Source of the DNA: Candidatus Krumholzibacteriota bacterium
GTDB lineage: Bacteria; Krumholzibacteriota; Krumholzibacteriia; JAJRXK01
Reading direction: 5' to 3'
Length of the DNA: 64,000 nt
Assembly (NCBI GenBank): GCA_029262065.1
Contig: JAJDAC010000019.1
Span: forward strand, 1 to 64,000
A program made the translations under genes and the position numbers. A model generated the notes under the pieces. That model made no database searches, had not been told where the DNA came from, and was given only the letters and a program-made list of their open reading frames with translations. Below are positions 1 to 64,000 of the stretch, piece after piece (position 1 is the first letter of the stretch; each line of letters opens with the position of its first letter).

Positions 1-124
1 GGACCTCGCCGTAGAACTGCCAGCAACCCGGTGAGGACTCCATGTACCGGTGAGTCGGTCCGTCGATCGCGGGGACGACCGCGCCACAGCCGATGCAGGC
101 GACCTCGGGAGTCTCGGTTATCAT
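1..124 (-). CDS. DUF5946-like cassette protein, N-terminal part only
   Basis: The minus strand reads open from an ATG at 124 to the window edge, giving 41 residues and no stop. The peptide begins M-I-T-E-T-P-E-V and has a zinc-ribbon-like C-x2-C-G-A start, then G-P-T-H-R-Y-M and S-S-P-G-C-W-Q-F-Y-G-E-V. That order of motifs is what I recall for the DUF5946 family of unknown function. The start codon lies 11 bases inside an attC site, the usual cassette layout with almost no 5' leader. It is the most attI-distal cassette visible. The family call is from memory of the motif; no function can be given. Confidence 0.7.
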   Translation of the reverse strand, partial: MITETPEVACIGCGAVVPAIDGPTHRYMESSPGCWQFYGEV

Positions 125-134
125 CTTCAGTCTG

Positions 135-197
135 CCCTAACGTCGTTGCCGATCAGCTGCGAGCCGAAGGCTCGTCAGCTGCAGCGGCGGGTTAGGC
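135..197 (-). other. attC site (short, 63 bp) ending the LRR cassette
   Basis: Core-like CCCTAAC at 135-141 and GTTAGGC at 191-197 bound an imperfect palindrome. Inner arms CAGCTGC and GCAGCTG and a central GAGCC-GAA-GGCTC hairpin make a foldable bottom strand, as integron integrases need. It is half the length of the other three attC sites here and its outer core is one base off consensus. Confidence 0.75.
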
Positions 198-204
198 GCC
201 GTGG

Positions 205-1263
205 CTATTGGTACTCAAATGGCTCCCCTACGTCCAATTCGGCTTTGCCACATTCCTCCCGCAGCCGCTCAAACTCCTTGTTCTTGCGTTCGCTGCCGAA
301 ATAGGCGCTGACCCTGCGAACTCGGGGGTTGCTCAGGACAGGCAGAAGTTGGTCGGGAGTTTGCTTCATTCCCTCTAGCAGGATGAACTCCTCCAGAGCT
401 GGCGCCGCCTCCAATGCAGCAAAATCACCGAGGCCCTTGAGGTTCTGTACGACAACCCTTCGCAGCGCATTTGAGTCCTTCAGCCCGGGGAATCCCGCAA
501 CATTGCGGAGGGACTGCAGGAATAGGTTCTGCAACCCAGGGAGCGTGCCGACAACTCCGATGTCGCTTAGACCACGGACTTGCCACAACTCCAGGTACTT
601 GATGGTGGCCTTGCCCTCAATGCCCGCGAACCCACGGATCCCGCCGAGCTTTATGTCCAGCGACCAGAGTTTCGGCAGGCGCGCCAAGTAGTGAAGGTCG
701 GGTGTCGTGATGGACCTCAGCGTTACATCTTCGAGTTCCGAAAGCTCACTCAAGACCTCGATGCCCTTGCTGTGCCCCTCCAGATACACAGTCCGGAGTG
801 ACGGAAACCTGTTCAACGACTCCAGGGTCGGCTTCTTCGAGCGTGTCGCACCGAGGCTCAACGACGTCAGCCTCGGCGAAAGGTGCTCAAGAACGCTGAA
901 GTCGGTCAGCTCGAAGATACCCAGAGACAGTTCCTCCAGGCCCGGAATCTCGGCCACAGCCTCCACGTTGGTCGCACTGGTTAGGCAGTCTGCGGCGAAT
1001 CGACGGACGTTCGTTAGTTTGCGTGCGAACGTCAGATCACACTCCGTCGAATAGTGACCATATACGCGCACCTCAACGTCTGGTCGCGCCGCGCTGAAAT
1101 AGTCGTTGACCAGAGTCCAAGTAGCGTTGCTTGCTGGTTCAGAACACTGCAGGACTTCTACGCGCGACTCTTCTGCGAGCTTCCGAAGCTCTGCGACCGA
1201 CACCGAGTCATCGAACTCAGCTCGCGTCACGTCGGTTAGCCTGATTCCAACGCCACGTGCCAT
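205..1263 (-). CDS. leucine-rich-repeat protein encoded by an integron cassette
   Basis: A 352-residue protein. The start at 1263 (M-A-R-G-V-G) is preferred because the frame upstream of it runs through the attC site at 1273-1403. From about residue 110 onward it is built of irregular leucine-rich repeats of about 23-25 residues (segments such as L-R-T-V-Y-L, L-E-D-V-T-L, L-W-S-L-D-I, I-K-Y-L-E-L, L-Q-N-L-F-L, L-E-E-F-I-L). There is no signal peptide or membrane segment, so it is probably a cytosolic binding protein. LRR folds are generic interaction scaffolds, so the partner is unknown. It fills its cassette, with attC cores 7 and 9 bases from its stop and start. Confidence 0.8.
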   Translation of the reverse strand: MARGVGIRLTDVTRAEFDDSVSVAELRKLAEESRVEVLQCSEPASNATWTLVNDYFSAARPDVEVRVYGHYSTECDLTFARKLTNVRRFAADCLTSATNVEAVAEIPGLEELSLGIFELTDFSVLEHLSPRLTSLSLGATRSKKPTLESLNRFPSLRTVYLEGHSKGIEVLSELSELEDVTLRSITTPDLHYLARLPKLWSLDIKLGGIRGFAGIEGKATIKYLELWQVRGLSDIGVVGTLPGLQNLFLQSLRNVAGFPGLKDSNALRRVVVQNLKGLGDFAALEAAPALEEFILLEGMKQTPDQLLPVLSNPRVRRVSAYFGSERKNKEFERLREECGKAELDVGEPFEYQ

Positions 1264-1272
1264 CGTTCGTGC

Positions 1273-1403
1273 GCCTAACGTTCTCCCCTTCAGCTGCAAG
1301 GCGACTCGGCGCGCCGCCTGCGGCCTCAGAGACTCATGTTCAGTATGCAACCCGTGCAGGCGGCGTGACAAGACGACTTGTCAGCTGCAAGGGGTTGTTA
1401 GGT
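1273..1403 (-). other. attC site (131 bp)
   Basis: Bounded by GCCTAAC at 1273-1279 and GTTAGGT at 1397-1403. Long inverted arms follow the cores: CCCCTTCAGCTGCAAG on one side pairs with CTTGTCAGCTGCAAGGGG on the other, and inner GCCGCCTG pairs with CAGGCGGC. On the minus strand this is the 3' attC of the cassette whose gene ends at 1431. Confidence 0.9.
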
Positions 1404-1430
1404 GGCCAACCGCCGGCCTACAGCATACGC

Positions 1431-2111
1431 CTAGAATCTGCCTTTGAGGCTCCCCCAAGAGTGGTGTCCTATAGGCACGACACACGCTGCCGGGTCAAAG
1501 GCCTGGATGACCGTGCTACACCAATCAGAGCTGAACTCAACCTCGCCCCAGAGCAAAACTGGCTGCCTGGCCTCCGCGATAGCATCCAGCGCTGCCGTGT
1601 TCTCCCAGGCCTCGAGCCAGAAAGAACAATCCATAGGGCACCCGATGCCGCAACTCTCGAACTCATACGAACCACCGCTCCCACTCAGGTAACCGCTTCC
1701 TAGAAAGTACCCAAGTGGGCCCGGCTCGTACGCTATTGGCGGTGCGAACCCCAGACAATCAACGATGAACTCGCAGACCTCATACGGACTGCGCTCTTCG
1801 CCGAGGGATGTCACTACCCGCATCTCGTACCGGTAGGAAAGATTGCCCTCTCTCGCAGGATTGGGGATCGTGTGCGACTGTCCGAAAGCCAGCGGATCTG
1901 GTGTCAGCCTCAATGCATTGCCGGGGCCACAGTATTCAGCAGTCTCACGGTATATCACGAAGCCGGTGTAGTCGGAGACGTCCAAAGTAGGATCGAGTCG
2001 GGCGCTGATCGTGTTGTCGTCTATCAGGAGTTGCCAACACTCGCAGGCTTCACTCTGAGACCTGGCGCCAAGCAGGAGTAGAACTGTAACCGTCGCTAGT
2101 ACGCGGATAAT
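1431..2111 (-). CDS. secreted cassette protein of unknown function with a disturbed start
   Basis: From the TTG at 1985 the frame gives 184 residues, but the same frame stays open upstream to about 2111. That extension encodes a typical signal peptide (I-I-R-V-L-A-T-V-T-V-L-L-L-L-G-A) followed by S-Q-S-E-A-C-E-C-W-Q. No ATG, GTG or TTG opens this longer frame. An ATG at 2118-2116, 3 bases from the attC core, lies one base out of frame (A-T-G-A-A-G-A-A-T-T), so a one-base insertion or an ATT start is implied. The mature part is Cys-rich with a fibronectin-like look early on. It ends W-G-S-L-K-G-R-F, a tail shared with the next cassette protein. Function unknown; probably periplasmic or extracellular. 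Confidence 0.7.
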   Translation of the reverse strand: MIRVLATVTVLLLLGARSQSEACECWQLLIDDNTISARLDPTLDVSDYTGFVIYRETAEYCGPGNALRLTPDPLAFGQSHTIPNPAREGNLSYRYEMRVVTSLGEERSPYEVCEFIVDCLGFAPPIAYEPGPLGYFLGSGYLSGSGGSYEFESCGIGCPMDCSFWLEAWENTAALDAIAEARQPVLLWGEVEFSSDWCSTVIQAFDPAACVVPIGHHSWGSLKGRF

Positions 2112-2120
2112 TCTTCATCC

Positions 2121-2251
2121 ACCTAACGGATCGCCGGTCAGCAGCAGAGGGCATTGGCGCCCCGCGTGTCGATCCGGCAGTTGAACACTGTATGCGCCCC
2201 CGCGCACGCGGGGTGGCAAGGGCCGCTGTCTGCTGCAACGGCTTGTTAGGC
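2121..2251 (-). other. attC site (131 bp)
   Basis: ACCTAAC at 2121-2127 and GTTAGGC at 2245-2251. Arms GTCAGCAGCAG and CTGTCTGCTGC, and inner CCCCGCG with CGCGGGG, form the stem. It is closely similar to the attC at 2909-3038, as expected in a resident chromosomal array with one attC lineage. Confidence 0.9.
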
Positions 2252-2255
2252 AGAT

Positions 2256-2897
2256 CTACCAGCGGGCCTTTAGCGATCCGAAAGTTTCCGTCGTGCTACT
2301 CACTGGGAACCCGCTGCCCGAGATGAGGCTGGGAACGTTGCCCTCAAATTGAACCACCCAACGGTACCGCCGGCAGTCCTCGTCATAGTACCAGTAGAAG
2401 TATCTACGATCGTCGGGGTGGTACTCAATGTCCGTCACATTGCACTCGAACCACGTGCCGAACGAGTTGACAAAAGCGTACTTGACTCCCGGGATCTCTG
2501 CGTAGAGTGCTGCGACTGCGTGTGCATTGAATGAATGGTCAAAATTCATCTGGTAGAAGCCCGCAGGGCTGTATGTGGAACCAGTGTATCCTACGAGTTC
2601 ATGCAACTCGTGGAACCCATCGAACTCTCCCGCCTCCCACTCTTCCTCTGCTTCGGGAGTGAAGACCAACAAGACCAGCCCCGGTGACCAACCTGGAAAC
2701 GAGCACAAGGTGTCTAGGAAGGGAAACGCCCCAGCTATCAGCTCAAGGTCCGAGTCTATTTGGGCGATCAGCTCGGGGGGCGGCACGAGCGACAAATCCG
2801 CCTTGAAGGCTAGCGTGGTGGTCCGAGGGGTCAGGCAGTTCTCACCGGCAACCGAAACGGCCAGGGATAGTGCCCAGAGGACGAGAAGCGTTTGCAT
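2256..2897 (-). CDS. secreted cassette protein of unknown function
   Basis: A 213-residue protein with a clear signal peptide (M-Q-T-L-L-V-L-W-A-L-S-L-A-V-S-V-A-G). The mature part has six cysteines, acidic stretches (E-A-E-E-E-W-E-A-G-E-F-D) and an aromatic-rich region (R-Y-F-Y-W-Y-Y-D-E-D). No family is recognised. It ends F-G-S-L-K-A-R-W, almost the same tail as the neighbouring cassette protein (W-G-S-L-K-G-R-F), although the rest of the two proteins is unrelated. The stop is 4 bases from the attC core and the ATG at 2897 is 11 bases from the preceding one. Confidence 0.8.
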   Translation of the reverse strand: MQTLLVLWALSLAVSVAGENCLTPRTTTLAFKADLSLVPPPELIAQIDSDLELIAGAFPFLDTLCSFPGWSPGLVLLVFTPEAEEEWEAGEFDGFHELHELVGYTGSTYSPAGFYQMNFDHSFNAHAVAALYAEIPGVKYAFVNSFGTWFECNVTDIEYHPDDRRYFYWYYDEDCRRYRWVVQFEGNVPSLISGSGFPVSSTTETFGSLKARW

Positions 2898-2908
2898 TCC
2901 CTGATTCT

Positions 2909-3038
2909 GCCTAACGGACCGCCGGTCAGCAGCAGCGGCGCTTGTCGCCCCGCGTGCCTCCCCGGCCTTCAGATACAGTATGCGCCCTGCGCACGCCGGG
3001 TGACAAGGACCGCCATCGACTGCAGCGGCTTGTTAGGC
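2909..3038 (-). other. attC site (130 bp)
   Basis: GCCTAAC at 2909-2915 and GTTAGGC at 3032-3038, with stem arms CGGTCAGCAGC and GACTGCAGC and GCACGCCGGG opposite CCCCGGC. It is the 3' attC of the attI-proximal cassette and is homologous to the site at 2121-2251. Confidence 0.9.
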
Positions 3039-3053
3039 CGAAACCGAGCCGAT

Positions 3054-3488
3054 TCACTCCCGCTTGGGCGTCAGCTCCCACGGAGCATTCTGACAAGAGC
3101 CGGAATCCGCAGGCTCGTCGGGGAAGTCAGCGTCCGTCACTGTCAGTTTGTATAGTGCGGATGTCTCTGCCGATGAGGAGATCCAAGCTGTGTGTTCTGC
3201 ACTGATCTCCATGAGCAACTCCTGGAGGTCGGTTGAATAGAACGCAATGCACCGCACGGCCTCATCCAACGTGGGAACGTGGCCGAAACCACCGAATGCA
3301 GTCTCGGCCAGCGTTATGCTCTCGTTTCGTCCGAGGAACTGCACTGTCTCATCGCCGTCGCGATAGACTGCGAACGAGCGCGATGATGCGTTTGTGATTC
3401 GCACGTCGGCCTCGCCGGCCCATTCACCCGGATCATCACAAGATCCCAGAGCGGCCAGAGTAAGAAAAAGCAGCATGCGGGTGGACAT
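3054..3488 (-). CDS. putative lipoprotein, first cassette of the array
   Basis: A 144-residue protein from the ATG at 3488; a GTG 12 bases upstream (3500) is an alternative. The N-terminus M-S-T-R-M-L-L-F-L-T-L-A-A-L-G-S-C is a signal peptide with a plausible lipobox (L-G-S-C), so the mature protein would be lipidated. The rest is about 125 residues with three further cysteines and no recognised family. It sits next to attI, the position of the most recently captured and usually best expressed cassette. Confidence 0.75.
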   Translation of the reverse strand: MSTRMLLFLTLAALGSCDDPGEWAGEADVRITNASSRSFAVYRDGDETVQFLGRNESITLAETAFGGFGHVPTLDEAVRCIAFYSTDLQELLMEISAEHTAWISSSAETSALYKLTVTDADFPDEPADSGSCQNAPWELTPKRE

Positions 3489-3509
3489 GGTGGAGTCCAC
3501 GATGGTTCA

Positions 3510-3708
3510 GCCTAACAAGTAGTAGACCGCGAACCTAGTCCCAATGACTGGGCGGCCAAGTGCAGTGTAGCGCCAATCTTGATATCGACCAAGTCCACCA
3601 ACCTCCATACCCGCAAATGGTTGCGATACCCCGCCCGCGCCGCCCCGCAGATATGCCGCAAGCAGCGGCTGTGTATCCGCGAAACGCCTCGCAGTATATC
3701 ACGCCAGG
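3510..3708 (-). other. presumed attI region at the 3' end of intI
   Basis: On the minus strand the first cassette begins at the core GTTAGGC (3516-3510). The 190 bases between this core and the integrase stop show no attC-like long palindrome and no convincing gene, which is what an attI site looks like. The position is inferred from the array geometry; integrase binding sites cannot be assigned by eye. A cassette promoter may also lie here, but none is obvious. Confidence 0.6.
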
Positions 3709-4677
3709 TCACAGTGGGCCGCCGCCGTCCAGAGGACTTCGCACGCCACGGCCTCCCCGATTCAGAACATGCGTGTAGATCATCGTTGTGCGCACATCCC
3801 TGTGACCCAACAGTTCCTGGATAGTACGAATATCATAGCCCATCTCCAGAAGGTGCGTTGCGAAGCTATGTCGAAGCGTGTGGCAACTCGCTGGCTTGGC
3901 CAGGCCCGCTTCGCCGACCGCGCGCTTAACGGCCCGCTGCAGAACAGACTCATGGAGGTGATGACGGCGAACCTCGCCGCTCTCAGCGTCGCGGTAGAAG
4001 CGCGTAGCCGGGAACAGCCACTGCCATCCCCATTCCCGCGCTGCCCGCGGATACTTGCGCGCCAAAGCGAAGGGCATCGCGACGCTTCCACGCCCACTTG
4101 CGAGGTCCCCCTTGTGCTGCGCCCCTACAACGTCCATGTGGCGAGCCAACGATGTACCTAGCTTCGCGGGAAGCATCGTGATTCGATCCTTTGCCCCTTT
4201 GCCATCTCGCACGACGAGTTCGAGTCGTTCCAGGTCGACGTCCTTGATCCGAAGCCGACAACATTCCAGCAACCGTAAGCCAGCTCCGTACAGGAGCGAC
4301 CCCATGATCCAGTGAACTCCGTCCAACCTGTCCAAGACGCCATGTACTTCCCTGATTGTAAGCACCACCGGCAGACGAGTTGGGCGTTTCGCTCGGACTA
4401 GACCATCGAGCCAAGGCAAGTCGATGCCCAGCACATGCTTGTACAAGAACAGAATGGCACTGAGAGCTTGGTTCTGTGTGGAGGCGCTCACTTGGCGCTC
4501 GGTCGCCAAATGAGAGAGATACTCCGTGACCTCTGAACCACCCATTTCTTTCGGGTGACGCTTGCCATGAAACAGAATGAATCGGCGAATCCAGCCAACG
4601 TACGCCTTCTCGGTACGCCGGCTGTAGTGACGAGCCCGGATGGACGCTCGCACCTGATCGAGCAACATGGCCAACAC
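3709..4677 (-). CDS. intI: integron integrase IntI (tyrosine recombinase)
   Basis: Site-specific recombinase that inserts and excises gene cassettes by attI x attC recombination. 322 residues, close to IntI1. SAM-like core-binding domain at about 5-90, catalytic domain at about 100-305. The catalytic set is present: R135, K160, H266, R269, H292 and nucleophile Y301 (I-Y-T-H-V-L). The integron-specific patch lies at about 212-243 (W-G-W-Q-W-L-F-P and S-G-E-V-R-R-H-H), which separates IntI from XerC/D. The end, G-V-R-S-P-L-D, matches IntI1. It starts at GTG 4677 or ATG 4668, 41 bases after lipA and on the same strand. It is transcribed towards the cassettes, so it belongs to the group with inverted integrase orientation. 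Confidence 0.95.
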
Positions 4678-4717
4678 GGCCCTTCAGGAAGGCTGGACCG
4701 GAGGCTAACTGTTGACG

Positions 4718-5602
4718 CTATTGATCAGCCACATGCCCCTTCGCATGGTAGCTACTCCGCACGAACGGCCCCGACTCCACATGCAGAAATCCCATACCCG
4801 CCGCGGCCTCTTTCAGATCCGCGAACTCTTCGGGAGTCCAATACCGTTCAATTGGAAGATGCCTGTTCGAAGGCTGCAGGTACTGCCCCACCGTCAACAC
4901 ATCCACATCGGATTCGCGCAGTCGCTCGAACACCTCAAGCAGTTCCTCGCGGGTCTCTCCCAGGCCCACCATCAGCCCACTCTTCGTGCGTTGAATCTTG
5001 TCGGGACGAGACTGCCCCGCAATCCGTAGCAACTCCAAGCTCCGCTCGAAATCACTGCCGTTCCGGGCTCGCTTGTACAACCGTGGCACCGTCTCGACAT
5101 TGTGGTTCAGAACCTCAGGGCCTGCATCCAACACAACCTGCAGGTTCCCCCACTTGCCGCCGAAGTCTGGAATCAGAACCTCAACCGCACACTCAGGGTT
5201 CTTGTGGCGAATAGCGCGAATGGTCCGTGCGAAGTGTTCCGACCCGCCGTCGTCCAGATCATCGCGATTCACGCTGGTCACCACGGCGTGCTCCAGACCG
5301 AGCCGCTCGACCGCTTCGGCCACATGCGCCGGTTCAAACGGATCCAGCTCCACGGTCTCGCCCTTGTCCACCGCACAGAAGCCGCAGCGTCGCGTGCAGT
5401 TCTCGCCCATGAGCATGAACGTGGCCGTCTTGTCGGCCCAGCACTCGAACAGGTTGGGGCACTTGGCCTCTTCGCACACGGTGGTAAGACGCAGCTCGCG
5501 CATCATGGACGTGACGTCGTCCACCTGATTCTGATCGCGCAGCTTGATCTTCATCCACGGGGGACGCTTCGCCGCTCGTTGTTCCAGGGTTTCTCTTGGC
5601 AT
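4718..5602 (-). CDS. lipA: lipoyl synthase
   Basis: Radical-SAM enzyme that inserts two sulfur atoms into octanoyl groups on lipoyl domains. 294 residues, normal length. The auxiliary 4Fe-4S cluster motif C43-x4-C48-x5-C54 (C-E-E-A-K-C-P-N-L-F-E-C) and the radical-SAM motif C69-x3-C73-x2-C76 (C-T-R-R-C-G-F-C) are intact. The conserved R-S-S-Y near the C-terminus supplies the auxiliary-cluster serine. It is the last gene of an operon that also makes LipB and a lipoate-dependent dehydrogenase complex, so its substrate is very probably the E2 protein encoded at 6962-8302. Confidence 0.97.
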   Translation of the reverse strand: MPRETLEQRAAKRPPWMKIKLRDQNQVDDVTSMMRELRLTTVCEEAKCPNLFECWADKTATFMLMGENCTRRCGFCAVDKGETVELDPFEPAHVAEAVERLGLEHAVVTSVNRDDLDDGGSEHFARTIRAIRHKNPECAVEVLIPDFGGKWGNLQVVLDAGPEVLNHNVETVPRLYKRARNGSDFERSLELLRIAGQSRPDKIQRTKSGLMVGLGETREELLEVFERLRESDVDVLTVGQYLQPSNRHLPIERYWTPEEFADLKEAAAGMGFLHVESGPFVRSSYHAKGHVADQ

Positions 5603-5638
5603 GACCTGTCCTGTCTGGGCTCGAATCTGACTGGTAGT

Positions 5639-6169
5639 CTACTTCAACGGGCGTCCCGGCGCCGGTGGCGGTTGATCTGAATCCCAGCCTTCCTTCGGTG
5701 CTCGCGGCATCGCCTGATCAGAACTCAAATTGGATGCATCGACGTCGGCCCACAGAAAGTTCTCCGGTGCAATCGGATTGCCCTGCAGCCGCCGCAACAT
5801 CGCAATCTGTCCGGCGTGGGTCATAGCATCGGCCATGGGGCCCTGAAGCAGCTGATCCGGCGTGATGCTTTCTGGAAACCCGCTGGTGCCAAGGTGCTCC
5901 GATAGCTCTTCCAAAGTTACGTGAAACCGCTCGATCTCAGCCTCGAACGTCTCCAGCCGGTCCGGCTGAAACTTCGTGCCGCGAAACAGACTCACCGCGT
6001 AGCCGATCACACCGGTCATGTGCCAGATCAGCTCATGCGGCGTACGCACGTTCTTCGCCACGCGGAAGTCCGCGAACTCGGGCGGTGCGTCCCGCAAAGC
6101 CTTCTGCGTTCGGTACGCAAGCGCGGCAAGAAAATGTCTGAGCATTGCAATGTCGCCGCGTTCATCCAT
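5639..6169 (-). CDS. DinB-like four-helix protein
   Basis: 176 residues from the ATG at 6169; the open frame extends 21 codons further upstream but into lipB. It looks like a DinB/YfiT-type four-helix bundle, with H-x3-H-type positions (H-E-L-I-W-H-M-T-G-V-I-G-Y-A and later M-T-H-A-G-Q-I-A-M-L-R-R-L). Members of this superfamily are metal-dependent, often thiol transferases or of unknown function. It starts 16 bases after lipB and precedes lipA by 36 bases, so it is co-transcribed with the lipoate genes. No direct role in lipoylation is known to me. Confidence 0.75.
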   Translation of the reverse strand: MDERGDIAMLRHFLAALAYRTQKALRDAPPEFADFRVAKNVRTPHELIWHMTGVIGYAVSLFRGTKFQPDRLETFEAEIERFHVTLEELSEHLGTSGFPESITPDQLLQGPMADAMTHAGQIAMLRRLQGNPIAPENFLWADVDASNLSSDQAMPRAPKEGWDSDQPPPAPGRPLK

Positions 6170-6185
6170 GATTGCTCCAGGAGCA

Positions 6186-6854
6186 CTAGCGAATCTTCGC
6201 TTCCTGCATGTCCCGACCAAACACATCGGCAAAGTGCGCGATCAACCGATCCTCGACCTTGTCCAACGACGCGCGCACGCCAAGTTCCGCCATCGACGTC
6301 ACGCCGCGTCCTTCAATTCCACACGGCACGATCGTCTCGAAGTACCGCAGGTCACTGCTCACGTTCAGCGCAAACCCGTGGCTGGTAATCCAGTGCGCCA
6401 ACCGAACACCAATGGCGGCAATCTTGTTGGGACCCACCCACACACCGGTGTACTCGCCATCGCGCGTGCCTTCGATACCAAAGTCGCTTAGCGACCGGAT
6501 GATCACTTCTTCCAGCCGCCGCAGGTACTCGTGCGCGTCGCGCTCCTCACCTTCCAACTGGAAAATGGGATAGCCGACGATCTGCCCGGGCCCGTGGTAG
6601 GTCACGTCACCGCCGCGCGTGGTCTCATGCACGCTCAGGCCCATGGCCGCAGCCTGCTCATCGTTCACCAGAACGTGGGCGTCACTCGATCCGCTGCCCT
6701 TGGTCACCACGTGCGGGTGTTCCACCAGCAGCAACGTGTCGACAATCTTGCCCGACCGTCGCATATCGACCATGCGCTCCTGCATTTGCAGGGCGTCAGG
6801 GTATTCTATGTGTCCAAGTCGCCGGACCCTGCATGGTGCGAGTTTCGATGTCAC
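6186..6854 (-). CDS. lipB: lipoyl(octanoyl) transferase
   Basis: Transfers octanoate from acyl-ACP to the lipoyl domains, the first step of lipoate assembly, before LipA. 222 residues. Family motifs are present: G-G-D-V-T-Y-H-G-P-G-Q-I-V-G-Y-P, the lysine in G-P-N-K-I-A-A-I-G-V, and S-H-G-F-A-L-N-V with the acyl-accepting cysteine in V-P-C-G-I. The likely start is GTG at 6854, which falls inside a 51-bp sequence repeated 86 bp upstream. The first ten residues (T-S-K-L-A-P-C-R-V-R) are therefore encoded by duplicated DNA. Confidence 0.95.
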   Translation of the reverse strand: MTSKLAPCRVRRLGHIEYPDALQMQERMVDMRRSGKIVDTLLLVEHPHVVTKGSGSSDAHVLVNDEQAAAMGLSVHETTRGGDVTYHGPGQIVGYPIFQLEGEERDAHEYLRRLEEVIIRSLSDFGIEGTRDGEYTGVWVGPNKIAAIGVRLAHWITSHGFALNVSSDLRYFETIVPCGIEGRGVTSMAELGVRASLDKVEDRLIAHFADVFGRDMQEAKIR

Positions 6855-6956
6855 AACCGGCGGCTTTCTTGAGCCGAGTGCTTGGCACCCCAGCTACAAC
6901 GGCGACGCCGGACCCTGCATGGTGCGAGTTTCGATGTCACAACCGGCGGCTCTCTT
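6820..6956. repeat. 51-bp direct repeat pair with 86-bp period
   Basis: Copies at 6820-6870 and 6906-6956 are identical over the first 46 bases (6820-6865 and 6906-6951), then differ at one base and match again for four. The first copy covers the start of lipB; the second lies in the gap between the E2 gene and lipB. The second copy repeats the lipB start and its first codons, then diverges. This looks like a partial local duplication of the lipB 5' end. Confidence 0.9.
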
Positions 6957-6961
6957 TCCAC

Positions 6962-8302
6962 CTACAGCGCAGTCTCGTCGAAGTTCTCGAGCGTCTTCGT
7001 GATCGTGCTCAAGAACTGCTCCGCGGTCGCCCCATCGATCAGCCGGTGATCGTAGCCCAACGAAACGTACATCTTGGGTCGAATGGCAATCATGTCGTCC
7101 ACCACGCACACCCGCTTCTCTACCTTGCCCATGCCCAGGATGGCCACGTTGGGCTGGTTGATCACCGGCATGCCGATGAGTCCGCCGTAGCTACCCGGGT
7201 TGGTAATACTGAACGTAGAGCCGGCCACTTCATCGGGCTTCAGCTTGCGGCTGCGCGCGCGGGTGGCCAGATCGGTGAGGGAACGCGCAATACCTTCCAT
7301 GGAAAGGTCCTGCGCGCGCTTGATGACCGGCACGATGAGGCCCTGCTCCAACGAAACCGCCATACCCACGTTGATATCGCCGTGGTAGATGATGTCGGTA
7401 CCGTTGAGCGACGCGTTCACCACGGGAACGGCCTTCAGCGCGTCGATGACCGCCTTGGTCATGAACACGGTGTAGGTGAGCTTCGCGCCCGACCGTTGCA
7501 GGAAGCCTTCCTTGTGCTGGCGACGCAAGGCGTCGACCTTGCTCATATCGATTTCGTACAGCGTGTGCACGTGCGGCGACGTGTGTTTGCTGGCCACCAT
7601 ATGGTCGGCAATGAGCTGCCGCATGCGCGACATGGGCTCAACGCGGTCGCCGGTCCCCACGGGCGCGGGCGGCAGTGTCGGCACTGTCGCGCTCGGAGCC
7701 GAAGAAGCGGGCGCCGACGCCGGCGAAGCTGGAACCCCAACCTCCACCACGGCCATGATGTCCTGCTTGGTCACGCGACCGTGAACACCGGTTCCGTTGA
7801 GAGTCGTGATGTCGATACCATGCTCGGCCGCAATCTTCCGCACCACCGGGGAACTCTTGGTCTGGATACGTTCTTCACGCGTACCGGTCGGAGCCGAAGC
7901 GGGTGCGGGATCGGCGGGAGCAGAAGCCGCCGGAGCCGAAGGCGTAGGCCCCGGCGAAGCCGGGGGGGCTGCCGCCTTCTCGGACGCAGCTTCCGGAGCC
8001 TTTTCCGCTTCCTTTTCGGGCGCTTTGTCGGGAGCTGTGGTTGAACCGCCGCCGCCTGACTCACCAGACTCACCAATGCGCGCCACGATCGTCTGGATCT
8101 CAACCGTCTCGCCCTCGGGCACGACGATCTCCAACAACGTTCCCGCCGTCGGCGAAGGAATCTCGGCGTCCACCTTGTCGGTGGAAATCTCGAACAGGGG
8201 CTCGTCACGTTCGACCGTGTCGCCCACCTGCTTGAGCCACTTCGTGACGGTTCCTTCGGCGATGCTCTCCCCCATTTGAGGCATGATCACATCGGTTGCC
8301 AT
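6962..8302 (-). CDS. dihydrolipoamide acyltransferase, E2 of a 2-oxoacid dehydrogenase
   Basis: Core acyltransferase of a pyruvate or branched-chain 2-oxoacid dehydrogenase complex. 446 residues: one N-terminal lipoyl domain (1-80) with acceptor lysine K43 in S-T-D-K-V-D-A, a long Ala/Pro/Glu-rich linker (85-150), a peripheral-subunit-binding domain at about 152-190, a second Ala/Pro linker, and the catalytic domain with D-H-R-L-I-D-G at about 418-424. It is followed 107 bases later by lipB. The upstream E1 genes and lpd are on the same strand, so all subunits come from one operon. Substrate (pyruvate or branched 2-oxoacids) cannot be settled from sequence by eye. Confidence 0.93.
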   Translation of the reverse strand: MATDVIMPQMGESIAEGTVTKWLKQVGDTVERDEPLFEISTDKVDAEIPSPTAGTLLEIVVPEGETVEIQTIVARIGESGESGGGGSTTAPDKAPEKEAEKAPEAASEKAAAPPASPGPTPSAPAASAPADPAPASAPTGTREERIQTKSSPVVRKIAAEHGIDITTLNGTGVHGRVTKQDIMAVVEVGVPASPASAPASSAPSATVPTLPPAPVGTGDRVEPMSRMRQLIADHMVASKHTSPHVHTLYEIDMSKVDALRRQHKEGFLQRSGAKLTYTVFMTKAVIDALKAVPVVNASLNGTDIIYHGDINVGMAVSLEQGLIVPVIKRAQDLSMEGIARSLTDLATRARSRKLKPDEVAGSTFSITNPGSYGGLIGMPVINQPNVAILGMGKVEKRVCVVDDMIAIRPKMYVSLGYDHRLIDGATAEQFLSTITKTLENFDETAL

Positions 8303-8339
8303 TGTTCCTCCTGCGGATCGTCGGTTGATTCCATGACCG

Positions 8340-9314
8340 CTACCAGGCGGCCAGCTCCCGGGCCTTGGCGACTACATCGTCAACGCCCGGCAAAAACTCT
8401 TTCTCCAACGGCGGGCTGTACGGCACCGGAGTATCCGGCGATGTCACCCGCATGAGCGGCGCGTCCAGCCACTCGAAAGCCATCTCGGAAATGCGTGCGG
8501 ACATTTCGGCGGCCAGGCCACCGGTACGCACGTCTTCATGCAACAACAACACACGGCCGGTACGACGCGCGGCTTCCAGAATGGCCTCATCGTCCAGCGG
8601 GCTCAGCGTGCGTAGATCAATAACCTCACACTCCACGCCGTCCTTCGCCAGAACCTCAGCCGCATCCAGCGCCGTGTAGACCATGGCCCCATAGGTAATG
8701 ATCGCAAGGTCGTCGCCGCTACGGCGCGACGCCGCCTTGCCAATGGGCACCAGCTCATGGGCACTGCTCAGGTCTTCCTTCAGACGCCGATACAGAAACT
8801 TGTGCTCCAGGTACAACACCGGGTCGGGATCACGGATGGCCGCCTTGATCAGACCCTTGGCATCGGCCACCGTGGATGGCTGCACGATCTTCAACCCGGG
8901 CGTGTGCGCGAAGAACGCCTCGACGTTCTGGCTATGGAACGGCCCACCCGAAACGCCGCCACCAGCCGGTCCGCGAATGACCAACGGTACCGTGGCGCCC
9001 CAGCGATAGCGGGCCTTCGCGGTGAAGTTCGTGATCATGTTGAAGGCGCACGAAATGAAGTCTATGAACTGCATCTCGACCACGGGCTTCATGCCCATCA
9101 TGGCGGCGCCGGTGGCGGCACCGACGATGGCCGACTCGCTGACCGGAGTATCGAGAACCCGATTGGGACCGAATTCGTCGAGCATGCCGGCGGTTACGCG
9201 AAACGCGCCGCCGTAGGTGCCCACGTCTTCGCCAATGACGATGACCGAGTCATCGCGCACCAGCTCTTCCCAGATGCCCTCGCGAATGGCTTCGACGTAG
9301 GTGATTTCGCTCAT
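8340..9314 (-). CDS. 2-oxoacid dehydrogenase E1 component, beta subunit
   Basis: Beta half of the thiamine-diphosphate E1 that decarboxylates the 2-oxoacid and acylates the E2 lipoyl group. 324 residues from ATG 9314 (M-S-E-I-T-Y-V-E-A-I); the frame continues upstream only as overlap with E1-alpha. Typical segments are V-I-G-E-D-V-G-T-Y-G-G-A-F, S-E-S-A-I-V-G-A-A-T-G and the C-terminal V-D-L-R-T-L-S-P-L-D. Start and stop overlap (ATGA) with the E1-alpha gene, a sign of translational coupling and equal stoichiometry of the alpha2beta2 E1. Confidence 0.95.
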   Translation of the reverse strand: MSEITYVEAIREGIWEELVRDDSVIVIGEDVGTYGGAFRVTAGMLDEFGPNRVLDTPVSESAIVGAATGAAMMGMKPVVEMQFIDFISCAFNMITNFTAKARYRWGATVPLVIRGPAGGGVSGGPFHSQNVEAFFAHTPGLKIVQPSTVADAKGLIKAAIRDPDPVLYLEHKFLYRRLKEDLSSAHELVPIGKAASRRSGDDLAIITYGAMVYTALDAAEVLAKDGVECEVIDLRTLSPLDDEAILEAARRTGRVLLLHEDVRTGGLAAEMSARISEMAFEWLDAPLMRVTSPDTPVPYSPPLEKEFLPGVDDVVAKARELAAW

Positions 9315-10405
9315 GACTGTACCTCGGGTTGGCCCTCGGGTTGGCCCTCGGGCGGTGCCAGTCGCTCCACGGTTCCACGAATGTCGCCGTCGTCGGCAAA
9401 CACGCCGCCGCGGGCCAACTCGGGTCGTGGAAACGGGCTGGCCAGCGCGAAATCGGTGTCTTCGTCGATCTGCTGCGCAATGGTCGAAACGGTTTCTTCC
9501 AGCTGGGCCTCGGTGGCAATGTCGTTGCGCAGCAGGTAACCCCGCAGGCGATCGATGGGATCTCGCTTGGCCCACTCGTCGAACAGCTCGCTGGGCACGT
9601 AGCCCGCGTCGTCGTGTTCGGCGTGACCCTTCATGCGAAACGTCACGGCCTCGATCAGGGTGGGACCTTCTCCCGCCCGCGCGCGCTTCACGGCGCGGTT
9701 CACCGAGTGGTACACGGCAATAACGTCGTTGCCGTCGATTCGGTCGCCCTTCACCCCATAGGCCTTGGCGCGGTCGACCATGCGCGTGTTGCCCATCTGC
9801 ATTTCCGTGGGCGTGGAATAGGCGTAGCCGTTGTTCTCACAGATGAGCACCAACGGAAGTTTCCACACCGCGGCCAAATTGAGACCTTCATGGAAGTCGC
9901 CGGTGGACGAACCACCATCGCCGATGAACGTGAGCATGACCGAATCGCGACCCTGCAAACGTCCCGCCAACGCCATGCCGGCCATGACGGGAATCATGGC
10001 TCCCAACATGCTTATGGGCGCCACGATGTCGCGATCCAGGTCGCCGAAATGCAGGTTGCAGTCGCGGCCGAATGTGGGGCTGGTCTCGCGCGCCATGTAT
10101 TGGGTGAACACTTCGCGCGGGCGAATGCCCTTCACCAACATGCTACCCAGGTTGCGGATCATGGGCGCGATCTTGTCGCCCTCGCGCAAAACGTACGCTG
10201 CCCCCACCGAAATGGCTTCCTGACCCGAACTGGTATACAGACCGCCGACCACTTTGCCCTGGCGATACAGGTTGCCGAGGCGTTCTTCGACCCTACGGTT
10301 CAGCACCATCCAGCGATACAGCTCGAGCAACTGCCCGACGTTGAGCTTCGCCGTGGTGTGGCGTAGCAGGTCGTCTTCCGTAGTTTGCGGCTTTACGTCG
10401 GCCAT
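9311..10405 (-). CDS. 2-oxoacid dehydrogenase E1 component, alpha subunit
   Basis: Alpha half of the E1 heterotetramer. 364 residues. The thiamine-diphosphate motif runs from G162-D-G to N191-N192 (G-D-G-G-S-S-T-G-D ... E-N-N-G-Y). The phosphorylation-loop-like region R-M-K-G-H-A-E-H-D-D-A-G-Y resembles branched-chain and acetoin-type E1-alpha more than the mitochondrial pyruvate type. The last residues (G-Q-P-E-G-Q-P-E-V-Q-S) are a small repeat overlapping the E1-beta start. It follows lpd by 28 bases. Confidence 0.94.
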   Translation of the reverse strand: MADVKPQTTEDDLLRHTTAKLNVGQLLELYRWMVLNRRVEERLGNLYRQGKVVGGLYTSSGQEAISVGAAYVLREGDKIAPMIRNLGSMLVKGIRPREVFTQYMARETSPTFGRDCNLHFGDLDRDIVAPISMLGAMIPVMAGMALAGRLQGRDSVMLTFIGDGGSSTGDFHEGLNLAAVWKLPLVLICENNGYAYSTPTEMQMGNTRMVDRAKAYGVKGDRIDGNDVIAVYHSVNRAVKRARAGEGPTLIEAVTFRMKGHAEHDDAGYVPSELFDEWAKRDPIDRLRGYLLRNDIATEAQLEETVSTIAQQIDEDTDFALASPFPRPELARGGVFADDGDIRGTVERLAPPEGQPEGQPEVQS

Positions 10406-10433
10406 GGGTCGTTGAACCTGTCGATACCTGTAC

Positions 10434-11834
10434 TTAGAAACCTATCGGATGTCCGGCGGCCGCATGGCTCGCCTCGAGCATGCCCTCGCCCAGCGTGGGA
10501 TGCGGATGCACGATGCGCGACAACTCGTCGTTGGTACATTCCAGACCAATCAGAGCACACGCTTCGGAAATAAGGTCGGTCGCACGGGGACCAATGATAT
10601 GGATACCCAGAATTTCGTCGTACTTCGTGTCGCGCACGATCTTTATGAAGCCCGTGGTGTCGTGCATGATGCGAGCCTTGCCCGAAGCGGCCCACGGGAA
10701 CTTGCCCACGGCCACGTCGTAACCCTGCTCTTTGGCCGCTGCCTCGGTAAGTCCAACACTGGCGACTTCGGGGCGGCAATACGTGGCGCCCGGCACCTTG
10801 TGGTATACCAACGCGCGTGTGGGGTGGCCGGCGATGCGCTCGGCGGCAATGATGCCCTCGGCCGAGGCGGCGTGCGCCAGCATGGGCGTGTCGATGAGGT
10901 CGCCGATGGCAAACACGTTGGGTAGCGCGGTGCGCAACTCCACGTCCACCACCACGAAGCCACGCTCGATCTTCACGCCGGCCTCTTCCAGACCACAGTT
11001 CTCGCTGTTGGGGGCACGGCCCACGGCCACGAGAAGAACGTCGACCTCCAGGGTTTCCTTCTTGTCACCCTTTTCGAGCTCCAACGAAACCGCCTTGCCC
11101 TTGACCTTGGCCGCGGCCAATTTGGTGCCCACTCGCACACCGATCTTCTGCTTCTTGAACGCGCGCTCGGCTTCCTTGCTTACCTCGATGTCTTCCAGAG
11201 GAAGCACATTGGGGAGCATCTCTATGAGATGCGTTTCGCTACCGAACCGCGAGAAGATGGACGCGAACTCGGTGCCCACGGCGCCGGCACCCAGCACGGC
11301 CAGACGCTTGGGAATGTCCTCGATGTCCAGCAGGTGATCGCTGGTGATGATGTGCTTGCCGTCGATGGGAAACACGGGGATCTCGCGCGGCCGTGAGCCC
11401 GTGGCCAGGATGATCCCGCGCTTGGCGGTCAGCGTGCGCGACTTGCCGTCTTCGACCACCTCGACCGTCGTCGCGCTGCGCAGAAACCCACGCCCGCGTT
11501 CGGTGGTGATCTTGTTCTTCTTGAACAGAAACTCCACGCCCTTGGCGTTCTTGGTCACGGTGTCGCGTTTGAATTCCATGACACCGGGGAAATCGACTTC
11601 GACGCCGCCGACCTTGATGCCCGACAGCTTGGCCGTGGCGATCTCACTGAGAAGATCGGCCGCGTGCAGCATGGCCTTGGTGGGAATGCACCCGCGCAGC
11701 AGGCAGGTTCCGCCCAGGCGATCGTCCTGCTCTACGCAGGCCGTATTCATTCCCAGCTGCGCGGCGCGAATCGCGGCGGTGTATCCACCGGGCCCGCCCC
11801 CGACCACAATCACATCGTACTCGCCGCTTGCCAC
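10434..11834 (-). CDS. lpdA: dihydrolipoyl dehydrogenase, E3
   Basis: FAD/NAD disulfide oxidoreductase that reoxidises the E2 lipoyl group. 466 residues from GTG 11834. FAD-binding G-G-G-P-G-G at 12-17, redox disulfide C44-x4-C49 (C-L-L-R-G-C), NAD-binding G-A-G-A-V-G-T-E, and the dimer-interface active-site H-P-H-P-T-L-G-E at 443-450. The ribosome-binding site GGAGG lies 6 bases before the start (11845-11841), unusually good for this region. It is the first gene of the lpd-E1-E1-E2-lipB-dinB-lipA run, about 7 kb on one strand. Confidence 0.96.
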   Translation of the reverse strand: MASGEYDVIVVGGGPGGYTAAIRAAQLGMNTACVEQDDRLGGTCLLRGCIPTKAMLHAADLLSEIATAKLSGIKVGGVEVDFPGVMEFKRDTVTKNAKGVEFLFKKNKITTERGRGFLRSATTVEVVEDGKSRTLTAKRGIILATGSRPREIPVFPIDGKHIITSDHLLDIEDIPKRLAVLGAGAVGTEFASIFSRFGSETHLIEMLPNVLPLEDIEVSKEAERAFKKQKIGVRVGTKLAAAKVKGKAVSLELEKGDKKETLEVDVLLVAVGRAPNSENCGLEEAGVKIERGFVVVDVELRTALPNVFAIGDLIDTPMLAHAASAEGIIAAERIAGHPTRALVYHKVPGATYCRPEVASVGLTEAAAKEQGYDVAVGKFPWAASGKARIMHDTTGFIKIVRDTKYDEILGIHIIGPRATDLISEACALIGLECTNDELSRIVHPHPTLGEGMLEASHAAAGHPIGF

Positions 11835-11892
11835 AGCCTGCCTCCGTTGAAACTGTATGTAGGTGAACTGGATAGACCAGTTGCCGGGGACT

Positions 11893-11920
11893 AATCTAAC
11901 AGGATCAGCGGATTGGCCAA
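11893..11920 (-). promoter_or_regulatory. candidate sigma-70 promoter of the lpd operon
   Basis: On the minus strand TTGGCC (11920-11915) and TAGATT (11898-11893) are separated by 16 bases and lie 59 bases before the lpd start. The match is moderate; no operator was recognised. Confidence 0.35.
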
Positions 11921-12127
11921 AGGTTATCTCAGATCCTGTATATAAGGACTGTCTGTATGTAGACTATATGAACCCCTACGCTGTCCCCCGAATGCCCGAA
12001 CCAAGCCACCAACACGCCGCAGGCCGCCTGCACCCGGGGAATTCGATATGATGCACCAATTCGGCTATATTTAGTCCAGAAGCAGCACCCTGGCCCGAGA
12101 AACAAAGCAAGAGAAGCGAAAGCCGGT

Positions 12128-12156
12128 TTGACCCGTGTCCCGGGCCCCTCTACCAT
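12128..12156 (+). promoter_or_regulatory. candidate sigma-70 promoter for the pqqD-like gene
   Basis: TTGACC at 12128-12133 and TACCAT at 12151-12156 with a 17-base spacer, 65 bases before the predicted TTG start. A good -35 and a weak -10. Confidence 0.45.
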
Positions 12157-12220
12157 TGAGGTACATCGTGCCTGACACATTGACCTCTCGCTTCCCCACA
12201 CTGCAGAGAAGGATTGAGGA

Positions 12221-12520
12221 TTGGACGCGCTGGCCATCCCCGTCCGCTCGGACGAGGTTCGTTGGCGAGTGCAAACAGATGAGTTGATCCTCGAGAGACC
12301 TGACACCGGCGCGACCTACTCATTGAATTCAGTAGGCCGCTACATCTGGGAGCACGCCGACGGCAACCGAACCGTGCGTGACATCGTTTTCGGACTACTA
12401 GAAGAATTTGCGGTCGACCAGACCACGGCCTGGCGTGACGCAGAGTTCTTTCTCAGCCACCTGGCGGCGGAACACCTTCTGTTCTTCGCCGCAATGGGAG
12501 GTATGGAACCGGCAAGCTAG
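12221..12520 (+). CDS. PqqD-like RiPP-recognition (RRE) protein
   Basis: 99 residues from TTG 12221. The PqqD fold signature is present: a short strand pair with T-G-A-T-Y-S-L-N-S-V-G-R-Y-I-W-E-H-A-D-G-N-R-T-V-split over residues 29-53, then the helix R-D-I-V-F-G-L-L-E-E-F, and a C-terminal helix of F-L-S-H-L-A. PqqD-family proteins bind a precursor peptide and deliver it to a radical-SAM enzyme; stand-alone copies also occur in polysaccharide loci. Here no radical-SAM maturase or precursor peptide is nearby. The next gene is a TIM-barrel isomerase 27 bases downstream. The family assignment is fairly sure; the biological role is open. Confidence 0.8.
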   Translation: MDALAIPVRSDEVRWRVQTDELILERPDTGATYSLNSVGRYIWEHADGNRTVRDIVFGLLEEFAVDQTTAWRDAEFFLSHLAAEHLLFFAAMGGMEPAS

Positions 12521-12547
12521 CGGGCTAGGCCTTCTGGGCCGATCCCG

Positions 12548-13453
12548 GTGGCTCTGCCGTCCACACGACTACGTATGCATCCTGGCATTCAACTGGGCTT
12601 CTGCAGCAACGCCTACACCCGTACATCCCTGGAAGACTCCATCCGCCGCATTGCCCAATTGGGCTATGCGGGGGTCGAGCTGTTGTGCGATGCGCCGCAC
12701 TACTGGCCTCCCCAGGAGAACCGCCGTGAACGCGCGGCTGCGCTCACACGCCAACTGCGCGAATGCAACGTGGCGGCAACCAACATCAATGCCAACACGG
12801 CCACCGGATTCTACGGCGTACCGATTCCCGAAAACGCCTTCGGCCCATCGTTGGCCAGCCGCGACGAGTCGCTCCGACGCTTTCGCGTGGAACATGTGCG
12901 CGAGGCGTTGGAGTTGGCCCACGCGGTGGGTGCGCCCAGCGTCAGCGTGACAAGTGGCTACACCGAGGACGACCACCCCCCGGCGGCCGCGTTGGACGTG
13001 CTGGAACGCAGCCTGACCGAACTGTTACCGCGCGCGGACGAACTGGGCGTGAACGTGGGTATCGAAGCAGAACCCGGCTTGCTGTTGGAATGCGCCGACG
13101 ATGTGCGGCGTTTTCTACAGCGCGTGGACCACCCGCGGCTGGGGTTCAACCTGGACATCGGTCATTGCGTGGTAAGCGGTGAAGACCCGTGCGCGGTCAT
13201 CCACGACAACGTCTCTCGCATCTGGCATCTACACCTGGAAGACATTCGCGGACGCACGCACTACCACCTGGTGCCCGGTGAAGGCGACGTGGACTTCACG
13301 GCGTTGTTCAGCACGTTGGTTTCGTCAGGCTACACGGGCTATGCGAGCGTGGAAGTGTATCCGTACCGTAACGATCCCGACGCCGCCGCGACCCGCGCGC
13401 ATGCAGCGTTGATGCCGTTGCTTACCGCGGCGCAGAGCGGAACCGAGCGCTAG
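12548..13453 (+). CDS. sugar phosphate isomerase/epimerase-like TIM barrel
   Basis: 301 residues from GTG 12548; ATG 12575 (M-H-P-G-I-Q-L-G-F) is an equally good start. It belongs to the xylose-isomerase-like TIM-barrel superfamily: G-Y-A-G-V-E-L-L near the N-terminus, then metal-ligand-like positions G-I-E-A-E-P-G, F-N-L-D-I-G-H-C, I-W-H-L-H-L-E-D and the C-terminal E-V-Y-P-Y. Members isomerise or epimerise sugars or inositols with a divalent metal. It is probably co-transcribed with the pqqD-like gene. The specific substrate cannot be inferred. Confidence 0.85.
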   Translation: MALPSTRLRMHPGIQLGFCSNAYTRTSLEDSIRRIAQLGYAGVELLCDAPHYWPPQENRRERAAALTRQLRECNVAATNINANTATGFYGVPIPENAFGPSLASRDESLRRFRVEHVREALELAHAVGAPSVSVTSGYTEDDHPPAAALDVLERSLTELLPRADELGVNVGIEAEPGLLLECADDVRRFLQRVDHPRLGFNLDIGHCVVSGEDPCAVIHDNVSRIWHLHLEDIRGRTHYHLVPGEGDVDFTALFSTLVSSGYTGYASVEVYPYRNDPDAAATRAHAALMPLLTAAQSGTER

Positions 13454-13464
13454 TCGAACCGGTA

Positions 13465-14430
13465 CTACAGGTAGGCAACCACCGCGAACGCCAGATACGA
13501 CCCCAGCAGCAAAGCACCCTCGGTCCGCGACACGGTCTGGCCGTAACGCAACGAGATTGCCAGCGCGATGGAGTACGCCACCATGATCGGAACCATCAGG
13601 TACATCGTCTTTTCATCGACCGCCATGGGTCGAATGGTCACCGCACCGCCCAACACGAACATGAGGTTCATGGCGTTGCTGCCCATGATGTTGCCCACGC
13701 CGATGTCGTGATGGCCACGGGACACGGCGACGATGGAGGCGGCCAGTTCGGGCAGGGACGTCCCCACCGCCACCATGGTGGCACCGACCACCGCGTCGGG
13801 AATGCCAAACGCCTCGGCTAGCGACTCGGCCGCGCTGAGCAGCGCCTGGGCCCCAATGAGCAGAATGACGAAACCGGCGATCGTTTCCAACGTGGGCCGC
13901 AGCAACGAGCCACTCGACGACGGTGCCGCCACCCCCAGGTCGGCAATGGTTTCATCGGCCGCCTGCTTCTCCTGCACGAAGCGATGGCTGGTGAATACGT
14001 AGTAGCCCACGTACACGAACAGCATGATGAGCAGGATGATGCCATCGAAGCGGGACAGATCGCGGTCAGCCATCAGCAGCACCGCAATGGCGGTGGTGAC
14101 TCCCAGCAGGAATACGTCGCGCTTCACCCGATCCCAGTGCGTGGGCACGCGGTGGATGACGGCCAGCAGGCCCAGGATGAGTCCGATGTTGGCGATGTTG
14201 CTGCCCATGACGTTGCCCAGGGCAATGCCCTCTGAACCTCGCCACGCGGCCATGTAGCTGACCATGGCCTCGGGGCTACTGGTACCAAAGGCCACCACGG
14301 TGATGCCCACGACGAGCGGCCGGATACCCAACCCCAGGGCCAGGGTGGAAGACCCGCGAACCAGAAGTTCGGCACCCGCCCAGGTGCCCAGGATGCCGCC
14401 GATCAATATCAGGATGTCGAGAAAGCTCAC
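13465..14430 (-). CDS. calcium/sodium antiporter (YrbG/CaCA family)
   Basis: Inner-membrane cation exchanger, 321 residues from GTG 14430 (preceded by GGGAG); the frame upstream is non-coding in character. About ten hydrophobic segments. The two inverted alpha-repeats are diagnostic: A-F-G-T-S-S-P-E-A at the N-terminal half and A-V-G-T-S-L-P-E-L-A in the C-terminal half, followed by G-N-V-M-G-S-N-I-A-N and G-N-I-M-G-S-N-A-M-N. These carry the ion-binding acidic residues. It is convergent with the isomerase gene (11 bases apart) and divergent from the sugar-nucleotide genes. Confidence 0.93.
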   Translation of the reverse strand: MSFLDILILIGGILGTWAGAELLVRGSSTLALGLGIRPLVVGITVVAFGTSSPEAMVSYMAAWRGSEGIALGNVMGSNIANIGLILGLLAVIHRVPTHWDRVKRDVFLLGVTTAIAVLLMADRDLSRFDGIILLIMLFVYVGYYVFTSHRFVQEKQAADETIADLGVAAPSSSGSLLRPTLETIAGFVILLIGAQALLSAAESLAEAFGIPDAVVGATMVAVGTSLPELAASIVAVSRGHHDIGVGNIMGSNAMNLMFVLGGAVTIRPMAVDEKTMYLMVPIMVAYSIALAISLRYGQTVSRTEGALLLGSYLAFAVVAYL

Positions 14431-14626
14431 GCGGCTCCCGGCGAGTCGAGGGGTCCAATTCGGCGGCGCATGATAGCATAGGCGTGCGGTCACGTTGACC
14501 CTTGGAGCGGCACACCTTAGACTGGAACTTCAGCCCTGGTTGGGATCGGTCCCCCAGGGCTATTGCTTTGCTTGGCCCGCAGGTCGATCCATCCTTCGGG
14601 CCCAACCAGAAACTGTCGAGGACTCC

Positions 14627-15607
14627 ATGCGCACGCTGATCACTGGCTTTACCGGATTCGTCGGTAGCCACCTGGCCGACTACCTGCTCGCCCAGGGTGG
14701 CAACGAGGTATTCGGGTTGTACCGGTGGCGCAGCCGCTTCGAGAACGTCTCGCACCTGACCGATAAGGTCACCATGGTCGAAGGTGACATCGCCGACGCC
14801 ACGGCCATGAACCAGATCATCCAACGAGTGCGCCCCGACCGCATCTACCACCTGGCCGCGCAATCGTTCGTGCCCACCAGCTGGACCAGCCCCAACGCCA
14901 CGCTCGATGTGAATGTGCAGGGGCAGATCAACGTGTTCGAGGCCGTGCGATTGGCCGGGCTGAAGACCCGCATCCAGATTGCCGGCAGCAGTGAAGAGTA
15001 CGGACTGGTGCATCCCGACGAGGTGCCCATCCGCGAAGACAACCCGCTGCGCCCGTTGTCGCCCTACGCGGTGAGCAAGGTCACCCAGGACATGCTGGGC
15101 TACCAATACCACCAGTCCTACGGTCTGGACGTGGTGCGTACGCGCGGCTTCAACCACACCGGGCCCCGCCGAGGCTCGGTGTTCGTGTGCAGCAACTTTG
15201 CCTATCAGATCGCGCGCATCGAACGCGGCCTGCAGGCTCCCATGCTGCGCGTGGGAAACCTGGAAGCGCGCCGCGACTTCACCGACGTGCGTGACATGGT
15301 CCGGGCCTACGTGGCGGCGCTGGATTCGGGCAAGTCCGGCGAGGTGTACAACATATGTAGAGGCACCAGCTGGAGTATCCAGGAGGTGCTGGACATGTTG
15401 CTGGCCATGAGCGACGCCAAGGTAAAGGTCGAGAAGGATCCCGAGCGCATGCGCCCCAGCGACGTGCTCATCCTGGAGGGCAGCGCCGACAAGTTCAAAG
15501 CCGACACCGGCTGGGAACCCACCATCCCCTTCGAAACCACCCTGCGCGAGATTCTGGAGTACTGGCGCAAGGCGCTCGACGAGAACTCGAATCCCGACCC
15601 CCGCTAG
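14627..15607 (+). CDS. GDP-mannose 4,6-dehydratase-like SDR
   Basis: 326 residues from ATG 14627. NAD(P)-binding T-G-F-T-G-F-V-G-S-H at 7-16, the catalytic region S-S-E-E-Y-G, and Y-A-V-S-K with the Tyr/Lys pair. The segment Y-R-W-R-S-R and N-H-T-G-P-R-R-G-S resemble GDP-mannose 4,6-dehydratases, which make GDP-4-keto-6-deoxymannose. The following gene, 11 bases on, is a second SDR of the same subfamily, consistent with a dehydratase-reductase pair making GDP-rhamnose or GDP-fucose-type sugars. dTDP- or UDP-sugar substrates cannot be excluded. Confidence 0.85.
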   Translation: MRTLITGFTGFVGSHLADYLLAQGGNEVFGLYRWRSRFENVSHLTDKVTMVEGDIADATAMNQIIQRVRPDRIYHLAAQSFVPTSWTSPNATLDVNVQGQINVFEAVRLAGLKTRIQIAGSSEEYGLVHPDEVPIREDNPLRPLSPYAVSKVTQDMLGYQYHQSYGLDVVRTRGFNHTGPRRGSVFVCSNFAYQIARIERGLQAPMLRVGNLEARRDFTDVRDMVRAYVAALDSGKSGEVYNICRGTSWSIQEVLDMLLAMSDAKVKVEKDPERMRPSDVLILEGSADKFKADTGWEPTIPFETTLREILEYWRKALDENSNPDPR

Positions 15608-15618
15608 CGGAGCCCTCC

Positions 15619-16617
15619 ATGAGTCAAGCCAATCGAAAGCTCTGGGTAACCGGGTGCTTCGGCTTCGTGGGAGCGCACGTGGCGCAGCTACTGTCCGGCC
15701 GCGGCGTCGAAGTAGTGGCGATCGATCGACCAAATCGACCCGCCCCGCCCGGCTTCGAGGGGCGCATCCTATCTTTGGAACTGAGCAACGAGAAAGCCGT
15801 GGCCGAGGCCCTACGAGCCGAACAGCCCAGCGGAATCCTGCATCTGGCGGCCCAAAGCAGCGCGGCGCGCTCGTTTACCCACCCGGCCGAGACGTTCAAG
15901 GCCAATCTGGGGACCACGCTCGGTGTCCTGGAGGGACTCAGGCACTGCGGCCTGGAGGGCGCCACCCCGCGCCTGCTTTCGGTCGGAAGCTGCGAAGAAT
16001 ACGGTGCGCCGCTGGAGCACGAGCTGCCTTTGGGCGAGGAACAGCCGCTGCGGCCCTCCAGTCCCTACGCGGTCAGCAAAGTGGCTCAGACATTGCTTTG
16101 CCGGCAGTACCGCCAGAATTACGGATTGCCCATCCTGTGCACCCGCAGTTTCACCCATACCGGCCCCGGGCAGCGGGAAGCATTCGTGTTCAGCAGCTTC
16201 GCCAAACAGATTGCCCAGGCCGAACAGCGGGCCCAACTACAGGGAGACCCCGGTGTATTGAAGGTAGGAAACCTTGAGGCGGTGAGGGACATCAGCGACG
16301 TCCGCGACGTGGCCCGGGCCTACGTAGACCTCATGGATGCCGACTGGACTTTCGACCTGGTGAACGTGTGCAGTGGAAAGAGTATTTCCATTCGCGACGG
16401 CTTGGACCATCTTCTGGCGGCCGCCAGAGTCGACCTGAAGGCCGAAGTAGACCCCACGCGCTTGCGTCCGGCCGACGTTCCGCGTTTCGTGGGGGACCCG
16501 GCGCGACTCGAATCGATGCTGGGCTGGACGCCAGCGCCGGCGCTACCTGCGGCCCTGGATGATCTGCTCGAGTGGTGGCGATCGAATCTTGATGCAATGA
16601 CGACCGAACGCACCTAG
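15619..16617 (+). CDS. NAD-dependent epimerase/dehydratase, likely GDP-4-keto-6-deoxymannose reductase
   Basis: 332 residues. Rossmann motif T-G-C-F-G-F-V-G-A-H, catalytic S-C-E-E-Y-G and Y-A-V-S-K, F-T-H-T-G-P-G-Q. It is a clear paralogue of the gene just upstream and shares R-P-A-D-V-P-R-F near its C-terminus, a motif I associate with the RMD/GMD group. The role as the reductase partner is inferred from the pairing. It is followed 29 bases later by UDP-glucose dehydrogenase. Confidence 0.8.
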   Translation: MSQANRKLWVTGCFGFVGAHVAQLLSGRGVEVVAIDRPNRPAPPGFEGRILSLELSNEKAVAEALRAEQPSGILHLAAQSSAARSFTHPAETFKANLGTTLGVLEGLRHCGLEGATPRLLSVGSCEEYGAPLEHELPLGEEQPLRPSSPYAVSKVAQTLLCRQYRQNYGLPILCTRSFTHTGPGQREAFVFSSFAKQIAQAEQRAQLQGDPGVLKVGNLEAVRDISDVRDVARAYVDLMDADWTFDLVNVCSGKSISIRDGLDHLLAAARVDLKAEVDPTRLRPADVPRFVGDPARLESMLGWTPAPALPAALDDLLEWWRSNLDAMTTERT

Positions 16618-16646
16618 CTGGAACCCAAGACGGAGTTTAGAGACAC

Positions 16647-17954
16647 GTGGCAAAGATCTGCATGGTAGGAACGGGATACGTAGGACTGGTATCCGGAGCG
16701 TGCTTCGCCGACTTCGGCCACGAAGTCGTATGCGTAGACATCAACCCCCGACGCATCGAGTCGCTCGAGCGCGGCGAGATTCCTTTCTACGAACCCGGAC
16801 TGGGTGAGTTGGTAACGCGCAACGTCGAGGCCGGCCGCCTGCGATTCACCACCGAACTTGGACCAGCCGTGAAGGCTTCGCAGGTCATGTTCATCGGCGT
16901 GCAAACGCCCAGCGCTCCGTCGGGCGAGGCCGACCTGAGCTTCGTGATGAAAGTGGCCCAGCAGATCGGCCGCGAACTGCCGGCCGACGAGTACAAGCTG
17001 GTAGTCACCAAGAGCACCGTTCCCGTGGGCACCGCCCGCAAGGTGGCGGCCGTGCTGAAGGAACATGCCAAGCCCACGGCGCGCTTCGGGGTGGCCAGCA
17101 ATCCCGAATTCCTGCGCGAGGGTAGCTCGGTCGAGGACTTCATGCGCCCCGACCGTGTGGTCATTGGCGTGGATTCGCAGGAAGCGGAAGAACTCATGCG
17201 CGCGCTGTACCGGCCGTTGTACCTGCTGGACACGCCCATCGTGGCTACGACCGTGGAAAGCGCCGAGCTCATCAAGTACGCGTCCAACGCGTACCTGGCC
17301 GTGAAGATCAGCTTCATCAACGAGATATCGAACCTGTGCGAGAAGGTCGGCGCCGACGTCAACGTCGTGGCCCGGTCGATGGGTCTGGACAAGCGTATCG
17401 GGTCCAAGTTCCTGCACGCCGGCTTGGGCTACGGCGGCTCATGTCTGCCCAAGGACACGCGCGCCATCGTCCACATGGCCGGTGAGACCGACGAATCCAT
17501 GCGCATCATCAGCGCCGCCATCGCCGTAAATGAAGAACGCACGATCCGGGCGATCGAGAAATTGGAGAAGCTCACCGGTGGGCTGAAAGGCAAGACCGTC
17601 GGACTGCTGGGGCTGGCCTTCAAACCCAACACCGACGACGTACGCGAGGCCCCGGCGTTGCGCATCGTTCCGGCGCTGCGCGAACGCGGCGCCATCGTGC
17701 GCGGCTGCGACCCCAAAGCCGAAGAGACCTTCCTGCGGGAGATCGGCGACCTGGAGATCGTGAAGAGCGCCTATGCCTGCGCCGAGGGTGCCCACGCGTT
17801 GGTGCTGACCACCGAGTGGAACCCGTACCGCGAACTGGATCTCGAAGAGATCAAGCGGTCGATGAAGGACCCGGTGTTCCTGGACTGCCGTAACGTCTAC
17901 GACCGTCCCCGCATGGAAGCCATGGGCTTCCGCTATGACTGCTTCGGGCGCTGA
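16647..17954 (+). CDS. UDP-glucose/GDP-mannose 6-dehydrogenase
   Basis: Oxidises a nucleotide hexose to the uronic acid for surface polysaccharide. 435 residues from GTG 16647. N-terminal NAD fold G-T-G-Y-V-G-L-V at 8-15, substrate loop E-F-L-R-E-G, catalytic C266 in G-Y-G-G-S-C-L-P-K-D, and the C-terminal L-A-F-K-P-N-T-D-D. Closest in feel to UDP-glucose 6-dehydrogenase (Ugd). The stop overlaps the flippase start by 20 bases. Confidence 0.92.
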   Translation: MAKICMVGTGYVGLVSGACFADFGHEVVCVDINPRRIESLERGEIPFYEPGLGELVTRNVEAGRLRFTTELGPAVKASQVMFIGVQTPSAPSGEADLSFVMKVAQQIGRELPADEYKLVVTKSTVPVGTARKVAAVLKEHAKPTARFGVASNPEFLREGSSVEDFMRPDRVVIGVDSQEAEELMRALYRPLYLLDTPIVATTVESAELIKYASNAYLAVKISFINEISNLCEKVGADVNVVARSMGLDKRIGSKFLHAGLGYGGSCLPKDTRAIVHMAGETDESMRIISAAIAVNEERTIRAIEKLEKLTGGLKGKTVGLLGLAFKPNTDDVREAPALRIVPALRERGAIVRGCDPKAEETFLREIGDLEIVKSAYACAEGAHALVLTTEWNPYRELDLEEIKRSMKDPVFLDCRNVYDRPRMEAMGFRYDCFGR

Positions 17955-19374
17955 CTCGGCCCCGGCGGGCCTTTTCTGGAATCTGATTTCAGCCGTCGTG
18001 CCGCTGGTGGGCAGCTTCCTGGTGTCGCTGCTCATTGCCCCCTACCTGGGTCCGCGCGGTTTCGGCCTGTACATGACCGTGATGACGGCGGCCACGCTGT
18101 TGCTCATTGTGGGCAAGTTCGGAATCCACGCGGCCACCAGCCGACTCCTCAGCGAACACGAAGACGAAGCGGGGCTCTGGCTACGCGTGGGCCTGGGCCT
18201 GCGATTGGTATTCACGTTGGCCGTGGCCGGCCTGGCCACGTTGGCGCGACCGTGGCTAAGTGACCTTCTGGGCGGCGAGGATCTGGACTCGGCCATGAAC
18301 CTGGTGGGCGCGGTGATCGTATCGGCCAGCCTGTACGAAATGACCACCGAATCCCTGGTGGGGTTACGCCGCTTTCGCACGTTGTTGGTGACACGCCTGG
18401 CGTTTCTGGCCCTGCGGCTGGGAGTGATCGCCTGGGTGCGCTGGGGCGCGTTGGGCGTTACCGCGTTCCTGGCCGGGCACGCGTCGTCGCAGGCGTTGCC
18501 GGCCGTGGTGGTGCTGGGTTGGATGCTGTTGCACTACCGCATGCCCGCCCCGAGCTCCACCACCGGGCGCGACGCGCTGGCCCAGACGTGGCGCATCAGC
18601 GTGCCGCTGGCCGTGGGTTCAGCCAGCTTCCTGGCCTACGCGCACACCGACCGGGCCATGTTGGCGGCGTTGGCCAGTCCCGAGGCCGTGGGTCAGTTTG
18701 GCGTGGCGCGCAACATCATGGACGCCGCGTTGTTTCCGGTGTTTGCGCTGGGCTGGTCGTTGCGACCGGCGCTGGTGCGGGCGGTGGCGGCCAGGAATGA
18801 AGATCCCGACCGCGTCCAACGCGAACTCGGTGATGGCTTCCGGTATTCGCTGTTCTTCGGCATCGCCATGCCGGTGTTGCTGGCCGTCTACGGTGTCCCG
18901 CTTCTGGTCCATCTGTACGGGCCGGAGTACACCGAGGCCAGCCGCCTCCTGCTATGGATGTTGCCGGTGCTGGCCATCCGGGCTCTGGGCGCGCTGGTGT
19001 TTCCGGCGCTGCTGGCCGCCGATGCGCAGGCCCACTACGCAAAGCTCATGGGCGCGACCGCACTGGTCAACGTGTTGGCTAACGCACTGCTGATTCCTCG
19101 CTACGGTGCCGTCGGCGCGGTGGTGGCTACATTCTTGTCACTGGTCCCGCTCACGGCCGGCGGGTTTCTGGAGATTTCGCGTCGACTGGGATCGATTGCC
19201 TGGCGCCCGCACGCCAGCTGGCTGGGTCGATCGCTGGCGCTGGTCGCCGCGATTGGGGCGGTAGGCCTGGTGACACGGCCCGATTCGATGTTGGGACAGT
19301 TGGTGGCGGCAACGCTGGCTGGCGGACTCATCGGTCTGATCGGGTTTGGCGTGCCGCGCCGATTCAGGCCCTGA
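17935..19374 (+). CDS. polysaccharide flippase (Wzx/MOP superfamily)
   Basis: 479 residues with 12-14 hydrophobic segments beginning N-L-I-S-A-V-V-P-L-V-G-S-F-L-V, typical of the oligosaccharidyl-lipid flippase family. It would move lipid-linked repeat units across the inner membrane. It starts inside the end of the dehydrogenase gene (20-base overlap). Its neighbours make nucleotide sugars (upstream) and the polyprenyl-phosphate sugar primer (downstream), so a complete start-and-export route for a glycan is encoded here. Confidence 0.9.
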   Translation: MTASGADSAPAGLFWNLISAVVPLVGSFLVSLLIAPYLGPRGFGLYMTVMTAATLLLIVGKFGIHAATSRLLSEHEDEAGLWLRVGLGLRLVFTLAVAGLATLARPWLSDLLGGEDLDSAMNLVGAVIVSASLYEMTTESLVGLRRFRTLLVTRLAFLALRLGVIAWVRWGALGVTAFLAGHASSQALPAVVVLGWMLLHYRMPAPSSTTGRDALAQTWRISVPLAVGSASFLAYAHTDRAMLAALASPEAVGQFGVARNIMDAALFPVFALGWSLRPALVRAVAARNEDPDRVQRELGDGFRYSLFFGIAMPVLLAVYGVPLLVHLYGPEYTEASRLLLWMLPVLAIRALGALVFPALLAADAQAHYAKLMGATALVNVLANALLIPRYGAVGAVVATFLSLVPLTAGGFLEISRRLGSIAWRPHASWLGRSLALVAAIGAVGLVTRPDSMLGQLVAATLAGGLIGLIGFGVPRRFRP

Positions 19375-19410
19375 CCAGCCACCGGCCGATAGGCTAGCTG
19401 CAAGAATCCC

Positions 19411-19439
19411 TTGACCTTCCAGCGAACGCAGGATAATTC
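19411..19439 (+). promoter_or_regulatory. candidate sigma-70 promoter for the WecA-like gene
   Basis: TTGACC at 19411-19416 followed after 17 bases by TAATTC (19434-19439); GATAAT at 19432-19437 with a 15-base spacer is the alternative. It lies in the 140-bp gap after the flippase gene. Confidence 0.45.
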
Positions 19440-19514
19440 TCCATGCCAGTTCGGCCCCTCTCCCCGAGGGCCGTCGTATCGACAGACTGAGCCTCGCAAG
19501 GACGGGCAACAGCA

Positions 19515-20633
19515 TTGCAGATTTCGGCCGCCCTGTTCGGATTCGCCGTCGCGTGTCTGTTGTCCTTGGGCTTCACGCCTCTCGTCCAGCGTCTCGCGCA
19601 GCGACGCAATCTGTGGGACCAGCCGGGTCCCCGGAAGATCCACACGACCGCCCGGCCCCACATCGGTGGGTTGGCCATGGTGGCGGCCCTGGTTCTGACC
19701 CTAGTAGCGCTTAGCCTGACCTTTCGGGACCTGCCGCCCGCATTCACGTCGCTGGTCCGCGGCCTGGTGATGGCGGGCACCCTGGTGGCCGTGTTGGGCC
19801 TGATCGATGACATGCAGGGCAGCCGCCCATGGAAGAAGCTGGCTACGCAGGCGGTGGCGTTGGCCATGCTGCAGACCTACGCCGATGTACTGGGATGGCA
19901 AACGCTGGTTACCGCGAGCCTCGGGCTGAAGATTGTAGCCGCTGTCTTGACAACGGGTTGGCTGCTGGGCCTGACCAATGCAATGAACCTGATCGACGGC
20001 TTGGACGGCCTGGCCACCGGCACGGCGGCGATCGGCGGGCTGGGCACCGCGATCCTTGCCTGGATCCTGGGCGAGCCGGCCATCGCGTTGATTGCCGCGA
20101 CGCTCGTGGGCTGTGCGCTTGGTTTCCTGCGCAGCAACGCTCCCCCGGCCAAGATCTTCATGGGCGACACCGGTAGCATGTTCCTGGGGTTCGTACTGGC
20201 CGCTCTGGGTGCCTGCCTGTTCTGGCGCCAGCCCTCGACCACCACGGCGCTGGGACTCCTTTTCCTACACTGGGTTCCGTGCCTGGACGCCCTGCTCACA
20301 CTGGTGCGCCGACTGGTAACCAAGGTCAGTATCTTCGAGCCCGATCATGGGCACGTGCATCACCGCCTGCTGGACCTGGGCCTGTCGCAACGCCACGCCG
20401 GCCTTTCCCTGTGGGCGCTGTCTACGCTGGGTGCAGTGGCCGGCTTGCAAATCGTTCTGGGAAAGCCGCTGTGGGCGTGGTCAGGCGCGATACTTACCGC
20501 TACCTTGCCCTTGGCCTTCATCCTGCGTAGCTCGCAGGTTCGCGCGTCACTTCGGGGTGCTCCCCTCGACCCGGCCGCGGCTGGCCAGGATGCGCCTTTG
20601 ACGGCCCACCTTACGGGTGAGCGAGCGGCCTGA
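19515..20633 (+). CDS. polyprenyl-phosphate sugar-1-phosphate transferase (WecA/TagO type)
   Basis: Integral membrane enzyme that primes glycan synthesis by moving HexNAc-1-P from UDP onto undecaprenyl phosphate. 372 residues from TTG 19515, about 10-11 membrane segments. Signature motifs in order: G-G-L-A at 51-54, D98-D99 in L-I-D-D-M, N-A-M-N-L-I-D-G-L-D-G at 155-165, F-M-G-D-T-G-S at about 215, and the cytoplasmic H-x-H-H-R loop (H-G-H-V-H-H-R-L-L-D) that marks WecA rather than MraY. The sugar it uses is not determined by these motifs. Confidence 0.92.
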   Translation: MQISAALFGFAVACLLSLGFTPLVQRLAQRRNLWDQPGPRKIHTTARPHIGGLAMVAALVLTLVALSLTFRDLPPAFTSLVRGLVMAGTLVAVLGLIDDMQGSRPWKKLATQAVALAMLQTYADVLGWQTLVTASLGLKIVAAVLTTGWLLGLTNAMNLIDGLDGLATGTAAIGGLGTAILAWILGEPAIALIAATLVGCALGFLRSNAPPAKIFMGDTGSMFLGFVLAALGACLFWRQPSTTTALGLLFLHWVPCLDALLTLVRRLVTKVSIFEPDHGHVHHRLLDLGLSQRHAGLSLWALSTLGAVAGLQIVLGKPLWAWSGAILTATLPLAFILRSSQVRASLRGAPLDPAAAGQDAPLTAHLTGERAA

Positions 20634-20723
20634 CCGCGCTGTAATACGGCGACTTGTATTTGCGGTATGGCGCGCTGAGACCCGCTCCACCTAAGCGCCT
20701 GCTCCGATTCGACCGAGGCACCC

Positions 20724-21782
20724 ATGAAGAAGACCCTGACCATCGGGGCACCTGACAGCGACCTGTCCCGTGCCCACGCGCAGACCGTGGTAAGTCGCCT
20801 GCGCTCGGCCGTGGACTACGCAATCCATCTGGAGCTGTTCGACCTGCGATCGCAGGCCGAGAACGATTTCCACGACGACCATATTGCCACGAACCGAGCC
20901 GTGATCGAGGCCCTGCACGATCAACTCCGCGACGGCGAAGTGGATATGGTCATCCACACGGGCTTCGATCTGCGCGGGCAGGTCCACTCGGATTTCCGCG
21001 TGGCCGCCATTCTGCAACGACTGTCGCCGTACGACGCGCTGCTGTCGCCCCTGGAGCAGAGTCTGGACGAGCTTGAAGACGGCACCCGTCTGGGGGTGGT
21101 GCAGCTTCGCGCGCGGGCGCAGTTGTTGGAGCACCGACCCGACCTGGATGTAGAGCTGGTGGCCGGCGACGTGGGCCACTGGCTCACTGCGTTGATCGAC
21201 GGCGACATCGAGGCCTTGGTCGCACCCAATGCCGCGTTGGAGCAGCTGGGGCTGCACGATCGCGTGAGCGAGATCTTCCCGCCCGAAATGGTGGTCCCGG
21301 CACCGTGCTCGGGGGTGTTGGTGTGCGTCGCCCGTGCCGATGACGATCAAACCCAACAACGAGTGAAAGCACTGCACCACGTGCCCACGGCCCAGGAGTA
21401 CGCCGCCGAAATAGCGTTCATGGAAGCCCTGGGCGGGGCCTGGCAGCATCCGGTAGGTACGCTGGCGCAGTCGGTGCGCGACGAAATGGCCGTCATGGGA
21501 CTGGTCGCCAGCCCCGATGGCTCGCAGATTCTGCGACGCGGCATCCAGGCCGCGGCCACCGACCCCGAGGCCATCGGCGAGACATTGGCCGAGCTTCTGC
21601 TGGAGCAAGGCGCCGGGGATTTGCTGGAGGGTCTGGACGGCGGCGACGCCGGTTCGATTTCGGGGCTGTTCCTGGCCAGTCACCTGGAAGTCGAGGTCGA
21701 GGCAGACGATGCCGACGCCGACGTGTACGATCTGGGGGCCTTCGACGTACTCGACCGCGACGAAGACCAGGAAACTTTCTGA
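20724..21782 (+). CDS. degenerate hydroxymethylbilane synthase homologue (probable pseudoenzyme)
   Basis: 352 residues that align by eye with HemC along its length: G-E-V-D-M-V-I-H at 71-78, L-G-V-V-Q-L-R-A-R-A-Q-L at 123-134, E-H-R-P-D-L, D-V-G-H-W-L, L-E-Q-L-G-L, and S-P-D-G-S-Q-I-L near the C-terminal domain. Yet the residues HemC needs are lost. The H-S-M-K-D loop is H-T-G-F-D, the S-S-L-R-R arginine pair is V-Q-L-R-A, V-G-Q-G is P-C-S-G, and the G-G-C-x-x-P-x-G loop that binds the dipyrromethane cofactor is G-G-A-W-Q-H-P-V-G with no cysteine. It also carries an acidic C-terminal tail (321-352). It is probably not a porphobilinogen polymerase. No other haem gene is nearby. Confidence 0.8.
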   Translation: MKKTLTIGAPDSDLSRAHAQTVVSRLRSAVDYAIHLELFDLRSQAENDFHDDHIATNRAVIEALHDQLRDGEVDMVIHTGFDLRGQVHSDFRVAAILQRLSPYDALLSPLEQSLDELEDGTRLGVVQLRARAQLLEHRPDLDVELVAGDVGHWLTALIDGDIEALVAPNAALEQLGLHDRVSEIFPPEMVVPAPCSGVLVCVARADDDQTQQRVKALHHVPTAQEYAAEIAFMEALGGAWQHPVGTLAQSVRDEMAVMGLVASPDGSQILRRGIQAAATDPEAIGETLAELLLEQGAGDLLEGLDGGDAGSISGLFLASHLEVEVEADDADADVYDLGAFDVLDRDEDQETF

Positions 21783-21812
21783 GTTCTGGCTGAGTTCTGG
21801 CTGAGTTCTGGC
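21780..21812 (+). repeat. three tandem copies of an 11-bp unit
   Basis: TGAGTTCTGGC occurs at 21780-21790, 21791-21801 and 21802-21812 without a mismatch. The first three bases of unit one are the stop codon of the HemC-like gene. A slipped-strand product at the gene end is the simplest reading. Confidence 0.9.
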
Positions 21813-21874
21813 TGCGCGGCGCGAGTTCTACCTGAACACCCACGATACCCAATTGCGAACGAGGAGCCCCTCCC

Positions 21875-22846
21875 ATGGCGAAGCTGATCGATACCCTTCT
21901 GTTGCTGGCCCTTCCTGCTTCGGGAAAATCTGAAGTACGACGCTACATGGCGTCAGTCAGCCCCGAGCGGTGTCGCAACGAGTTCCACATGGGCGAGACG
22001 GTACAGTTGGACGACTACCCGTACGTGCACATGATGCGACGCATTTCGCAGGAGCTTCGCAACCTCGGCACCACGGGCGGGTTCTTCGACAGCGACGCTG
22101 AACCCATGAAGGAGCCGTTGGACTGGGGCACCCTGATCGAGCTGATCAACGAGGACTACGAAGACCTCACCGCGTCGCCCTCGCTGAAGAATGTTTCGGC
22201 CGGCGCCTGGTTGGTCGAACGATTCGACAATGCACGCGCCAAGGTCGGCGCCACGCCGTTGAGCGAGCACCTGACGGCCGACCAGCGTACGGCGCTGGCG
22301 GCGGCGATCGACGAAGAGGCGGCCGAGCTTTTGAAAGACAAGCTGGCGGGTATTCCGGACTCACTGGACGGGCGCACGATCGTCATCGAGTTCGCGCGCG
22401 GCGGGGCGCAGGGAAGCAGCATGCCGCTGGCTGCGCCGTTTGGTTATCAGTATTCACTTTCGCGTCTCTCCGATCGCATTCTGGAGCGCGCGGCCATTCT
22501 GTACGTATGGGTTACGCCCGAAGAATCGCGCCGCAAGAACGAAGAGCGATCCAAACCAGGTCGCGACGGTGACGCGTCCATTCTGCACCACGGCGTACCC
22601 ATCCGCGTGATGTTGGAAGACTACGGAACCGACGACATGACCTACCTCATTGAGCAGTCGGGCAAAGCCGACCATGTGCGCGTGGAAACACGAGGCAAGT
22701 CGTTCGAGATTCCCGTCGCCCGCGTGGACAACCGCAGTGACCTGACGTCTTTCCTGCGCGCCGACGCGAACGATTGGGCCGAACAAGACGTGAAGAAGAT
22801 CCACGAGGCATTGGGATCGGCACTCACGACCCTGAGCCAGCACTGA
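21875..22846 (+). CDS. P-loop protein of unknown function
   Basis: 323 residues. A Walker A-like motif sits at the N-terminus after a hydrophobic strand (A12-L-P-A-S-G17-K18-S19). It is followed by L-D-D-Y-P-Y-V-H-M-M-R-R-I, a possible acceptor or Walker-B-like segment, and later by F-A-R-G-G-A-Q-G and L-Y-V-W-V-T-P-E-E-S-R-R-K-N, a kinase-like strand and lid. This looks like a nucleoside/shikimate-kinase-type fold, but no family is recognised. It starts 92 bases after the HemC-like gene on the same strand; the two may be one unit. Function unknown. Confidence 0.75.
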   Translation: MAKLIDTLLLLALPASGKSEVRRYMASVSPERCRNEFHMGETVQLDDYPYVHMMRRISQELRNLGTTGGFFDSDAEPMKEPLDWGTLIELINEDYEDLTASPSLKNVSAGAWLVERFDNARAKVGATPLSEHLTADQRTALAAAIDEEAAELLKDKLAGIPDSLDGRTIVIEFARGGAQGSSMPLAAPFGYQYSLSRLSDRILERAAILYVWVTPEESRRKNEERSKPGRDGDASILHHGVPIRVMLEDYGTDDMTYLIEQSGKADHVRVETRGKSFEIPVARVDNRSDLTSFLRADANDWAEQDVKKIHEALGSALTTLSQH

Positions 22847-22869
22847 CCCGAATCCAGGTCGCACACGGG

Positions 22870-23898
22870 CTACCTCTGGCCGGCATTCTGGAGAAGGTAC
22901 GCTCCCAGGTTCACGCCCTTGCCGGACAAACCGAGTTTCCGGCGGATGTTTTCACGATGGGTCTGGACCGTTACCAGAGCCAGATGGAACTGATCGGCGA
23001 TTTCCTTGGTGCTACGCCCGTCTTGGATCAGCCGGCAGATTTCGATCTCCCGGGTGGTAAGACGAGACCAAGCCTCACGGAAATCGTCGATGTTCCTGGA
23101 CAGAAGAGCCTCGAGCTCGGCCGACATCTTGGCGAATCTCTCGGAATGGGCTCCGTCGGCATCCTGACGTAGGCGATGCAGGAGCGGACCGACGGCCTCC
23201 TTCACATCGCGACAGATTCTATGACGATACTCCTCGCGCTCCCGTTCGAGGGCCGAGAGAACCTGTCGCAGGGCCACGTCCTTCTCTTCGAGAGAGGCCC
23301 GCTCGGAGCGCAGTTGTTCCTCGCGTTCGGTCAACGTTTCGTGCGCGACGATGGAGTCGAGCGCAAGCGCCAACTGGTTGGCCACCAACTCCAGAAACTC
23401 CAGATCGACCTCACCGTAACGCCCCGGTCTTTGGCTCCCCACGTTGAACGTGCCGATGGGTTTGCCATGCTGATTGATGAGCGGCAACACCGCGTACGAG
23501 CGTAGACCCTGCTCCACGAATACCGAGTCCATGGGGAATCTCTGCTTGGCCGCGATATCCTCGGCCAACACCGCTTCGACGTGGTGGTAGACCCACCCGG
23601 AGTGACTGCCCTCGGCCGGGAACTCGAACCCAGAATACAGATCCACGGCTGATGAGAAGGGTTCGATTGCGATCGTCTCGAACGCGTCACGCTCGGGGAT
23701 ATACATGGTAATCGCGGTGCAATCTACCGGGAAGCGCTCACGCAATGTGGTGGCCAGTGCCGTGAAGACCTTTTCACGTTCGGTGTGGCCCACCACCGCT
23801 TCGCTGATCTCGACGATGGTCTGGTACTTCTCGATGGGACTGAGGAGCAGGTCCTCGTCGGGCGGAACAGGAGAGGAAGCAGGCAACTTGCTCAACAT
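22870..23898 (-). CDS. GAF domain, LuxR-type transcriptional regulator
   Basis: 342 residues from ATG 23898. A GAF domain spans about 25-190 (W-V-Y-H-H-V, L-R-S-Y-A-V-L-P-L-I, F-N-V-G-S), then a coiled-coil of about 50 residues rich in E/R (E-E-Q-L-R-S-E-R-A-S-L-E-E-K), and a C-terminal LuxR-type HTH (L-T-T-R-E-I-E-I-C-R-L-I, T-K-E-I-A, V-Q-T-H-R-E-N-I-R-R-K-L). It would bind DNA in response to a small ligand or redox signal sensed by the GAF domain. It is convergent with the P-loop gene (23 bases) and divergent from the NTF2-like gene, which could be a target. Confidence 0.88.
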   Translation of the reverse strand: MLSKLPASSPVPPDEDLLLSPIEKYQTIVEISEAVVGHTEREKVFTALATTLRERFPVDCTAITMYIPERDAFETIAIEPFSSAVDLYSGFEFPAEGSHSGWVYHHVEAVLAEDIAAKQRFPMDSVFVEQGLRSYAVLPLINQHGKPIGTFNVGSQRPGRYGEVDLEFLELVANQLALALDSIVAHETLTEREEQLRSERASLEEKDVALRQVLSALEREREEYRHRICRDVKEAVGPLLHRLRQDADGAHSERFAKMSAELEALLSRNIDDFREAWSRLTTREIEICRLIQDGRSTKEIADQFHLALVTVQTHRENIRRKLGLSGKGVNLGAYLLQNAGQR

Positions 23899-24082
23899 CA
23901 GCCTTTCTTTCGCGAGCGCACGCGAACCAGACGACAGCCCAAGTTTAGAGCAAAATCGAAGCGCCACGCCACCTCATCTACTCAATTCCTACTGTATTCC
24001 TCCGGATTGTCCGTCGACGTGGGCTCCGTATCCTCTATCTACCGTTTGAAGTTTGAAACCCGGCAAGAGAAAGGGACCTACC

Positions 24083-24442
24083 ATGACACGCACCGACCTG
24101 GAACAGTTGGACAGCCGCCTGAACAGCCTGAACCTCAAGGGCAAGATCCTCGAGGGACTGGATGAATTCTACGCAGACGACTGCTCGTTCCGCGAAGGGA
24201 ACGGCGAGCCCGTACAGGGCAAGGCGGCCCAGCGAGAACGCCTATCGACAATGTTTGCCTCGTTGAAGTCGTTCAATGGAGCCACGCTCCACGCCCAGAC
24301 CATCGGCGACGACGTGACCCTGACCGAGTGGACGTTCGACATGACCGGCGGCGACGGCGAACCCATGCTGTGGAACGAAGTTCTGGCCCGCCGGTGGGCA
24401 GACGGCAAGGTCATCGACGAACGATTCTACCAGGCCAGCTAG
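24083..24442 (+). CDS. NTF2-like (SnoaL-type) protein
   Basis: 119 residues from ATG 24083, preceded by GAGAAAGGG. The sequence follows the NTF2/SnoaL cone fold: an N-terminal helix, F-Y-A-D-D-C-S-F-R-E-G, V-Q-G-K-A-A-Q-R-E-R, strands D-V-T-L-T-E-W-T-F-D-M and W-N-E-V-L-A-R-R-W-A-D-G-K-V-I-D-E-R-F-Y. The fold serves as enzyme or ligand-binding pocket, so no activity can be stated. A possible promoter (TTGTCC at 24007, TATCCT at 24029) lies just upstream. It is 64 bases from the haemoglobin gene on the same strand. Confidence 0.8.
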   Translation: MTRTDLEQLDSRLNSLNLKGKILEGLDEFYADDCSFREGNGEPVQGKAAQRERLSTMFASLKSFNGATLHAQTIGDDVTLTEWTFDMTGGDGEPMLWNEVLARRWADGKVIDERFYQAS

Positions 24443-24506
24443 CCAAACGAATGCGCCCGGGGGGTGGAACAATCTCCCGGGTGCGCTCTCAACGAGGAGG
24501 AACGAA

Positions 24507-24977
24507 ATGAATTCCCAGAAGAACCATTTGCGCTTTGCTCTCCTGGCGTCATTGGCGTTGGTGGCGACCCTCGCATCCGCTCCCACGAGCGGCTGGGCGC
24601 AAGAGAAGACCCTCTATGAACGGCTGGGCGGCTACGACGCCATCTCGGCCGTGGTCGACGACTTCGCCGCCAAACTGTTCGACGACCCCGTGGTGGGCGC
24701 GCGCTTCTTTGGCATGAGCGACGACTCGCGCGAGGGTTTTCGGCAGAAGAACAAGAATCTGGTGTGCATCGTAACCGGGGGCCCCTGCAAGGTGATCAGT
24801 CGCCCCGCCGCGGTGACCCACGGCGGTCTGGGCATCAAGGCCAGCGAGTTCAACATCGTGGTGAACCATCTGGTCGACACCCTGAACAAGTTCAAGGTGC
24901 CGAAGAAAGAACAGAAGGAGCTTATGGACATCATCGGCACGTTGCGACCGGACATCGTGGAAGTCGAGAACATGTAG
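24507..24977 (+). CDS. exported group I truncated haemoglobin
   Basis: 156 residues from ATG 24507, preceded by GAGGAGG. Signal peptide 1-31 ends S-G-W-A-Q; the globin follows (T-L-Y-E-R-L-G-G-Y-D-A-I-S-A-V-V-D-D-F). The proximal haem histidine is most likely H105 in V-T-H-G-G-L-G-I. Two cysteines (C87, C94) could form a disulfide outside the cytoplasm. TrHb1 proteins bind O2 or NO; an exported one would act in the periplasm. Export is read from the leader, not known for the family at large. Confidence 0.88.
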   Translation: MNSQKNHLRFALLASLALVATLASAPTSGWAQEKTLYERLGGYDAISAVVDDFAAKLFDDPVVGARFFGMSDDSREGFRQKNKNLVCIVTGGPCKVISRPAAVTHGGLGIKASEFNIVVNHLVDTLNKFKVPKKEQKELMDIIGTLRPDIVEVENM

Positions 24978-24983
24978 CCGGGG

Positions 24984-25038
24984 GGACGCCGTTCTGTCAT
25001 TTGCGAGCGGGAGCTCTCGTGGATGACGGACGGCGTCC
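24984..25038. terminator. inverted repeat between convergent genes
   Basis: GGACGCCGT (24984-24992) pairs with ACGGCGTCC (25030-25038), with further pairing inside (GTCAT with ATGAC, GAG with CTC). It separates the haemoglobin gene from pyrD, which converge. There is no U-tract, so a bidirectional Rho-independent function is only likely, not shown. Confidence 0.5.
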
Positions 25039-25067
25039 TACCGCTGAAGCGACGTTGGCCGCAGAAG

Positions 25068-26000
25068 TCAGCCCGCGAGCCCTTCCCAACGCAGCTCTCG
25101 TGGCGATGCCGCTCCCAGCTCGGTGAGTCGCGCCGAGAACTGCTCTACCATCCGGTTCGCCAGATCCGGCTCGGGGAACAACGATGTACCCACCTGCACC
25201 GCCGATGCACCGACCACGAAAAACGCCAACGCATCGTCGATGGAACCGATTCCTCCCACGCCAACCACCGGAATGGAAACCGCCCGCGCCGTCTCCAACA
25301 CCTTGGCCAGGGCGATCGGCAGAATGGCCGGCCCGCTGTAGCCCGCCACCGCCCGCGGAAACACCGGCCTGCGCTCCTGCAGGTTCACTTCGACGCCCAA
25401 CACCGTGTTGATGCAGGTGACCGCGTGAGCGCCACCCTGCTCGGCGGCCTTGGCCAGATCACCAATGGACGAAACGTTGGGCGTGAGCTTCACCCAAAGC
25501 GAACGGTCGGCGGGCAACGCGGCCCGCGCCAGGGCGGTGATGCGTTCGATGCGAACCGGGTCCTGACCAAAATCCAACCCGCCGCGCGCCACATTCGGAC
25601 AACTGAGGTTCAGTTCGACGCCAGCCCAGCCGGGAAACTGAGCGAGGCGTTGAATCAACGTGGCGAACTCGTCTTCGTCGCGCCCCGCCAGGCTGACGAT
25701 GACGCTGGCGTTCAGGAACCGAAGTCGGGGGAGCTTCTCCCCCAGGAATGCGTTGATACCGACGTTCTCCAGACCGATGGAATTCAACAAACCGTGCGGT
25801 TGCTCGCGCACGCGCGGCTGCGTGTTGCCCAACCGCGGTTCCATGGTCAGCGTCTTGGTAACCACCCCGCCCAAGGGACCGGGCGGGGCAATGTCGGTGT
25901 ATTCGAGACCGTAGCCCCACGTTCCCGACGCCGTGAAAATGGGATTCTCAAAAGTAACGGGACCAATCTGCACCGACAGGTCGGGTGAGACCTGGCTCAC
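25068..26000 (-). CDS. pyrD: dihydroorotate dehydrogenase, catalytic subunit (class 1B)
   Basis: Oxidises dihydroorotate to orotate in UMP synthesis. 310 residues from GTG 26000, which overlaps the pyrK stop (GTGA). FMN-domain landmarks: F-T-A-S-G-T-W-G-Y-G, N-S-I-G-L-E-N-V-G, E-L-N-L-S-C-P-N-V (active-site cysteine region), V-K-L-T-P-N-V, and G-V-G-G-I-G-S phosphate loop. Pairing with pyrK makes it the NAD-linked class 1B heterotetramer. It is the last gene of the pyr operon. Confidence 0.95.
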   Translation of the reverse strand: MSQVSPDLSVQIGPVTFENPIFTASGTWGYGLEYTDIAPPGPLGGVVTKTLTMEPRLGNTQPRVREQPHGLLNSIGLENVGINAFLGEKLPRLRFLNASVIVSLAGRDEDEFATLIQRLAQFPGWAGVELNLSCPNVARGGLDFGQDPVRIERITALARAALPADRSLWVKLTPNVSSIGDLAKAAEQGGAHAVTCINTVLGVEVNLQERRPVFPRAVAGYSGPAILPIALAKVLETARAVSIPVVGVGGIGSIDDALAFFVVGASAVQVGTSLFPEPDLANRMVEQFSARLTELGAASPRELRWEGLAG

Positions 26001-26797
26001 GACGCTACCGCCGCGCCAAACTGGATGTCGGAAACCGCGAACACCGGGCCCTCCTTGCAAACCGTGCACATACGATCGCCACTGGCCGAAGGAATGACAC
26101 AAGCTCGGCACACGCCCGCGCCGCAGCCCATCTGTTCTTCCAGACACACCCACAACGGGGCATCTGCTTCCTCACAGATCGCCGCCACCGCCTTCATCAT
26201 GGGCGTGGGCCCACACGTGGCGACCGCCGCACCGGGAGTAGCTTCCAACGCGCGTTGCAGACCGTGCGTCACACGGCCGGTCTCCAGCGATTCGGTAGCA
26301 CCGTCTTCGACCCACAATTCCCAGCCCGGCTCGTATTGGGTCAGCACCGCGGTTGGCAGGTCCGCCGGCGTGCGCCCGCCGAAAATGCAGTGAGGCGTGC
26401 TCCGGCCCCGGGAATGCAAATCTCGCGCAAGCCAATGCAGCGGAACCACGCCCACGCCGCCGGCCACGAAGATCGAGGGGCCGTCCAACAACCGAGGTGC
26501 GTCGAACGACTGACCCAGCGGTCCGAACAGGCGCATCTCGTCACCCGGCCTGGCCACCGCCATGGAAGCGCTGCCCTTGCCCGCGACTTTTATGAGAATG
26601 TCCAGCTCGCCGTCGCGGTGATCAAGAATGCTGAACGGCCGCGCCAACAAACAGTCGGTGCGCATGGGGTGCACCATGGCGAACTGCCCGGGTCGAGCCT
26701 GGGTCGGTAGATCGATCGCCATGGTGAGCACGACGGTGTCGCGCGCCACGCCGGTATTGGCAAGAACTCTGGCCATGCCCAGACCACGGCCCGGCAT
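25997..26797 (-). CDS. pyrK: dihydroorotate dehydrogenase electron-transfer subunit
   Basis: FAD/2Fe-2S subunit that passes electrons from PyrD to NAD+. 266 residues from ATG 26797, overlapping the upstream stop by one base; a TTG 15 bases earlier is possible. Ferredoxin-reductase-like FAD domain (R-P-F-S-I-L), NAD domain (V-A-G-G-V-G-V-V-P-L), and C-terminal cluster cysteines (E-Q-M-G-C-G-A-G-V-C-R-A-C then M-C-T-V-C-K-E-G-P-V-F). Stop-start couplings on both sides indicate a single mRNA. Confidence 0.94.
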   Translation of the reverse strand: MPGRGLGMARVLANTGVARDTVVLTMAIDLPTQARPGQFAMVHPMRTDCLLARPFSILDHRDGELDILIKVAGKGSASMAVARPGDEMRLFGPLGQSFDAPRLLDGPSIFVAGGVGVVPLHWLARDLHSRGRSTPHCIFGGRTPADLPTAVLTQYEPGWELWVEDGATESLETGRVTHGLQRALEATPGAAVATCGPTPMMKAVAAICEEADAPLWVCLEEQMGCGAGVCRACVIPSASGDRMCTVCKEGPVFAVSDIQFGAAVAS

Positions 26798-28359
26798 CAG
26801 AATGCGTTCCAATCCCGCGGGCCGGTAGCCCCCGGTCCACCGCGACGCAACGTCCTGCGCGGGCTGCCCCCCGCTGACGCCGTCGCGCCGCCGGCCCCGG
26901 GGCCATCCGCGGTTTCTTCCAGCACCAACTCCCCCACCTCGTTCAGCACGAACTTCTTGGGAATGGCCTCGGTAAATATCGCGCCGTCGAGCGCCAGGGC
27001 TTGTGACGACCCGGGATACGTAGCCCGCACGATGTCGAACGCCGTGGAGTCGGCGCCCGCCTCGAGCGAGGCGATGTAGCCCACCGCGTAGGCCGCTTTG
27101 GGCGCGAGGCCGCTGTCCGGCGCCAGGCGCAGGGTCTCTTCGTAGTAGTCCTTGGCCAGATCGGGACGGTCCAGATCGGTCAAGAGCAACTCGCCCAGCC
27201 GGAAGGCAGCGTCGAACGCCGTGCTATCGGCCAGGTCGTAGCGGGTCTTCAACGTGGCGTAGGATTCCAGATGACGCCTGACCCCATTGATCCGCTCCAT
27301 GAACTCGCCGCCGCCGCGTTCCTCGCCGGCCGCGGTGAATTGCGCTTCCACCCGTTCATCCAGTGGCCCGTACTGCTTCATGAAGTAGTCGCCCAGGATC
27401 CAATGCGCCTCGGCGATGACCTTGCCGTTGTCAGAGAACTCGTCGGCTGTTTCTTCCAGGATGACCACGCCAGCGTCTTCGTTGCCGCGATCCAGTTCGA
27501 GCTGCCCGGACAACAGCAGGAACTTCGCTCGCCGATTGAAGAACTCGGCTTCGCCTTCCAGATCGGCCAAGAGTTCGGCCGCCTCGTCCGATCGGCCCAA
27601 TCGGCGCAGCGACTCGACCCGATTGAATTTCGCGTTGAAACGGCCCCGTCGGGAGGTGTCTCCCGAGTCCACCTGGGCCAGCAGCTCGGCTGCTTCCTCG
27701 TCGCGTTCGAGTTTTCCGTACACGTCGGCGAGCGCCAGAATCACCGATTCACGCTCTCTGTCGTTGGGATTCTCGTCCAGGAACTGCGTGTAGTATTTCA
27801 CGGCCTGGTCGTATTTCTCGGACTGGGCGTAGGCATCACCCAAGCGAAAGAGGGCTCGCACCCCGAAGCGGCCCGCGGGGTAGCTTTCCCGCAAAATGCG
27901 AAACTGGTCCAGCGCGGCCTGCTCTTCGCGCAACGAAAGGTGAGCCAGGCTCTTGAAGTACAGAGCTTCCTCGCGGAACTCACTCTGCGGAAAGTTCAGC
28001 AACACGTTGTCGATGTTGCGTAGAGCGTCGCGATACTCGCGCAGGCGAAAGTGCGACTTGCCCTTCAGGAACAGGGCGTCGTCGACCAGACTGCTTTCGG
28101 GATATTCCTCGAGCACCAGATCGCTTTTGGCAATGGCCAGGCGATACTTGGATTTCTGCGCGCCGGTGGGCACGTTGGCCGGGTCAATGTCCTTGCCCAG
28201 ATTCTCCGCCTCGTTGAAGGCGCGCTTCGCGTTGTAGAACAGATTGTAGTAGGCGCAGCCGTTGACCAGCGTGGTCGCCAGCAATAGCGCAATGATTCCC
28301 GTGAACCTCATCGATCGAACCACCGTCTTTCCCATGTTCACGTCGATGCGCGCACTCAC
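26797..28359 (-). CDS. TPR-repeat outer-membrane lipoprotein inside the pyr operon
   Basis: 520 residues from GTG 28359 (overlapping pyrC as GTGA); ATG at 28335 or 28311 (M-R-F-T-G-I-I-A-L-L-L) would give a more usual leader. Lipobox V-N-G-C precedes A-Y-Y-N-L-F-Y-N-A-K-R-A-F. About ten tetratricopeptide-like helices follow (A-L-F-L-K-G-K-S-H-F-R-L-R-E-Y, A-L-F-R-L-G-D-A-Y-A-Q-S-E-K-Y, and others), as in BamD/YbgF-like assembly factors. The C-terminus is low-complexity G/A/R. There is no link to pyrimidine synthesis in the protein itself; it may be a rider on the operon. Confidence 0.85.
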   Translation of the reverse strand: MSARIDVNMGKTVVRSMRFTGIIALLLATTLVNGCAYYNLFYNAKRAFNEAENLGKDIDPANVPTGAQKSKYRLAIAKSDLVLEEYPESSLVDDALFLKGKSHFRLREYRDALRNIDNVLLNFPQSEFREEALYFKSLAHLSLREEQAALDQFRILRESYPAGRFGVRALFRLGDAYAQSEKYDQAVKYYTQFLDENPNDRERESVILALADVYGKLERDEEAAELLAQVDSGDTSRRGRFNAKFNRVESLRRLGRSDEAAELLADLEGEAEFFNRRAKFLLLSGQLELDRGNEDAGVVILEETADEFSDNGKVIAEAHWILGDYFMKQYGPLDERVEAQFTAAGEERGGGEFMERINGVRRHLESYATLKTRYDLADSTAFDAAFRLGELLLTDLDRPDLAKDYYEETLRLAPDSGLAPKAAYAVGYIASLEAGADSTAFDIVRATYPGSSQALALDGAIFTEAIPKKFVLNEVGELVLEETADGPGAGGATASAGGSPRRTLRRGGPGATGPRDWNAF

Positions 28360-29711
28360 CTGGCCACAGCCTCCTGGGCCCAGCGTTGACCGTGCGTGAG
28401 CCGACCGGCCAGGTAGGTTGCCTGCACCCGGCCCGTCAACGAACGACCCAGCCAGGGACAGTTTCGCCCCTTGCTAAGCAGGTCACGCTCGCGCGGCATC
28501 CACGATGTTTCGGTGTCGATCAGGGTAAAATCGGCAGCGGCGCCAGGCCGTAGAGTTCCGCCTTCACTTCCAATGATACGCGCGGGCGCCAGCGACATCA
28601 ACCTGACCAGGTCCAGCAACGAAAACGAGCCGCGCCGAACCAGCCGGTCGTGGCAGGCGGCAAACGCCGTTTCCAGCCCCACCACCCCAAACGGAGCCAG
28701 ATCGAACGGCTGTTCCTTCTCGTTGGGAGTATGGGGCGCGTGATCGCTGGATATGCAGTCGAGGGTGCCGTCGGCCAGCGCCTCCACCAATGCCTGCTGA
28801 TCGTCCATGGATCGGAGCGGCGGGCGCATCTTGAAACGGGAGTCGTAGGTGGCACAGTCGGCGTCCGTGAAGTCCAGGAAATGAGGCGCGGTTTCGGCCG
28901 TCACGGCTACCCCCTGGTCCTTCGCCCGCCGAATCAGTTCGAGCGCGCCCCGACTGCTTACGTGAGCCACGTGCATGCGGGCACCACTCAGGCGGGCCAA
29001 CTCGATATCGCGCGCCACCCCCACCACTTCGGCCGCGGCGGGAATACCCTTCAGCCCCAGCCGGGTGCTCCACTTGCCCTCGTGCATCACGCCTTCAGCG
29101 CTGAGCGTTTCGTCTTCGGCGTGGGTAATCACCGGTACGCCCAGAATGCGACTGTATTCCAGCACATGTCGGAACAGGCCAGCATCGCGCACGGGTTGGC
29201 CGTCGTCGGTCAGGGCCACGGCACCGGCATCGACCATGTCGCCGTACTGGCACATGGATTTGCCTTCGAGGTTGTGCGTAACCGCCGCCGCCGGCAACAC
29301 ACGGCACTGGCCCGCGGCCAAACCCTTGTTGCGTACCAGATGTACAACCGCCGCGGTATCCACGGCCGGTGACGTATTGGGCATGGTCACCACGGTGGTG
29401 AAGCCGCCCGCCGCCGCCGCCGCCGAGCCGGTCTCGATGGTTTCCTTGTCTTCGAACCCCGGCTCGCGAAAATGCACGTGCAGGTCCACGAACCCCGGCG
29501 CCACGACCAGGCCCTTCGCGTCCACGCGCGGCAGGTCGACACCCCCTTCGGGTGCGGGTCCGGCGTCGCACGCGGTGACCTTCCCCTCCTGAACCACGAG
29601 GTGACCCTTGGCATCGAGGTCGCGAGACGGATCGAGAATGCGTACACCCTCGATGATCAGGTTGCCCTCATTGGCCGACACGGTGGTTGTCCTTCCGAAC
29701 CTTGTTGTCAC
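28356..29711 (-). CDS. pyrC: dihydroorotase (class I)
   Basis: Cyclises carbamoyl-aspartate to dihydroorotate. 451 residues, the long class I form. Zinc ligands D-L-H-V-H-F-R-E near residue 80, later H-A-E-D-E and H-V-S-S histidines, and catalytic aspartate in S-S-D-H-A-P-H. GTG 29711 or GTG 29681 may be the start; it follows pyrB by 12 bases. Class I enzymes often associate with aspartate carbamoyltransferase, here encoded next door. Confidence 0.95.
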   Translation of the reverse strand: MTTRFGRTTTVSANEGNLIIEGVRILDPSRDLDAKGHLVVQEGKVTACDAGPAPEGGVDLPRVDAKGLVVAPGFVDLHVHFREPGFEDKETIETGSAAAAAGGFTTVVTMPNTSPAVDTAAVVHLVRNKGLAAGQCRVLPAAAVTHNLEGKSMCQYGDMVDAGAVALTDDGQPVRDAGLFRHVLEYSRILGVPVITHAEDETLSAEGVMHEGKWSTRLGLKGIPAAAEVVGVARDIELARLSGARMHVAHVSSRGALELIRRAKDQGVAVTAETAPHFLDFTDADCATYDSRFKMRPPLRSMDDQQALVEALADGTLDCISSDHAPHTPNEKEQPFDLAPFGVVGLETAFAACHDRLVRRGSFSLLDLVRLMSLAPARIIGSEGGTLRPGAAADFTLIDTETSWMPRERDLLSKGRNCPWLGRSLTGRVQATYLAGRLTHGQRWAQEAVAR

Positions 29712-29723
29712 GAGTAGTCTTCA

Positions 29724-30668
29724 TCAGGCGATCGTGTCCCCCAACGACTCGGGCGCCCCACCCGACAGCAGATACAGAACCGCCATGCGGACGGCCACGC
29801 CGTTGCTGACCTGGTCCAGAATGACCTGACGGTCGCCGTCGGCCACGCTACTGGAGATTTCCACGTCGCGATTCATGGGACCGGGGTGCATGACGAAACA
29901 GTGTGATCGACACTCGGCGATCACCTTGTCTTCCACCCGGTAGGCACGGGCGTATTCCCGATTACCGGGAAACAGATTGTTCTCCTGCCGCTCGAGCTGA
30001 ATGCGCAGCACGTTGATACAGTCGGCATCGCGTACGGCTTTCTCCAGATTGGTTTCCACCGTGCAACCCATGGCTTCGATTTCCATGGGAATGAGCGGCG
30101 GCGGGCCGCACACGGTTACCTGCGCGCCCAACTTCGTGAGCCCCCAGATGTTGCTGCGCGCCACGCGTGAATGCGAAATGTCCCCCACGATGGTCACGCG
30201 CTTGCCGTCCAGTGAGCCCAGCTTCTGCCGCATGGTCATCATATCCAGAAGACCCTGGGTCGGATGCTCGTGCATGCCGTCGCCCGCGTTCACCACGCCG
30301 GCCGGAATGCGTTCGGCCAGGTAGTGCGGCGCACCGCTTTGCCCATGGCGAATGACGATGAGATCGACCTTCATGGCCAGGATGTTGTCCACGGTGTCTT
30401 TGAGCGTTTCGCCCTTGGCGAGCGAACTGCCCGACGCGCTGAAGTTCACGACGTCGGCATTGAGACGCTTCTCGGCCAACTCAAAGCTGATTCGCGTGCG
30501 CGTGCTGTTTTCGAAGAACAGGTTGGCGATGGTGCGACCGCGCAACACGGGCACCTTGGGAATGGGTCGGTCCATGACCCGGCGAAAGGCCGTGCCGGTA
30601 TCGAGAATGCTCAGAAGTTCTGCCGACGTGCAACTTTCCAGGTCGAGCAGGTCCTTCGTTCTAAGCAT
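29724..30668 (-). CDS. pyrB: aspartate carbamoyltransferase catalytic subunit
   Basis: First committed step of UMP synthesis. 314 residues. Carbamoyl-phosphate site S-T-R-T-R-I-S-F-E, aspartate site [10 protein letters not shown] and the C-terminal M-H-P-G-P-M-N-R-D. No pyrI regulatory subunit is present, as expected for an enzyme regulated at the RNA level. It overlaps the end of pyrR by 8 bases. Confidence 0.96.
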
Positions 30669-31221
30669 CAGCCTCCCCTTGCATCTCTCCCACCACGACC
30701 GCCTCGCGATCGTCGAATTCCTTCACCATGACCTTGATGACCTCGCGTTTGCTGGTGGGCACGTTCTTGCCCACGAAGTCGGGTCGGATAGGCAACTCGC
30801 GGTGCCCGCGGTCGATGAGCACGGCCAGCTGAATGGCCCGTGCACGACCGAAGTCCATGAGTTCGTCCAGGGCCGCACGCACCGTGCGACCGGTGTAGAG
30901 CACGTCGTCCACCAGCACCACGATCTTGTCGCTCACGTCGAAGCTCAGGTCGGTGCGCCCCACTTTGGGCACCGGACCCAGCGTGGACAGGTCGTCGCGG
31001 TAGAAGGTGATATCCAGTGTGCCCAGGGGTACTTCCTGACCCTCGAAGCTCTTGATCGCGTCGCGCAGCAAGCGGGCGACGCTCACGCCGCGCCGTTGCA
31101 CACCCACCAGCACCAGATTATCGGTTCCCTTGTTGCGCTCGACGATCTCGTGCGCAATGCGCGTGATAGCGCGATGGACCTGGGCCTGGTCCATGATCTG
31201 GGCTTTCTCGAGGTAGGTCAT
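30661..31221 (-). CDS. pyrR: PyrR, pyr attenuation regulator / uracil phosphoribosyltransferase
   Basis: 186 residues. Binds the pyr leader RNA when UMP is high and promotes termination; many also have uracil phosphoribosyltransferase activity. The PRPP-binding loop [13 protein letters not shown] is intact, and the N-terminal half has the usual L-V-G-V-Q-R-R-G and L-D-I-T-F-Y-R-D-D segments. First gene of the operon, directly behind its own presumed RNA target at about 31327-31360. Its ATG overlaps the stop of the leader ORF (ATGA). Confidence 0.96.
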
Positions 31222-31322
31222 CGCGAGGCTCCCGGCCGAAGATGAGGCGGCTGCTGGGCAAAAAAACTCCCGCTACGCCGGGAGGCGTACGGGACGTGGC
31301 TTGCGGCCAGCGTGTTGGCCAT
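31218..31322 (-). CDS. pyr leader ORF, 34 codons
   Basis: Reads [12 protein letters not shown], then a middle segment encoded by the terminator hairpin, and ends H-L-R-P-G-A-S-R. The ATG at 31322 sits 6 bases after GAAAGGGG, the last part of the PyrR-binding element, which would serve as its ribosome-binding site. The stop overlaps the pyrR start. The peptide sequence is probably unimportant; the act of translation would keep the terminator open and feed ribosomes into pyrR. No homologue was checked. Confidence 0.6.
31260..31284 (-). terminator. intrinsic terminator in the pyr leader (attenuator)
   Basis: On the minus strand CTCCCG (31284-31279) and CGGGAG (31272-31267) form a 6-bp stem with loop GCGTAG, followed directly by seven T (31266-31260). 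It lies 39 bases before pyrR and downstream of the PyrR element, the standard attenuator order. Confidence 0.9.
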
Positions 31323-31326
31323 CGAA

Positions 31327-31360
31327 TACCCCTTTCGGACCTCTCGGGATCCGCTTAAAG
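31327..31360 (-). promoter_or_regulatory. PyrR-binding RNA element
   Basis: On the minus strand the leader reads CTTTAAGCGG, then ATCCCGAGAGGTCC, then GAAAGGGGTAT. The core agrees with the consensus PyrR target as I remember it (UUUAA, AGUCCAGAGAGGCU, AAAGGG). Together with the terminator at 31260-31284 and pyrR next in line, it makes a feedback attenuator sensing UMP. Confidence 0.88.
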
Positions 31361-31454
31361 GATGAGCGGCTCGGCGACGCGTTTGTGCAACGGTTCCCGG
31401 CCGGTTCGGTTGTTCAAATGAGGCTACGCCAAACACCGGGCCAACGCAAGCCGC

Positions 31455-32267
31455 CTACGGCGTGGGCAGCTGACCCAGGTGCGATCGCGCCTGCAGGGCC
31501 CATCCCGACTCGGTGTCGAGTTCCAGATAGGCCAACCAGGCGCTGCGGGCCGCCTCCAATTCGCCCATGCGCTCGAGCGACAGGGCGTAGGTGTAGCGAG
31601 CCCGTAGGAAGTGATCGTCCAACGCCAGCGCCTGCTCCAGGTGCTGAGCCGCTTCGCCGAATGCGCCGCGCTGGAAGTGGGCCGAGGCCAGCCCGTACCG
31701 AGCGTCCTTGTCGCGCGGCCGCGCCACCACTACCTGGGTAAGTTCGATTTGGGCGGCATCGGGATCGCCCAGTTTCAGGAGCACCAAACCCAGATTGTAA
31801 CGGGCATCCACGAAGTGGGGCGCCGTCATCAACGCCGCCCTGAAGGCTCCGGCCGCATCCTGGTAACCGTCTTCGTATTGCATCTGGTCAACGCCGCGGT
31901 TGTAGGCCTCACGCGCGGCCGCCACCGCTCGCACCTCATCGAGTTCGGCCGCGGCGACCCGCACCTCGACCTTTTCTCCGGGCAAGGGTAGCTGGGGCGA
32001 GGAAAATCCATTGTCCATGGCAATGCGGGCCGCCCGGTCGTGATTCCCGAAGAAGCGCTCCGATATCTGCTCCCAGGTGTCGTCACCCTGCACCACGTAT
32101 TGCAGGGTCTCGGCCGCGACGATCGGCGCAACCACGGGCGCCTCCTTCACGGTCGTGGCCGGTGGCGTCGAAGCGCATCCCGCGACAAAAGCCATGCAAA
32201 CGGCAGCCAATAGCCCGCCGATCACCGTGTGAGAATGATCGTGATGAATGTACCGCCACCCCATCAT
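31455..32267 (-). CDS. LysM-like and TPR lipoprotein
   Basis: 270 residues. Lipoprotein leader with lipobox V-A-G-C at about 28-31. A LysM-like domain follows (Y-V-V-Q-G-D-D-T-W-E-Q-I-S-E-R-F-F-G, residues about 57-104), then four or five TPR helices (F-V-D-A-R-Y-N-L-G-L-V-L-L-K-L-G, A-R-Y-G-L-A-S-A-H-F-Q-R-G and so on). Such proteins sit in the periplasm, anchored by lipid and touching peptidoglycan. The start overlaps the dus stop by 4 bases; the pyr leader follows about 95 bases downstream. Confidence 0.82.
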   Translation of the reverse strand: MMGWRYIHHDHSHTVIGGLLAAVCMAFVAGCASTPPATTVKEAPVVAPIVAAETLQYVVQGDDTWEQISERFFGNHDRAARIAMDNGFSSPQLPLPGEKVEVRVAAAELDEVRAVAAAREAYNRGVDQMQYEDGYQDAAGAFRAALMTAPHFVDARYNLGLVLLKLGDPDAAQIELTQVVVARPRDKDARYGLASAHFQRGAFGEAAQHLEQALALDDHFLRARYTYALSLERMGELEAARSAWLAYLELDTESGWALQARSHLGQLPTP

Positions 32268-33307
32268 GCCGCGCGCAGATCCTCGTACGAGTCGCGGTAC
32301 GCCAACAGGGCACGCACCACCTCGTCGCGCTCGTTGAACTGGAACACGCGCTTGCGCAGATCGGAAATACCCGGGTATCCCTTCAGGTAGGGTCCGAAGT
32401 GTTTCTTCATGCGGCTGATTCCGGTACGTGGCCCCTTCAATGCAACCTCGCGGTCGAGATGATCGACCAGCGTGTCGATGATGCGAGCGACCCCCGGGCG
32501 GGTGTACGGCTCACCGGCCAACGCCGCCTTGATCTCCTCGAAGATCCACGGATTGCCAATAGCCGCGCGCGCGATCATGACCGCGTCGCAGCCGGTCTCG
32601 CGCCGCATGCGTAGATAGTCTTCGCCACTGCACACGTCGCCGTTGCCCACCACGGGCACGCTCGCCGCAGCCTTCATTTCGGCAATGGGACCCCAGGCCG
32701 CTTCGCCGTTGAACAGCTGGTCACGCGTGCGACCGTGCACAGTGATGGCGCACACCCCCGCCTGCTGCAGCATGTCGGTCACTTCCAGATAGTTCAGCGA
32801 GGTCGAGCTCCATCCCAACCGGATCTTGGCGGTGACCGGCAGCGTGGTCGAAGCCACCACCGACTTCACGATGTCTTCCATGAGCGGCACGTTGCACAGC
32901 AACGCCGAGCCGCCGTTTCGTTTGACGATCTTCTTTACCGGGCAACCGAAATTCAGGTCGATGACATCGGGTCCCAGTTTCTCGGCTTCGAACGCGGCCT
33001 CGCCCATCTTGTTCGGATCGCTGCCGAACAGCTGGATGCCCACCGGGCTTTCGCCTGGGGCCAGCTCCATGAGTTCGCGCGTGGCGGGGTTGCCGTGGAT
33101 GATTCCGTCGGCGCTGACGAATTCGCAGTACGTCATGTCGGCGCCGTGATCGCGGCACACCGCCCGAAACACCATGTCGGTCACGCCAGCCATGGGCGAC
33201 AACAACACGTCGGCACGCTCGAACAAGGCGCGTACATGCTCGCGCTTGCGATCCACCCGGTTGGACCGGTGGAATTCGGCGTCGTGGATGCTGGTGTTCT
33301 TGTCCAT
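32264..33307 (-). CDS. tRNA-dihydrouridine synthase (DusB-like)
   Basis: FMN enzyme that reduces uridines in tRNA D-loops. 347 residues. S-P-M-A-G-V-T-D at the first strand, active-site cysteine in N-F-G-C-P-V-K-K, G-G-S-A-L-L, H-G-R-T-R-D and G-N-G-D-V phosphate loop, and the helical C-terminal domain (R-M-K-K-H-F-G-P-Y). Gene order and length fit DusB. It lies 5 bases after the DsrE-like gene. Confidence 0.92.
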   Translation of the reverse strand: MDKNTSIHDAEFHRSNRVDRKREHVRALFERADVLLSPMAGVTDMVFRAVCRDHGADMTYCEFVSADGIIHGNPATRELMELAPGESPVGIQLFGSDPNKMGEAAFEAEKLGPDVIDLNFGCPVKKIVKRNGGSALLCNVPLMEDIVKSVVASTTLPVTAKIRLGWSSTSLNYLEVTDMLQQAGVCAITVHGRTRDQLFNGEAAWGPIAEMKAAASVPVVGNGDVCSGEDYLRMRRETGCDAVMIARAAIGNPWIFEEIKAALAGEPYTRPGVARIIDTLVDHLDREVALKGPRTGISRMKKHFGPYLKGYPGISDLRKRVFQFNERDEVVRALLAYRDSYEDLRAA

Positions 33308-33312
33308 GTTTC

Positions 33313-33735
33313 TCAGAAAGTGAGTACGTGCTCGGCGTCGTCCATGAGGGTCAAGATGGTGGGCCAGCCGATGACCTCATCGACGGCCGATTGCACTTGT
33401 GCGGGTGTGAACCCCTCGAGAGCCACCGATGCACTACACGCATAGGTGCGAACCGGTTCCATGCCGCGCAACGCGGCCCACAGGTCAGCCGGCGTGCTGG
33501 CGTTGCGTGCGCCTACCCGCTCATCCATCCGTTCCTGCGCGGCCTGATCCGATGGCACCAGTATCACCTGGTCCAGGTCCTCGTTCATCAGGCGCTCCAG
33601 CGCCTCGAAGAACAATACTACATTTGCCGGCCGACCCATGGATCCAGCCGCCGCGGCCGCGCTGAAGGCCGAATACAGGCGATCAAAGCCACCGTGGTGG
33701 CACAGCACCAGCAAGCCCCCAGCCGGTTCGCCCAT
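33313..33735 (-). CDS. DsrE-family protein
   Basis: 140 residues from ATG 33735, which shares its last T-A with the ETF-QO stop (TAATG). The first strand and loop (L-L-V-L-C-H-H-G-G-F-D-R-L-Y-S-A-F), V-V-L-F-F, and a C-terminal cysteine (T-Y-A-C-S-A-S-V-A-L-E-G-F) follow the DsrE/peroxiredoxin-like small alpha/beta fold used in sulfur-relay and many uncharacterised proteins. Coupling with ETF-QO is structural; a functional link is not established. Confidence 0.7.
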   Translation of the reverse strand: MGEPAGGLLVLCHHGGFDRLYSAFSAAAAAGSMGRPANVVLFFEALERLMNEDLDQVILVPSDQAAQERMDERVGARNASTPADLWAALRGMEPVRTYACSASVALEGFTPAQVQSAVDEVIGWPTILTLMDDAEHVLTF

Positions 33736-35432
33736 TACATCCCCGCGTACTTGGGACCGCCGCCACCCTCGGGGGTAACCCAGTCGATGATCTGGTACGG
33801 ATCCATGATGTCGCAGGTCTTGCAGTGGACGCAGTTGGAAAAGTTGATCTGGAACTTCTGCTGGCCGGCATCGCCGGGCAGCCACTCGTACACGTTGGCC
33901 GGGCAGAAGTGCTGGCACGGGTTACCGAATTCCTTGGTGCACCGCGTGTGGCAGATGTCCAGGTCACGCACCACCAGGTGACTGGGCTGGTCCTCTTCAT
34001 GACCCGTATCGGCGTGGAACACCGAGGTGAGCTTGTCCATGGTGAGCTTGCCGTCGAATTCGAACTCCGGGCGGGCCTTACCTGCGTTGCTACGGTCGGG
34101 CGAATATTCGGCGCCGTAGTAGTCGGGTACCGACTTCATGTGCTCATGGCCCGCCGGCGCCGGCCAGGGATCCTTCAGACCGCGTCCGCCGGTCAGGAAC
34201 TGCGCTCCGGCGTGGAACATGGCCGACCACAGCCCGCCCTGGAAACTCTGGTGGAAGTTTCGCGCGCCCCACAGCTCCTGCTTGGCCCAGCTGTTCTCGA
34301 AACGATCGGCGTAACCCTTGAGCGTGGCGGCCGATGCATCGCCGCTGACCAACGCTTCGAGCGCGGTCTCGGCGGCCATCATGCCACTCTTCATGCCCAG
34401 GTGGATGCCTTTCAGACGCATACCGTTCAGAAAGGCGGCCGAGTCACCCACGACCATCACGCCGTCGGCGTACAGCTTGGGCATCGAGTAGTAGCCGCCC
34501 TCGGGAATCGTGGCCGCGCCGTACTTGAGCAGCTTGCCACCCTCGAGCATTTCGGCCAGAAGCGGATGCACCTTGAGTCGCTGCAGGCGCTGGTGCGGAT
34601 CGAGGAAGGGATCCTTGTAGTCCAGGCCAATGACCAGGCCCACGATGACTTTGCGATCGGTCAGATGATAGATGAAGCTGCCGCCGAATTCCTCGGACTT
34701 CAGTGGGTAGCCCATGGTGTGCAACACCGTGCCCGCCTTGAGCCTTCCCTCGGGCACTTCCCAGATTTCCTTCACGCCGACGCCGTACACCTGCGGGTGC
34801 GTGGGTGAGTGCATGTTCAACCGCGCGAACATCTCCTTACAAAGACTTCCACGCGCACCCTCACCCAGAATCGTGACCTTGGCCTTTATGTCGATGCCGG
34901 GCTCATAGTTGGGCTTCTTCTGGCCATCTTTGCCAATCCCCTTGTCCCCGGTTCGCACGCCCACCACCGTATCGCCTTCGTACAACATTTCGGCGCCGGG
35001 GAATCCGGGGAAGATCTGGATGCCCATTTCCATGACCTTGGGCGCGAGCCACTTGGTGACGTCGCTCAAACTCAGGACAAACTTGCCTTCGTTGCTCAGG
35101 GGCGGTGGCGTGATGGGCAGCTTGAACTGACCCTTGTCGGTCAGGTAGATCACCTCGTCGCGACCGACCTTGGTCTGGAACGGCGCTTCGGTTTCGAACT
35201 CGGGAATGAGTTCGCGCATGGCCTTGGGGTCGAACACCGCACCGCTGAGGATGTGGTCGCCAATGTCGGCCGACTTCTCGATCACCACGATCATCGGCTC
35301 GATCGGCGTGTCGGTCTTGGCGTTGTGTTCGGCCACGAGCTGGCCCAGCTTGTAGGCGGCGGCCAGATTGGCGGGTCCCGCTCCCACGAACAGGACATCG
35401 ACCTCGAGCGATTCGCGCGCTTCATTCGACAT
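33735..35432 (-). CDS. electron-transfer flavoprotein:quinone oxidoreductase
   Basis: Membrane-associated FAD/4Fe-4S enzyme that moves electrons from ETF, reduced by acyl-CoA and other dehydrogenases, to quinone. 565 residues from ATG 35432 (GGGAG upstream). FAD-binding V-G-A-G-P-A-N-L-A-A-A, I-G-D-H-I-L-S-G-A and the C-terminal ferredoxin-type domain with C-H-T-R-C and N-C-V-H-C-K-T-C-D-I. It agrees with the beta-oxidation genes near 50-54 kb, although the ETF genes themselves are not here. Confidence 0.94.
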   Translation of the reverse strand: MSNEARESLEVDVLFVGAGPANLAAAYKLGQLVAEHNAKTDTPIEPMIVVIEKSADIGDHILSGAVFDPKAMRELIPEFETEAPFQTKVGRDEVIYLTDKGQFKLPITPPPLSNEGKFVLSLSDVTKWLAPKVMEMGIQIFPGFPGAEMLYEGDTVVGVRTGDKGIGKDGQKKPNYEPGIDIKAKVTILGEGARGSLCKEMFARLNMHSPTHPQVYGVGVKEIWEVPEGRLKAGTVLHTMGYPLKSEEFGGSFIYHLTDRKVIVGLVIGLDYKDPFLDPHQRLQRLKVHPLLAEMLEGGKLLKYGAATIPEGGYYSMPKLYADGVMVVGDSAAFLNGMRLKGIHLGMKSGMMAAETALEALVSGDASAATLKGYADRFENSWAKQELWGARNFHQSFQGGLWSAMFHAGAQFLTGGRGLKDPWPAPAGHEHMKSVPDYYGAEYSPDRSNAGKARPEFEFDGKLTMDKLTSVFHADTGHEEDQPSHLVVRDLDICHTRCTKEFGNPCQHFCPANVYEWLPGDAGQQKFQINFSNCVHCKTCDIMDPYQIIDWVTPEGGGGPKYAGM

Positions 35433-35525
35433 TCGCAGCAAACTCCCAGCGAAAAGGCAACTTGGGGCAGTCGGTAGTCTAAGGGCAGGGCGCGACGAGG
35501 GCAACTTCCGGAGGCGGGCGACCGG

Positions 35526-35636
35526 CTAGTCATCGAGCTCGCCGGAAACGCGATCATTCAGCTCGGGCGAGGCCTCGGGGTCAATGTACCCAGTCAAAGC
35601 GACGGCCCGTTCCAATTCTGGAACGGGCCTGATCAT
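35526..35636 (-). CDS. possible 36-residue small ORF
   Basis: From ATG 35636 the frame reads M-I-R-P-V-P-E-L-E-R-A-V-A-L-T-G-Y, then I-D-P-E-A-S-P-E-L-N-D-R and ends S-G-E-L-D-D. It looks protein-like and acidic, but it runs across a strong hairpin and has no ribosome-binding site, so it may be chance. Confidence 0.25.
   Translation of the reverse strand: MIRPVPELERAVALTGYIDPEASPELNDRVSGELDD
35604..35629 (-). terminator. 11-bp stem hairpin after the SdpC-like gene
   Basis: GGCCCGTTCCA (35604-35614) and TGGAACGGGCC (35619-35629) with a 4-base loop. On the minus strand it is followed by GTCGCTTTG, a weak T stretch. It lies 30 bases after the SdpC-like stop. Confidence 0.6.
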
Positions 35637-35658
35637 CTGGCACAATGCTGGTGGCCGA

Positions 35659-36396
35659 CTAGTTGGCCAGGCGCACCAGGTCATCCACCAATTGCTCACG
35701 CTGCAAGTCCGTCTCTGCCGACCCGTTCGCCACGACGGTCAGGTCGATGCTGTAATACACCACGACGAAACAGTTCACGTAGGTAACGACATGGCAGGTC
35801 GGGGGAACCGGGGGAAGTGGCACTATGTACGCAATGGCAATAGTCTTTCCCACGTCGCTCGGCTCTATTTCTTCGATCTCGGTCTTGGCCGCAACTTCCA
35901 TTTCCGACGCCATCGCCCGAATCAATTCCAGCACAACATCGTGATCGAGAGCAGCAATCCCACCGGCGTTCTTCATTTGCCCAACGGCCTCGTCCTGCAC
36001 GGCCAATATATGTGCATCGGAAACGGGCGCGGACACCATGAGCAGGAGACTGGCTTCGTCGAGCAAGCGAAGCAGATGCACGCGGTCGCCCGACTCGGCT
36101 GCCTTTTCGAATCGGTCGAAGAAGCCGCTGTCGATCTCCTCCATGCGAACGATCACGTCTTCGTACCCGTGGATCAGCTTCTCCAGCTCCGTTTCGTCGA
36201 GCGAATCACCAATGCGCGCGAAGGAATCCTGGGCAAGTGAACTATTCGCGGCGGGGCCATATCCCAACAGAGCGCCGCGAAAGTAGTCCTGTCCGTTGAA
36301 ATCGGTGGAGGGTCCGGACGCAGTCTGATCGCCGCCGCACCCAGCCACGAAGAGAAGAATGGGAATAAGCAGGGAAAATACGGTTCTGGTAGACAT
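35659..36396 (-). CDS. SdpC-like lipoprotein (possible bacteriocin precursor)
   Basis: 245 residues from ATG 36396; the longer frame upstream lacks coding character. Lipoprotein leader with V-A-G-C at 17-20. The segment F-N-G-Q-D-Y-F-R-G-A-L-L-G-Y-G (33-47) resembles the start of SdpC-family proteins, precursors of sporulation-delaying-type antimicrobial peptides. Further support is a helical middle (60-175) and a hydrophobic C-terminal part with two cysteines eight residues apart (C201, C209), as the SDP toxin has a disulfide-bridged hydrophobic core. The similarity is from memory of the family; no SdpA/B or immunity gene is adjacent. A non-toxic lipoprotein remains possible. Confidence 0.6.
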   Translation of the reverse strand: MSTRTVFSLLIPILLFVAGCGGDQTASGPSTDFNGQDYFRGALLGYGPAANSSLAQDSFARIGDSLDETELEKLIHGYEDVIVRMEEIDSGFFDRFEKAAESGDRVHLLRLLDEASLLLMVSAPVSDAHILAVQDEAVGQMKNAGGIAALDHDVVLELIRAMASEMEVAAKTEIEEIEPSDVGKTIAIAYIVPLPPVPPTCHVVTYVNCFVVVYYSIDLTVVANGSAETDLQREQLVDDLVRLAN

Positions 36397-36711
36397 CAGT
36401 TCAGTTCCTTTATGAGTAGGATGACGAGACACAGTGGGCTGCCTACCCCTATGGACGGGCGAAGGGGAGGGGCAGACCGACGCTCTCGACGTGGTGGAGA
36501 GCGGAAGTGAAGAAAGGTGCAGGCCAAGTGCAAATCCGTGCATCAATTTGACGAGCGTTACCCTTTGCACAGTAGTTCTTGGCAGTGTATGGACCGGCGG
36601 CAACGACAAGGTTTTGCGCCACCACCAACGCCTTGACCCCTTTGCGGCTGGCCCCTAGGCTCACGACCCTGGCGCGAAGTGCACGAGAATCTGCCGCAAT
36701 TTCAAGGAACA
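36397..36711. other. 315-bp divergent intergenic region
   Basis: Lies between the SdpC-like gene (minus) and a glycosyltransferase (plus). It carries a good ribosome-binding site for the former (AAGGAA) and a candidate promoter for the latter. No gene or RNA structure was recognised. Confidence 0.6.
36565..36593 (+). promoter_or_regulatory. candidate sigma-70 promoter for the polysaccharide genes
   Basis: TTGCAC at 36565-36570 and TATGGA at 36588-36593 with a 17-base spacer, about 120 bases before the glycosyltransferase start. Confidence 0.45.
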
Positions 36712-37842
36712 ATGGATCCCATATCCCGCCCCCCGCACATCGTGCTGGCCAACTCGGTGCGCCTTCTGGCGGGCGCCGAACGGTTCGTGTTGGATATTGC
36801 CGCCGGCCTGCGCAATCGCGGCTGGCGGGTGACCATTGCCGCCTACCCCGACGCTCCACTCATCCAGGCCGCACGCGCGGCGGGGCACGAGGTGTTCGAG
36901 CAACGCGTACGCACCGACTCAGCCCCCTGGCTGGTGGTGCCGTTCATGCGCTGGCTGGGTCGCAACCAGGTAGACCTGGTGTTCACCAACTACGACAAGG
37001 ACCTGCGCACCATGGGCTTGGCTGCGCACCTACGGGGTCTACCGGTGGTGCATTCGCGGGAGTGCGACGTACCCCTGAAAAACAAGGCCAGCTACCGCTA
37101 CTTCTACGCCAGCGTGGCCGATCACGTACTGGTGAACAGCGAGGCCACGCGCAAGACCACGCTGGACTCGGTGTCGTGGTTGAGCCCAGACCGGGTCTCC
37201 ATTCTGTACAAGGGAATCGATCTGGAACCGTTCGCCACGGCCACGCCACCCCGTCCGAGCGACGGACCCACGATCTTCGGTTTCGCCGGACAGCTGGTGC
37301 CACGCAAGAAAGTAGACCTGGTGCTGCGCGCGCTGGCCGCCCTGCCCAACCCGGCCTGGCGGTTTCGCGTGGCCGGCGAAGGTCCGGAGCTGGCCGGCTT
37401 GAAGACGTTGGCCGACGAGCTGAACATTTCCGAGCGGGTGGATTTCCTGGGCTACGTCACCGACATTCCCCACTTCATGCACAGCATCGATGCCCTGGTG
37501 TTGCCATCGCTGATCGAAGGCTTCGGCTACGTCCTGGTGGAAGCCGCAGCGGCGCGCGTGCCCAGTGTGGGGTTCGTGGCCAGCAGCGTACCCGAGATCG
37601 TGGTGGACGGCACGGGCCTGCTCATAGAGCCGCAACCCCAGTCGCAACAGGTGGAGCGCTGGAGCGCCGCCCTTTTGCAACTCATGACCGACCCCGTCGC
37701 GCGCCGGGCCATGGGTCAGGCCGCCTATGAGCGCACGCTGGCGCGGTTCAGCGAAGCGATCATGTTGGACACATTGGAAAACAAGCTGAAGCAGTACCTG
37801 GATGCTTCGCTCACCTCTTTGTCTTCGGAGACACACGCATGA
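36712..37842 (+). CDS. glycosyltransferase family 4
   Basis: 376 residues from ATG 36712 with AAGGAAC upstream. GT-B fold: N-terminal V-L-A-N-S-V-R-L-L-A-G-A-E-R-F acceptor loop, interdomain Y-K-G-I-D, C-terminal F-A-G-Q-L-V-P-R-K-K-V-D-L and the E-x7-E motif (P-S-L-I-E-G-F-G-Y-V-L-V-E-A). It probably adds a hexose to a lipid-linked glycan. Start of a plus-strand pair whose second gene overlaps it by 4 bases. Confidence 0.9.
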   Translation: MDPISRPPHIVLANSVRLLAGAERFVLDIAAGLRNRGWRVTIAAYPDAPLIQAARAAGHEVFEQRVRTDSAPWLVVPFMRWLGRNQVDLVFTNYDKDLRTMGLAAHLRGLPVVHSRECDVPLKNKASYRYFYASVADHVLVNSEATRKTTLDSVSWLSPDRVSILYKGIDLEPFATATPPRPSDGPTIFGFAGQLVPRKKVDLVLRALAALPNPAWRFRVAGEGPELAGLKTLADELNISERVDFLGYVTDIPHFMHSIDALVLPSLIEGFGYVLVEAAAARVPSVGFVASSVPEIVVDGTGLLIEPQPQSQQVERWSAALLQLMTDPVARRAMGQAAYERTLARFSEAIMLDTLENKLKQYLDASLTSLSSETHA

Positions 37843-38648
37843 AAGTAGCGGTGGTACAGACCAACCCTGAGTTCGGCGAGGTCGCGGCCAACCTCGACGC
37901 GGTCGAACGCCAGCTGAAACAAAGCGAAGGCGACGTGGATGTGTTCGTCCTGCCCGAGCTGTTTCAGACCGGCTACCTGTTTCTGTCGAAGCAGGAGCTG
38001 CGCGCGGTGGCCGAGCCCGTGGATGCCAGCCCCACCCTCGATCGCCTGCATGATCTGGCCAAGCAGCACAACGCCGCCATTGCCGCCGGCTTCGCCGAGG
38101 CCAGCGCCGACGGCGTCTACAACAGCTCGGTCCTCATGGGGCCACGCGGCGTTCTCTCCATCTACCGCAAGATCCACCTGTTCCACGAAGAGAAACTGTA
38201 CTTCCAGCCCGGCGACCGTCCGTTCGAAGTGGTGGAATTTCGCGGCGCCAGGATGGGCCTGATGATCTGCTTCGATTGGCGCTTCCCCGAAAGCACGCGC
38301 TCACTAGCCTTGCTGGGTGCCGACATCATTCTCCACCCCAGCAACCTGGTACTCCCCTGGTGTCCCGCCGCCATGATCACGCGGGCGCAGGAGAACAACC
38401 TGTACACCGCCACCGCCAACCGCTGGGGCGTGGAAGATCGCGGCGGCAAGAAGCACCGCTACATTGGCCAGAGTCAGATCGTGGGGCCGCGTGGCGACCT
38501 GCTGGTGCGTGCGGGTGAGGAAGAAGACGCGATCCTATCGGCCGAGATCGACCTGGAGTTCGCGCGCAACAAGCAGGTGGGCCCGCACAACAACCTGTGG
38601 GAAGACCGACGCGAAGAGTTCTACGTGCGGGCCAGCGATTCGCCCTGA
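37839..38648 (+). CDS. carbon-nitrogen hydrolase (nitrilase superfamily)
   Basis: 269 residues. The catalytic triad E40 (L-P-E-L-F), K111 (Y-R-K-I-H) and C144 (M-I-C-F-D-W-R-F-P-E) is complete. Such enzymes cleave amides or nitriles; examples are omega-amidase and N-carbamoylputrescine amidase. The start overlaps the glycosyltransferase stop (ATGA), so the two are translated together. The stop overlaps the convergent deacetylase gene by 28 bases. Specificity is not visible. Confidence 0.9.
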   Translation: MKVAVVQTNPEFGEVAANLDAVERQLKQSEGDVDVFVLPELFQTGYLFLSKQELRAVAEPVDASPTLDRLHDLAKQHNAAIAAGFAEASADGVYNSSVLMGPRGVLSIYRKIHLFHEEKLYFQPGDRPFEVVEFRGARMGLMICFDWRFPESTRSLALLGADIILHPSNLVLPWCPAAMITRAQENNLYTATANRWGVEDRGGKKHRYIGQSQIVGPRGDLLVRAGEEEDAILSAEIDLEFARNKQVGPHNNLWEDRREEFYVRASDSP

Positions 38649-39520
38649 AGTTTTCTGGGCCGCGCATGCGGACGCACCTGTTCAGCCCACTCGCCCAAGG
38701 TGATCATGCGCTGATCCGATAGCGCGCTCTCGAGCTTGCGGTACAGATCCTTCTTGCCGCCCTGACTGCGCAGGTTGTTGAGCCAACCCAGGTCCACATC
38801 GGGCCGGAAGCTGTCCAGCTCCCACGGATGGAAGTAGTACACCACCGGCTCATGCTGGCGGTTCTGCACCCGACGCGCCGAGGCCCGCACCACGCTGAGC
38901 GGCAACAGCCGGAAGTAGCCGCCGCCGCTGAACGGCAGATTGACCGGGCCCACCCGCAGCGTGGTCATGGGCATGACCAGCAGCGAATCTAGCGAGTCCC
39001 CCAACAGGAACGGTTCGCGTGGCCCCGACGGGTTGCCGTAGCGGGGGTGGGCCACGGGAAACAAGCTACTGTCGACCGTGAAGCCTTCTTCCTGCAGCAC
39101 GTCTAGAGCCCAATAACTGCGTGGCACGATGGTGAAGCTGGGCGCGCGGTACAGGGTGGGGGCCACGCCGATGGCGTTGCCAATGGCGTCGCGACCGCGG
39201 CGCGTGTCGTCGCGAAAGGTCTCGCGGTCGAGCGTGTAGATGACCGGATGATCGTAGCTGTGGCAGCCAATTTCATGACCGGCGTCGGCGATGCGCCGAA
39301 TGATGGCCGGTTCGCGATCGGCCAACCAACCCAACACGAAGAACGTGGCCCGCATGTTCAGGTCGTCGCACAGGGTCAGAAGTCGATCCACGCCGCCACC
39401 GGCGCGACGGTCCAGACTGTTCCACGAGTCCGACGACATCTGATCGGCATAATTGTGGGCGTGGTACCACTCTTCCACGTCGATGGTGAGAATGCCGGTG
39501 GGTTCGTTGGTCGAGGACAT
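38621..39520 (-). CDS. polysaccharide deacetylase, XrtA-system type
   Basis: 299 residues with an NodB fold: T-I-D-V-E-E-W-Y at 13-20, the metal histidines in H-E-I-G-C-H-S-Y-D-H, R-A-P-S-F and Y-F-H-P-W-E-L-D near the C-terminus. This is the E-E-W-Y subgroup, with a C-terminal extension, found in exosortase-A/PEP-CTERM polysaccharide loci. It would trim N-acetyl groups from the glycan. First of the minus-strand group ending the locus. Confidence 0.88.
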   Translation of the reverse strand: MSSTNEPTGILTIDVEEWYHAHNYADQMSSDSWNSLDRRAGGGVDRLLTLCDDLNMRATFFVLGWLADREPAIIRRIADAGHEIGCHSYDHPVIYTLDRETFRDDTRRGRDAIGNAIGVAPTLYRAPSFTIVPRSYWALDVLQEEGFTVDSSLFPVAHPRYGNPSGPREPFLLGDSLDSLLVMPMTTLRVGPVNLPFSGGGYFRLLPLSVVRASARRVQNRQHEPVVYYFHPWELDSFRPDVDLGWLNNLRSQGGKKDLYRKLESALSDQRMITLGEWAEQVRPHARPRKLQGESLART

Positions 39521-39546
39521 GGTTGGGATTCCGATGATGCGTGGAA

Positions 39547-40761
39547 CTAGGTGGGCACGGCGGTGGAGCCGCGCGACTCCTCGAGGATATCACTCAATGC
39601 GCGGGCCGCGGCGTCCCAACTGTGGTGTTCGTTGACCATGGACACCGCGCGCTGCGATTGCTGCTCGGCGAAGGCGGGATCATCCACAAGTCGAAGGATG
39701 GCCTGGGCGAACTCCTGCGGCTCGTCGGCCACCTGCAGATGGTCGCCACCCGCGTTGGCAATGCCGCGCACGGCCATCGAAGTAGCCACCACGGGCAACG
39801 ATGCCGCCATGGCTTCCAGAACCTTGTTCTGCGTTCCCTGGGCAATGCGCAATGGGACCACCGCCACGCTGGCGTCCCACAGGTACGGCCGCACGTCCTT
39901 CACCCAGCCAGTCACGCGTACACCCTTGACGTTGGCCAACGCCCGCACCTTGGGAGTAGGCCGTGAACCGACGATGTCGAACACCACGTCGGGGCGTGTC
40001 TGGCGCACGAGCGGCAGGATCTTTTCCACGAAGAAGGTGACCGCGTCGATGTTGGCGCCGTAGTCCATTTGCCCGGTGAACACCAGCCGCGGGGGCACAC
40101 CCCTACGCGCCAGCTGGGGCATGGCGAAAAACTCTCCGTCCACTCCGTTGGCCATGGCGTAGGTGGGAAGCTCGGGACCAATGGTGGCGAACGTGCGTAC
40201 CTCGGCTTCGCTGACGAACAGGCATTTGTGAGCGTGTTGCAGGATGTGGCGCTCGTACTTGGCCAACTCCCTTTGCTCACGACTGTAGATCCAGCGCTTG
40301 GGCGTGCGCTCGTGGCGCGCGTACTGCCCCCACTTCTCGCTGTCCACGTCGATGAAATCCATGACCCCCGGCAACCCGGTACGGGCATGTAGATCCAACC
40401 AGTACGGCGCCATGGATGAGCTGAACACGTAGGCCGCGTCGAACTTCACCTCGGTTTGCCAGCGGTCGATGGTTCGGGTCACGTCGGGGTGATGGAAGTA
40501 GCCAAGGGTTACCGGTTCGCGTTTCACCAGACTGGCCAACGCGCCCACCGCCCGTCGCCACGGACTCAGCGCGAACACCGCGTGACGATGGCAAAACGAC
40601 TCGAGCGCGTCTTGCACTTCTTGCGACTCTTCCGCGTCATCAATGGCGCAAAGCCACAGTCGGTGCTCCTGCCCCAGACGACTCAGCAGGTTGAAGCTGC
40701 GGATCCGATCGCCCCGGTCGGGGGGAAACGGCACTCGGTGGGTCAACGCTAGTACATCCAC
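39547..40761 (-). CDS. glycosyltransferase of the PEP-CTERM/EpsH-associated type
   Basis: 404 residues. The N-terminus L-T-H-R-V-P-F-P-P-D-R-G-D-R-I-R-S and F-I-D-V-D-S-E-K-W are the marks of the PEP-CTERM-associated 'stp1' sugar transferases as I recall them. GT-B C-terminal half: F-T-G-Q-M-D-Y, V-P-L-R-I-A-Q-G-T-Q-N-K-V-L-E-A-M-A. Adds a sugar during repeat-unit synthesis in the cytoplasm. It sits 26 bases from the deacetylase. Confidence 0.85.
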   Translation of the reverse strand: MDVLALTHRVPFPPDRGDRIRSFNLLSRLGQEHRLWLCAIDDAEESQEVQDALESFCHRHAVFALSPWRRAVGALASLVKREPVTLGYFHHPDVTRTIDRWQTEVKFDAAYVFSSSMAPYWLDLHARTGLPGVMDFIDVDSEKWGQYARHERTPKRWIYSREQRELAKYERHILQHAHKCLFVSEAEVRTFATIGPELPTYAMANGVDGEFFAMPQLARRGVPPRLVFTGQMDYGANIDAVTFFVEKILPLVRQTRPDVVFDIVGSRPTPKVRALANVKGVRVTGWVKDVRPYLWDASVAVVPLRIAQGTQNKVLEAMAASLPVVATSMAVRGIANAGGDHLQVADEPQEFAQAILRLVDDPAFAEQQSQRAVSMVNEHHSWDAAARALSDILEESRGSTAVPT

Positions 40762-40771
40762 ACGAACTTCC

Positions 40772-41800
40772 TCACGGCAGATGCCGAACCAGACGGGTAC
40801 CCAGAAACGTGGCCACGGGAACGGGCAAGCGCTGCCACATTCTCATGGCCAGTTGGTAGCGCGGATTGTCCACCCGCGCGGAGTCATCAATGGGCTCATT
40901 GGAAGCGGTACCCTGATGCCAGTGTAGCGGGCACTCCTGACTTCCCCACTGCTTCTTGAATCGGTACGTGCCAGCATCCTTGGTGGACCGTCCAAAATCG
41001 AACTGCTGGTATCCACTTTCGATGCTCGACGCCAACATCTTCCAGTACAAGAACATGTTGGGTGAAATGTTGCGGTGTTCCTGCAGGCTGGCCGCGAAGG
41101 GAATCTGCTGGCGTCCCTGCCAGCCGCTGGTGAACCCCACCGCCACTACCTTGCCCGCGAGGGTCGCGGTGTGGATACGGGTGCTGTCGGCGAAGGCGCG
41201 CCCCCAGGCTTCGAACAAGCCGCGCGGGTAACACGGCGTCCCCAGGTCGCGCAGGTTGCGACGGTACACCGAATAGAACGCATCGAGACGCTCCATCCCG
41301 CCTTGGTGGTACACCAGCTCGGCCTTCTCACCCTTGCGAGCCAGGTTGCGCACCTTGGCCTTCAAGGTCGACCACAGCTCGTCCTCCGCCGCGGGCAGGT
41401 CGAGGCGCATGGTCACCTTGTGATCGGCGGCCGGCCAGGAGGATCCGCCCTGATGGTCGTGGCGCAGCTGCACGTACTCAAGCCCGTGGCGCTGACGCAG
41501 GTCCATCAGCCCACTTTGCAGTTGCTCGGTGGCTGTGTCGCTGACACTGAAGGCGCCGGAGTGGTCGCTTACCGGCAGACTAACGCCGAAGCGGCCGAAC
41601 AGACGGCTGCGCAGCAACGCCACGCTTGTCCCCGCCTCCAACTCCGAACCCCGGAACACGCCTATTCGCACTATGTTCTGACCCAGACCTTCGCGTAGAA
41701 CCTCACCGAACGCGTGCGTGCGGTACATGGCACCGGGGCCGCCGGCGGCGGCGTCCCATTGTTCGGCAGAACCCTCGAATTGTGCGACTCGCAACGTCAC
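40772..41800 (-). CDS. FemAB-like GNAT protein of XrtA polysaccharide loci
   Basis: 342 residues. Two GNAT-like lobes as in FemAB peptidyltransferases: Y-R-T-H-A-F-G-E-V-L at the start and, later, Y-Q-Q-F-D-F-G-R-S-T-K-D-A-G-T-Y-R-F-K-K-Q-W-G. The R-S-T-x-D-x-G-T-x-x-F-K-x-x-W-G pattern is typical of the FemAB proteins found next to exosortase loci. Likely role is aminoacylation of a glycan or lipid-linked sugar. It overlaps the next gene by 4 bases (41797-41800). Confidence 0.82.
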   Translation of the reverse strand: MTLRVAQFEGSAEQWDAAAGGPGAMYRTHAFGEVLREGLGQNIVRIGVFRGSELEAGTSVALLRSRLFGRFGVSLPVSDHSGAFSVSDTATEQLQSGLMDLRQRHGLEYVQLRHDHQGGSSWPAADHKVTMRLDLPAAEDELWSTLKAKVRNLARKGEKAELVYHQGGMERLDAFYSVYRRNLRDLGTPCYPRGLFEAWGRAFADSTRIHTATLAGKVVAVGFTSGWQGRQQIPFAASLQEHRNISPNMFLYWKMLASSIESGYQQFDFGRSTKDAGTYRFKKQWGSQECPLHWHQGTASNEPIDDSARVDNPRYQLAMRMWQRLPVPVATFLGTRLVRHLP

Positions 41801-42927
41801 GCCATCACCTCGTGATAGATCTCAAGGAATCGATCTACCATCCTATCGAACCGAAAGGTAGCTTCCACCCGCGCACGGCCGGCCTCACCCATCAGCCGGC
41901 GCTTCTCGTCGTCATCGACCAGCAAGCCCAGTGCCTCGGCCAGGGCGTCGTGATCGTTGGAGGGCACCAGCAGACCCTGGACTCCGGGCTCCACCAATTC
42001 GGGATTGCCGCCCACCGCGGTCGCCACCACGGGCAAGCCGCTACTCATGGCTTCCAATAGGGTTACCGATGTGCCCTCACTGAGACTGGTAAGCACGAAG
42101 ACATCCCAGGCCCGGAGCAGATCGGGCACATCATCACGCTGCCCCAGCAGCACCACGGTGTCCTGCAAGTCGGCCGCAGCAATCTGCGCCGTCAGCTCTT
42201 CTTCCAATGGCCCGCCGCCGGCCAGGAATATCTTCACCGGGCGCGAGGTGTTGGCGCGCAGCAGGGCCGCTCCGCGCAGCAGCATGGCCTGGTTCTTTAT
42301 GCCCACCAGGCGACCGGCCGTACCGATGGCAATGACGTCGTCGGCCAGGCCCAGGGCCGCGCGTACTTCGACCCGGCGCGCGGGGTCGGCGCGGTGGCGG
42401 TCGTGGTCCACACCGTTGTAAAGCAGCTCCACCCGATCGCGCGGCAGTTTCTCGTTGTTCACCAGAGCGTCAACGATGCTGGCCGACACGCCGGTCATGG
42501 CGTGCGTCTTTCGCTTGAGCCACTGGTTGAACAGCACGCGCTTGGGACGCGGCCGGTCGGGCTGATGGCGACCGTGCTCGGTGAACACCAGCGGAAGTTT
42601 CTCGGGTGCCGCGGCCAGACCCGCGTAGAACCAGGGCGTGTACTGGTGGGCATGCACCAGGCCTACGCGGTACTCGCGGAAGAATGCGCGTAGCTTCGAT
42701 CGCAGCTTCAGATCGATGCCCGGACTTCGACCCAGAACCTGGACCGTGAACCCTTCGGCCTGCAGCTGCTCGCCCAGCGGCCCGATGAAATCCAGACAGG
42801 CCACCACCACGCGTGTATCTGGGCGGGCGGCCATGGAGCGGGTCATGTTGGCCACCAACACCTCAGCGCCGCCTACGGTCAGACTGTGGACTACATGGCA
42901 AATGACGGTGTCACCGGTTCCACTCAC
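41797..42927 (-). CDS. glycosyltransferase family 4
   Basis: 376 residues. Acceptor loop H-S-L-T-V-G-G-A-E-V-L, middle H-A-H-Q-Y-T-P-W-F-Y and E-H-G-R-H, and nucleotide-sugar domain G-T-A-G-R-L-V-G-I-K-N-Q with E-G-T-S-V-T-L-L-E-A-M-S. It resembles the second PEP-CTERM-locus transferase. Overlaps both neighbours (ATGA-type), so the FemAB, this and the next GT are one translational chain. Confidence 0.87.
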   Translation of the reverse strand: MSGTGDTVICHVVHSLTVGGAEVLVANMTRSMAARPDTRVVVACLDFIGPLGEQLQAEGFTVQVLGRSPGIDLKLRSKLRAFFREYRVGLVHAHQYTPWFYAGLAAAPEKLPLVFTEHGRHQPDRPRPKRVLFNQWLKRKTHAMTGVSASIVDALVNNEKLPRDRVELLYNGVDHDRHRADPARRVEVRAALGLADDVIAIGTAGRLVGIKNQAMLLRGAALLRANTSRPVKIFLAGGGPLEEELTAQIAAADLQDTVVLLGQRDDVPDLLRAWDVFVLTSLSEGTSVTLLEAMSSGLPVVATAVGGNPELVEPGVQGLLVPSNDHDALAEALGLLVDDDEKRRLMGEAGRARVEATFRFDRMVDRFLEIYHEVMA

Positions 42928-44057
42928 GTTGCCTGCGCTCCCGGCTGGGGTGAACCCAGCAAATCACGATACACCGCTCGCATGCGCTGAGCGTGCACTT
43001 CGTCGGTGAAGGCGGCCATGACGCGTTCTCGCCCCGCCTTACGAATTCGTTCATACAGCGGTGGCTCCACCAGCAGCCGATACACAGCGTCGGTCATGGC
43101 CGCCACGTCGTCCACCGGAGCCAGGAACCCGCTGTGGTCGTGCTCGATGATCTCCACCACTCCCCCCACCCGCGCGGCCACCACGGGCACGCCCTGAGCC
43201 ATGGACTCGATCGCCACCCGGCCGAACGCCTCTTCCCGGCTGGGAAAAAGAACCACGTCGGCGGCCGGCATGAGCGCGGTCGCATTGCGCCGGTAGCCGG
43301 TGAAGGTAACTCGATCTTCAACGCCCAGCTCGTGGGCGAGCTGCTTCAGTTGGTCCAGCGTGTCGCCGTTGGGATCCTCGCCCACGGCCAGGAACCGCGC
43401 GTCGGTCCCACGTTCGACCAGCGCCGCCAATACCCGCAACCCCGTGTCCACCGCCTTGCGGGGGATGATCTGACCAAACTGGGCCACTACCAGGGCATTC
43501 TGCGGGATCCCGAGTTCGGCCCGCGCCTGGCTCTTTTCCGCCGCACCCGGCCGGTCACCCACGCGTACTCCGTTGTGCACCACGCGCCCGCCCGGCCATC
43601 CAATCTCGTCTTTCAGGGCCTGACTGTTGAACACCACCGCGTTGGCCCACGACAGCGCCTGCCGCCGCAGGAACGCCCGGTCGTAACGGATACGTACGTG
43701 CACCACCACCGGAACGCGGCTCAGGCGCGCCGCCACCACGAACGCCGAGGCCTCCACCGGACTGTTCACGTGGACGAGGTCGATGCAACGGCGGCGGATC
43801 TCGCCGCGGATCTCCGCCACCAATCGCACGAACTCCCAGGGCCTTCGTTTGTCGAACATATCCCAGCGGCCTTCATGCACTTCCAGCCCCTGCGCCCGGG
43901 CAACCTCGACGAGTTCACCGGGCTCGGTGGCCCAAACCAGTGGAAGAACCAGCGGCGGCAGCGAGTGCGCCAGCCCCAGTAGGCTCATCTCGCCACCGGC
44001 CACACGTTCCCCGCGGGCGACCAGAGCGACCTTGGGATGGTGTTCAGTGGGTGTCAT
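42924..44057 (-). CDS. glycosyltransferase family 4
   Basis: 377 residues from ATG 44057 (M-T-P-T-E-H-H-P-K). GT-B features: G-E-R-V-A-G-G-E-M-S-L-L, V-H-V-N-S-P-V-E-A-S-A, Q-I-I-P-R-K-A-V-D, F-P-S-R-E-E-A-F-G-R-V-A-I-E-S-M-A. One of four family-4 transferases in the locus, suggesting a repeat unit of four or five sugars. It is divergent from the methyltransferase. Confidence 0.87.
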   Translation of the reverse strand: MTPTEHHPKVALVARGERVAGGEMSLLGLAHSLPPLVLPLVWATEPGELVEVARAQGLEVHEGRWDMFDKRRPWEFVRLVAEIRGEIRRRCIDLVHVNSPVEASAFVVAARLSRVPVVVHVRIRYDRAFLRRQALSWANAVVFNSQALKDEIGWPGGRVVHNGVRVGDRPGAAEKSQARAELGIPQNALVVAQFGQIIPRKAVDTGLRVLAALVERGTDARFLAVGEDPNGDTLDQLKQLAHELGVEDRVTFTGYRRNATALMPAADVVLFPSREEAFGRVAIESMAQGVPVVAARVGGVVEIIEHDHSGFLAPVDDVAAMTDAVYRLLVEPPLYERIRKAGRERVMAAFTDEVHAQRMRAVYRDLLGSPQPGAQAT

Positions 44058-44290
44058 GGGACACATCGATGACCGGGAAGGTTCGGAGGAAGGGGCGGAC
44101 GATAGAGGAAACGCCCGAGCGAATACTGCAAAATTCGATCCCGACGGTACCCGCAACCGCAGCCACGGTCCACTTTCGGCGAGCAGGATGGCTCATCGGA
44201 TGCCGCTAGGCCCCGCTCATGCTAGGGTAGGCCCGGATGGGCGAACAATCGCCGCTCACCCGCCGACACCGTCCGAAGGCATGGAGAGAA

Positions 44291-45256
44291 ATGTCGAGTC
44301 AGCCCCCCCTGGTACGAGTGCCCTGTCCCGTATGCGGCGCCGACCGTGCGCGGCCCGAACGCGTCGTGCACGGTTACCCCCTGGAACGATGTGCCGATTG
44401 CGACATGGTGTTCGCCAACCCGCGCTACTCGGACGAGGTGCTGCTGGGCGGATACGACAACAAGGGCGAGCACGCCGACGATATCCATTCGACCGACGAC
44501 CTCGTGGCCTACTACGCCCACCTGACCACGGGCGAAGTCCTCATGGGGCTGGACCGCATCTTGGCCGACATCGAATCGTTGACGCCCAAGGGCCGCCTTC
44601 TCGACTTCGGCTGCGGCGCCGGCTATTTCATGGAACGCGCCGCCAAGCGGGGCTGGGAAGCCCATGGCGTCGAAGTGGGCAGCTGGGCCCAGGAAGCGGC
44701 GCGACAACGTGGTGTGGCGAATCTGCACCAGGGTCTGTTGGCCGACCAGCAGTTCCCCGATGGCCATTTCGATGTGGTCGTTTCGAGCCAGGTACTCGAA
44801 CACCTGGCCCACCCGTTGGAAGACCTGGCCGAAATGAGCCGGGTGCTCAAGCCGGGCGGGTTGCTCTATTCCAACGTGCCCAACTACAAGTGCCTGTCGA
44901 TCGTCCTGGGCCGCGACGACTTCGAGAGCAACCATCCCATGGGTCACCTGAACTACTTCACGCCCGACACCCTGTCGGCATTGCTCGAGCGAGCCGGATT
45001 CACCACGATCCGCACGGCCAGCTACGGTGGTCTGAAGTGGGAGAACCTGCTGGGGCGTCGCGCCGTACGGCCCCATCATCGGCAGAATCAGCCAACGGCC
45101 ACCGGCTCCGCCAATACCGAGTCAACGCAAACCGCAGAACCCGTGGTCGCGCAACGTAGCGGACTGAAGAAGCTGGTGTTTCCCGCGGTCGAGTCGTTGC
45201 TCTACCGGCGCGCGCAAGTGGGAATGGAATTGGAGATCTTCGCGCGCAAGGCGTAG
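44291..45256 (+). CDS. SAM-dependent methyltransferase with a zinc ribbon
   Basis: 321 residues from ATG 44291 (GGAGAG upstream). N-terminal C-P-V-C-G and C-A-D-C ribbon (about 11-40), then a class I fold: L-L-D-F-G-C-G-A-G-Y-F at the SAM site, V-V-S-S-Q-V-L-E-H-L and L-K-P-G-G-L-L. This C-x2-C plus methyltransferase arrangement is common for sugar methylases in O-antigen loci. It is the only plus-strand gene in this stretch and converges on the polymerase gene. Confidence 0.87.
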   Translation: MSSQPPLVRVPCPVCGADRARPERVVHGYPLERCADCDMVFANPRYSDEVLLGGYDNKGEHADDIHSTDDLVAYYAHLTTGEVLMGLDRILADIESLTPKGRLLDFGCGAGYFMERAAKRGWEAHGVEVGSWAQEAARQRGVANLHQGLLADQQFPDGHFDVVVSSQVLEHLAHPLEDLAEMSRVLKPGGLLYSNVPNYKCLSIVLGRDDFESNHPMGHLNYFTPDTLSALLERAGFTTIRTASYGGLKWENLLGRRAVRPHHRQNQPTATGSANTESTQTAEPVVAQRSGLKKLVFPAVESLLYRRAQVGMELEIFARKA

Positions 45257-45263
45257 TCGGGCC

Positions 45264-46724
45264 TTACTCCGACCAGGCCAGAACGTCTTCTGAGCTGCCC
45301 GCCGCCACCAGGTCGGCGGCATCGATTTCGGCCAGCAGCTCGCGCTGACGCAACATCGTGGTCATGGCGATGCCCAACCCCACGATGGTATAGAACAGCT
45401 CGAAGCCTTCCATACTCAGGAAAAAGCCGCACACGAAATAGCCCGCCATGCTGGCCAACAACATGTTGCACCAGGAGTACATATCGTCGTCGGGGTACAA
45501 GCGCGCGCGTACGCGCAACAGGTCACGCACCGTGACGACGGCCATTCCCAACAGGAGAATGAGTCCAAACACTCCGAACTCGGCCCCGGCCTGCACCCAC
45601 GTATTGTGCGCCTGACGCGCGCGCACCGAGTCGAAGCTACGGTAGCGATTCACATACTGACCCGGCCCCACGCCCAGCACGGGGTTCGCCGACATCATGG
45701 CGATCCCGGCCTTCCACGAGTCGATTCGACCCTGGGCGCTGGACTCTTCTTCGTAGTTCACGATGGTGCCCGCGCGGTTCTTGATGCCGCTGGGCGCCAG
45801 AAACGTGTAGAAGGCGAACATGGCCACCGCGGCGATGATCGTGGCGGGGATGCGATAGCGCGAAGTCCAACCCAGGGTAAGCACCACCGCGGCTGTACCC
45901 AGCAAGCCGCCACGACTCGAAGTAAGCAGCACCGTATACACGGCGGCCGGCACCATCGCCAGCAGGAAGCCCTTCATGAGGAAATTGCGCGAACGGATGC
46001 CGTAGAAATAGAAGAACGGGATGCCCATGGTGATGAACATGGCGAAGGCATTGCGATCGTTCAGCGGACCGCGGCCGTTGCCCGGACCGGTGATCTCGTG
46101 GTAGCCCACCGCGAAATGTTGATACAGTCCCCACAGGGTCAGAAAACCGAAACCGAAGGTAAGCACCTTCATGGTTATGCTGAACCACTTCTCGCGATCG
46201 ACGTACGCGCTGAACGCAAGCGCCACGAGAATCATCTTCACGAATTCGGTCACGCGATCCCAGTCGCCGTTGTGGGTCATGCCACTCAAGACCACCACCA
46301 GACCAAACAACAGTAGCATTCCCGTTTGGGGCCGAGGCCGCATCCAATGCCGTCCCGTGAGGCTGGTATGGGCCACCCAGGCCAACAGGGCAAAGCCAGC
46401 CACGGCCAACGACAGGCGGATTTCGGTGAGCCCCCAGAACACATCCTGCGGTCGGCTGTAGGCCAGGAGGTAGTACAGGTAGAAGCCGAACTGGGGCTGC
46501 ACGGCGATCGTGCCACAGGCCGCGGCGGTGACGGCGGCGGCCACCGCGTAGCGCACGTGGTAGTTCAACAACAAGTAGCCCACGAACAACGAGAAACCCA
46601 CGGCCAGCAACGTGACCATAATGAGTTTCCACCGCACGAAGTACCGGCTGCCCGCCAGCACTTCGAGGGAGGTCGTGGATTCTTCGTCGTATTCGGGCTC
46701 CAGGTGACGCGCTTGGTCGGTCAT
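45264..46724 (-). CDS. O-antigen ligase/polymerase-like membrane protein
   Basis: 486 residues from ATG 46724, overlapping the upstream gene (ATGA). Ten or more membrane segments, with a large periplasmic loop carrying G-R-I-D-S-W-K-A-G and N-P-V-L-G-V-G-P-G-Q-Y as in Wzy/WaaL proteins. The Y-R-x-x-D-S-V-R-A-R-Q-A-H-N-T-W motif is close to the O-glycosylation ligase associated with exosortase A. It would polymerise or transfer the lipid-linked glycan on the periplasmic side. Confidence 0.85.
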   Translation of the reverse strand: MTDQARHLEPEYDEESTTSLEVLAGSRYFVRWKLIMVTLLAVGFSLFVGYLLLNYHVRYAVAAAVTAAACGTIAVQPQFGFYLYYLLAYSRPQDVFWGLTEIRLSLAVAGFALLAWVAHTSLTGRHWMRPRPQTGMLLLFGLVVVLSGMTHNGDWDRVTEFVKMILVALAFSAYVDREKWFSITMKVLTFGFGFLTLWGLYQHFAVGYHEITGPGNGRGPLNDRNAFAMFITMGIPFFYFYGIRSRNFLMKGFLLAMVPAAVYTVLLTSSRGGLLGTAAVVLTLGWTSRYRIPATIIAAVAMFAFYTFLAPSGIKNRAGTIVNYEEESSAQGRIDSWKAGIAMMSANPVLGVGPGQYVNRYRSFDSVRARQAHNTWVQAGAEFGVFGLILLLGMAVVTVRDLLRVRARLYPDDDMYSWCNMLLASMAGYFVCGFFLSMEGFELFYTIVGLGIAMTTMLRQRELLAEIDAADLVAAGSSEDVLAWSE

Positions 46725-47893
46725 GAAACGCCCAGGGCTCGGATACGTCGGGAGATGTCGCGCCACTGGAATTTATCCACCGCGCGTTGGCGACCGCGCT
46801 CACCCATGGTCGCACGCAGGTGGGCGTCGTCGACCAGGCGCCGAATGGCCTGCGCCAGCACGTCCACGTCGGCGGTATCCACCAGCAAGCCGTTGCCCTC
46901 GTGATCGACCGCGTCGGAAGTACCGCCGGTGTTGCCACCAATGACGGGCTTGCCGCACGAGGCCGCCTCGAGGAATACCATGCCGAACCCCTCCTGGTCG
47001 TCGTTCGACAGCTTGCGATTGGCCAGCACGAACACGTCGCACTCCTGGTACAAACGGGTCAGTTGATCGTCGTCGATCTCACCCACGAAGTTTACCACGT
47101 CGCCCAGACCCAGTTCGCGCGTCAACTCACGCAACATGGGGCCGTCATCACCATCACCGGCGATGTCGTAACGTAGTTGCGGCAGGTCATCGCGCAGCTT
47201 GGCCACCGCGCGCAACACCCGCTCGTGTCCCTTGCGCGGCTGCAGACGACCCACCGATAGCAAGCGAACCAGGCCGTCCGGCTCGCGCTGTCCGGGGTGG
47301 AAGCGATCGATGTCGACGCCGGGATTCACCACCGTGATCTGCTCTGGTCGTACACCAACTCCCAGCAGGATGTTCCGCGAATTCGAACTGTTGGCAATGA
47401 TGCCGTCGGCGCGGTTGAACAGGAACGGCATGAGCTTTCGTTTGGCGGGGTCGTTGGCCTGCACCGACACCTCTTCGCCGTGGCAGTAGACCACGTACGG
47501 AATTCCGTGCTTCTTCTTCATGGCGTAGGCCACCAGGGCCTCGGGCAACACGTGACCGCAGTGGATCATCTGGATTTGTTCGCGGCGCACCAGGTCGTCG
47601 GCCGCGCGCATGAGTCGCACGTACATGGCCAGGCTCTCGGGGCGTAGATACTTGTAGCGCTGCAGCGAAACGCGGGTAACCGGCAGCGGCGACTCGATAC
47701 CCTTGGCATTGGGATCGGCCAGCCCGGTCAGCACCTGTACCGAGCCCTCGGGGTACAACGTGTAGGTATTCACGAAGTAGTTCACCGAACCACCGATGAC
47801 CGGCAGGTACCACTCACTGATGAGCAAGGTGCGAAGGGCGGGGCCCAACGCGCTGGCTGCTGGTGCCGTCTGGTCCATGGTGTCCAACGTCAT
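46721..47893 (-). CDS. glycosyltransferase family 4
   Basis: 390 residues from ATG 47893. I-S-E-W-Y-L-P-V-I-G-G-S-V-N-Y-F at the start, Y-C-H-G-E-E-V, N-P-G-V-D-I-D-R-F-H, V-G-R-L-Q-P-R-K-G-H-E-R-V, and D-D-Q-E-G-F-G-M-V-F-L-E-A-A. It starts 8 bases past the acyltransferase stop and overlaps the polymerase start. Confidence 0.9.
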   Translation of the reverse strand: MTLDTMDQTAPAASALGPALRTLLISEWYLPVIGGSVNYFVNTYTLYPEGSVQVLTGLADPNAKGIESPLPVTRVSLQRYKYLRPESLAMYVRLMRAADDLVRREQIQMIHCGHVLPEALVAYAMKKKHGIPYVVYCHGEEVSVQANDPAKRKLMPFLFNRADGIIANSSNSRNILLGVGVRPEQITVVNPGVDIDRFHPGQREPDGLVRLLSVGRLQPRKGHERVLRAVAKLRDDLPQLRYDIAGDGDDGPMLRELTRELGLGDVVNFVGEIDDDQLTRLYQECDVFVLANRKLSNDDQEGFGMVFLEAASCGKPVIGGNTGGTSDAVDHEGNGLLVDTADVDVLAQAIRRLVDDAHLRATMGERGRQRAVDKFQWRDISRRIRALGVS

Positions 47894-47901
47894 TCGGGGA
47901 C

Positions 47902-48630
47902 CTAGTGGTTCGAGGGTATTTTCGGATCGGTGGCCGATCGCGCCAATGGATCCATCATCGGACTGCGACGTTCCGGTTCTTCGGATGCGAAGCCCTCCCG
48001 GTAGCCGATCACCCGCGCGGGGTTGCCACCGACGATAGCTCCGTCGGGAATCTGACGCGTGACCACCGCTCCGGCTCCCACCACGCATTCGGCGCCCACA
48101 TCGGCCAGGATCACCGCCGCGTTTCCCACCCACGTGCCCCGTCCCACTCGCACCACGGTGAGTTCACCGGCCTGGTCGCGAATAGGCACATCGGTGCGTT
48201 CGAACGAATGCTGCTTCTTGCCCGACAACACGTGTACGCCACTACCCAGCAGGCAGTCGTCCTCGATGTCGACCAGGCCCAGATTGCACCGTGGCCCCAG
48301 GTATACACGATTTCCCAGACGGGCGCGTCGCCGACTGAATAGTACGCCGTAGCTTACGCACACATCGTCGGGACAAGCGCTGAGAATGTGCCCCAGCACC
48401 GCTCGGCGCATGTATTCGCCCAGCGGCCCGATCCACGTGGACGCCACCTGCGTGGTCCACAGGACAATGCGGTCGGGATCGGGCGAGACAGCGATGGCGG
48501 CCTGAGCGGGAAGCCACAGAGGAGCCGCAAGGACCTGGGCCAGCTGTCTCGAAAGAAATTTGACGAAGGTCTTCAAAGGAACCGTCTGCCCGGTTGGTGA
48601 CGTTTGGCTGCTTCGCAAGGGCCGTTCCAC
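47902..48630 (-). CDS. left-handed beta-helix acyltransferase
   Basis: Hexapeptide-repeat O-acetyltransferase (WcaF/LbH type), giving 242 residues from GTG 48630; TTG 48576 is another start and the exact N-terminus is uncertain. Repeats of the I-G-x-x-x-x type are clear: L-G-N-R-V-Y-L-G-P-R-C-N-L-G-L-V, L-L-G-S-G-V-H-V-L-S-G, V-G-N-A-A-V-I-L-A-D-V-G, V-G-A-G-A-V-V-T, and the end G-N-P-A-R-V-I-G. It would acetylate a sugar of the polysaccharide. Confidence 0.8.
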   Translation of the reverse strand: MERPLRSSQTSPTGQTVPLKTFVKFLSRQLAQVLAAPLWLPAQAAIAVSPDPDRIVLWTTQVASTWIGPLGEYMRRAVLGHILSACPDDVCVSYGVLFSRRRARLGNRVYLGPRCNLGLVDIEDDCLLGSGVHVLSGKKQHSFERTDVPIRDQAGELTVVRVGRGTWVGNAAVILADVGAECVVGAGAVVTRQIPDGAIVGGNPARVIGYREGFASEEPERRSPMMDPLARSATDPKIPSNH

Positions 48631-48706
48631 AGGATACCGCTTCGATCCGACCACGCCCAGCTTCGCATGCGTCGTCAGCTGGGAACGCCATGTCTTTGGC
48701 AATGCA

Positions 48707-49189
48707 CTAGTTGGGGGCCTCGTTGGATCCCTCGACCAACAGAAGCCCAGCGCCGTGCCGCGCCAGCAGCGCCAACGCCTCCTGTACCCGCGCCAGAGCG
48801 AGATCTCCGCGGGGAAAAGGCGTGAGCTGGGCAAAAGATTCCTCCGGCGTCAGCCGCGACCCGACCCTCGCCTGGAACCGGATAAGCCAGGCCGCCACCG
48901 GCTCGTCGGCGCCTCCGGCCCAGCCCGCCCCTACGGCCGGCCGGGCATCGAACACGCCCCGCTGACGGTCCGGCTCGTGGCAAAGCGCGGCCAATACCGG
49001 CGAACGTCGGCGAAAGCGAACAAAACTGGGTGGAGCGAACGGGTCGGCCTGGATACGGTCGATCACCAGGACCAGGCCTTCGGCCAACTGGAATTCGCCG
49101 CGTAGATCGCGATAGCCCTTGTAGCCGCGACCGTCGAGCGACTGCAGCATGGCGAGTAGATCCTGCGACTGGCGCACGGTCAAAATCAC
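48707..49189 (-). CDS. truncated homologue of the ABC-class predicted ATPase family, N-terminal part
   Basis: 160 residues from GTG 49189, with GGGAG 6 bases before. The first 60 residues (L-L-A-M-L-Q-S-L-D-G-R-G-Y-K-G-Y-R-D-L and I-D-R-I-Q-A-D-P-F-A-P-P-S-F-V-R-F) match, in my memory, the start of a bacterial ATPase family of about 560 residues (PF09818). The Walker A and everything after it are missing. The rest (V-G-A-G-W to the end) has helix-like Ala/Leu content but no recognised domain. It may be a decayed gene or a small derived protein. It lies between the polysaccharide locus and the ALDH gene and diverges from the latter. Confidence 0.55.
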   Translation of the reverse strand: MILTVRQSQDLLAMLQSLDGRGYKGYRDLRGEFQLAEGLVLVIDRIQADPFAPPSFVRFRRRSPVLAALCHEPDRQRGVFDARPAVGAGWAGGADEPVAAWLIRFQARVGSRLTPEESFAQLTPFPRGDLALARVQEALALLARHGAGLLLVEGSNEAPN

Positions 49190-49349
49190 AGCTCCCGGAC
49201 AAAGTGGTGTGGCCACGATACCGCGCAACAGGCCCAACTGGCCATGCCGGCGCGGGCTTTGGGCCCGCCGGTTTGACACTCACCCTGGCCGTTGCTAGCA
49301 TGCCGTTCGTCCTACCAATTCTTCAAAAGATCAACGTCCTGAGGTACCC

Positions 49350-50816
49350 ATGTCCGAGTCCGCGAACCTGCTTGAGCGGTTTCGCCCGGGGCGTCCCTAT
49401 ATCGACGGCCAGTTCGTCGACAGCGCCAGCGGCGAGACCTTCGAATCGATCAACCCCGCGAACGGCCAGCCTCTCTGCGAGATCCAGGCGTGCAACGCCA
49501 GCGACGTCGATCGCGCGGTAACCGCCGCCCGTGGGGCCTTCAACAGCGCCTGGTCTACCATGGCGGCCGCCGACCGCGGTCGCTGCCTGCTGCGTTTGGC
49601 CGACCTCATCGAGAGCAACGGCAAGGAGCTGGCCCACCTGGAGTCGCTCGACACCGGCAAGACCATGTTCGACTCGGGCAAGATCGAGATCCCCTTCGCG
49701 GCGTCGCTGTACCGCTACTACGGTGGCTGGGCCGACAAGATCGTCGGCGACACGTTGCCCACACGTTCTGGTTTCGTATACACGCTGAAGCAACCGCTGG
49801 GCGTGGTCGGACTCATCACGCCGTGGAACTTTCCGTTCTTGCTCGTGGCCTGGAAGCTCGCGCCGGCGCTGGCCGCCGGCTGCAGTGTCGTACTCAAGCC
49901 GGCGCAGTACTCGAGCCTGACCGCGCTTCGGTTGGCCGAGCTGTGCACCGAGGCCGGCGTTCCCGCCGGTGTCGTGAACGTGGTTCCCGGCCGCGGTTCG
50001 GTCGCGGGTCAGGCCATGGTGGAACACGAAGGTATCGACAAGATCGCGTTCACCGGTTCGACCGCCGTCGGCCAAAAGCTCATGGCCGCCGGCGCCAAGA
50101 CAGTGAAACGCATCAGCCTGGAGCTCGGTGGCAAGTCGCCCAACATCATCTTTGAAGATGCCGACCTCAAGGCCGCCACGCGCGGCGCCCTCAGTGGCAT
50201 TTTCTACAACAAGGGCGAGGTCTGCGCGGCCGGCAGCCGCCTGTTCGTCCAGCGCGGCGTGTACGACGAAGTTGTGGCGGCCCTGGCCGACAAGGCGGGC
50301 AAGACCACCGTGGGCGATCCCTTCGATCGCGAGACCCGCATGGGCCCGGTCATCAGCAAGGGCCAGATGGAGAGCGTGCTCGCGTACATCGAACAAGGTC
50401 AAAAAGAAGGCGCCAAGGTCGTGGCCGGCGGCAAGCGCGCGCTGGAGGAAACCGGCGGCTTCTACGTGCAGCCCACCGTGTTTCGCGACGCCGACAATTC
50501 GATGACCATCGCCCGCGAGGAAATCTTCGGCCCCGTGCTCACCTGTATTCCATTCGAGGACGAAGCCGATGCCATCGCCCTGGCCAACGACAGTGCCTAC
50601 GGCCTGGCCGCGGGCGTATGGAGCCGCGACATAGGTCGCGCCAACCGCGTCGCACGCGCGCTGGAATCGGGTACAGTATGGATCAACACCTACAATCTGT
50701 ACGACCCCTCGGCTCCGTTCGGCGGCTTCAAGCAGAGCGGCTTCGGACGCGAGTTGGGTTACGAAGGCATCGTTCCGTACACCGAAACCAAGACTGTCTG
50801 GACCAACCTGGAGTGA
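49350..50816 (+). CDS. NAD(P)-dependent aldehyde dehydrogenase (betaine/aminoaldehyde type)
   Basis: 488 residues. Oxidises an aldehyde to the acid. Catalytic N160 (T-P-W-N-F), E259 (L-E-L-G-G-K) and C292 (G-E-V-C-A-A) are in place, with the Rossmann G-S-T-A-V-G. F-Y-N-K-G-E-V-C-A-A-G-S and G-F-G-R-E-L-G at the end put it among the betaine/phenylacetaldehyde dehydrogenases. It is followed 2 bases later by a crotonase, so its product may enter acyl-CoA breakdown. Confidence 0.93.
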   Translation: MSESANLLERFRPGRPYIDGQFVDSASGETFESINPANGQPLCEIQACNASDVDRAVTAARGAFNSAWSTMAAADRGRCLLRLADLIESNGKELAHLESLDTGKTMFDSGKIEIPFAASLYRYYGGWADKIVGDTLPTRSGFVYTLKQPLGVVGLITPWNFPFLLVAWKLAPALAAGCSVVLKPAQYSSLTALRLAELCTEAGVPAGVVNVVPGRGSVAGQAMVEHEGIDKIAFTGSTAVGQKLMAAGAKTVKRISLELGGKSPNIIFEDADLKAATRGALSGIFYNKGEVCAAGSRLFVQRGVYDEVVAALADKAGKTTVGDPFDRETRMGPVISKGQMESVLAYIEQGQKEGAKVVAGGKRALEETGGFYVQPTVFRDADNSMTIAREEIFGPVLTCIPFEDEADAIALANDSAYGLAAGVWSRDIGRANRVARALESGTVWINTYNLYDPSAPFGGFKQSGFGRELGYEGIVPYTETKTVWTNLE

Positions 50817-50818
50817 CC

Positions 50819-51619
50819 ATGGCCCTGGAGTTCGAACATCTCGAGATGGAGACCGAAGACCAGATCGCCTGGATCACGTTGAACCGTCCCGAGCACTTCA
50901 ACGCGTTCGCCGGCGAGATGCGCGAGGAGCTGCTGCAGGCGCTTCTTGAATTCCAGGAAGACGAGGACGCCCGCGTGGCCGTCATTACCGGCAAGGGTCG
51001 CGCGTTCTGCTCGGGCGGCGACGTGAAACACATGGTGAAGCTGAAAGAAGAAGACGCCGACTTCGAACACATGCGACCACTGCTCGATGCCGGCCGCCGT
51101 GTGGTCAGCCTGATCCATTCCATTCCCAAGCCCATCGTCGCCATGGTCAACGGCGCGGCCGCCGGAGCCGGGTGCAACCTGGCGCTCGCTTGCGACCTGC
51201 GCATCGCCAGCGATGCCGCCTTTTTTGCCCAAAGCTTCATTCACGTGGGACTGCACCCCGACTGGGGCGGAACGTTCTTCCTGCCGCGACTGGTGGGCAC
51301 CGCGCGCGCCCTGGAACTCATGTGGACGGGCCGGAGAGTCGAGGCCGCCGAGGCCGAAGAGATTGGCCTGGTCCATCAGGTGGTGCCCCATCCCCACCTG
51401 AAGGAGCATACGACACGCTTCGCGCGACGCCTGACCAAGGCCCCCACCACGACCGTGCGATTGGTCAAGATGGCTGTCTACAACAGCTTCCACCACGACC
51501 TGAACGATATGCTCGACTTCGAGGCCGATGCCCAGGAGCAGTGTTGGGCTTCACCCGAAAGTGCCGAGGGGATTCGCGCTTTCGTGGAGCGCCGCCCGCC
51601 CATCTTTCCCAGAGCCTAG
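50819..51619 (+). CDS. enoyl-CoA hydratase/isomerase family protein lacking the hydratase glutamates
   Basis: 266 residues from ATG 50819, 2 bases after the ALDH stop. Crotonase oxyanion-hole strands R-A-F-C-S-G-G-D-V and G-A-A-A-G-A-G-C-N-L-A-L-A-C-D are present. The two catalytic glutamates of classical hydratases are not: the first position is N (C-N-L-A-L) and the second region reads H-P-D-W-G-G. That pattern fits an isomerase (PaaG-like) or another crotonase activity better than a hydratase. Confidence 0.85.
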   Translation: MALEFEHLEMETEDQIAWITLNRPEHFNAFAGEMREELLQALLEFQEDEDARVAVITGKGRAFCSGGDVKHMVKLKEEDADFEHMRPLLDAGRRVVSLIHSIPKPIVAMVNGAAAGAGCNLALACDLRIASDAAFFAQSFIHVGLHPDWGGTFFLPRLVGTARALELMWTGRRVEAAEAEEIGLVHQVVPHPHLKEHTTRFARRLTKAPTTTVRLVKMAVYNSFHHDLNDMLDFEADAQEQCWASPESAEGIRAFVERRPPIFPRA

Positions 51620-51620
51620 A

Positions 51621-51639
51621 CCCGGGCTGGTTTCCCGGG
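51621..51639 (+). terminator. short hairpin after the crotonase gene
   Basis: CCCGGG (51621-51626) and CCCGGG (51634-51639) can pair across a 7-base loop, just after the stop. No T tract. Termination is possible but weakly supported. Confidence 0.3.
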
Positions 51640-51738
51640 CCCAACTTCACTATGCTGAAGGGGACGATCGTCGCCCCTTGACCCTGACGCTGTACTTCCA
51701 ATACGTGGGAGAACTGCGTTCGGCTCGGGAGGTAACCA

Positions 51739-52431
51739 TTGCGACGAATTGTCAGCCCCACCCTGATCATTCCGCTCATGCTCGCGAGTCTGCTCGCGAT
51801 CAACACGACCGTTACGCATGCCGACGGACTCTACGTCGGACACGGTCGGCGGTCCCATGACCACGACTGGAGCGTGCGCATCAACGGCGCCGCTGGTCTC
51901 CACGGTGCGTTCGACGGGTTCGACCGACTGAACGACTTCGGCCAGCAACGTCACCCCTTCGGGGGTTACGCGCACGGTGGACTGGAGTTCGCCGTGGGCA
52001 ACGACAACAGTCTGGAGATCTTCGGCCTGTACCGGGAGTTGGACGACACCGACCGGTTCCGCGTGCTGGCCTTCAACGGAACGACAGACTTCGTGTTTCG
52101 GCAGGACGAAGTGAAAGCCTGGAGTATCGGCGGGACCCTTCGCCACTACATGCCCAGTAGTCGTCGATCGGCGGGCTACTTCGGCGTGGGCGCGGGGTAT
52201 GTGCACGCCGAGTCGGTTCACTTCGAGGCGGTGGAGGGAGTCCCCGTCTTTGATTTTCAATCCGAGGACGATGCGGGTGAGATCCACGCCGTCCTGGGAT
52301 GGGATGGCCGCTTGGGTCGGAATCTGACCGCCGGCGTGGAGATAGGATATCGACACGGCTGGTTGTCAGATCCGAACGACTTCAGCGGCCTGCTGCTCGG
52401 GGTTCGATTGGGTGTGCTGGTGGGGCCATAA
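51739..52431 (+). CDS. outer-membrane beta-barrel protein
   Basis: 230 residues from TTG 51739, with GGAGG 8 bases before. Signal peptide ends at about 27 (A-I-N-T-T-V-T-H-A). Alternating hydrophobic strands with aromatic ends follow (W-S-V-R-I-N-G-A-A, G-G-L-E-F-A-V-G, L-E-I-F-G-L-Y-R-E-L, Y-F-G-V-G-A-G-Y-V-H-A, H-A-V-L-G-W-D-G-R-L, G-V-E-I-G-Y-R-H-G, L-L-L-G-V-R-L-G), as in small 8-strand OmpA/OmpW-type barrels. The last strand ends L-V-G-P rather than in an aromatic residue. Specific function unknown. Confidence 0.78.
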   Translation: MRRIVSPTLIIPLMLASLLAINTTVTHADGLYVGHGRRSHDHDWSVRINGAAGLHGAFDGFDRLNDFGQQRHPFGGYAHGGLEFAVGNDNSLEIFGLYRELDDTDRFRVLAFNGTTDFVFRQDEVKAWSIGGTLRHYMPSSRRSAGYFGVGAGYVHAESVHFEAVEGVPVFDFQSEDDAGEIHAVLGWDGRLGRNLTAGVEIGYRHGWLSDPNDFSGLLLGVRLGVLVGP

Positions 52432-52521
52432 GCGTTCCGGCCCTGCATGGCATCAACATCACCCGGACGGGGCCCGGGCTCAGGCGCCAGCTGGTAGATC
52501 CCGCTGGCGCCGACTTGTTTC

Positions 52522-52713
52522 GGGGCCCCGCGAACGCTGGGATTCTCTGAGGCGCTAGCCTTGAACCTCGGGGTACGCGGCGCCTCAGGAGGGGGCCCCG
52601 CGAACGCCGGGATTCTCTGAGCGCTAGCCTTGAACCACGGGGTACGCGGCGCCTCAGGAGGGGGCCCCGCGAACGCCGGGATTCTCTGAGGCGCTAGCCT
52701 TGAACCTCAGAGG
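52522..52713. repeat. 70-bp tandem repeat, about 2.7 copies, each with a 9-bp hairpin
   Basis: Units start at 52522, 52592 and 52661 (GGGGCCCCG). Each has CTGAGGCGC (for example 52547-52555) and GCGCCTCAG (52580-52588) as a perfect stem around a 24-base loop; the second copy has lost one base in its left arm and the third is cut short at 52713. It fills most of the 301-bp gap between the barrel gene and the hydratase gene, both of which run into it. No coding sequence is in the gap. Confidence 0.93.
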
Positions 52714-52740
52714 TTTGCGAACCTCGTATTGGCTAGCGCC
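52690..52740. terminator. inverted repeat at the end of the hydratase gene
   Basis: GGCGCTAGCC (52690-52699) and GGCTAGCGCC (52731-52740) are perfectly complementary across 31 bases, and the right arm includes the hydratase stop codon. It overlaps the third repeat unit. Possible terminator for either convergent gene. Confidence 0.45.
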
Positions 52741-53524
52741 CCTCGAACTTCGCGACGCGCTTCTCCACGTAAGCCGCGATGCCTTCTTTGGCGTCGCTGC
52801 TCTGGAACAACAGCTGCTGCAGCTCTCGTTCGATCGCCAGCGCTTCCGAAAAGGGCACTTCCAGACCCGAGCAGACGGCGCGCTTGATGTTGCCCACGGC
52901 CTTGCTGGCCTTGTGCGGCGGCGCGAACTGCTTCGCGTAGCGCATGACATCTTCCCAGTAGGTCGCACCATCGTAGATGTCGGTGATGATCCCCATCTCC
53001 TTGGCCTCGTCGAACTCCATGGTACGGCCGGACACCATCAGCTCGATCGAGCGTGACTTGCCCAGGATTCGCGCCAGGCGCTGGGTGCCGCCGGTGCCGG
53101 GCAACACGCCCAGGGCCACTTCCGGCAGGCCGATCTTGCCACCGTTCTTCTTGGCAATGCGCAGATCGCAGGCCATGGCGATTTCCAGCCCACCACCCAC
53201 GGTGTGGCCATTGAGAGCGGCGATGACCAGCTTGGGAGTCTGCTCGAGACGGATGAGCGTCTCGTTGGCGTGCAGGCAGAAGTAGTATTTGAAGGTGGGG
53301 TCCATCGCGTTCAGCATGCCGATGTTGGCGCCAGCCGAAAAGAACTTGTCGCCGGCTCCCCGCAGAAGGATCACGTACACGTCGTTGTCAAACCGGGCCT
53401 TCAGGATGCACTCGTCGAGGTCCCGCATCATTTCGTGCGTGTAGGTGTTGGCGGGCGGATCGTCCATGGTGAGGATGGCCACGCCCTCATCCACCTCGTA
53501 CTTCACTAGCTTCGTGTCGCTCAT
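52733..53524 (-). CDS. enoyl-CoA hydratase
   Basis: 263 residues from ATG 53524 (AAGGGG upstream). Both catalytic glutamates are in place (G-G-G-L-E-I-A-M-A-C-D and L-P-E-V-A-L-G-V-L-P-G-T-G-G-T-Q-R-L), with oxyanion strand K-F-F-S-A-G-A-N-I. Hydrates trans-2-enoyl-CoA. It is divergent from the 3-hydroxyacyl-CoA dehydrogenase gene, the next step in the pathway, across a 192-bp gap. Confidence 0.93.
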   Translation of the reverse strand: MSDTKLVKYEVDEGVAILTMDDPPANTYTHEMMRDLDECILKARFDNDVYVILLRGAGDKFFSAGANIGMLNAMDPTFKYYFCLHANETLIRLEQTPKLVIAALNGHTVGGGLEIAMACDLRIAKKNGGKIGLPEVALGVLPGTGGTQRLARILGKSRSIELMVSGRTMEFDEAKEMGIITDIYDGATYWEDVMRYAKQFAPPHKASKAVGNIKRAVCSGLEVPFSEALAIERELQQLLFQSSDAKEGIAAYVEKRVAKFEGR

Positions 53525-53716
53525 TGGCATCCCCTTGCGGATTCTGAGTGGTTCGGGCTGCGCCGCGGCAATCGCGGCCCGGGAAATCTAGCAATAGAAA
53601 GCCCGAGCCTCAACCCGCCCCGCCGCTTGAGACCTGCCCGCTGGCTCTGATAGCATCCGCCAGCGCCGACTGAAACCCCTTTTGCCTGACCTGGAACCTC
53701 CGCCGAAAGAAGCCCA

Positions 53717-54586
53717 GTGAGCCCCAAGCACACCGAAATCAAACGAATCGCCGTGGGTGGCAGCGGCACCATGGGGCTGGGTATCGCGCACGTGGCCGCC
53801 GTCGGCGGCTACCAGACCGTGCTGTACGACGTGGCCGCCGACCAGCTCGACCGGGCGCGGGCCACGATCGAGCGCAACCTGGCCAAGGGTGTCGACCGGG
53901 GGAAGCTGGAGGCGACCGTCCGCGATGCGGCCCTGGCGCGGCTGGAATACACCACCGACCTGGCCGCGGCCTGCCAAGACAGTCAGATGCTGATCGAGGC
54001 CATCCCCGAAAGGGTGCAGCTCAAGTTCGAGTTCTTTCGCGAGGCCCAGAAACACCTGCCGCCGGACGCCGTGGTGGCCACCAATACCAGCGCGCTCTCC
54101 ATCACCGAGCTGGCTTCGTCGCTGGACGACCCCTCGCGCATGGTGGGCATGCACTTCTTCAACCCCGTGCACCTGATGCGTTTGATCGAGGTGATCCGCG
54201 GACTGCAATCGTCGCAGGCGGCCGTGGCCGCGGCTCTGACCGTCGCCGCGGCCATGAGCAAGACGGCGGTGGAGGTGAACGAAGCGCCGGGTTTCGTGAC
54301 CACCCGAATCAACGCGCTGATCGGCAACGAAGCCTTCTACATGCTCCAGGAGGGCGTAGCCTCGGCCGAGGGAATCGACACCGCGCTCAAACTGGGGCTC
54401 AATCATCCCATGGGCCCATTCGAGTTGGTTGACCTTGTGGGGCTGGATACACGGCTTTCGATCCTTCGCTACCTGCACTCTACGCTCGGCGAAAAGTACC
54501 GACCTTGTCCACTTCTGGAGAAGTACGTGAAGGCGGGTCGTCTGGGCCGCAAGAGCGGGCGTGGCGTATATTCCTACGACAATTAG
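53717..54586 (+). CDS. 3-hydroxyacyl-CoA dehydrogenase (3-hydroxybutyryl type)
   Basis: 289 residues from GTG 53717. NAD loop G-G-S-G-T-M-G-L-G; catalytic residues in N-T-S-A-L-S-I, M-H-F-F-N-P-V-H and G-F-V-T-T-R-I-N; C-terminal L-G-L-N-H-P-M-G-P-F-E-L-V-D and G-R-K-S-G-R-G-V-Y. This is the single-domain PaaH/Hbd class. It oxidises 3-hydroxyacyl-CoA to 3-oxoacyl-CoA; the thiolase is not in the window. Confidence 0.93.
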   Translation: MSPKHTEIKRIAVGGSGTMGLGIAHVAAVGGYQTVLYDVAADQLDRARATIERNLAKGVDRGKLEATVRDAALARLEYTTDLAAACQDSQMLIEAIPERVQLKFEFFREAQKHLPPDAVVATNTSALSITELASSLDDPSRMVGMHFFNPVHLMRLIEVIRGLQSSQAAVAAALTVAAAMSKTAVEVNEAPGFVTTRINALIGNEAFYMLQEGVASAEGIDTALKLGLNHPMGPFELVDLVGLDTRLSILRYLHSTLGEKYRPCPLLEKYVKAGRLGRKSGRGVYSYDN

Positions 54587-54590
54587 ACTT

Positions 54591-54616
54591 CTCCCGTAGA
54601 AACGGCGAAACGGGAG
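54591..54616 (+). terminator. hairpin after the 3-hydroxyacyl-CoA dehydrogenase gene
   Basis: CTCCCGT (54591-54597) and ACGGGAG (54610-54616) with a 12-base loop, five bases after the stop. No T tract. Confidence 0.4.
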
Positions 54617-54765
54617 TACCTTGGTGAGTACCTGCGTGCTTGCCAGCAGCAGGACTGTCTTCTACCCTACTCCTTCACATCTCGCCCGATCGGCACGGAT
54701 GCCCTGGCGGAAGACCGGGGCTTTCTCGTGTACACAATCACCCATCGGAGAGGGACCGAACCTCC

Positions 54766-55920
54766 ATGCGATACATGGTGCTCGGCGCGGGCCAACAGGG
54801 ACGAGCCATTTCGTTCGATCTGCTGCGCGATCCTGAGAATGAAGTGATCCTGGCCGACAGCGACCCCGACGCGCTCGAAGACGTCATGTCCTGGCTCGAC
54901 GACCCTCGAGTAGACGTGGAACCCATCGACGCCGGCTCGCGCGAGGAAATTCGCGCCGTCATGGAAGATTGCGACGTGGCCATTTCGGCCCTGCCGTACA
55001 AGTTCAACGTCGACCTGACGGAAGACGCCATTGCGGCGGGGACCCATCTGGTCGACCTGGGCGGCAACAACTCGGTCGTGCAGGCCCAGTTGGAACTGGA
55101 CGCCGCCGCCCGCGAAGCCCAGGTGACCGTGATTCCCGACTGCGGATTGGCGCCCGGCCTGGCCGTGTACCTGGCCGCCGACGCCACGCAGCGACTGACG
55201 CGCGTCACCTCGTTGAAGATTCGCGTGGGTGGCCTGCCGCAAAAACCGCAGGGCGAACTCGAATACATGATCACGTTCAACGTCGAAGGACTGCTGAACG
55301 AATATAGCGAGCCGGTCATCGCCCTACGCGAGGGCGAACTGGTCACGCTGGAGCCGTTGGCCGACTTCGAACGCGTGAACTTTCCCGAGCCCTTCGGCGA
55401 ACTCGAGGCGTTCAACACCAGCGGCGGTCTGTCGACGTTACCGCAGTCCATTGGTCACAAGGTCGACAACATGGACTACAAGACGCTGCGCTACCCCCGC
55501 CACGGCGAGAAGATGCGCGCGTTCTACGAGCTGGGCCTGTTCGATCGCGAACCCCGCAAGCTCGACGACGGCCGCGAAGTTGTCCCGCGCGAGCTGTTGA
55601 CCCAGCTGATCGAACGCACCTGCGATTACCCCGAGGCCGACGTGGTGCTCATCCGCGTGGTGGCCCAGGGTTTGAAGAACAGTGTCCCGGTTACCGTGAA
55701 GACCCAGATCATCGATCGCTTCGATCGCGAGAACGGCATTACCGCCATGATGCGCATGACGGGTTATCCCGTATCCATCGTGGCCGGCATGCTGGCCCGT
55801 GGCGACATCGACATGCGGGGCGTGGTGCCCGGCGAGCGATGCATCCCCATGGAACTCTTCCGTACCGAACTGAAGCAACGCGACGTACAACTCGAGGAGG
55901 TCGTGCGGGTAACCGATTAG
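54766..55920 (+). CDS. saccharopine dehydrogenase family protein (lysine 6-dehydrogenase-like)
   Basis: 384 residues from ATG 54766, after GGAGAGG. NAD(P) loop M-V-L-G-A-G-Q-Q-G-R-A-I at 4-15, then the V-D-L-G-G-N-N and P-D-C-G-L-A-P-G segments, which are shared by lysine 6-dehydrogenase and related oxidoreductases. It would oxidise an amino acid such as lysine; the exact substrate is uncertain. In a cluster with peptidases and acyl-CoA enzymes, amino-acid breakdown is plausible. Confidence 0.85.
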   Translation: MRYMVLGAGQQGRAISFDLLRDPENEVILADSDPDALEDVMSWLDDPRVDVEPIDAGSREEIRAVMEDCDVAISALPYKFNVDLTEDAIAAGTHLVDLGGNNSVVQAQLELDAAAREAQVTVIPDCGLAPGLAVYLAADATQRLTRVTSLKIRVGGLPQKPQGELEYMITFNVEGLLNEYSEPVIALREGELVTLEPLADFERVNFPEPFGELEAFNTSGGLSTLPQSIGHKVDNMDYKTLRYPRHGEKMRAFYELGLFDREPRKLDDGREVVPRELLTQLIERTCDYPEADVVLIRVVAQGLKNSVPVTVKTQIIDRFDRENGITAMMRMTGYPVSIVAGMLARGDIDMRGVVPGERCIPMELFRTELKQRDVQLEEVVRVTD

Positions 55921-55953
55921 TCCCTGCGCCAACTCGGTCATCTCTCGCCAGTC

Positions 55954-57762
55954 ATGAGTGCTCCCAAGGTCCACTACTTTCTTCGTATCGCCGACCAGGC
56001 CGCCCGCCGGTTTGGCATTTGCGTCCGTGTCGATGACCCCAACGGCAAGCCCATCCAACTGCGGATGCCCGCCTGGGTCCCCGGCAGCTACGTCATTCGC
56101 GACTTCGCCGGACACGTGTCGTCAGTCGAGGCCACCCAGGGTGGCCAACCCGTCGACATTCGCAAATCCGACAAGTCCACCTGGACGCTGACGCCCGCGG
56201 CCGGGCAAGCCTGCGAAATCAACTATCAGGTGTACGCGCCCGAACTGACGGTGCGCACGAACGATATTTCGCACAACCACGCGTTCGTGAATCCCGCGGG
56301 AACCTTCTTCGCGGTCGTCGGACGCGAGTCCGAGGAAGCCACACTCTCGATCGAAGAACCGTCGGGGTGGCGTGTTTCCACTTCACTCGAGCCAAACGAG
56401 CCCGGGCCCTACCGCGTACCCAACTACGACATACTGGTCGACTCGCCGATGGAAATCGGCCCGCACGACGTTCACCGTTTCGAAGTCGCGGGCAAGCCGC
56501 ATGAGCTGGTAGTACACGGCGAGGGCAATTTTGAACTGAACACGATGGTGGAAGACACCCGGCGTATCTGCGAGACGCTCGTGGACTTCTTCGGCGATCT
56601 GCCGAGTCCGCGTTACCTGTTCATCCTGCTGCTCACCGCCAATCGCGGCGGCGGGTTGGAACACGCCGACAGCTCGGTACTGGCCTGGCCCCGCCACAAG
56701 TTCCGTCCCTTGAAGGAATACCGGAAGTTCCTGACGCTCGTATCGCACGAGTACTTCCACCTGTGGAACGTGAAACGGATCCGGCCCGAGGTCCTGCTCG
56801 AGTTTGACTACTCCAGCGAAACCTACACGCGCCTGTTGTGGATCTTCGAAGGCATCACCAGCTACTTCTCTGAACTCTTGCCCGTTCGCACCGGCGTGTA
56901 TCCGGTCTCATTCTTCCTGGAGCTGCTGGCCGAACACACCGTGAACGAATCTTCGCGCGGCGGCCGCGTGTCACACAGCCTGGCCGAAAGCAGTTTTGAC
57001 TCCTGGATCAAGCTGTACCGGCCCACCCCCGATTCCTACAACAGCCAGGTGAACTACTACGAGAAGGGCCAACTGGTGGCCATGCTTCTCGACCTTCATC
57101 TGCGCGAGGCCTCGTCCGATCAGCAGAACCTGGACGAAGTCATGCGGCACCTCTACCGAGAGGTATACCAGCGTGGACGCGGCGTCCCCGAAGACGGCTT
57201 CGCCGACGAGGTGCGGGCCGCGACCGGAATAGACATATCCGGCTTTCTGGAGGAGCACGTCCTGAACGCCAGCCAGATCGACATGGACCAGGGGCTGGCC
57301 AAGCTGGGACTGCGTCTGCGCGAGAAGGAACTCGAAGAAGGAGAAACAGGATCGTGGCTGGGGGCCACGGTGACACCGCAAGGCGGCAACCAACTGGCCC
57401 AGGTGTGCCTGAACGGCCCGGCCCATGACGCGGGCCTGATGGCTGGCGACGAGATCATTGCCCTCGATGGAGTGCGCGTGAGCCACGAACTGCTCAAGCG
57501 CGTGGGCACCTACGAGCCCAACGAGACCGCGCGGTACACCGCGTTTCGCCGTGACGAATTGGTGGAGGGCACCATAACCTTCGTTCCCAATCCGTACCGC
57601 ACGCGCGAAATCGTTCCGCTCCCCGACGCCACGGCCCAACAGCGAACTCGCTTTGAGTCCTGGAGCAACGTGGCCTGGGATGACGCCTTCGACGATAGCG
57701 AAAACGCCGGTGCCAACGGATCAGGCGACCGCGCCGCTACAGGGGCGCACACGCAGCCGTAA
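55954..57762 (+). CDS. M61 family metallopeptidase with PDZ domain
   Basis: 602 residues. N-terminal beta domain (1-190), catalytic helix with H-E-Y-F-H at about 265-269 (S-H-E-Y-F-H-L-W-N-V-K-R) and the third zinc ligand in the nearby F-E-G-I-T, then a C-terminal PDZ domain at about 455-545 (G-L-M-A-G-D-E-I-I-A-L-D-G). M61 enzymes are glycyl-type aminopeptidases. No signal peptide, so probably cytoplasmic. Its end overlaps the convergent peptidase gene by 26 bases. Confidence 0.92.
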   Translation: MSAPKVHYFLRIADQAARRFGICVRVDDPNGKPIQLRMPAWVPGSYVIRDFAGHVSSVEATQGGQPVDIRKSDKSTWTLTPAAGQACEINYQVYAPELTVRTNDISHNHAFVNPAGTFFAVVGRESEEATLSIEEPSGWRVSTSLEPNEPGPYRVPNYDILVDSPMEIGPHDVHRFEVAGKPHELVVHGEGNFELNTMVEDTRRICETLVDFFGDLPSPRYLFILLLTANRGGGLEHADSSVLAWPRHKFRPLKEYRKFLTLVSHEYFHLWNVKRIRPEVLLEFDYSSETYTRLLWIFEGITSYFSELLPVRTGVYPVSFFLELLAEHTVNESSRGGRVSHSLAESSFDSWIKLYRPTPDSYNSQVNYYEKGQLVAMLLDLHLREASSDQQNLDEVMRHLYREVYQRGRGVPEDGFADEVRAATGIDISGFLEEHVLNASQIDMDQGLAKLGLRLREKELEEGETGSWLGATVTPQGGNQLAQVCLNGPAHDAGLMAGDEIIALDGVRVSHELLKRVGTYEPNETARYTAFRRDELVEGTITFVPNPYRTREIVPLPDATAQQRTRFESWSNVAWDDAFDDSENAGANGSGDRAATGAHTQP

Positions 57763-59512
57763 GCCAGGCTCGCTCGGGTCGCGACAACCTCGGACCCAAT
57801 TCGCGCTTTACCCGACGATGGTATTCGTTGAACCACCTGCGTTCCGCATCGGTCAGAAGTTTGGTGTCGACCAGACGACGTTCGATCGGGCACAGGGTCA
57901 GGGTTTCGAAGCACAGAAAGCCGTTTGCGAGCTGCGGATCCTCGTTCACCAGCAACAGGCTTTCGATACGAATCCCGTACTCTCCATCGAGGTAGAAGCC
58001 GGGCTCGTTCGACTGCACGTTCCCGGGCTCGAGCGCCACCCCGGTGCACCGTGCCGAAATGGCTTGCGGACCTTCGTGCACGTTGAGGAAAGAGCCGACG
58101 CCGTGGCCCGTACCATGGTTGTAGTCCAGCCCCGCTTCCCACAAGGGCAATCGCGCCAACGTGTCCAAACGCAATCCACGCACGCCACGCGGGAACTTCG
58201 CGCGCGCCAGGGCGATGTGTCCTTTGAGCACCCGCGTGAAGCGGTCCTTCTGCTCGCGCGTAGCCGACTTTCCCATTAGAAGGGTGCGTGTGATGTCGGT
58301 GGTTCCGTCGAGGTACTGCGCCCCCGAATCCACCAGATAGATGCCGCGGCGCTGGAGCTTGGCGTTCGACTGCTCATCGGCGGAATAGTGGATGATGGCG
58401 CCGTGCGCGCCGTAGCCCGAGATGGTGCCGAAACTCAGACCCTGGAAGTGATCACCCTGGGCTCGAAACTCGGCCAATTGATCGGCGGCGGAGATCTCGG
58501 TCAAGCCGCTCTTGTTCATGGCGCCTTCGAGCCAATGCATCCAGCGCACCATGGCCACGCCGTCGCGGCGATGGCACTCGCGCATGCCATCCATTTCGGT
58601 CGGGTTCTTGCGCGCCTTCATGGTGCCTACCGGACTGGCCCCCACCACCAATTCCGCGTCGCCCAGCACGCTGACGATCCACTGGTTCACGGTTTCGGCG
58701 TCGATCCACACCCTGGCCTTGTCTTTCTCCAATTTCGCCAGCGCGTCGGCCACCGAGTTGTAGGGCCGCACATCTACTTTTCCCAGCGAACGGATGAGCT
58801 TGGGCGGAACCTTCCTCTCGTCGACGAACAACGTTGCGCGGTCTGCAGTGACAATGGCGTAGGCAATGACCACCGGGTTGAACTCGACGTCGGTACCGCG
58901 GATGTTGAACAACCAGGCGATGGCATCGAGCGTGGTGAGTACGTGGGCCTGGGCCCCGTGCTTCTTCATTTCGGCCCGCAGTCGCCGCAACTTCGACGCG
59001 GTGGTCTCGCCCGCGAACTTCCTGGCCAAACCGAAAGCCAACGAAGCGGGCCGCGCCGGCTGATCGGCCCACACCGAGTCCACGAGGTTCTCGTCGACGT
59101 ATTCCAATGAAGCGTCGACGTCGTCCAGTTCGTCTTCGAGATCCTCGGCCTGCTGCATCGATATCAGGCGGGGGTCCACCCCCACCTTGTCGCCAGCCCC
59201 CACCGCCTTCACCAGGAACTCCTCGAGGCTGGGCACTCCGGGCATGCCCATCTTGAACAACTTGATACCGCTGCCCTTGAGCTCTGTCTCGGCCTGCAGG
59301 AAGTAGCGTCCGTCGGTCCAGAGACCCGCGTGGTCCGCGGTAACCAGAACGTTGCCCGCTGAACCCGAGAATCCGCTCAGGAAGCGTCGCCGCTGCCAGC
59401 ACTCGGGCACGTACTCGCTCTGGTGGGGATCGGTGCTGGGCACGTAGTACGCCTTCAGCCCGTGCTTCTTCATGAGTTGCCGCAACGTCGCGACGCGTTT
59501 GCGAACGGACAT
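57737..59512 (-). CDS. Xaa-Pro aminopeptidase (M24B)
   Basis: 591 residues, the long cytosolic aminopeptidase-P form with two creatinase-like N-terminal domains. Metal ligands of the pita-bread fold: D in L-V-D-S-G-A-Q-Y and D in D-G-T-T-D-I-T-R-T, H in H-G-T-G-H-G-V-G, E in I-R-I-E-S-L-L and E-T-L-T. It removes N-terminal residues before proline and so complements the M61 enzyme next to it in peptide breakdown. Confidence 0.94.
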   Translation of the reverse strand: MSVRKRVATLRQLMKKHGLKAYYVPSTDPHQSEYVPECWQRRRFLSGFSGSAGNVLVTADHAGLWTDGRYFLQAETELKGSGIKLFKMGMPGVPSLEEFLVKAVGAGDKVGVDPRLISMQQAEDLEDELDDVDASLEYVDENLVDSVWADQPARPASLAFGLARKFAGETTASKLRRLRAEMKKHGAQAHVLTTLDAIAWLFNIRGTDVEFNPVVIAYAIVTADRATLFVDERKVPPKLIRSLGKVDVRPYNSVADALAKLEKDKARVWIDAETVNQWIVSVLGDAELVVGASPVGTMKARKNPTEMDGMRECHRRDGVAMVRWMHWLEGAMNKSGLTEISAADQLAEFRAQGDHFQGLSFGTISGYGAHGAIIHYSADEQSNAKLQRRGIYLVDSGAQYLDGTTDITRTLLMGKSATREQKDRFTRVLKGHIALARAKFPRGVRGLRLDTLARLPLWEAGLDYNHGTGHGVGSFLNVHEGPQAISARCTGVALEPGNVQSNEPGFYLDGEYGIRIESLLLVNEDPQLANGFLCFETLTLCPIERRLVDTKLLTDAERRWFNEYHRRVKRELGPRLSRPERAWLTAACAPL

Positions 59513-59581
59513 ACGCTCCTGGCCTTTTCATTGGGGAAAACCGAGTGGGCAGTATACGTCACACCCGCCCAGGTTCGAAGG

Positions 59582-61057
59582 TCAGACCGCGCGTAGTCCT
59601 GACGGACCCGTTTGCGCCCGTTGCTGGCGCAACAACATGTCGACGATCGAACGTACACTGAGCACGGCGTAGGGCCGCACCGCGTCGGGCAGATCGGGGT
59701 AGACCCGCTCAGCAATGGCGCTGGCCGTGCTACTGCCCGCCTGCATGGCGGCAAGCACCTGAAGCTCCCGCGACCGGCGATGAGCCAGCTGATCGGCCAG
59801 TGCGCGCGCCCCGGTATTGGTGGCCGGGCCGTGCGCGGGAAACACCATGCGCGAGGGAATCTGCGCCAGGCGTTCGAGCGAGGCCATGTACTGCTCCATG
59901 TTTCCGTCGTCGGGGTGGATAAGAATGCTCGAGAGGGTGGAGATCATGTCGCCCACCACCAAGCTACCGTACTCGGCCTCGTAGAAGCACAGATGCCCCG
60001 CGGCGTGGCCCGGAGTGAAGATGACCTCGAGCTCCCAGGGGTTGCCGCGTGGCGACGTGCCCAGTGACAGCCGGTCGCCGTCTTCGAGGAAGCGGTCTAC
60101 GTGGATCGAACCACGCAACAGATCGGCGGTAACCGGGTGCGCCCAAACCGGCAGCCCAAAACGCTCGCGGGCAAACTCCACGGCGCCTACGTGATCGGGG
60201 TGGTGGTGCGTGAGCACGATGGCCTCGAGGCGCCGGCCCTGCTCCCGCGCTTCGTCGATGGCCTGGGCCAGGCGTTCCCGCACGTCGGCGTGCGGCGTCG
60301 CCGGGTCGATGAGATAGGCCGGATCACGCCCCACAATGTAGGCGTTGGTATGCGTCGCCGGCGGCAACGTAGGCGTAAGCAACGGCATCAGCTGCACGGC
60401 CGGATTGTAGAAGATGGGATGTATTCGCCCCTCGTCGAAGCCGCGCGCCAATTCGTCGAAGTAGGGCTGCGCGGCCGTCAGGCCGTGCTCCTCCAAGCAT
60501 CGCAGGATCAGCAATACCGGCGGGGCAATGAGCAACTCGCCCTGCTCCCATTGCCGCAACCAATTGGCTGGCGTGTCCCAACGTCCGTCCACCAACTCAC
60601 CCGGCCAGATGATCGGTTCGCGATCGGGCTCCAGGGCATAGAAAATGGTATCGAAACGAATTGGGCTGAACGGCGGCGTCAGCAGTCGCAGGAACGGCCG
60701 CAATCGCGACGCGTCGACGGTGCGACCGTACTCTTGCAGCCAACGGCCGTACGCCGCGCCATCGGCCAACACCGCGCGGCGCAACTCATCGCTGACCAGA
60801 CCGGGGTGATCTTCGACCGTGAGGTCGAGACCCAACTCTTCGAGCGCTTCACGCGCGGCCGACGCAACGAACGCGGCGTCCTCGGTCGCGGTGCTGGGCA
60901 AGGCGGCATCGGTCGCGTCCACGGCGCCACCCGCGAACGCCCAGAATCCACCGAAGAAACGAAGCTCGGGGGCGCGCCGCGCCAGGTACACCTGACCGGT
61001 GGACTCGCGGTGCAGAAGCAGGCTGCAGGCGTAGCGGATGCGGGAGGACGACGGCAC
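59582..61057 (-). CDS. NUDIX hydrolase fused to metallo-beta-lactamase domain
   Basis: 491 residues from GTG 61057. NUDIX domain at about 1-220: the box is split by a 20-residue insertion (G-G-A-V-D-A-T-D then A-A-R-E-A-L-E-E-L-G-L). MBL domain at about 240-430 with H-x-H-x-D-H (L-T-H-H-H-P-D-H-V-G), a second histidine in F-T-P-G-H-A-A-G-H, and D in V-V-G-D-M-I. The end resembles the winged-helix tail of LACTB2-type proteins. It would act on a nucleotide derivative, or as a nuclease or hydrolase. It starts 4 bases after the TPR gene. Confidence 0.88.
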   Translation of the reverse strand: MPSSSRIRYACSLLLHRESTGQVYLARRAPELRFFGGFWAFAGGAVDATDAALPSTATEDAAFVASAAREALEELGLDLTVEDHPGLVSDELRRAVLADGAAYGRWLQEYGRTVDASRLRPFLRLLTPPFSPIRFDTIFYALEPDREPIIWPGELVDGRWDTPANWLRQWEQGELLIAPPVLLILRCLEEHGLTAAQPYFDELARGFDEGRIHPIFYNPAVQLMPLLTPTLPPATHTNAYIVGRDPAYLIDPATPHADVRERLAQAIDEAREQGRRLEAIVLTHHHPDHVGAVEFARERFGLPVWAHPVTADLLRGSIHVDRFLEDGDRLSLGTSPRGNPWELEVIFTPGHAAGHLCFYEAEYGSLVVGDMISTLSSILIHPDDGNMEQYMASLERLAQIPSRMVFPAHGPATNTGARALADQLAHRRSRELQVLAAMQAGSSTASAIAERVYPDLPDAVRPYAVLSVRSIVDMLLRQQRAQTGPSGLRAV

Positions 61058-61061
61058 GCGG

Positions 61062-62219
61062 TCAGTCGTCGAGATCGTCGAACTTGCGCTCGCGCTTTTC
61101 CTGCTTGCGCGCGATTTCATCGAGCGCGGCCAGGACCACGGCCGGATCGCCCAGCGTCCGGCCCAGGGGGCTGTCGCTTTCTTCGACCGCCGACCGCAGC
61201 TGCGAACACCACTGCGCCAGGGTCAAAAGCTCCGGTGCACGCTGGCTGGCCGTGCACCAGGCCTGCGCCGCACGGGCGGCATCGCCCTCGCGCATGGCCT
61301 GCACGCCGGCGCCGAAAGCTTCGGCCACGTCCATGGCCTGGGGGCTCTCCACGTCGCGGGCTTCCAAACCAAGCTCGGTCCATACTCGCGGAACCGTGTT
61401 GGCGAAGGGGGCCAACTCGGCGCCGGGTGCGCCGACGTCACTACCCACGGTGACGGCCTCGCCCACACCCTCGGCGCTCACCGGCAACAGAGTCAATTGG
61501 TAGTGGCACTCACCGGTGTCCATGCGCAGGAACGAGCTGGCCAAGACCATCGACACGCCGCGTCGCGACAGCGAACGACCCACGCGATCGCGCTTGAGGG
61601 TGTCTTCCAGGTCGGCCGCCTGGCGCCCATCGGCGGCGAGCCACAGTTCCGAATCGGTCGGTCCCAGCACGTCGACGCCGGGGTGTAGATCGAGCGACAA
61701 GGCCAGCATTTCACCCAGATGTAGCGGCAGGCCACTGGGCTCCTCGCCCAGATCGACCGGTGGCAACACGGCCAACGCGGTGTCGCCGCTCAGCGCCTGG
61801 GCCGGATCGCGCGGACGCACGTGCACAGAGCGCTCCAGCAGCGCGGCCCGGGCCACCAACTCGGACGCGAAGTCGCTGTCGCTCTGGGCGGCCCGCCGGT
61901 AGTTTTCGGCGGCTGAGGCAAAGTCGCCCAATTCTTCGCAGCTCAACGCCAGATAGGAATGCAGAAAGAAGTCGCCCTGGTGACTGACCTGCGCGCGTTC
62001 GAGCGACTCGCGCGACTCCTTGTACTGCGCCAGCTTGCACTGGGCTACCCCCAGCCGCAGCCACGACTCGGTATCAGCGGGGTCCGACGCGACCTTGGCC
62101 ACCAGCTTCTCGCTGTACTTGCGAAGCTTGCCCTCGTCGATGTCGGCACGCGCGGGCGGCGCGAAACACACCAACGCCAGCATCGAACCAATCAGCCATG
62201 ATCGTCGCCCGTTTTTCAT
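61062..62219 (-). CDS. exported TPR protein of unknown function
   Basis: 385 residues. Signal peptide ending P-P-A-R-A (about 1-25), then about three TPR units (W-L-R-L-G-V-A-Q-C-K-L-A-Q-Y, L-H-S-Y-L-A-L-S-C-E-E-L-G-D-F). Next comes a middle domain that looks like the CsgG/GNA1162-type fold (T-A-L-A-V-L-P-P, L-A-L-S-L-D-L-H) and a C-terminal helical part ending in K-F-D-D-L-D-D. No family is assigned. It sits in a minus-strand group with the two envelope proteins to its right. Confidence 0.7.
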   Translation of the reverse strand: MKNGRRSWLIGSMLALVCFAPPARADIDEGKLRKYSEKLVAKVASDPADTESWLRLGVAQCKLAQYKESRESLERAQVSHQGDFFLHSYLALSCEELGDFASAAENYRRAAQSDSDFASELVARAALLERSVHVRPRDPAQALSGDTALAVLPPVDLGEEPSGLPLHLGEMLALSLDLHPGVDVLGPTDSELWLAADGRQAADLEDTLKRDRVGRSLSRRGVSMVLASSFLRMDTGECHYQLTLLPVSAEGVGEAVTVGSDVGAPGAELAPFANTVPRVWTELGLEARDVESPQAMDVAEAFGAGVQAMREGDAARAAQAWCTASQRAPELLTLAQWCSQLRSAVEESDSPLGRTLGDPAVVLAALDEIARKQEKRERKFDDLDD

Positions 62220-62253
62220 CTCGTATCCTCTACCCGGAGCTATTTGATTTCGA

Positions 62254-63390
62254 CTACCGAAGATCGACCGTCGGAATGTTCATGTCCGTCGTGAGTTCAC
62301 TCATGGAGTACTGCATCTCGATCAGACGAACCAGCTCGGCAATGTCTTCCGCCTGCGGACGCAGAGTCAGCGCCTCCTCGGCCAATGCAAGCGCCTCGGG
62401 ATAGCGTTCCTGATTGGCCAGTTGTAGCGCTTCGTGATACCGCTCCAACGCAAGCACACCCTGGGCCATCGGTCCCAGTTCACCGGGACCGCGACCGTCG
62501 TAGCGCACCTCGTCGCCCACGCCGCACTCGATCCATTCATCCAGCGCTGACTGCAGCAACGGAAACAGGTCGTCTTCTTTTCCATTTTCGGTTACCGGAC
62601 ACAGGACCTTGCCACTTTGAACCGACAACATGCGCAACGCGATGGTGATCTTCCCGTCCTGCGTGCGCACCACGGTACCGTTGATGAATCCGTGGACAGC
62701 CTGGAGCTCACCGGTCTTCGCCACGGCCATGGGGTCGACATTGGCCAGATTCACGTCTTCGTCTTCGGCCAATTCAAGCGACTGCGCCAACTGCTCCATG
62801 ATGGCCGGACGCTCGCGTTGCGATACGACGTGCAAAGGCGCGTCGTCGTCGGTCAGAACCCGACCGTTCAGTACCTCTTGTAGGTACGACGAGATGTACG
62901 CGGGCAAGGCCTTGCTCAGACGGCCAATGTCGCCACCTTCCTGCGACAGATCCACGATCTCGAAATCGAGCACGGCGACGTTGCGCAGCTCTCGTGACTC
63001 CAACAGGTATCCCCGTGCCTTGTAGGCGTCGAGAATCGGCTTGCGCCACGCCGGTGGAAACGCGTCGAAGTCGACCGGACGCCAGTGCGGGTCGAACGAG
63101 AGGATTCGTTCGTAGCAAAGCTGGGCGTCCTGCGACCGATCGCGGATGGAGTAGATTTCCCCCATCTGTCGCAGCACATCGATTTTTCCTTCACGACTCA
63201 GGTCATCTCGCCGTGTCGTCCAGAGTTCGCTCAGACAGGCGAACGACTCGTCGTAACGACCATCGAGTCGCAGTTCTTCACACGCCGCGCGCGCGAGCCC
63301 CAGCCCGTCGACCGTGTCGTCGGCCGTCGCCCACGCGGGCACGGCCATCAGAACGGTCAGCCACACCAGGGTCAGACGTTTCGTGCCCAT
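62254..63390 (-). CDS. exported TPR / CsgG-like protein
   Basis: 378 residues from ATG 63390 (AGAGGTG upstream). Signal peptide at 1-25 (V-W-L-T-V-L-M-A-V-P-A-W-A). Repeat helices at 35-115, then the strand N-V-A-V-L-D-F-E-I, a regulator-like helix Y-I-S-S-Y-L-Q-E-V-L, V-V-S-Q-R-E-R-P-A-I-M-E-Q, and D-G-K-I-T-I-A-L-R-M, the order seen in CsgG-type/GNA1162 periplasmic domains. A short TPR follows at the C-terminus. It may help assemble or sense the envelope. Same operon as the genes on both sides. Confidence 0.75.
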   Translation of the reverse strand: MGTKRLTLVWLTVLMAVPAWATADDTVDGLGLARAACEELRLDGRYDESFACLSELWTTRRDDLSREGKIDVLRQMGEIYSIRDRSQDAQLCYERILSFDPHWRPVDFDAFPPAWRKPILDAYKARGYLLESRELRNVAVLDFEIVDLSQEGGDIGRLSKALPAYISSYLQEVLNGRVLTDDDAPLHVVSQRERPAIMEQLAQSLELAEDEDVNLANVDPMAVAKTGELQAVHGFINGTVVRTQDGKITIALRMLSVQSGKVLCPVTENGKEDDLFPLLQSALDEWIECGVGDEVRYDGRGPGELGPMAQGVLALERYHEALQLANQERYPEALALAEEALTLRPQAEDIAELVRLIEMQYSMSELTTDMNIPTVDLR

Positions 63391-63392
63391 GA

Positions 63393-64000
63393 TCACCTCT
63401 GCAGTTGAATGTCGAATCTCTTCCCGGCTTCATCCACGAAGATCTTCTCAGTGTGCGGTTGGACCAACGTTCCCTCCACCCGGATCTGGTGTTCACCAGG
63501 TGCGAGTCGCGTGCGAATGAGGGCCGGGTCGGCTTCCTGACTCAGATCTACTCTTTCGTCGTCGATCCGCAGCGCCTGGATGTTGCCGAATCGTCGGCCG
63601 TCCAACATGAACCGTATCACCACTTCAACGCGCTCTGGGCCAGTTAGCTCCCAGCGTCGCTCGATTGGCCGCAGGGAGGGCTGATCGATCAGCGTGGCTC
63701 GGAGGATGTATTGGCCCTCATCGGCCGCTTCGAGGCCCTCGGTGGCCCATTGGGCACTGCCCGCGGCCACTGGCCCACGGTGCGCAATCAGCCAGCCGCC
63801 ATCGCCGCCCTGCCGTTGTACCTCGACCAGAATGTCCCCTCCCAACCCGCCGGCGCGCCACCGCAGGTCCAGAGCCGAGCCCCGCTCGAGGACAGCGGAC
63901 TGGCCCGGTGCCAACCACTCGAACGCGCCGCGCAAGCGAAGGCGACCCGGCACGGGAATCATCTCACCGGTCCGCGACTCAAGCACCAACTCATAGCTGC
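63393..64000 (-). CDS. C-terminal part of an envelope protein, cut by the window
   Basis: The frame is open to 64000 with no start, so only the last 202 residues are seen (from S-Y-E-L-V-L-E-S-R-T-G). It has beta-sandwich-like stretches (L-D-L-R-W-R-A-G-G-L-G-G-D-I-L-V-E-V) and ends with a PEGA-type motif (F-V-D-E-A-G-K-R-F-D-I-Q-L), preceded by L-A-P-G-E-H-Q-I-R-V-E-G, as in PEGA domains that bind glycans. It is three bases from the next gene. Confidence 0.7.
   Translation of the reverse strand, partial: SYELVLESRTGEMIPVPGRLRLRGAFEWLAPGQSAVLERGSALDLRWRAGGLGGDILVEVQRQGGDGGWLIAHRGPVAAGSAQWATEGLEAADEGQYILRATLIDQPSLRPIERRWELTGPERVEVVIRFMLDGRRFGNIQALRIDDERVDLSQEADPALIRTRLAPGEHQIRVEGTLVQPHTEKIFVDEAGKRFDIQLQR

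Follow-up and report, generated by a model that had tools for sequence, protein, structure and literature searches.

The window analysed here is a stretch of 64,000 nucleotides (positions 1 to 64,000, forward strand, of contig JAJDAC010000019.1, or C19) from the 5.77-Mb, 95.6%-complete genome of a Candidatus Krumholzibacteriota bacterium. Within it lies a run of nucleotide-sugar and polysaccharide genes followed by an open reading frame that starts with ATG and encodes a protein of 352 residues resembling HemC, or porphobilinogen deaminase (Table 1). The protein matches PF01379 (2e-32, 112.9 bits) and PF03900 (6e-9, 36.5 bits) and scores 162.2 bits against TIGR00212, the HemC equivalog model, which is below the cut-off of 164; the true HemC of the same genome, with which it shares 26% identity, scores 282.0. 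The acidic tail remarked on in a preliminary description of this DNA spans about residues 308-352 and is predicted to be disordered; a tail of this kind is seen in the HemC-like proteins of families f1 (the family of the window) and f5. Starting at the HemC-like stop codon, and ahead of the gene for a P-loop protein (possibly a kinase), 11 bp are repeated perfectly in tandem (CTGAGTTCTGG x 3.3, positions 21779-21814); the repeat is a possible site of contraction or expansion. In genome G001 the P-loop gene overlaps the HemC-like gene by a few bases.

Table 1. Features of the HemC-like locus (window positions unless a locus is named).
Feature	Position	Strand	Remark
NDP-sugar epimerase/dehydratase (GDP_Man_Dehyd)	14495..15607	+	true start probably internal
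NDP-sugar epimerase/dehydratase (GDP_Man_Dehyd)	15619..16617	+	Pfam
UDP-glucose/GDP-mannose dehydrogenase	16647..17954	+	Pfam
Wzx-type flippase (Polysacc_synt)	17935..19374	+	Pfam
WecA-type polyprenyl-phosphate sugar-1-phosphate transferase (Glycos_transf_4)	19515..20633	+	directly upstream; commonest constant neighbour
HemC-like gene (inactivated HemC homologue)	20724..21782	+	352 aa; three-domain HemC fold residues 1-305; acidic disordered tail 308-352
Signature helix E173-x-LG-x-H178-xx-V-x-E183-I-F	21240..21275	+	E173, E183 invariant in 61/61; Q at 178 in 55/61
Cofactor loop, codons around G238-A239-W240	21440..21446	+	approximate, from residue number; W240 replaces cysteine (E. coli C242)
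P-loop protein, matches no Pfam family	21875..22846	+	after HemC-like gene in window and G001 only
Loci with the long gene order (see text)	L065:1-19494, L069, L070, L072, L147		

The AlphaFold2 model of the window protein (32 lineage members) has a mean pLDDT of 86.6, with values above 90 in the body of the protein and mostly below 50 after residue 307. Compared with the PDB by Foldseek, its 32 best matches are all HemC, with TM-scores (on the target) of up to 0.95, and of 0.89-0.95 among the top 10 bacterial matches; the statement in the preliminary description that the HemC fold is kept agrees with these solved structures. The second-ranked structural class comprises periplasmic-binding-type proteins, at TM-scores of about 0.3-0.5. 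A member of the lineage from a family without haem synthesis yielded a model with a pLDDT of 93.5 and a ranking of PDB matches identical to that of the window model. Since both models rank HemC first, the entire enzyme fold has been kept.

Residues are numbered here after a reference sequence that we take to be that of E. coli HemC, and which agrees with the PDB alignment wherever the two overlap. At R11, K55, K59, K83, R131, R132, R149, R155, R176 and R232 the window protein has P, H, N, F, R, A, A, W, Q and I: nine of the ten basic residues of the cleft are lost (in window numbering R11 to P10, K55 to H53, K59 to N57, K83 to F81, R132 to A130, R149 to A147, R155 to W153, R176 to Q174 and R232 to I), and R131, which is R129 of the window protein, is the sole survivor. 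It is likewise all that is left of the set that holds the pyrrole carboxylates (R11, K83, R131, R132, R149, R155, R176 and R232). The roles of R11, K55, K59, D84, R131, R132, R149, R155, R176 and R232 in the E. coli enzyme have been described (PMC3945110), as has that of C242, which carries the dipyrromethane cofactor (PMC8561815). In the window protein the cysteine is replaced within the sequence GGAWQHPVG, and because it is absent the cofactor cannot attach covalently. This loss had been recognised from the start, together with that of V-G-Q-G, which here reads P-C-S-G. Two further losses had been overstated: in the arginine pair the second residue has gone but the first persists in VQLRA, and in the active-site lysine-aspartate pair the lysine has gone but the catalytic aspartate stands, as D82 of the motif GFD (D84 of E. 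coli).

The window gene is one of many. PF01379 is matched in 70 of 80 Krumholzibacteriota genomes and the inactivated form, recognised by a lineage profile, is found in about 68 of the 80, of which 57 were read residue by residue and the remainder assigned by profile score. Outside the phylum we sampled one genome from each of about 120 further families and read some 60 HemC-like proteins; the inactivated kind appeared in genome G144 only, alongside a canonical copy. In the phylum to which this genome belongs the HemC-like gene is present, by position, in five of five genomes, and the four in which residues were read have identical losses and the same glutamates at positions 175 and 185. The lineage, spanning two phyla, is old. 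When 39 inactivated and 45 canonical proteins are placed in one tree, a single branch with 99% SH-aLRT support parts the two sets, and an earlier tree agrees: the HemC-like proteins have a single origin and form a derived lineage within the HemC fold family. Several independent inactivations are not favoured, all inactivated sequences falling on one side of that branch. Within Krumholzibacteriota most families of the inactivated form are single clades in the same tree, as would be expected of vertical descent; the canonical HemCs are scattered.

Residues were counted in 61 members of the lineage and in 45 canonical HemCs (60 or 44 where a position was unreadable). The cofactor cysteine is absent from 60 of 60 members and present in 45 of 45 canonical proteins; K83 remains in 3 of 61 (canonical 44 of 44), R132 in 6 of 61 and R155 in 4 of 61 (canonical 45 of 45 for both). 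R11 is kept in 14 of 60 members, R149 in 20 of 61, R176 in 11 of 61 and R131 in 44 of 61. The position of D84 holds an acid in 51 of 61 (34 Asp, 17 Glu), the window protein having Asp, and families f6 and f8 carry T, C, Y, M or H there.

The lineage also has constrained residues of its own, located in domain 2 and chosen after inspection of many alignment columns: Glu at position 175 (61/61 against 6/45 canonical proteins), Glu at 185 (61/61 against 16/45) and Gln at 180 (55/61 against 2/45; the window protein has H178 there), with additional lineage-specific positions beyond these three. Judged from the alignment, the conservation of both glutamates in every member across two phyla is not a pattern that drift would be expected to leave.

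Because the acid at D84 persists in most members, the chief alternative to a non-catalytic role is that the protein has gained a new enzyme activity. It would then catalyse a cofactor-free reaction on an intermediate of the sugar operon, by means of the D84 acid and R131 or of the new glutamates E173 and E183. Retention of the D84 acid and R131 would be odd for a site without any chemistry, the two glutamates are invariant, and the gene stands last in a biosynthetic operon. However, the substitutions at D84 in f6 and f8 speak against such a reaction, as does the old cofactor loop, near which the lineage alignment contains no lineage-specific polar residue within a shared motif; the sequence of this loop also varies by family. 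We consider a new enzyme unlikely.

Homologues of the neighbouring genes were mapped at 29 distinct loci carrying the HemC-like gene, and their domains checked by Pfam. Co-directional nucleotide-sugar or polysaccharide genes lie beside it at 29 of 29 loci, and it is the last gene of the biosynthetic operon. The gene immediately upstream encodes WecA at 19 loci (f1 including the window, f3, f6, f7, f8 and the second phylum), a DegT aminotransferase at eight (f5) and WecB at one (f4); at one further f4 locus genes without an assignment lie between. Downstream, families f3, f4, f6, f7 and f8 have SerS, a histidine kinase (HK), a PorX-like response regulator (receiver plus PglZ domain, identified by Pfam and by PDB sequence matches), TsaE and TsaB, and in the second phylum HK and PorX follow directly. 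In f1 and f5 the gene faces convergent PyrD-PyrK, with the P-loop gene coming first in two f1 genomes.

The order WecA, HemC-like, (SerS), HK, PorX in f3, f4, f6, f7 and f8, with HK directly adjacent in the second phylum, raises the possibility that the HemC-like protein belongs to one signalling module along with the kinase and the PorX-like regulator. In f1, the window's own family, and in f5, however, the HK-PorX cluster is elsewhere in the genome and the HemC-like gene is still with the sugar genes, which leaves the sugar operon as its constant partner. In addition, two genomes (G013 and G057) in which SerS directly follows WecA, with no room for a HemC-like gene, retain HK-PorX. A signalling role is on these grounds decidedly unlikely. 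The same two genomes, being clean losses, imply that the HemC-like gene is dispensable; family f2 has lost it as well.

Two further observations concern gene arrangement. The long order WecA – HemC-like – (SerS) – HK – PorX-like – TsaE – TsaB – AccD – FolC is common to Krumholzibacteriota families and the second phylum. In one genome of the second phylum (G196; L193:446-2494) no stop codon separates the WecA frame from the HemC-like part, and the two form an open reading frame of 682 residues with both Pfam domains; the same frame also holds an internal GGAGGAG...TTG start. A WecA/HemC-like fusion in this genome is possible, on the thin evidence of one metagenome assembly.

The genome of the window possesses a true hemC on contig C27, between a protoporphyrinogen-oxidase-like gene and hemB, with every motif kept (HSLKDVP, SLRRR, GGCVVP), and it has hemA as well as hemB. 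The preliminary description had set the lack of any other hemC as a refutation of its idea, which therefore withstands that test. Canonical hemC coexists with the HemC-like gene in families f1, f5 and f6. In f6 (L007, L026) canonical HemC sits within very long frames of 788 and 646 residues, which suggests fusion to the next haem gene or genes. A bacterial-like (truncated) globin with a likely signal peptide is encoded in the window at 24507-24977; no other gene for a haem protein lies near the HemC-like gene, and this one is not conserved across the related loci examined.

Elsewhere the haem pathway is missing. Searches covered 45 genomes for hemB, the same 45 for PF01379 and 24 for hemA (GlutR_N). 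Thirteen genomes that are at least 90% complete have the HemC-like gene and lack hemA, hemB and canonical hemC (G001, G005, G006, G009, G010, G016, G017, G020, G023, G026, G028, G031 and G037); the first of these belongs to the same family as the window. Metagenome-assembled genomes may miss genes, but three separate genes are missing in each of the 13, and an accident of assembly is therefore not the explanation. In families f3, f4, f8 and f7, and in G001, hemA, hemB and hemC have been lost together, and these bacteria appear unable to make tetrapyrroles.

These genomes bear directly on the idea that the protein regulates or assists haem synthesis, whether as a partner of true HemC or as a sensor of porphobilinogen or haem. 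Its HemC ancestry and the coexistence of a true hemC in f1, f5 and f6 would accord with such a role, and many pseudoenzymes regulate an active paralogue (for example PMC5201418). The 13 near-complete genomes nevertheless exclude haem regulation as the general role; the gene was found within a haem gene cluster at none of the 29 loci, and the basic side chains that would grip the pyrrole carboxylates have gone. We regard a haem-related function as highly improbable.

Over the shared body of the protein dN/dS is 0.09-0.23 (seven to nine close pairs), compared with 0.09-0.22 for canonical hemC: the HemC-like gene is under purifying selection. Pseudogene decay, or a HemC that has diverged yet stays active, might be suggested by a TIGR00212 score just under the cut-off and by the name that Pfam would give the gene, but either is barely credible given these ratios, the open frames in two phyla, the new invariant residues and the uniform loss of the cysteine; a pseudogene is ruled out by dN/dS and conservation. 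The claim of the preliminary description that the gene encodes a likely pseudoenzyme with a new role, distant from haem genes, is upheld by the separate canonical hemC, the lineage-wide loss of the cysteine, purifying selection and retention in genomes without hemA, hemB and hemC. Bacteria that lack haem synthesis keep the gene in a sugar operon, and it must therefore have acquired some other job; the specific role first put forward, ligand binding or regulation, is an inference.

Our own reading, which we find plausible and hold tentatively, is that the window gene belongs to an ancient lineage, derived from HemC, that has ceased to make hydroxymethylbilane and has a non-catalytic, binding-protein-like role in polysaccharide initiation or sugar sensing. 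The three-domain clamshell fold is retained and the basic cleft for the acidic pyrrole chain dismantled, leaving a protein that would work much as type II periplasmic binding proteins do, non-catalytically and in the cytosol. It may bind a sugar-nucleotide or a lipid-linked intermediate, or else another protein, through the re-made domain-2 surface that bears the invariant E173 and E183 and, in most members, Gln at 178. In this way it would act as regulator or scaffold of the first step of polysaccharide synthesis at the membrane (WecA, or the DegT branch), and so aid or sense an early step in the making of envelope polysaccharide. The genomic context of the gene is established, its mechanism inferred, and gene order alone is no proof of function. 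Against this reading stand the DegT neighbour that takes the place of WecA in f5, the cofactor loop, whose variation between families leaves no single obvious binding site, the retained D84 acid and R131, and the dispensability of the gene.

A narrower version assigns the HemC-fold protein to WecA-type lipid-linked sugar initiation, as a dedicated subunit or as a sensor of ligand. The cofactor cleft, now empty, would hold a sugar-nucleotide or a sugar linked to polyprenyl, and the protein, on occasion fused to WecA, would control the first committed step towards an envelope polysaccharide in two phyla. We think this unlikely.

Three known systems come closest to the lineage. With HemC (PF01379 plus PF03900, TIGR00212) the lineage shares the whole three-domain fold and the structural residues R101, P104, G199 and E231, to which the window copy adds D84 and R131. 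In contrast to HemC, it has neither the cofactor cysteine, the basic cleft nor linkage to haem genes, is kept without the haem pathway, and has new invariant residues and, in f1 and f5, the acidic tail. Lacking the cysteine and the basic cleft and falling short of the equivalog score, the protein should therefore not be filed as HemC. The HemC fold is related to that of type II periplasmic binding proteins, and the two-lobe part of the model finds its next-best matches there (MetQ, 4yah; PqqT, 9b1u; a TRAP substrate-binding protein, 7ntd; also Thi5), although at the modest TM-scores given above and with the third HemC domain as an addition; no signal peptide is seen in the sequence. The AdoMetDC prozyme (PMC5201418), an example of a pseudoenzyme that regulates an active partner, is likewise conserved despite catalytic degradation and likewise has a living enzyme as its paralogue. 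Unlike the prozyme, the HemC-like gene outlives its active counterpart and is found in an operon of unrelated function, and its partner is therefore probably not HemC.

HemC is among the most uniform enzymes of primary metabolism. In the open-access papers searched we found no description of a conserved HemC lineage without the cofactor cysteine, and nothing relevant on pseudoenzymes resembling HemC or on a connection between them and polysaccharide genes. The lineage carries a warning for annotation: Pfam, and for some members NCBIfam, will call hemC in genomes that are unable to make tetrapyrroles. The PorX-type regulator, occurring here outside Bacteroidota, is of interest in itself. This lineage of the HemC fold outlives the haem pathway, and its natural knockouts, together with the possible fusion, make its role testable.
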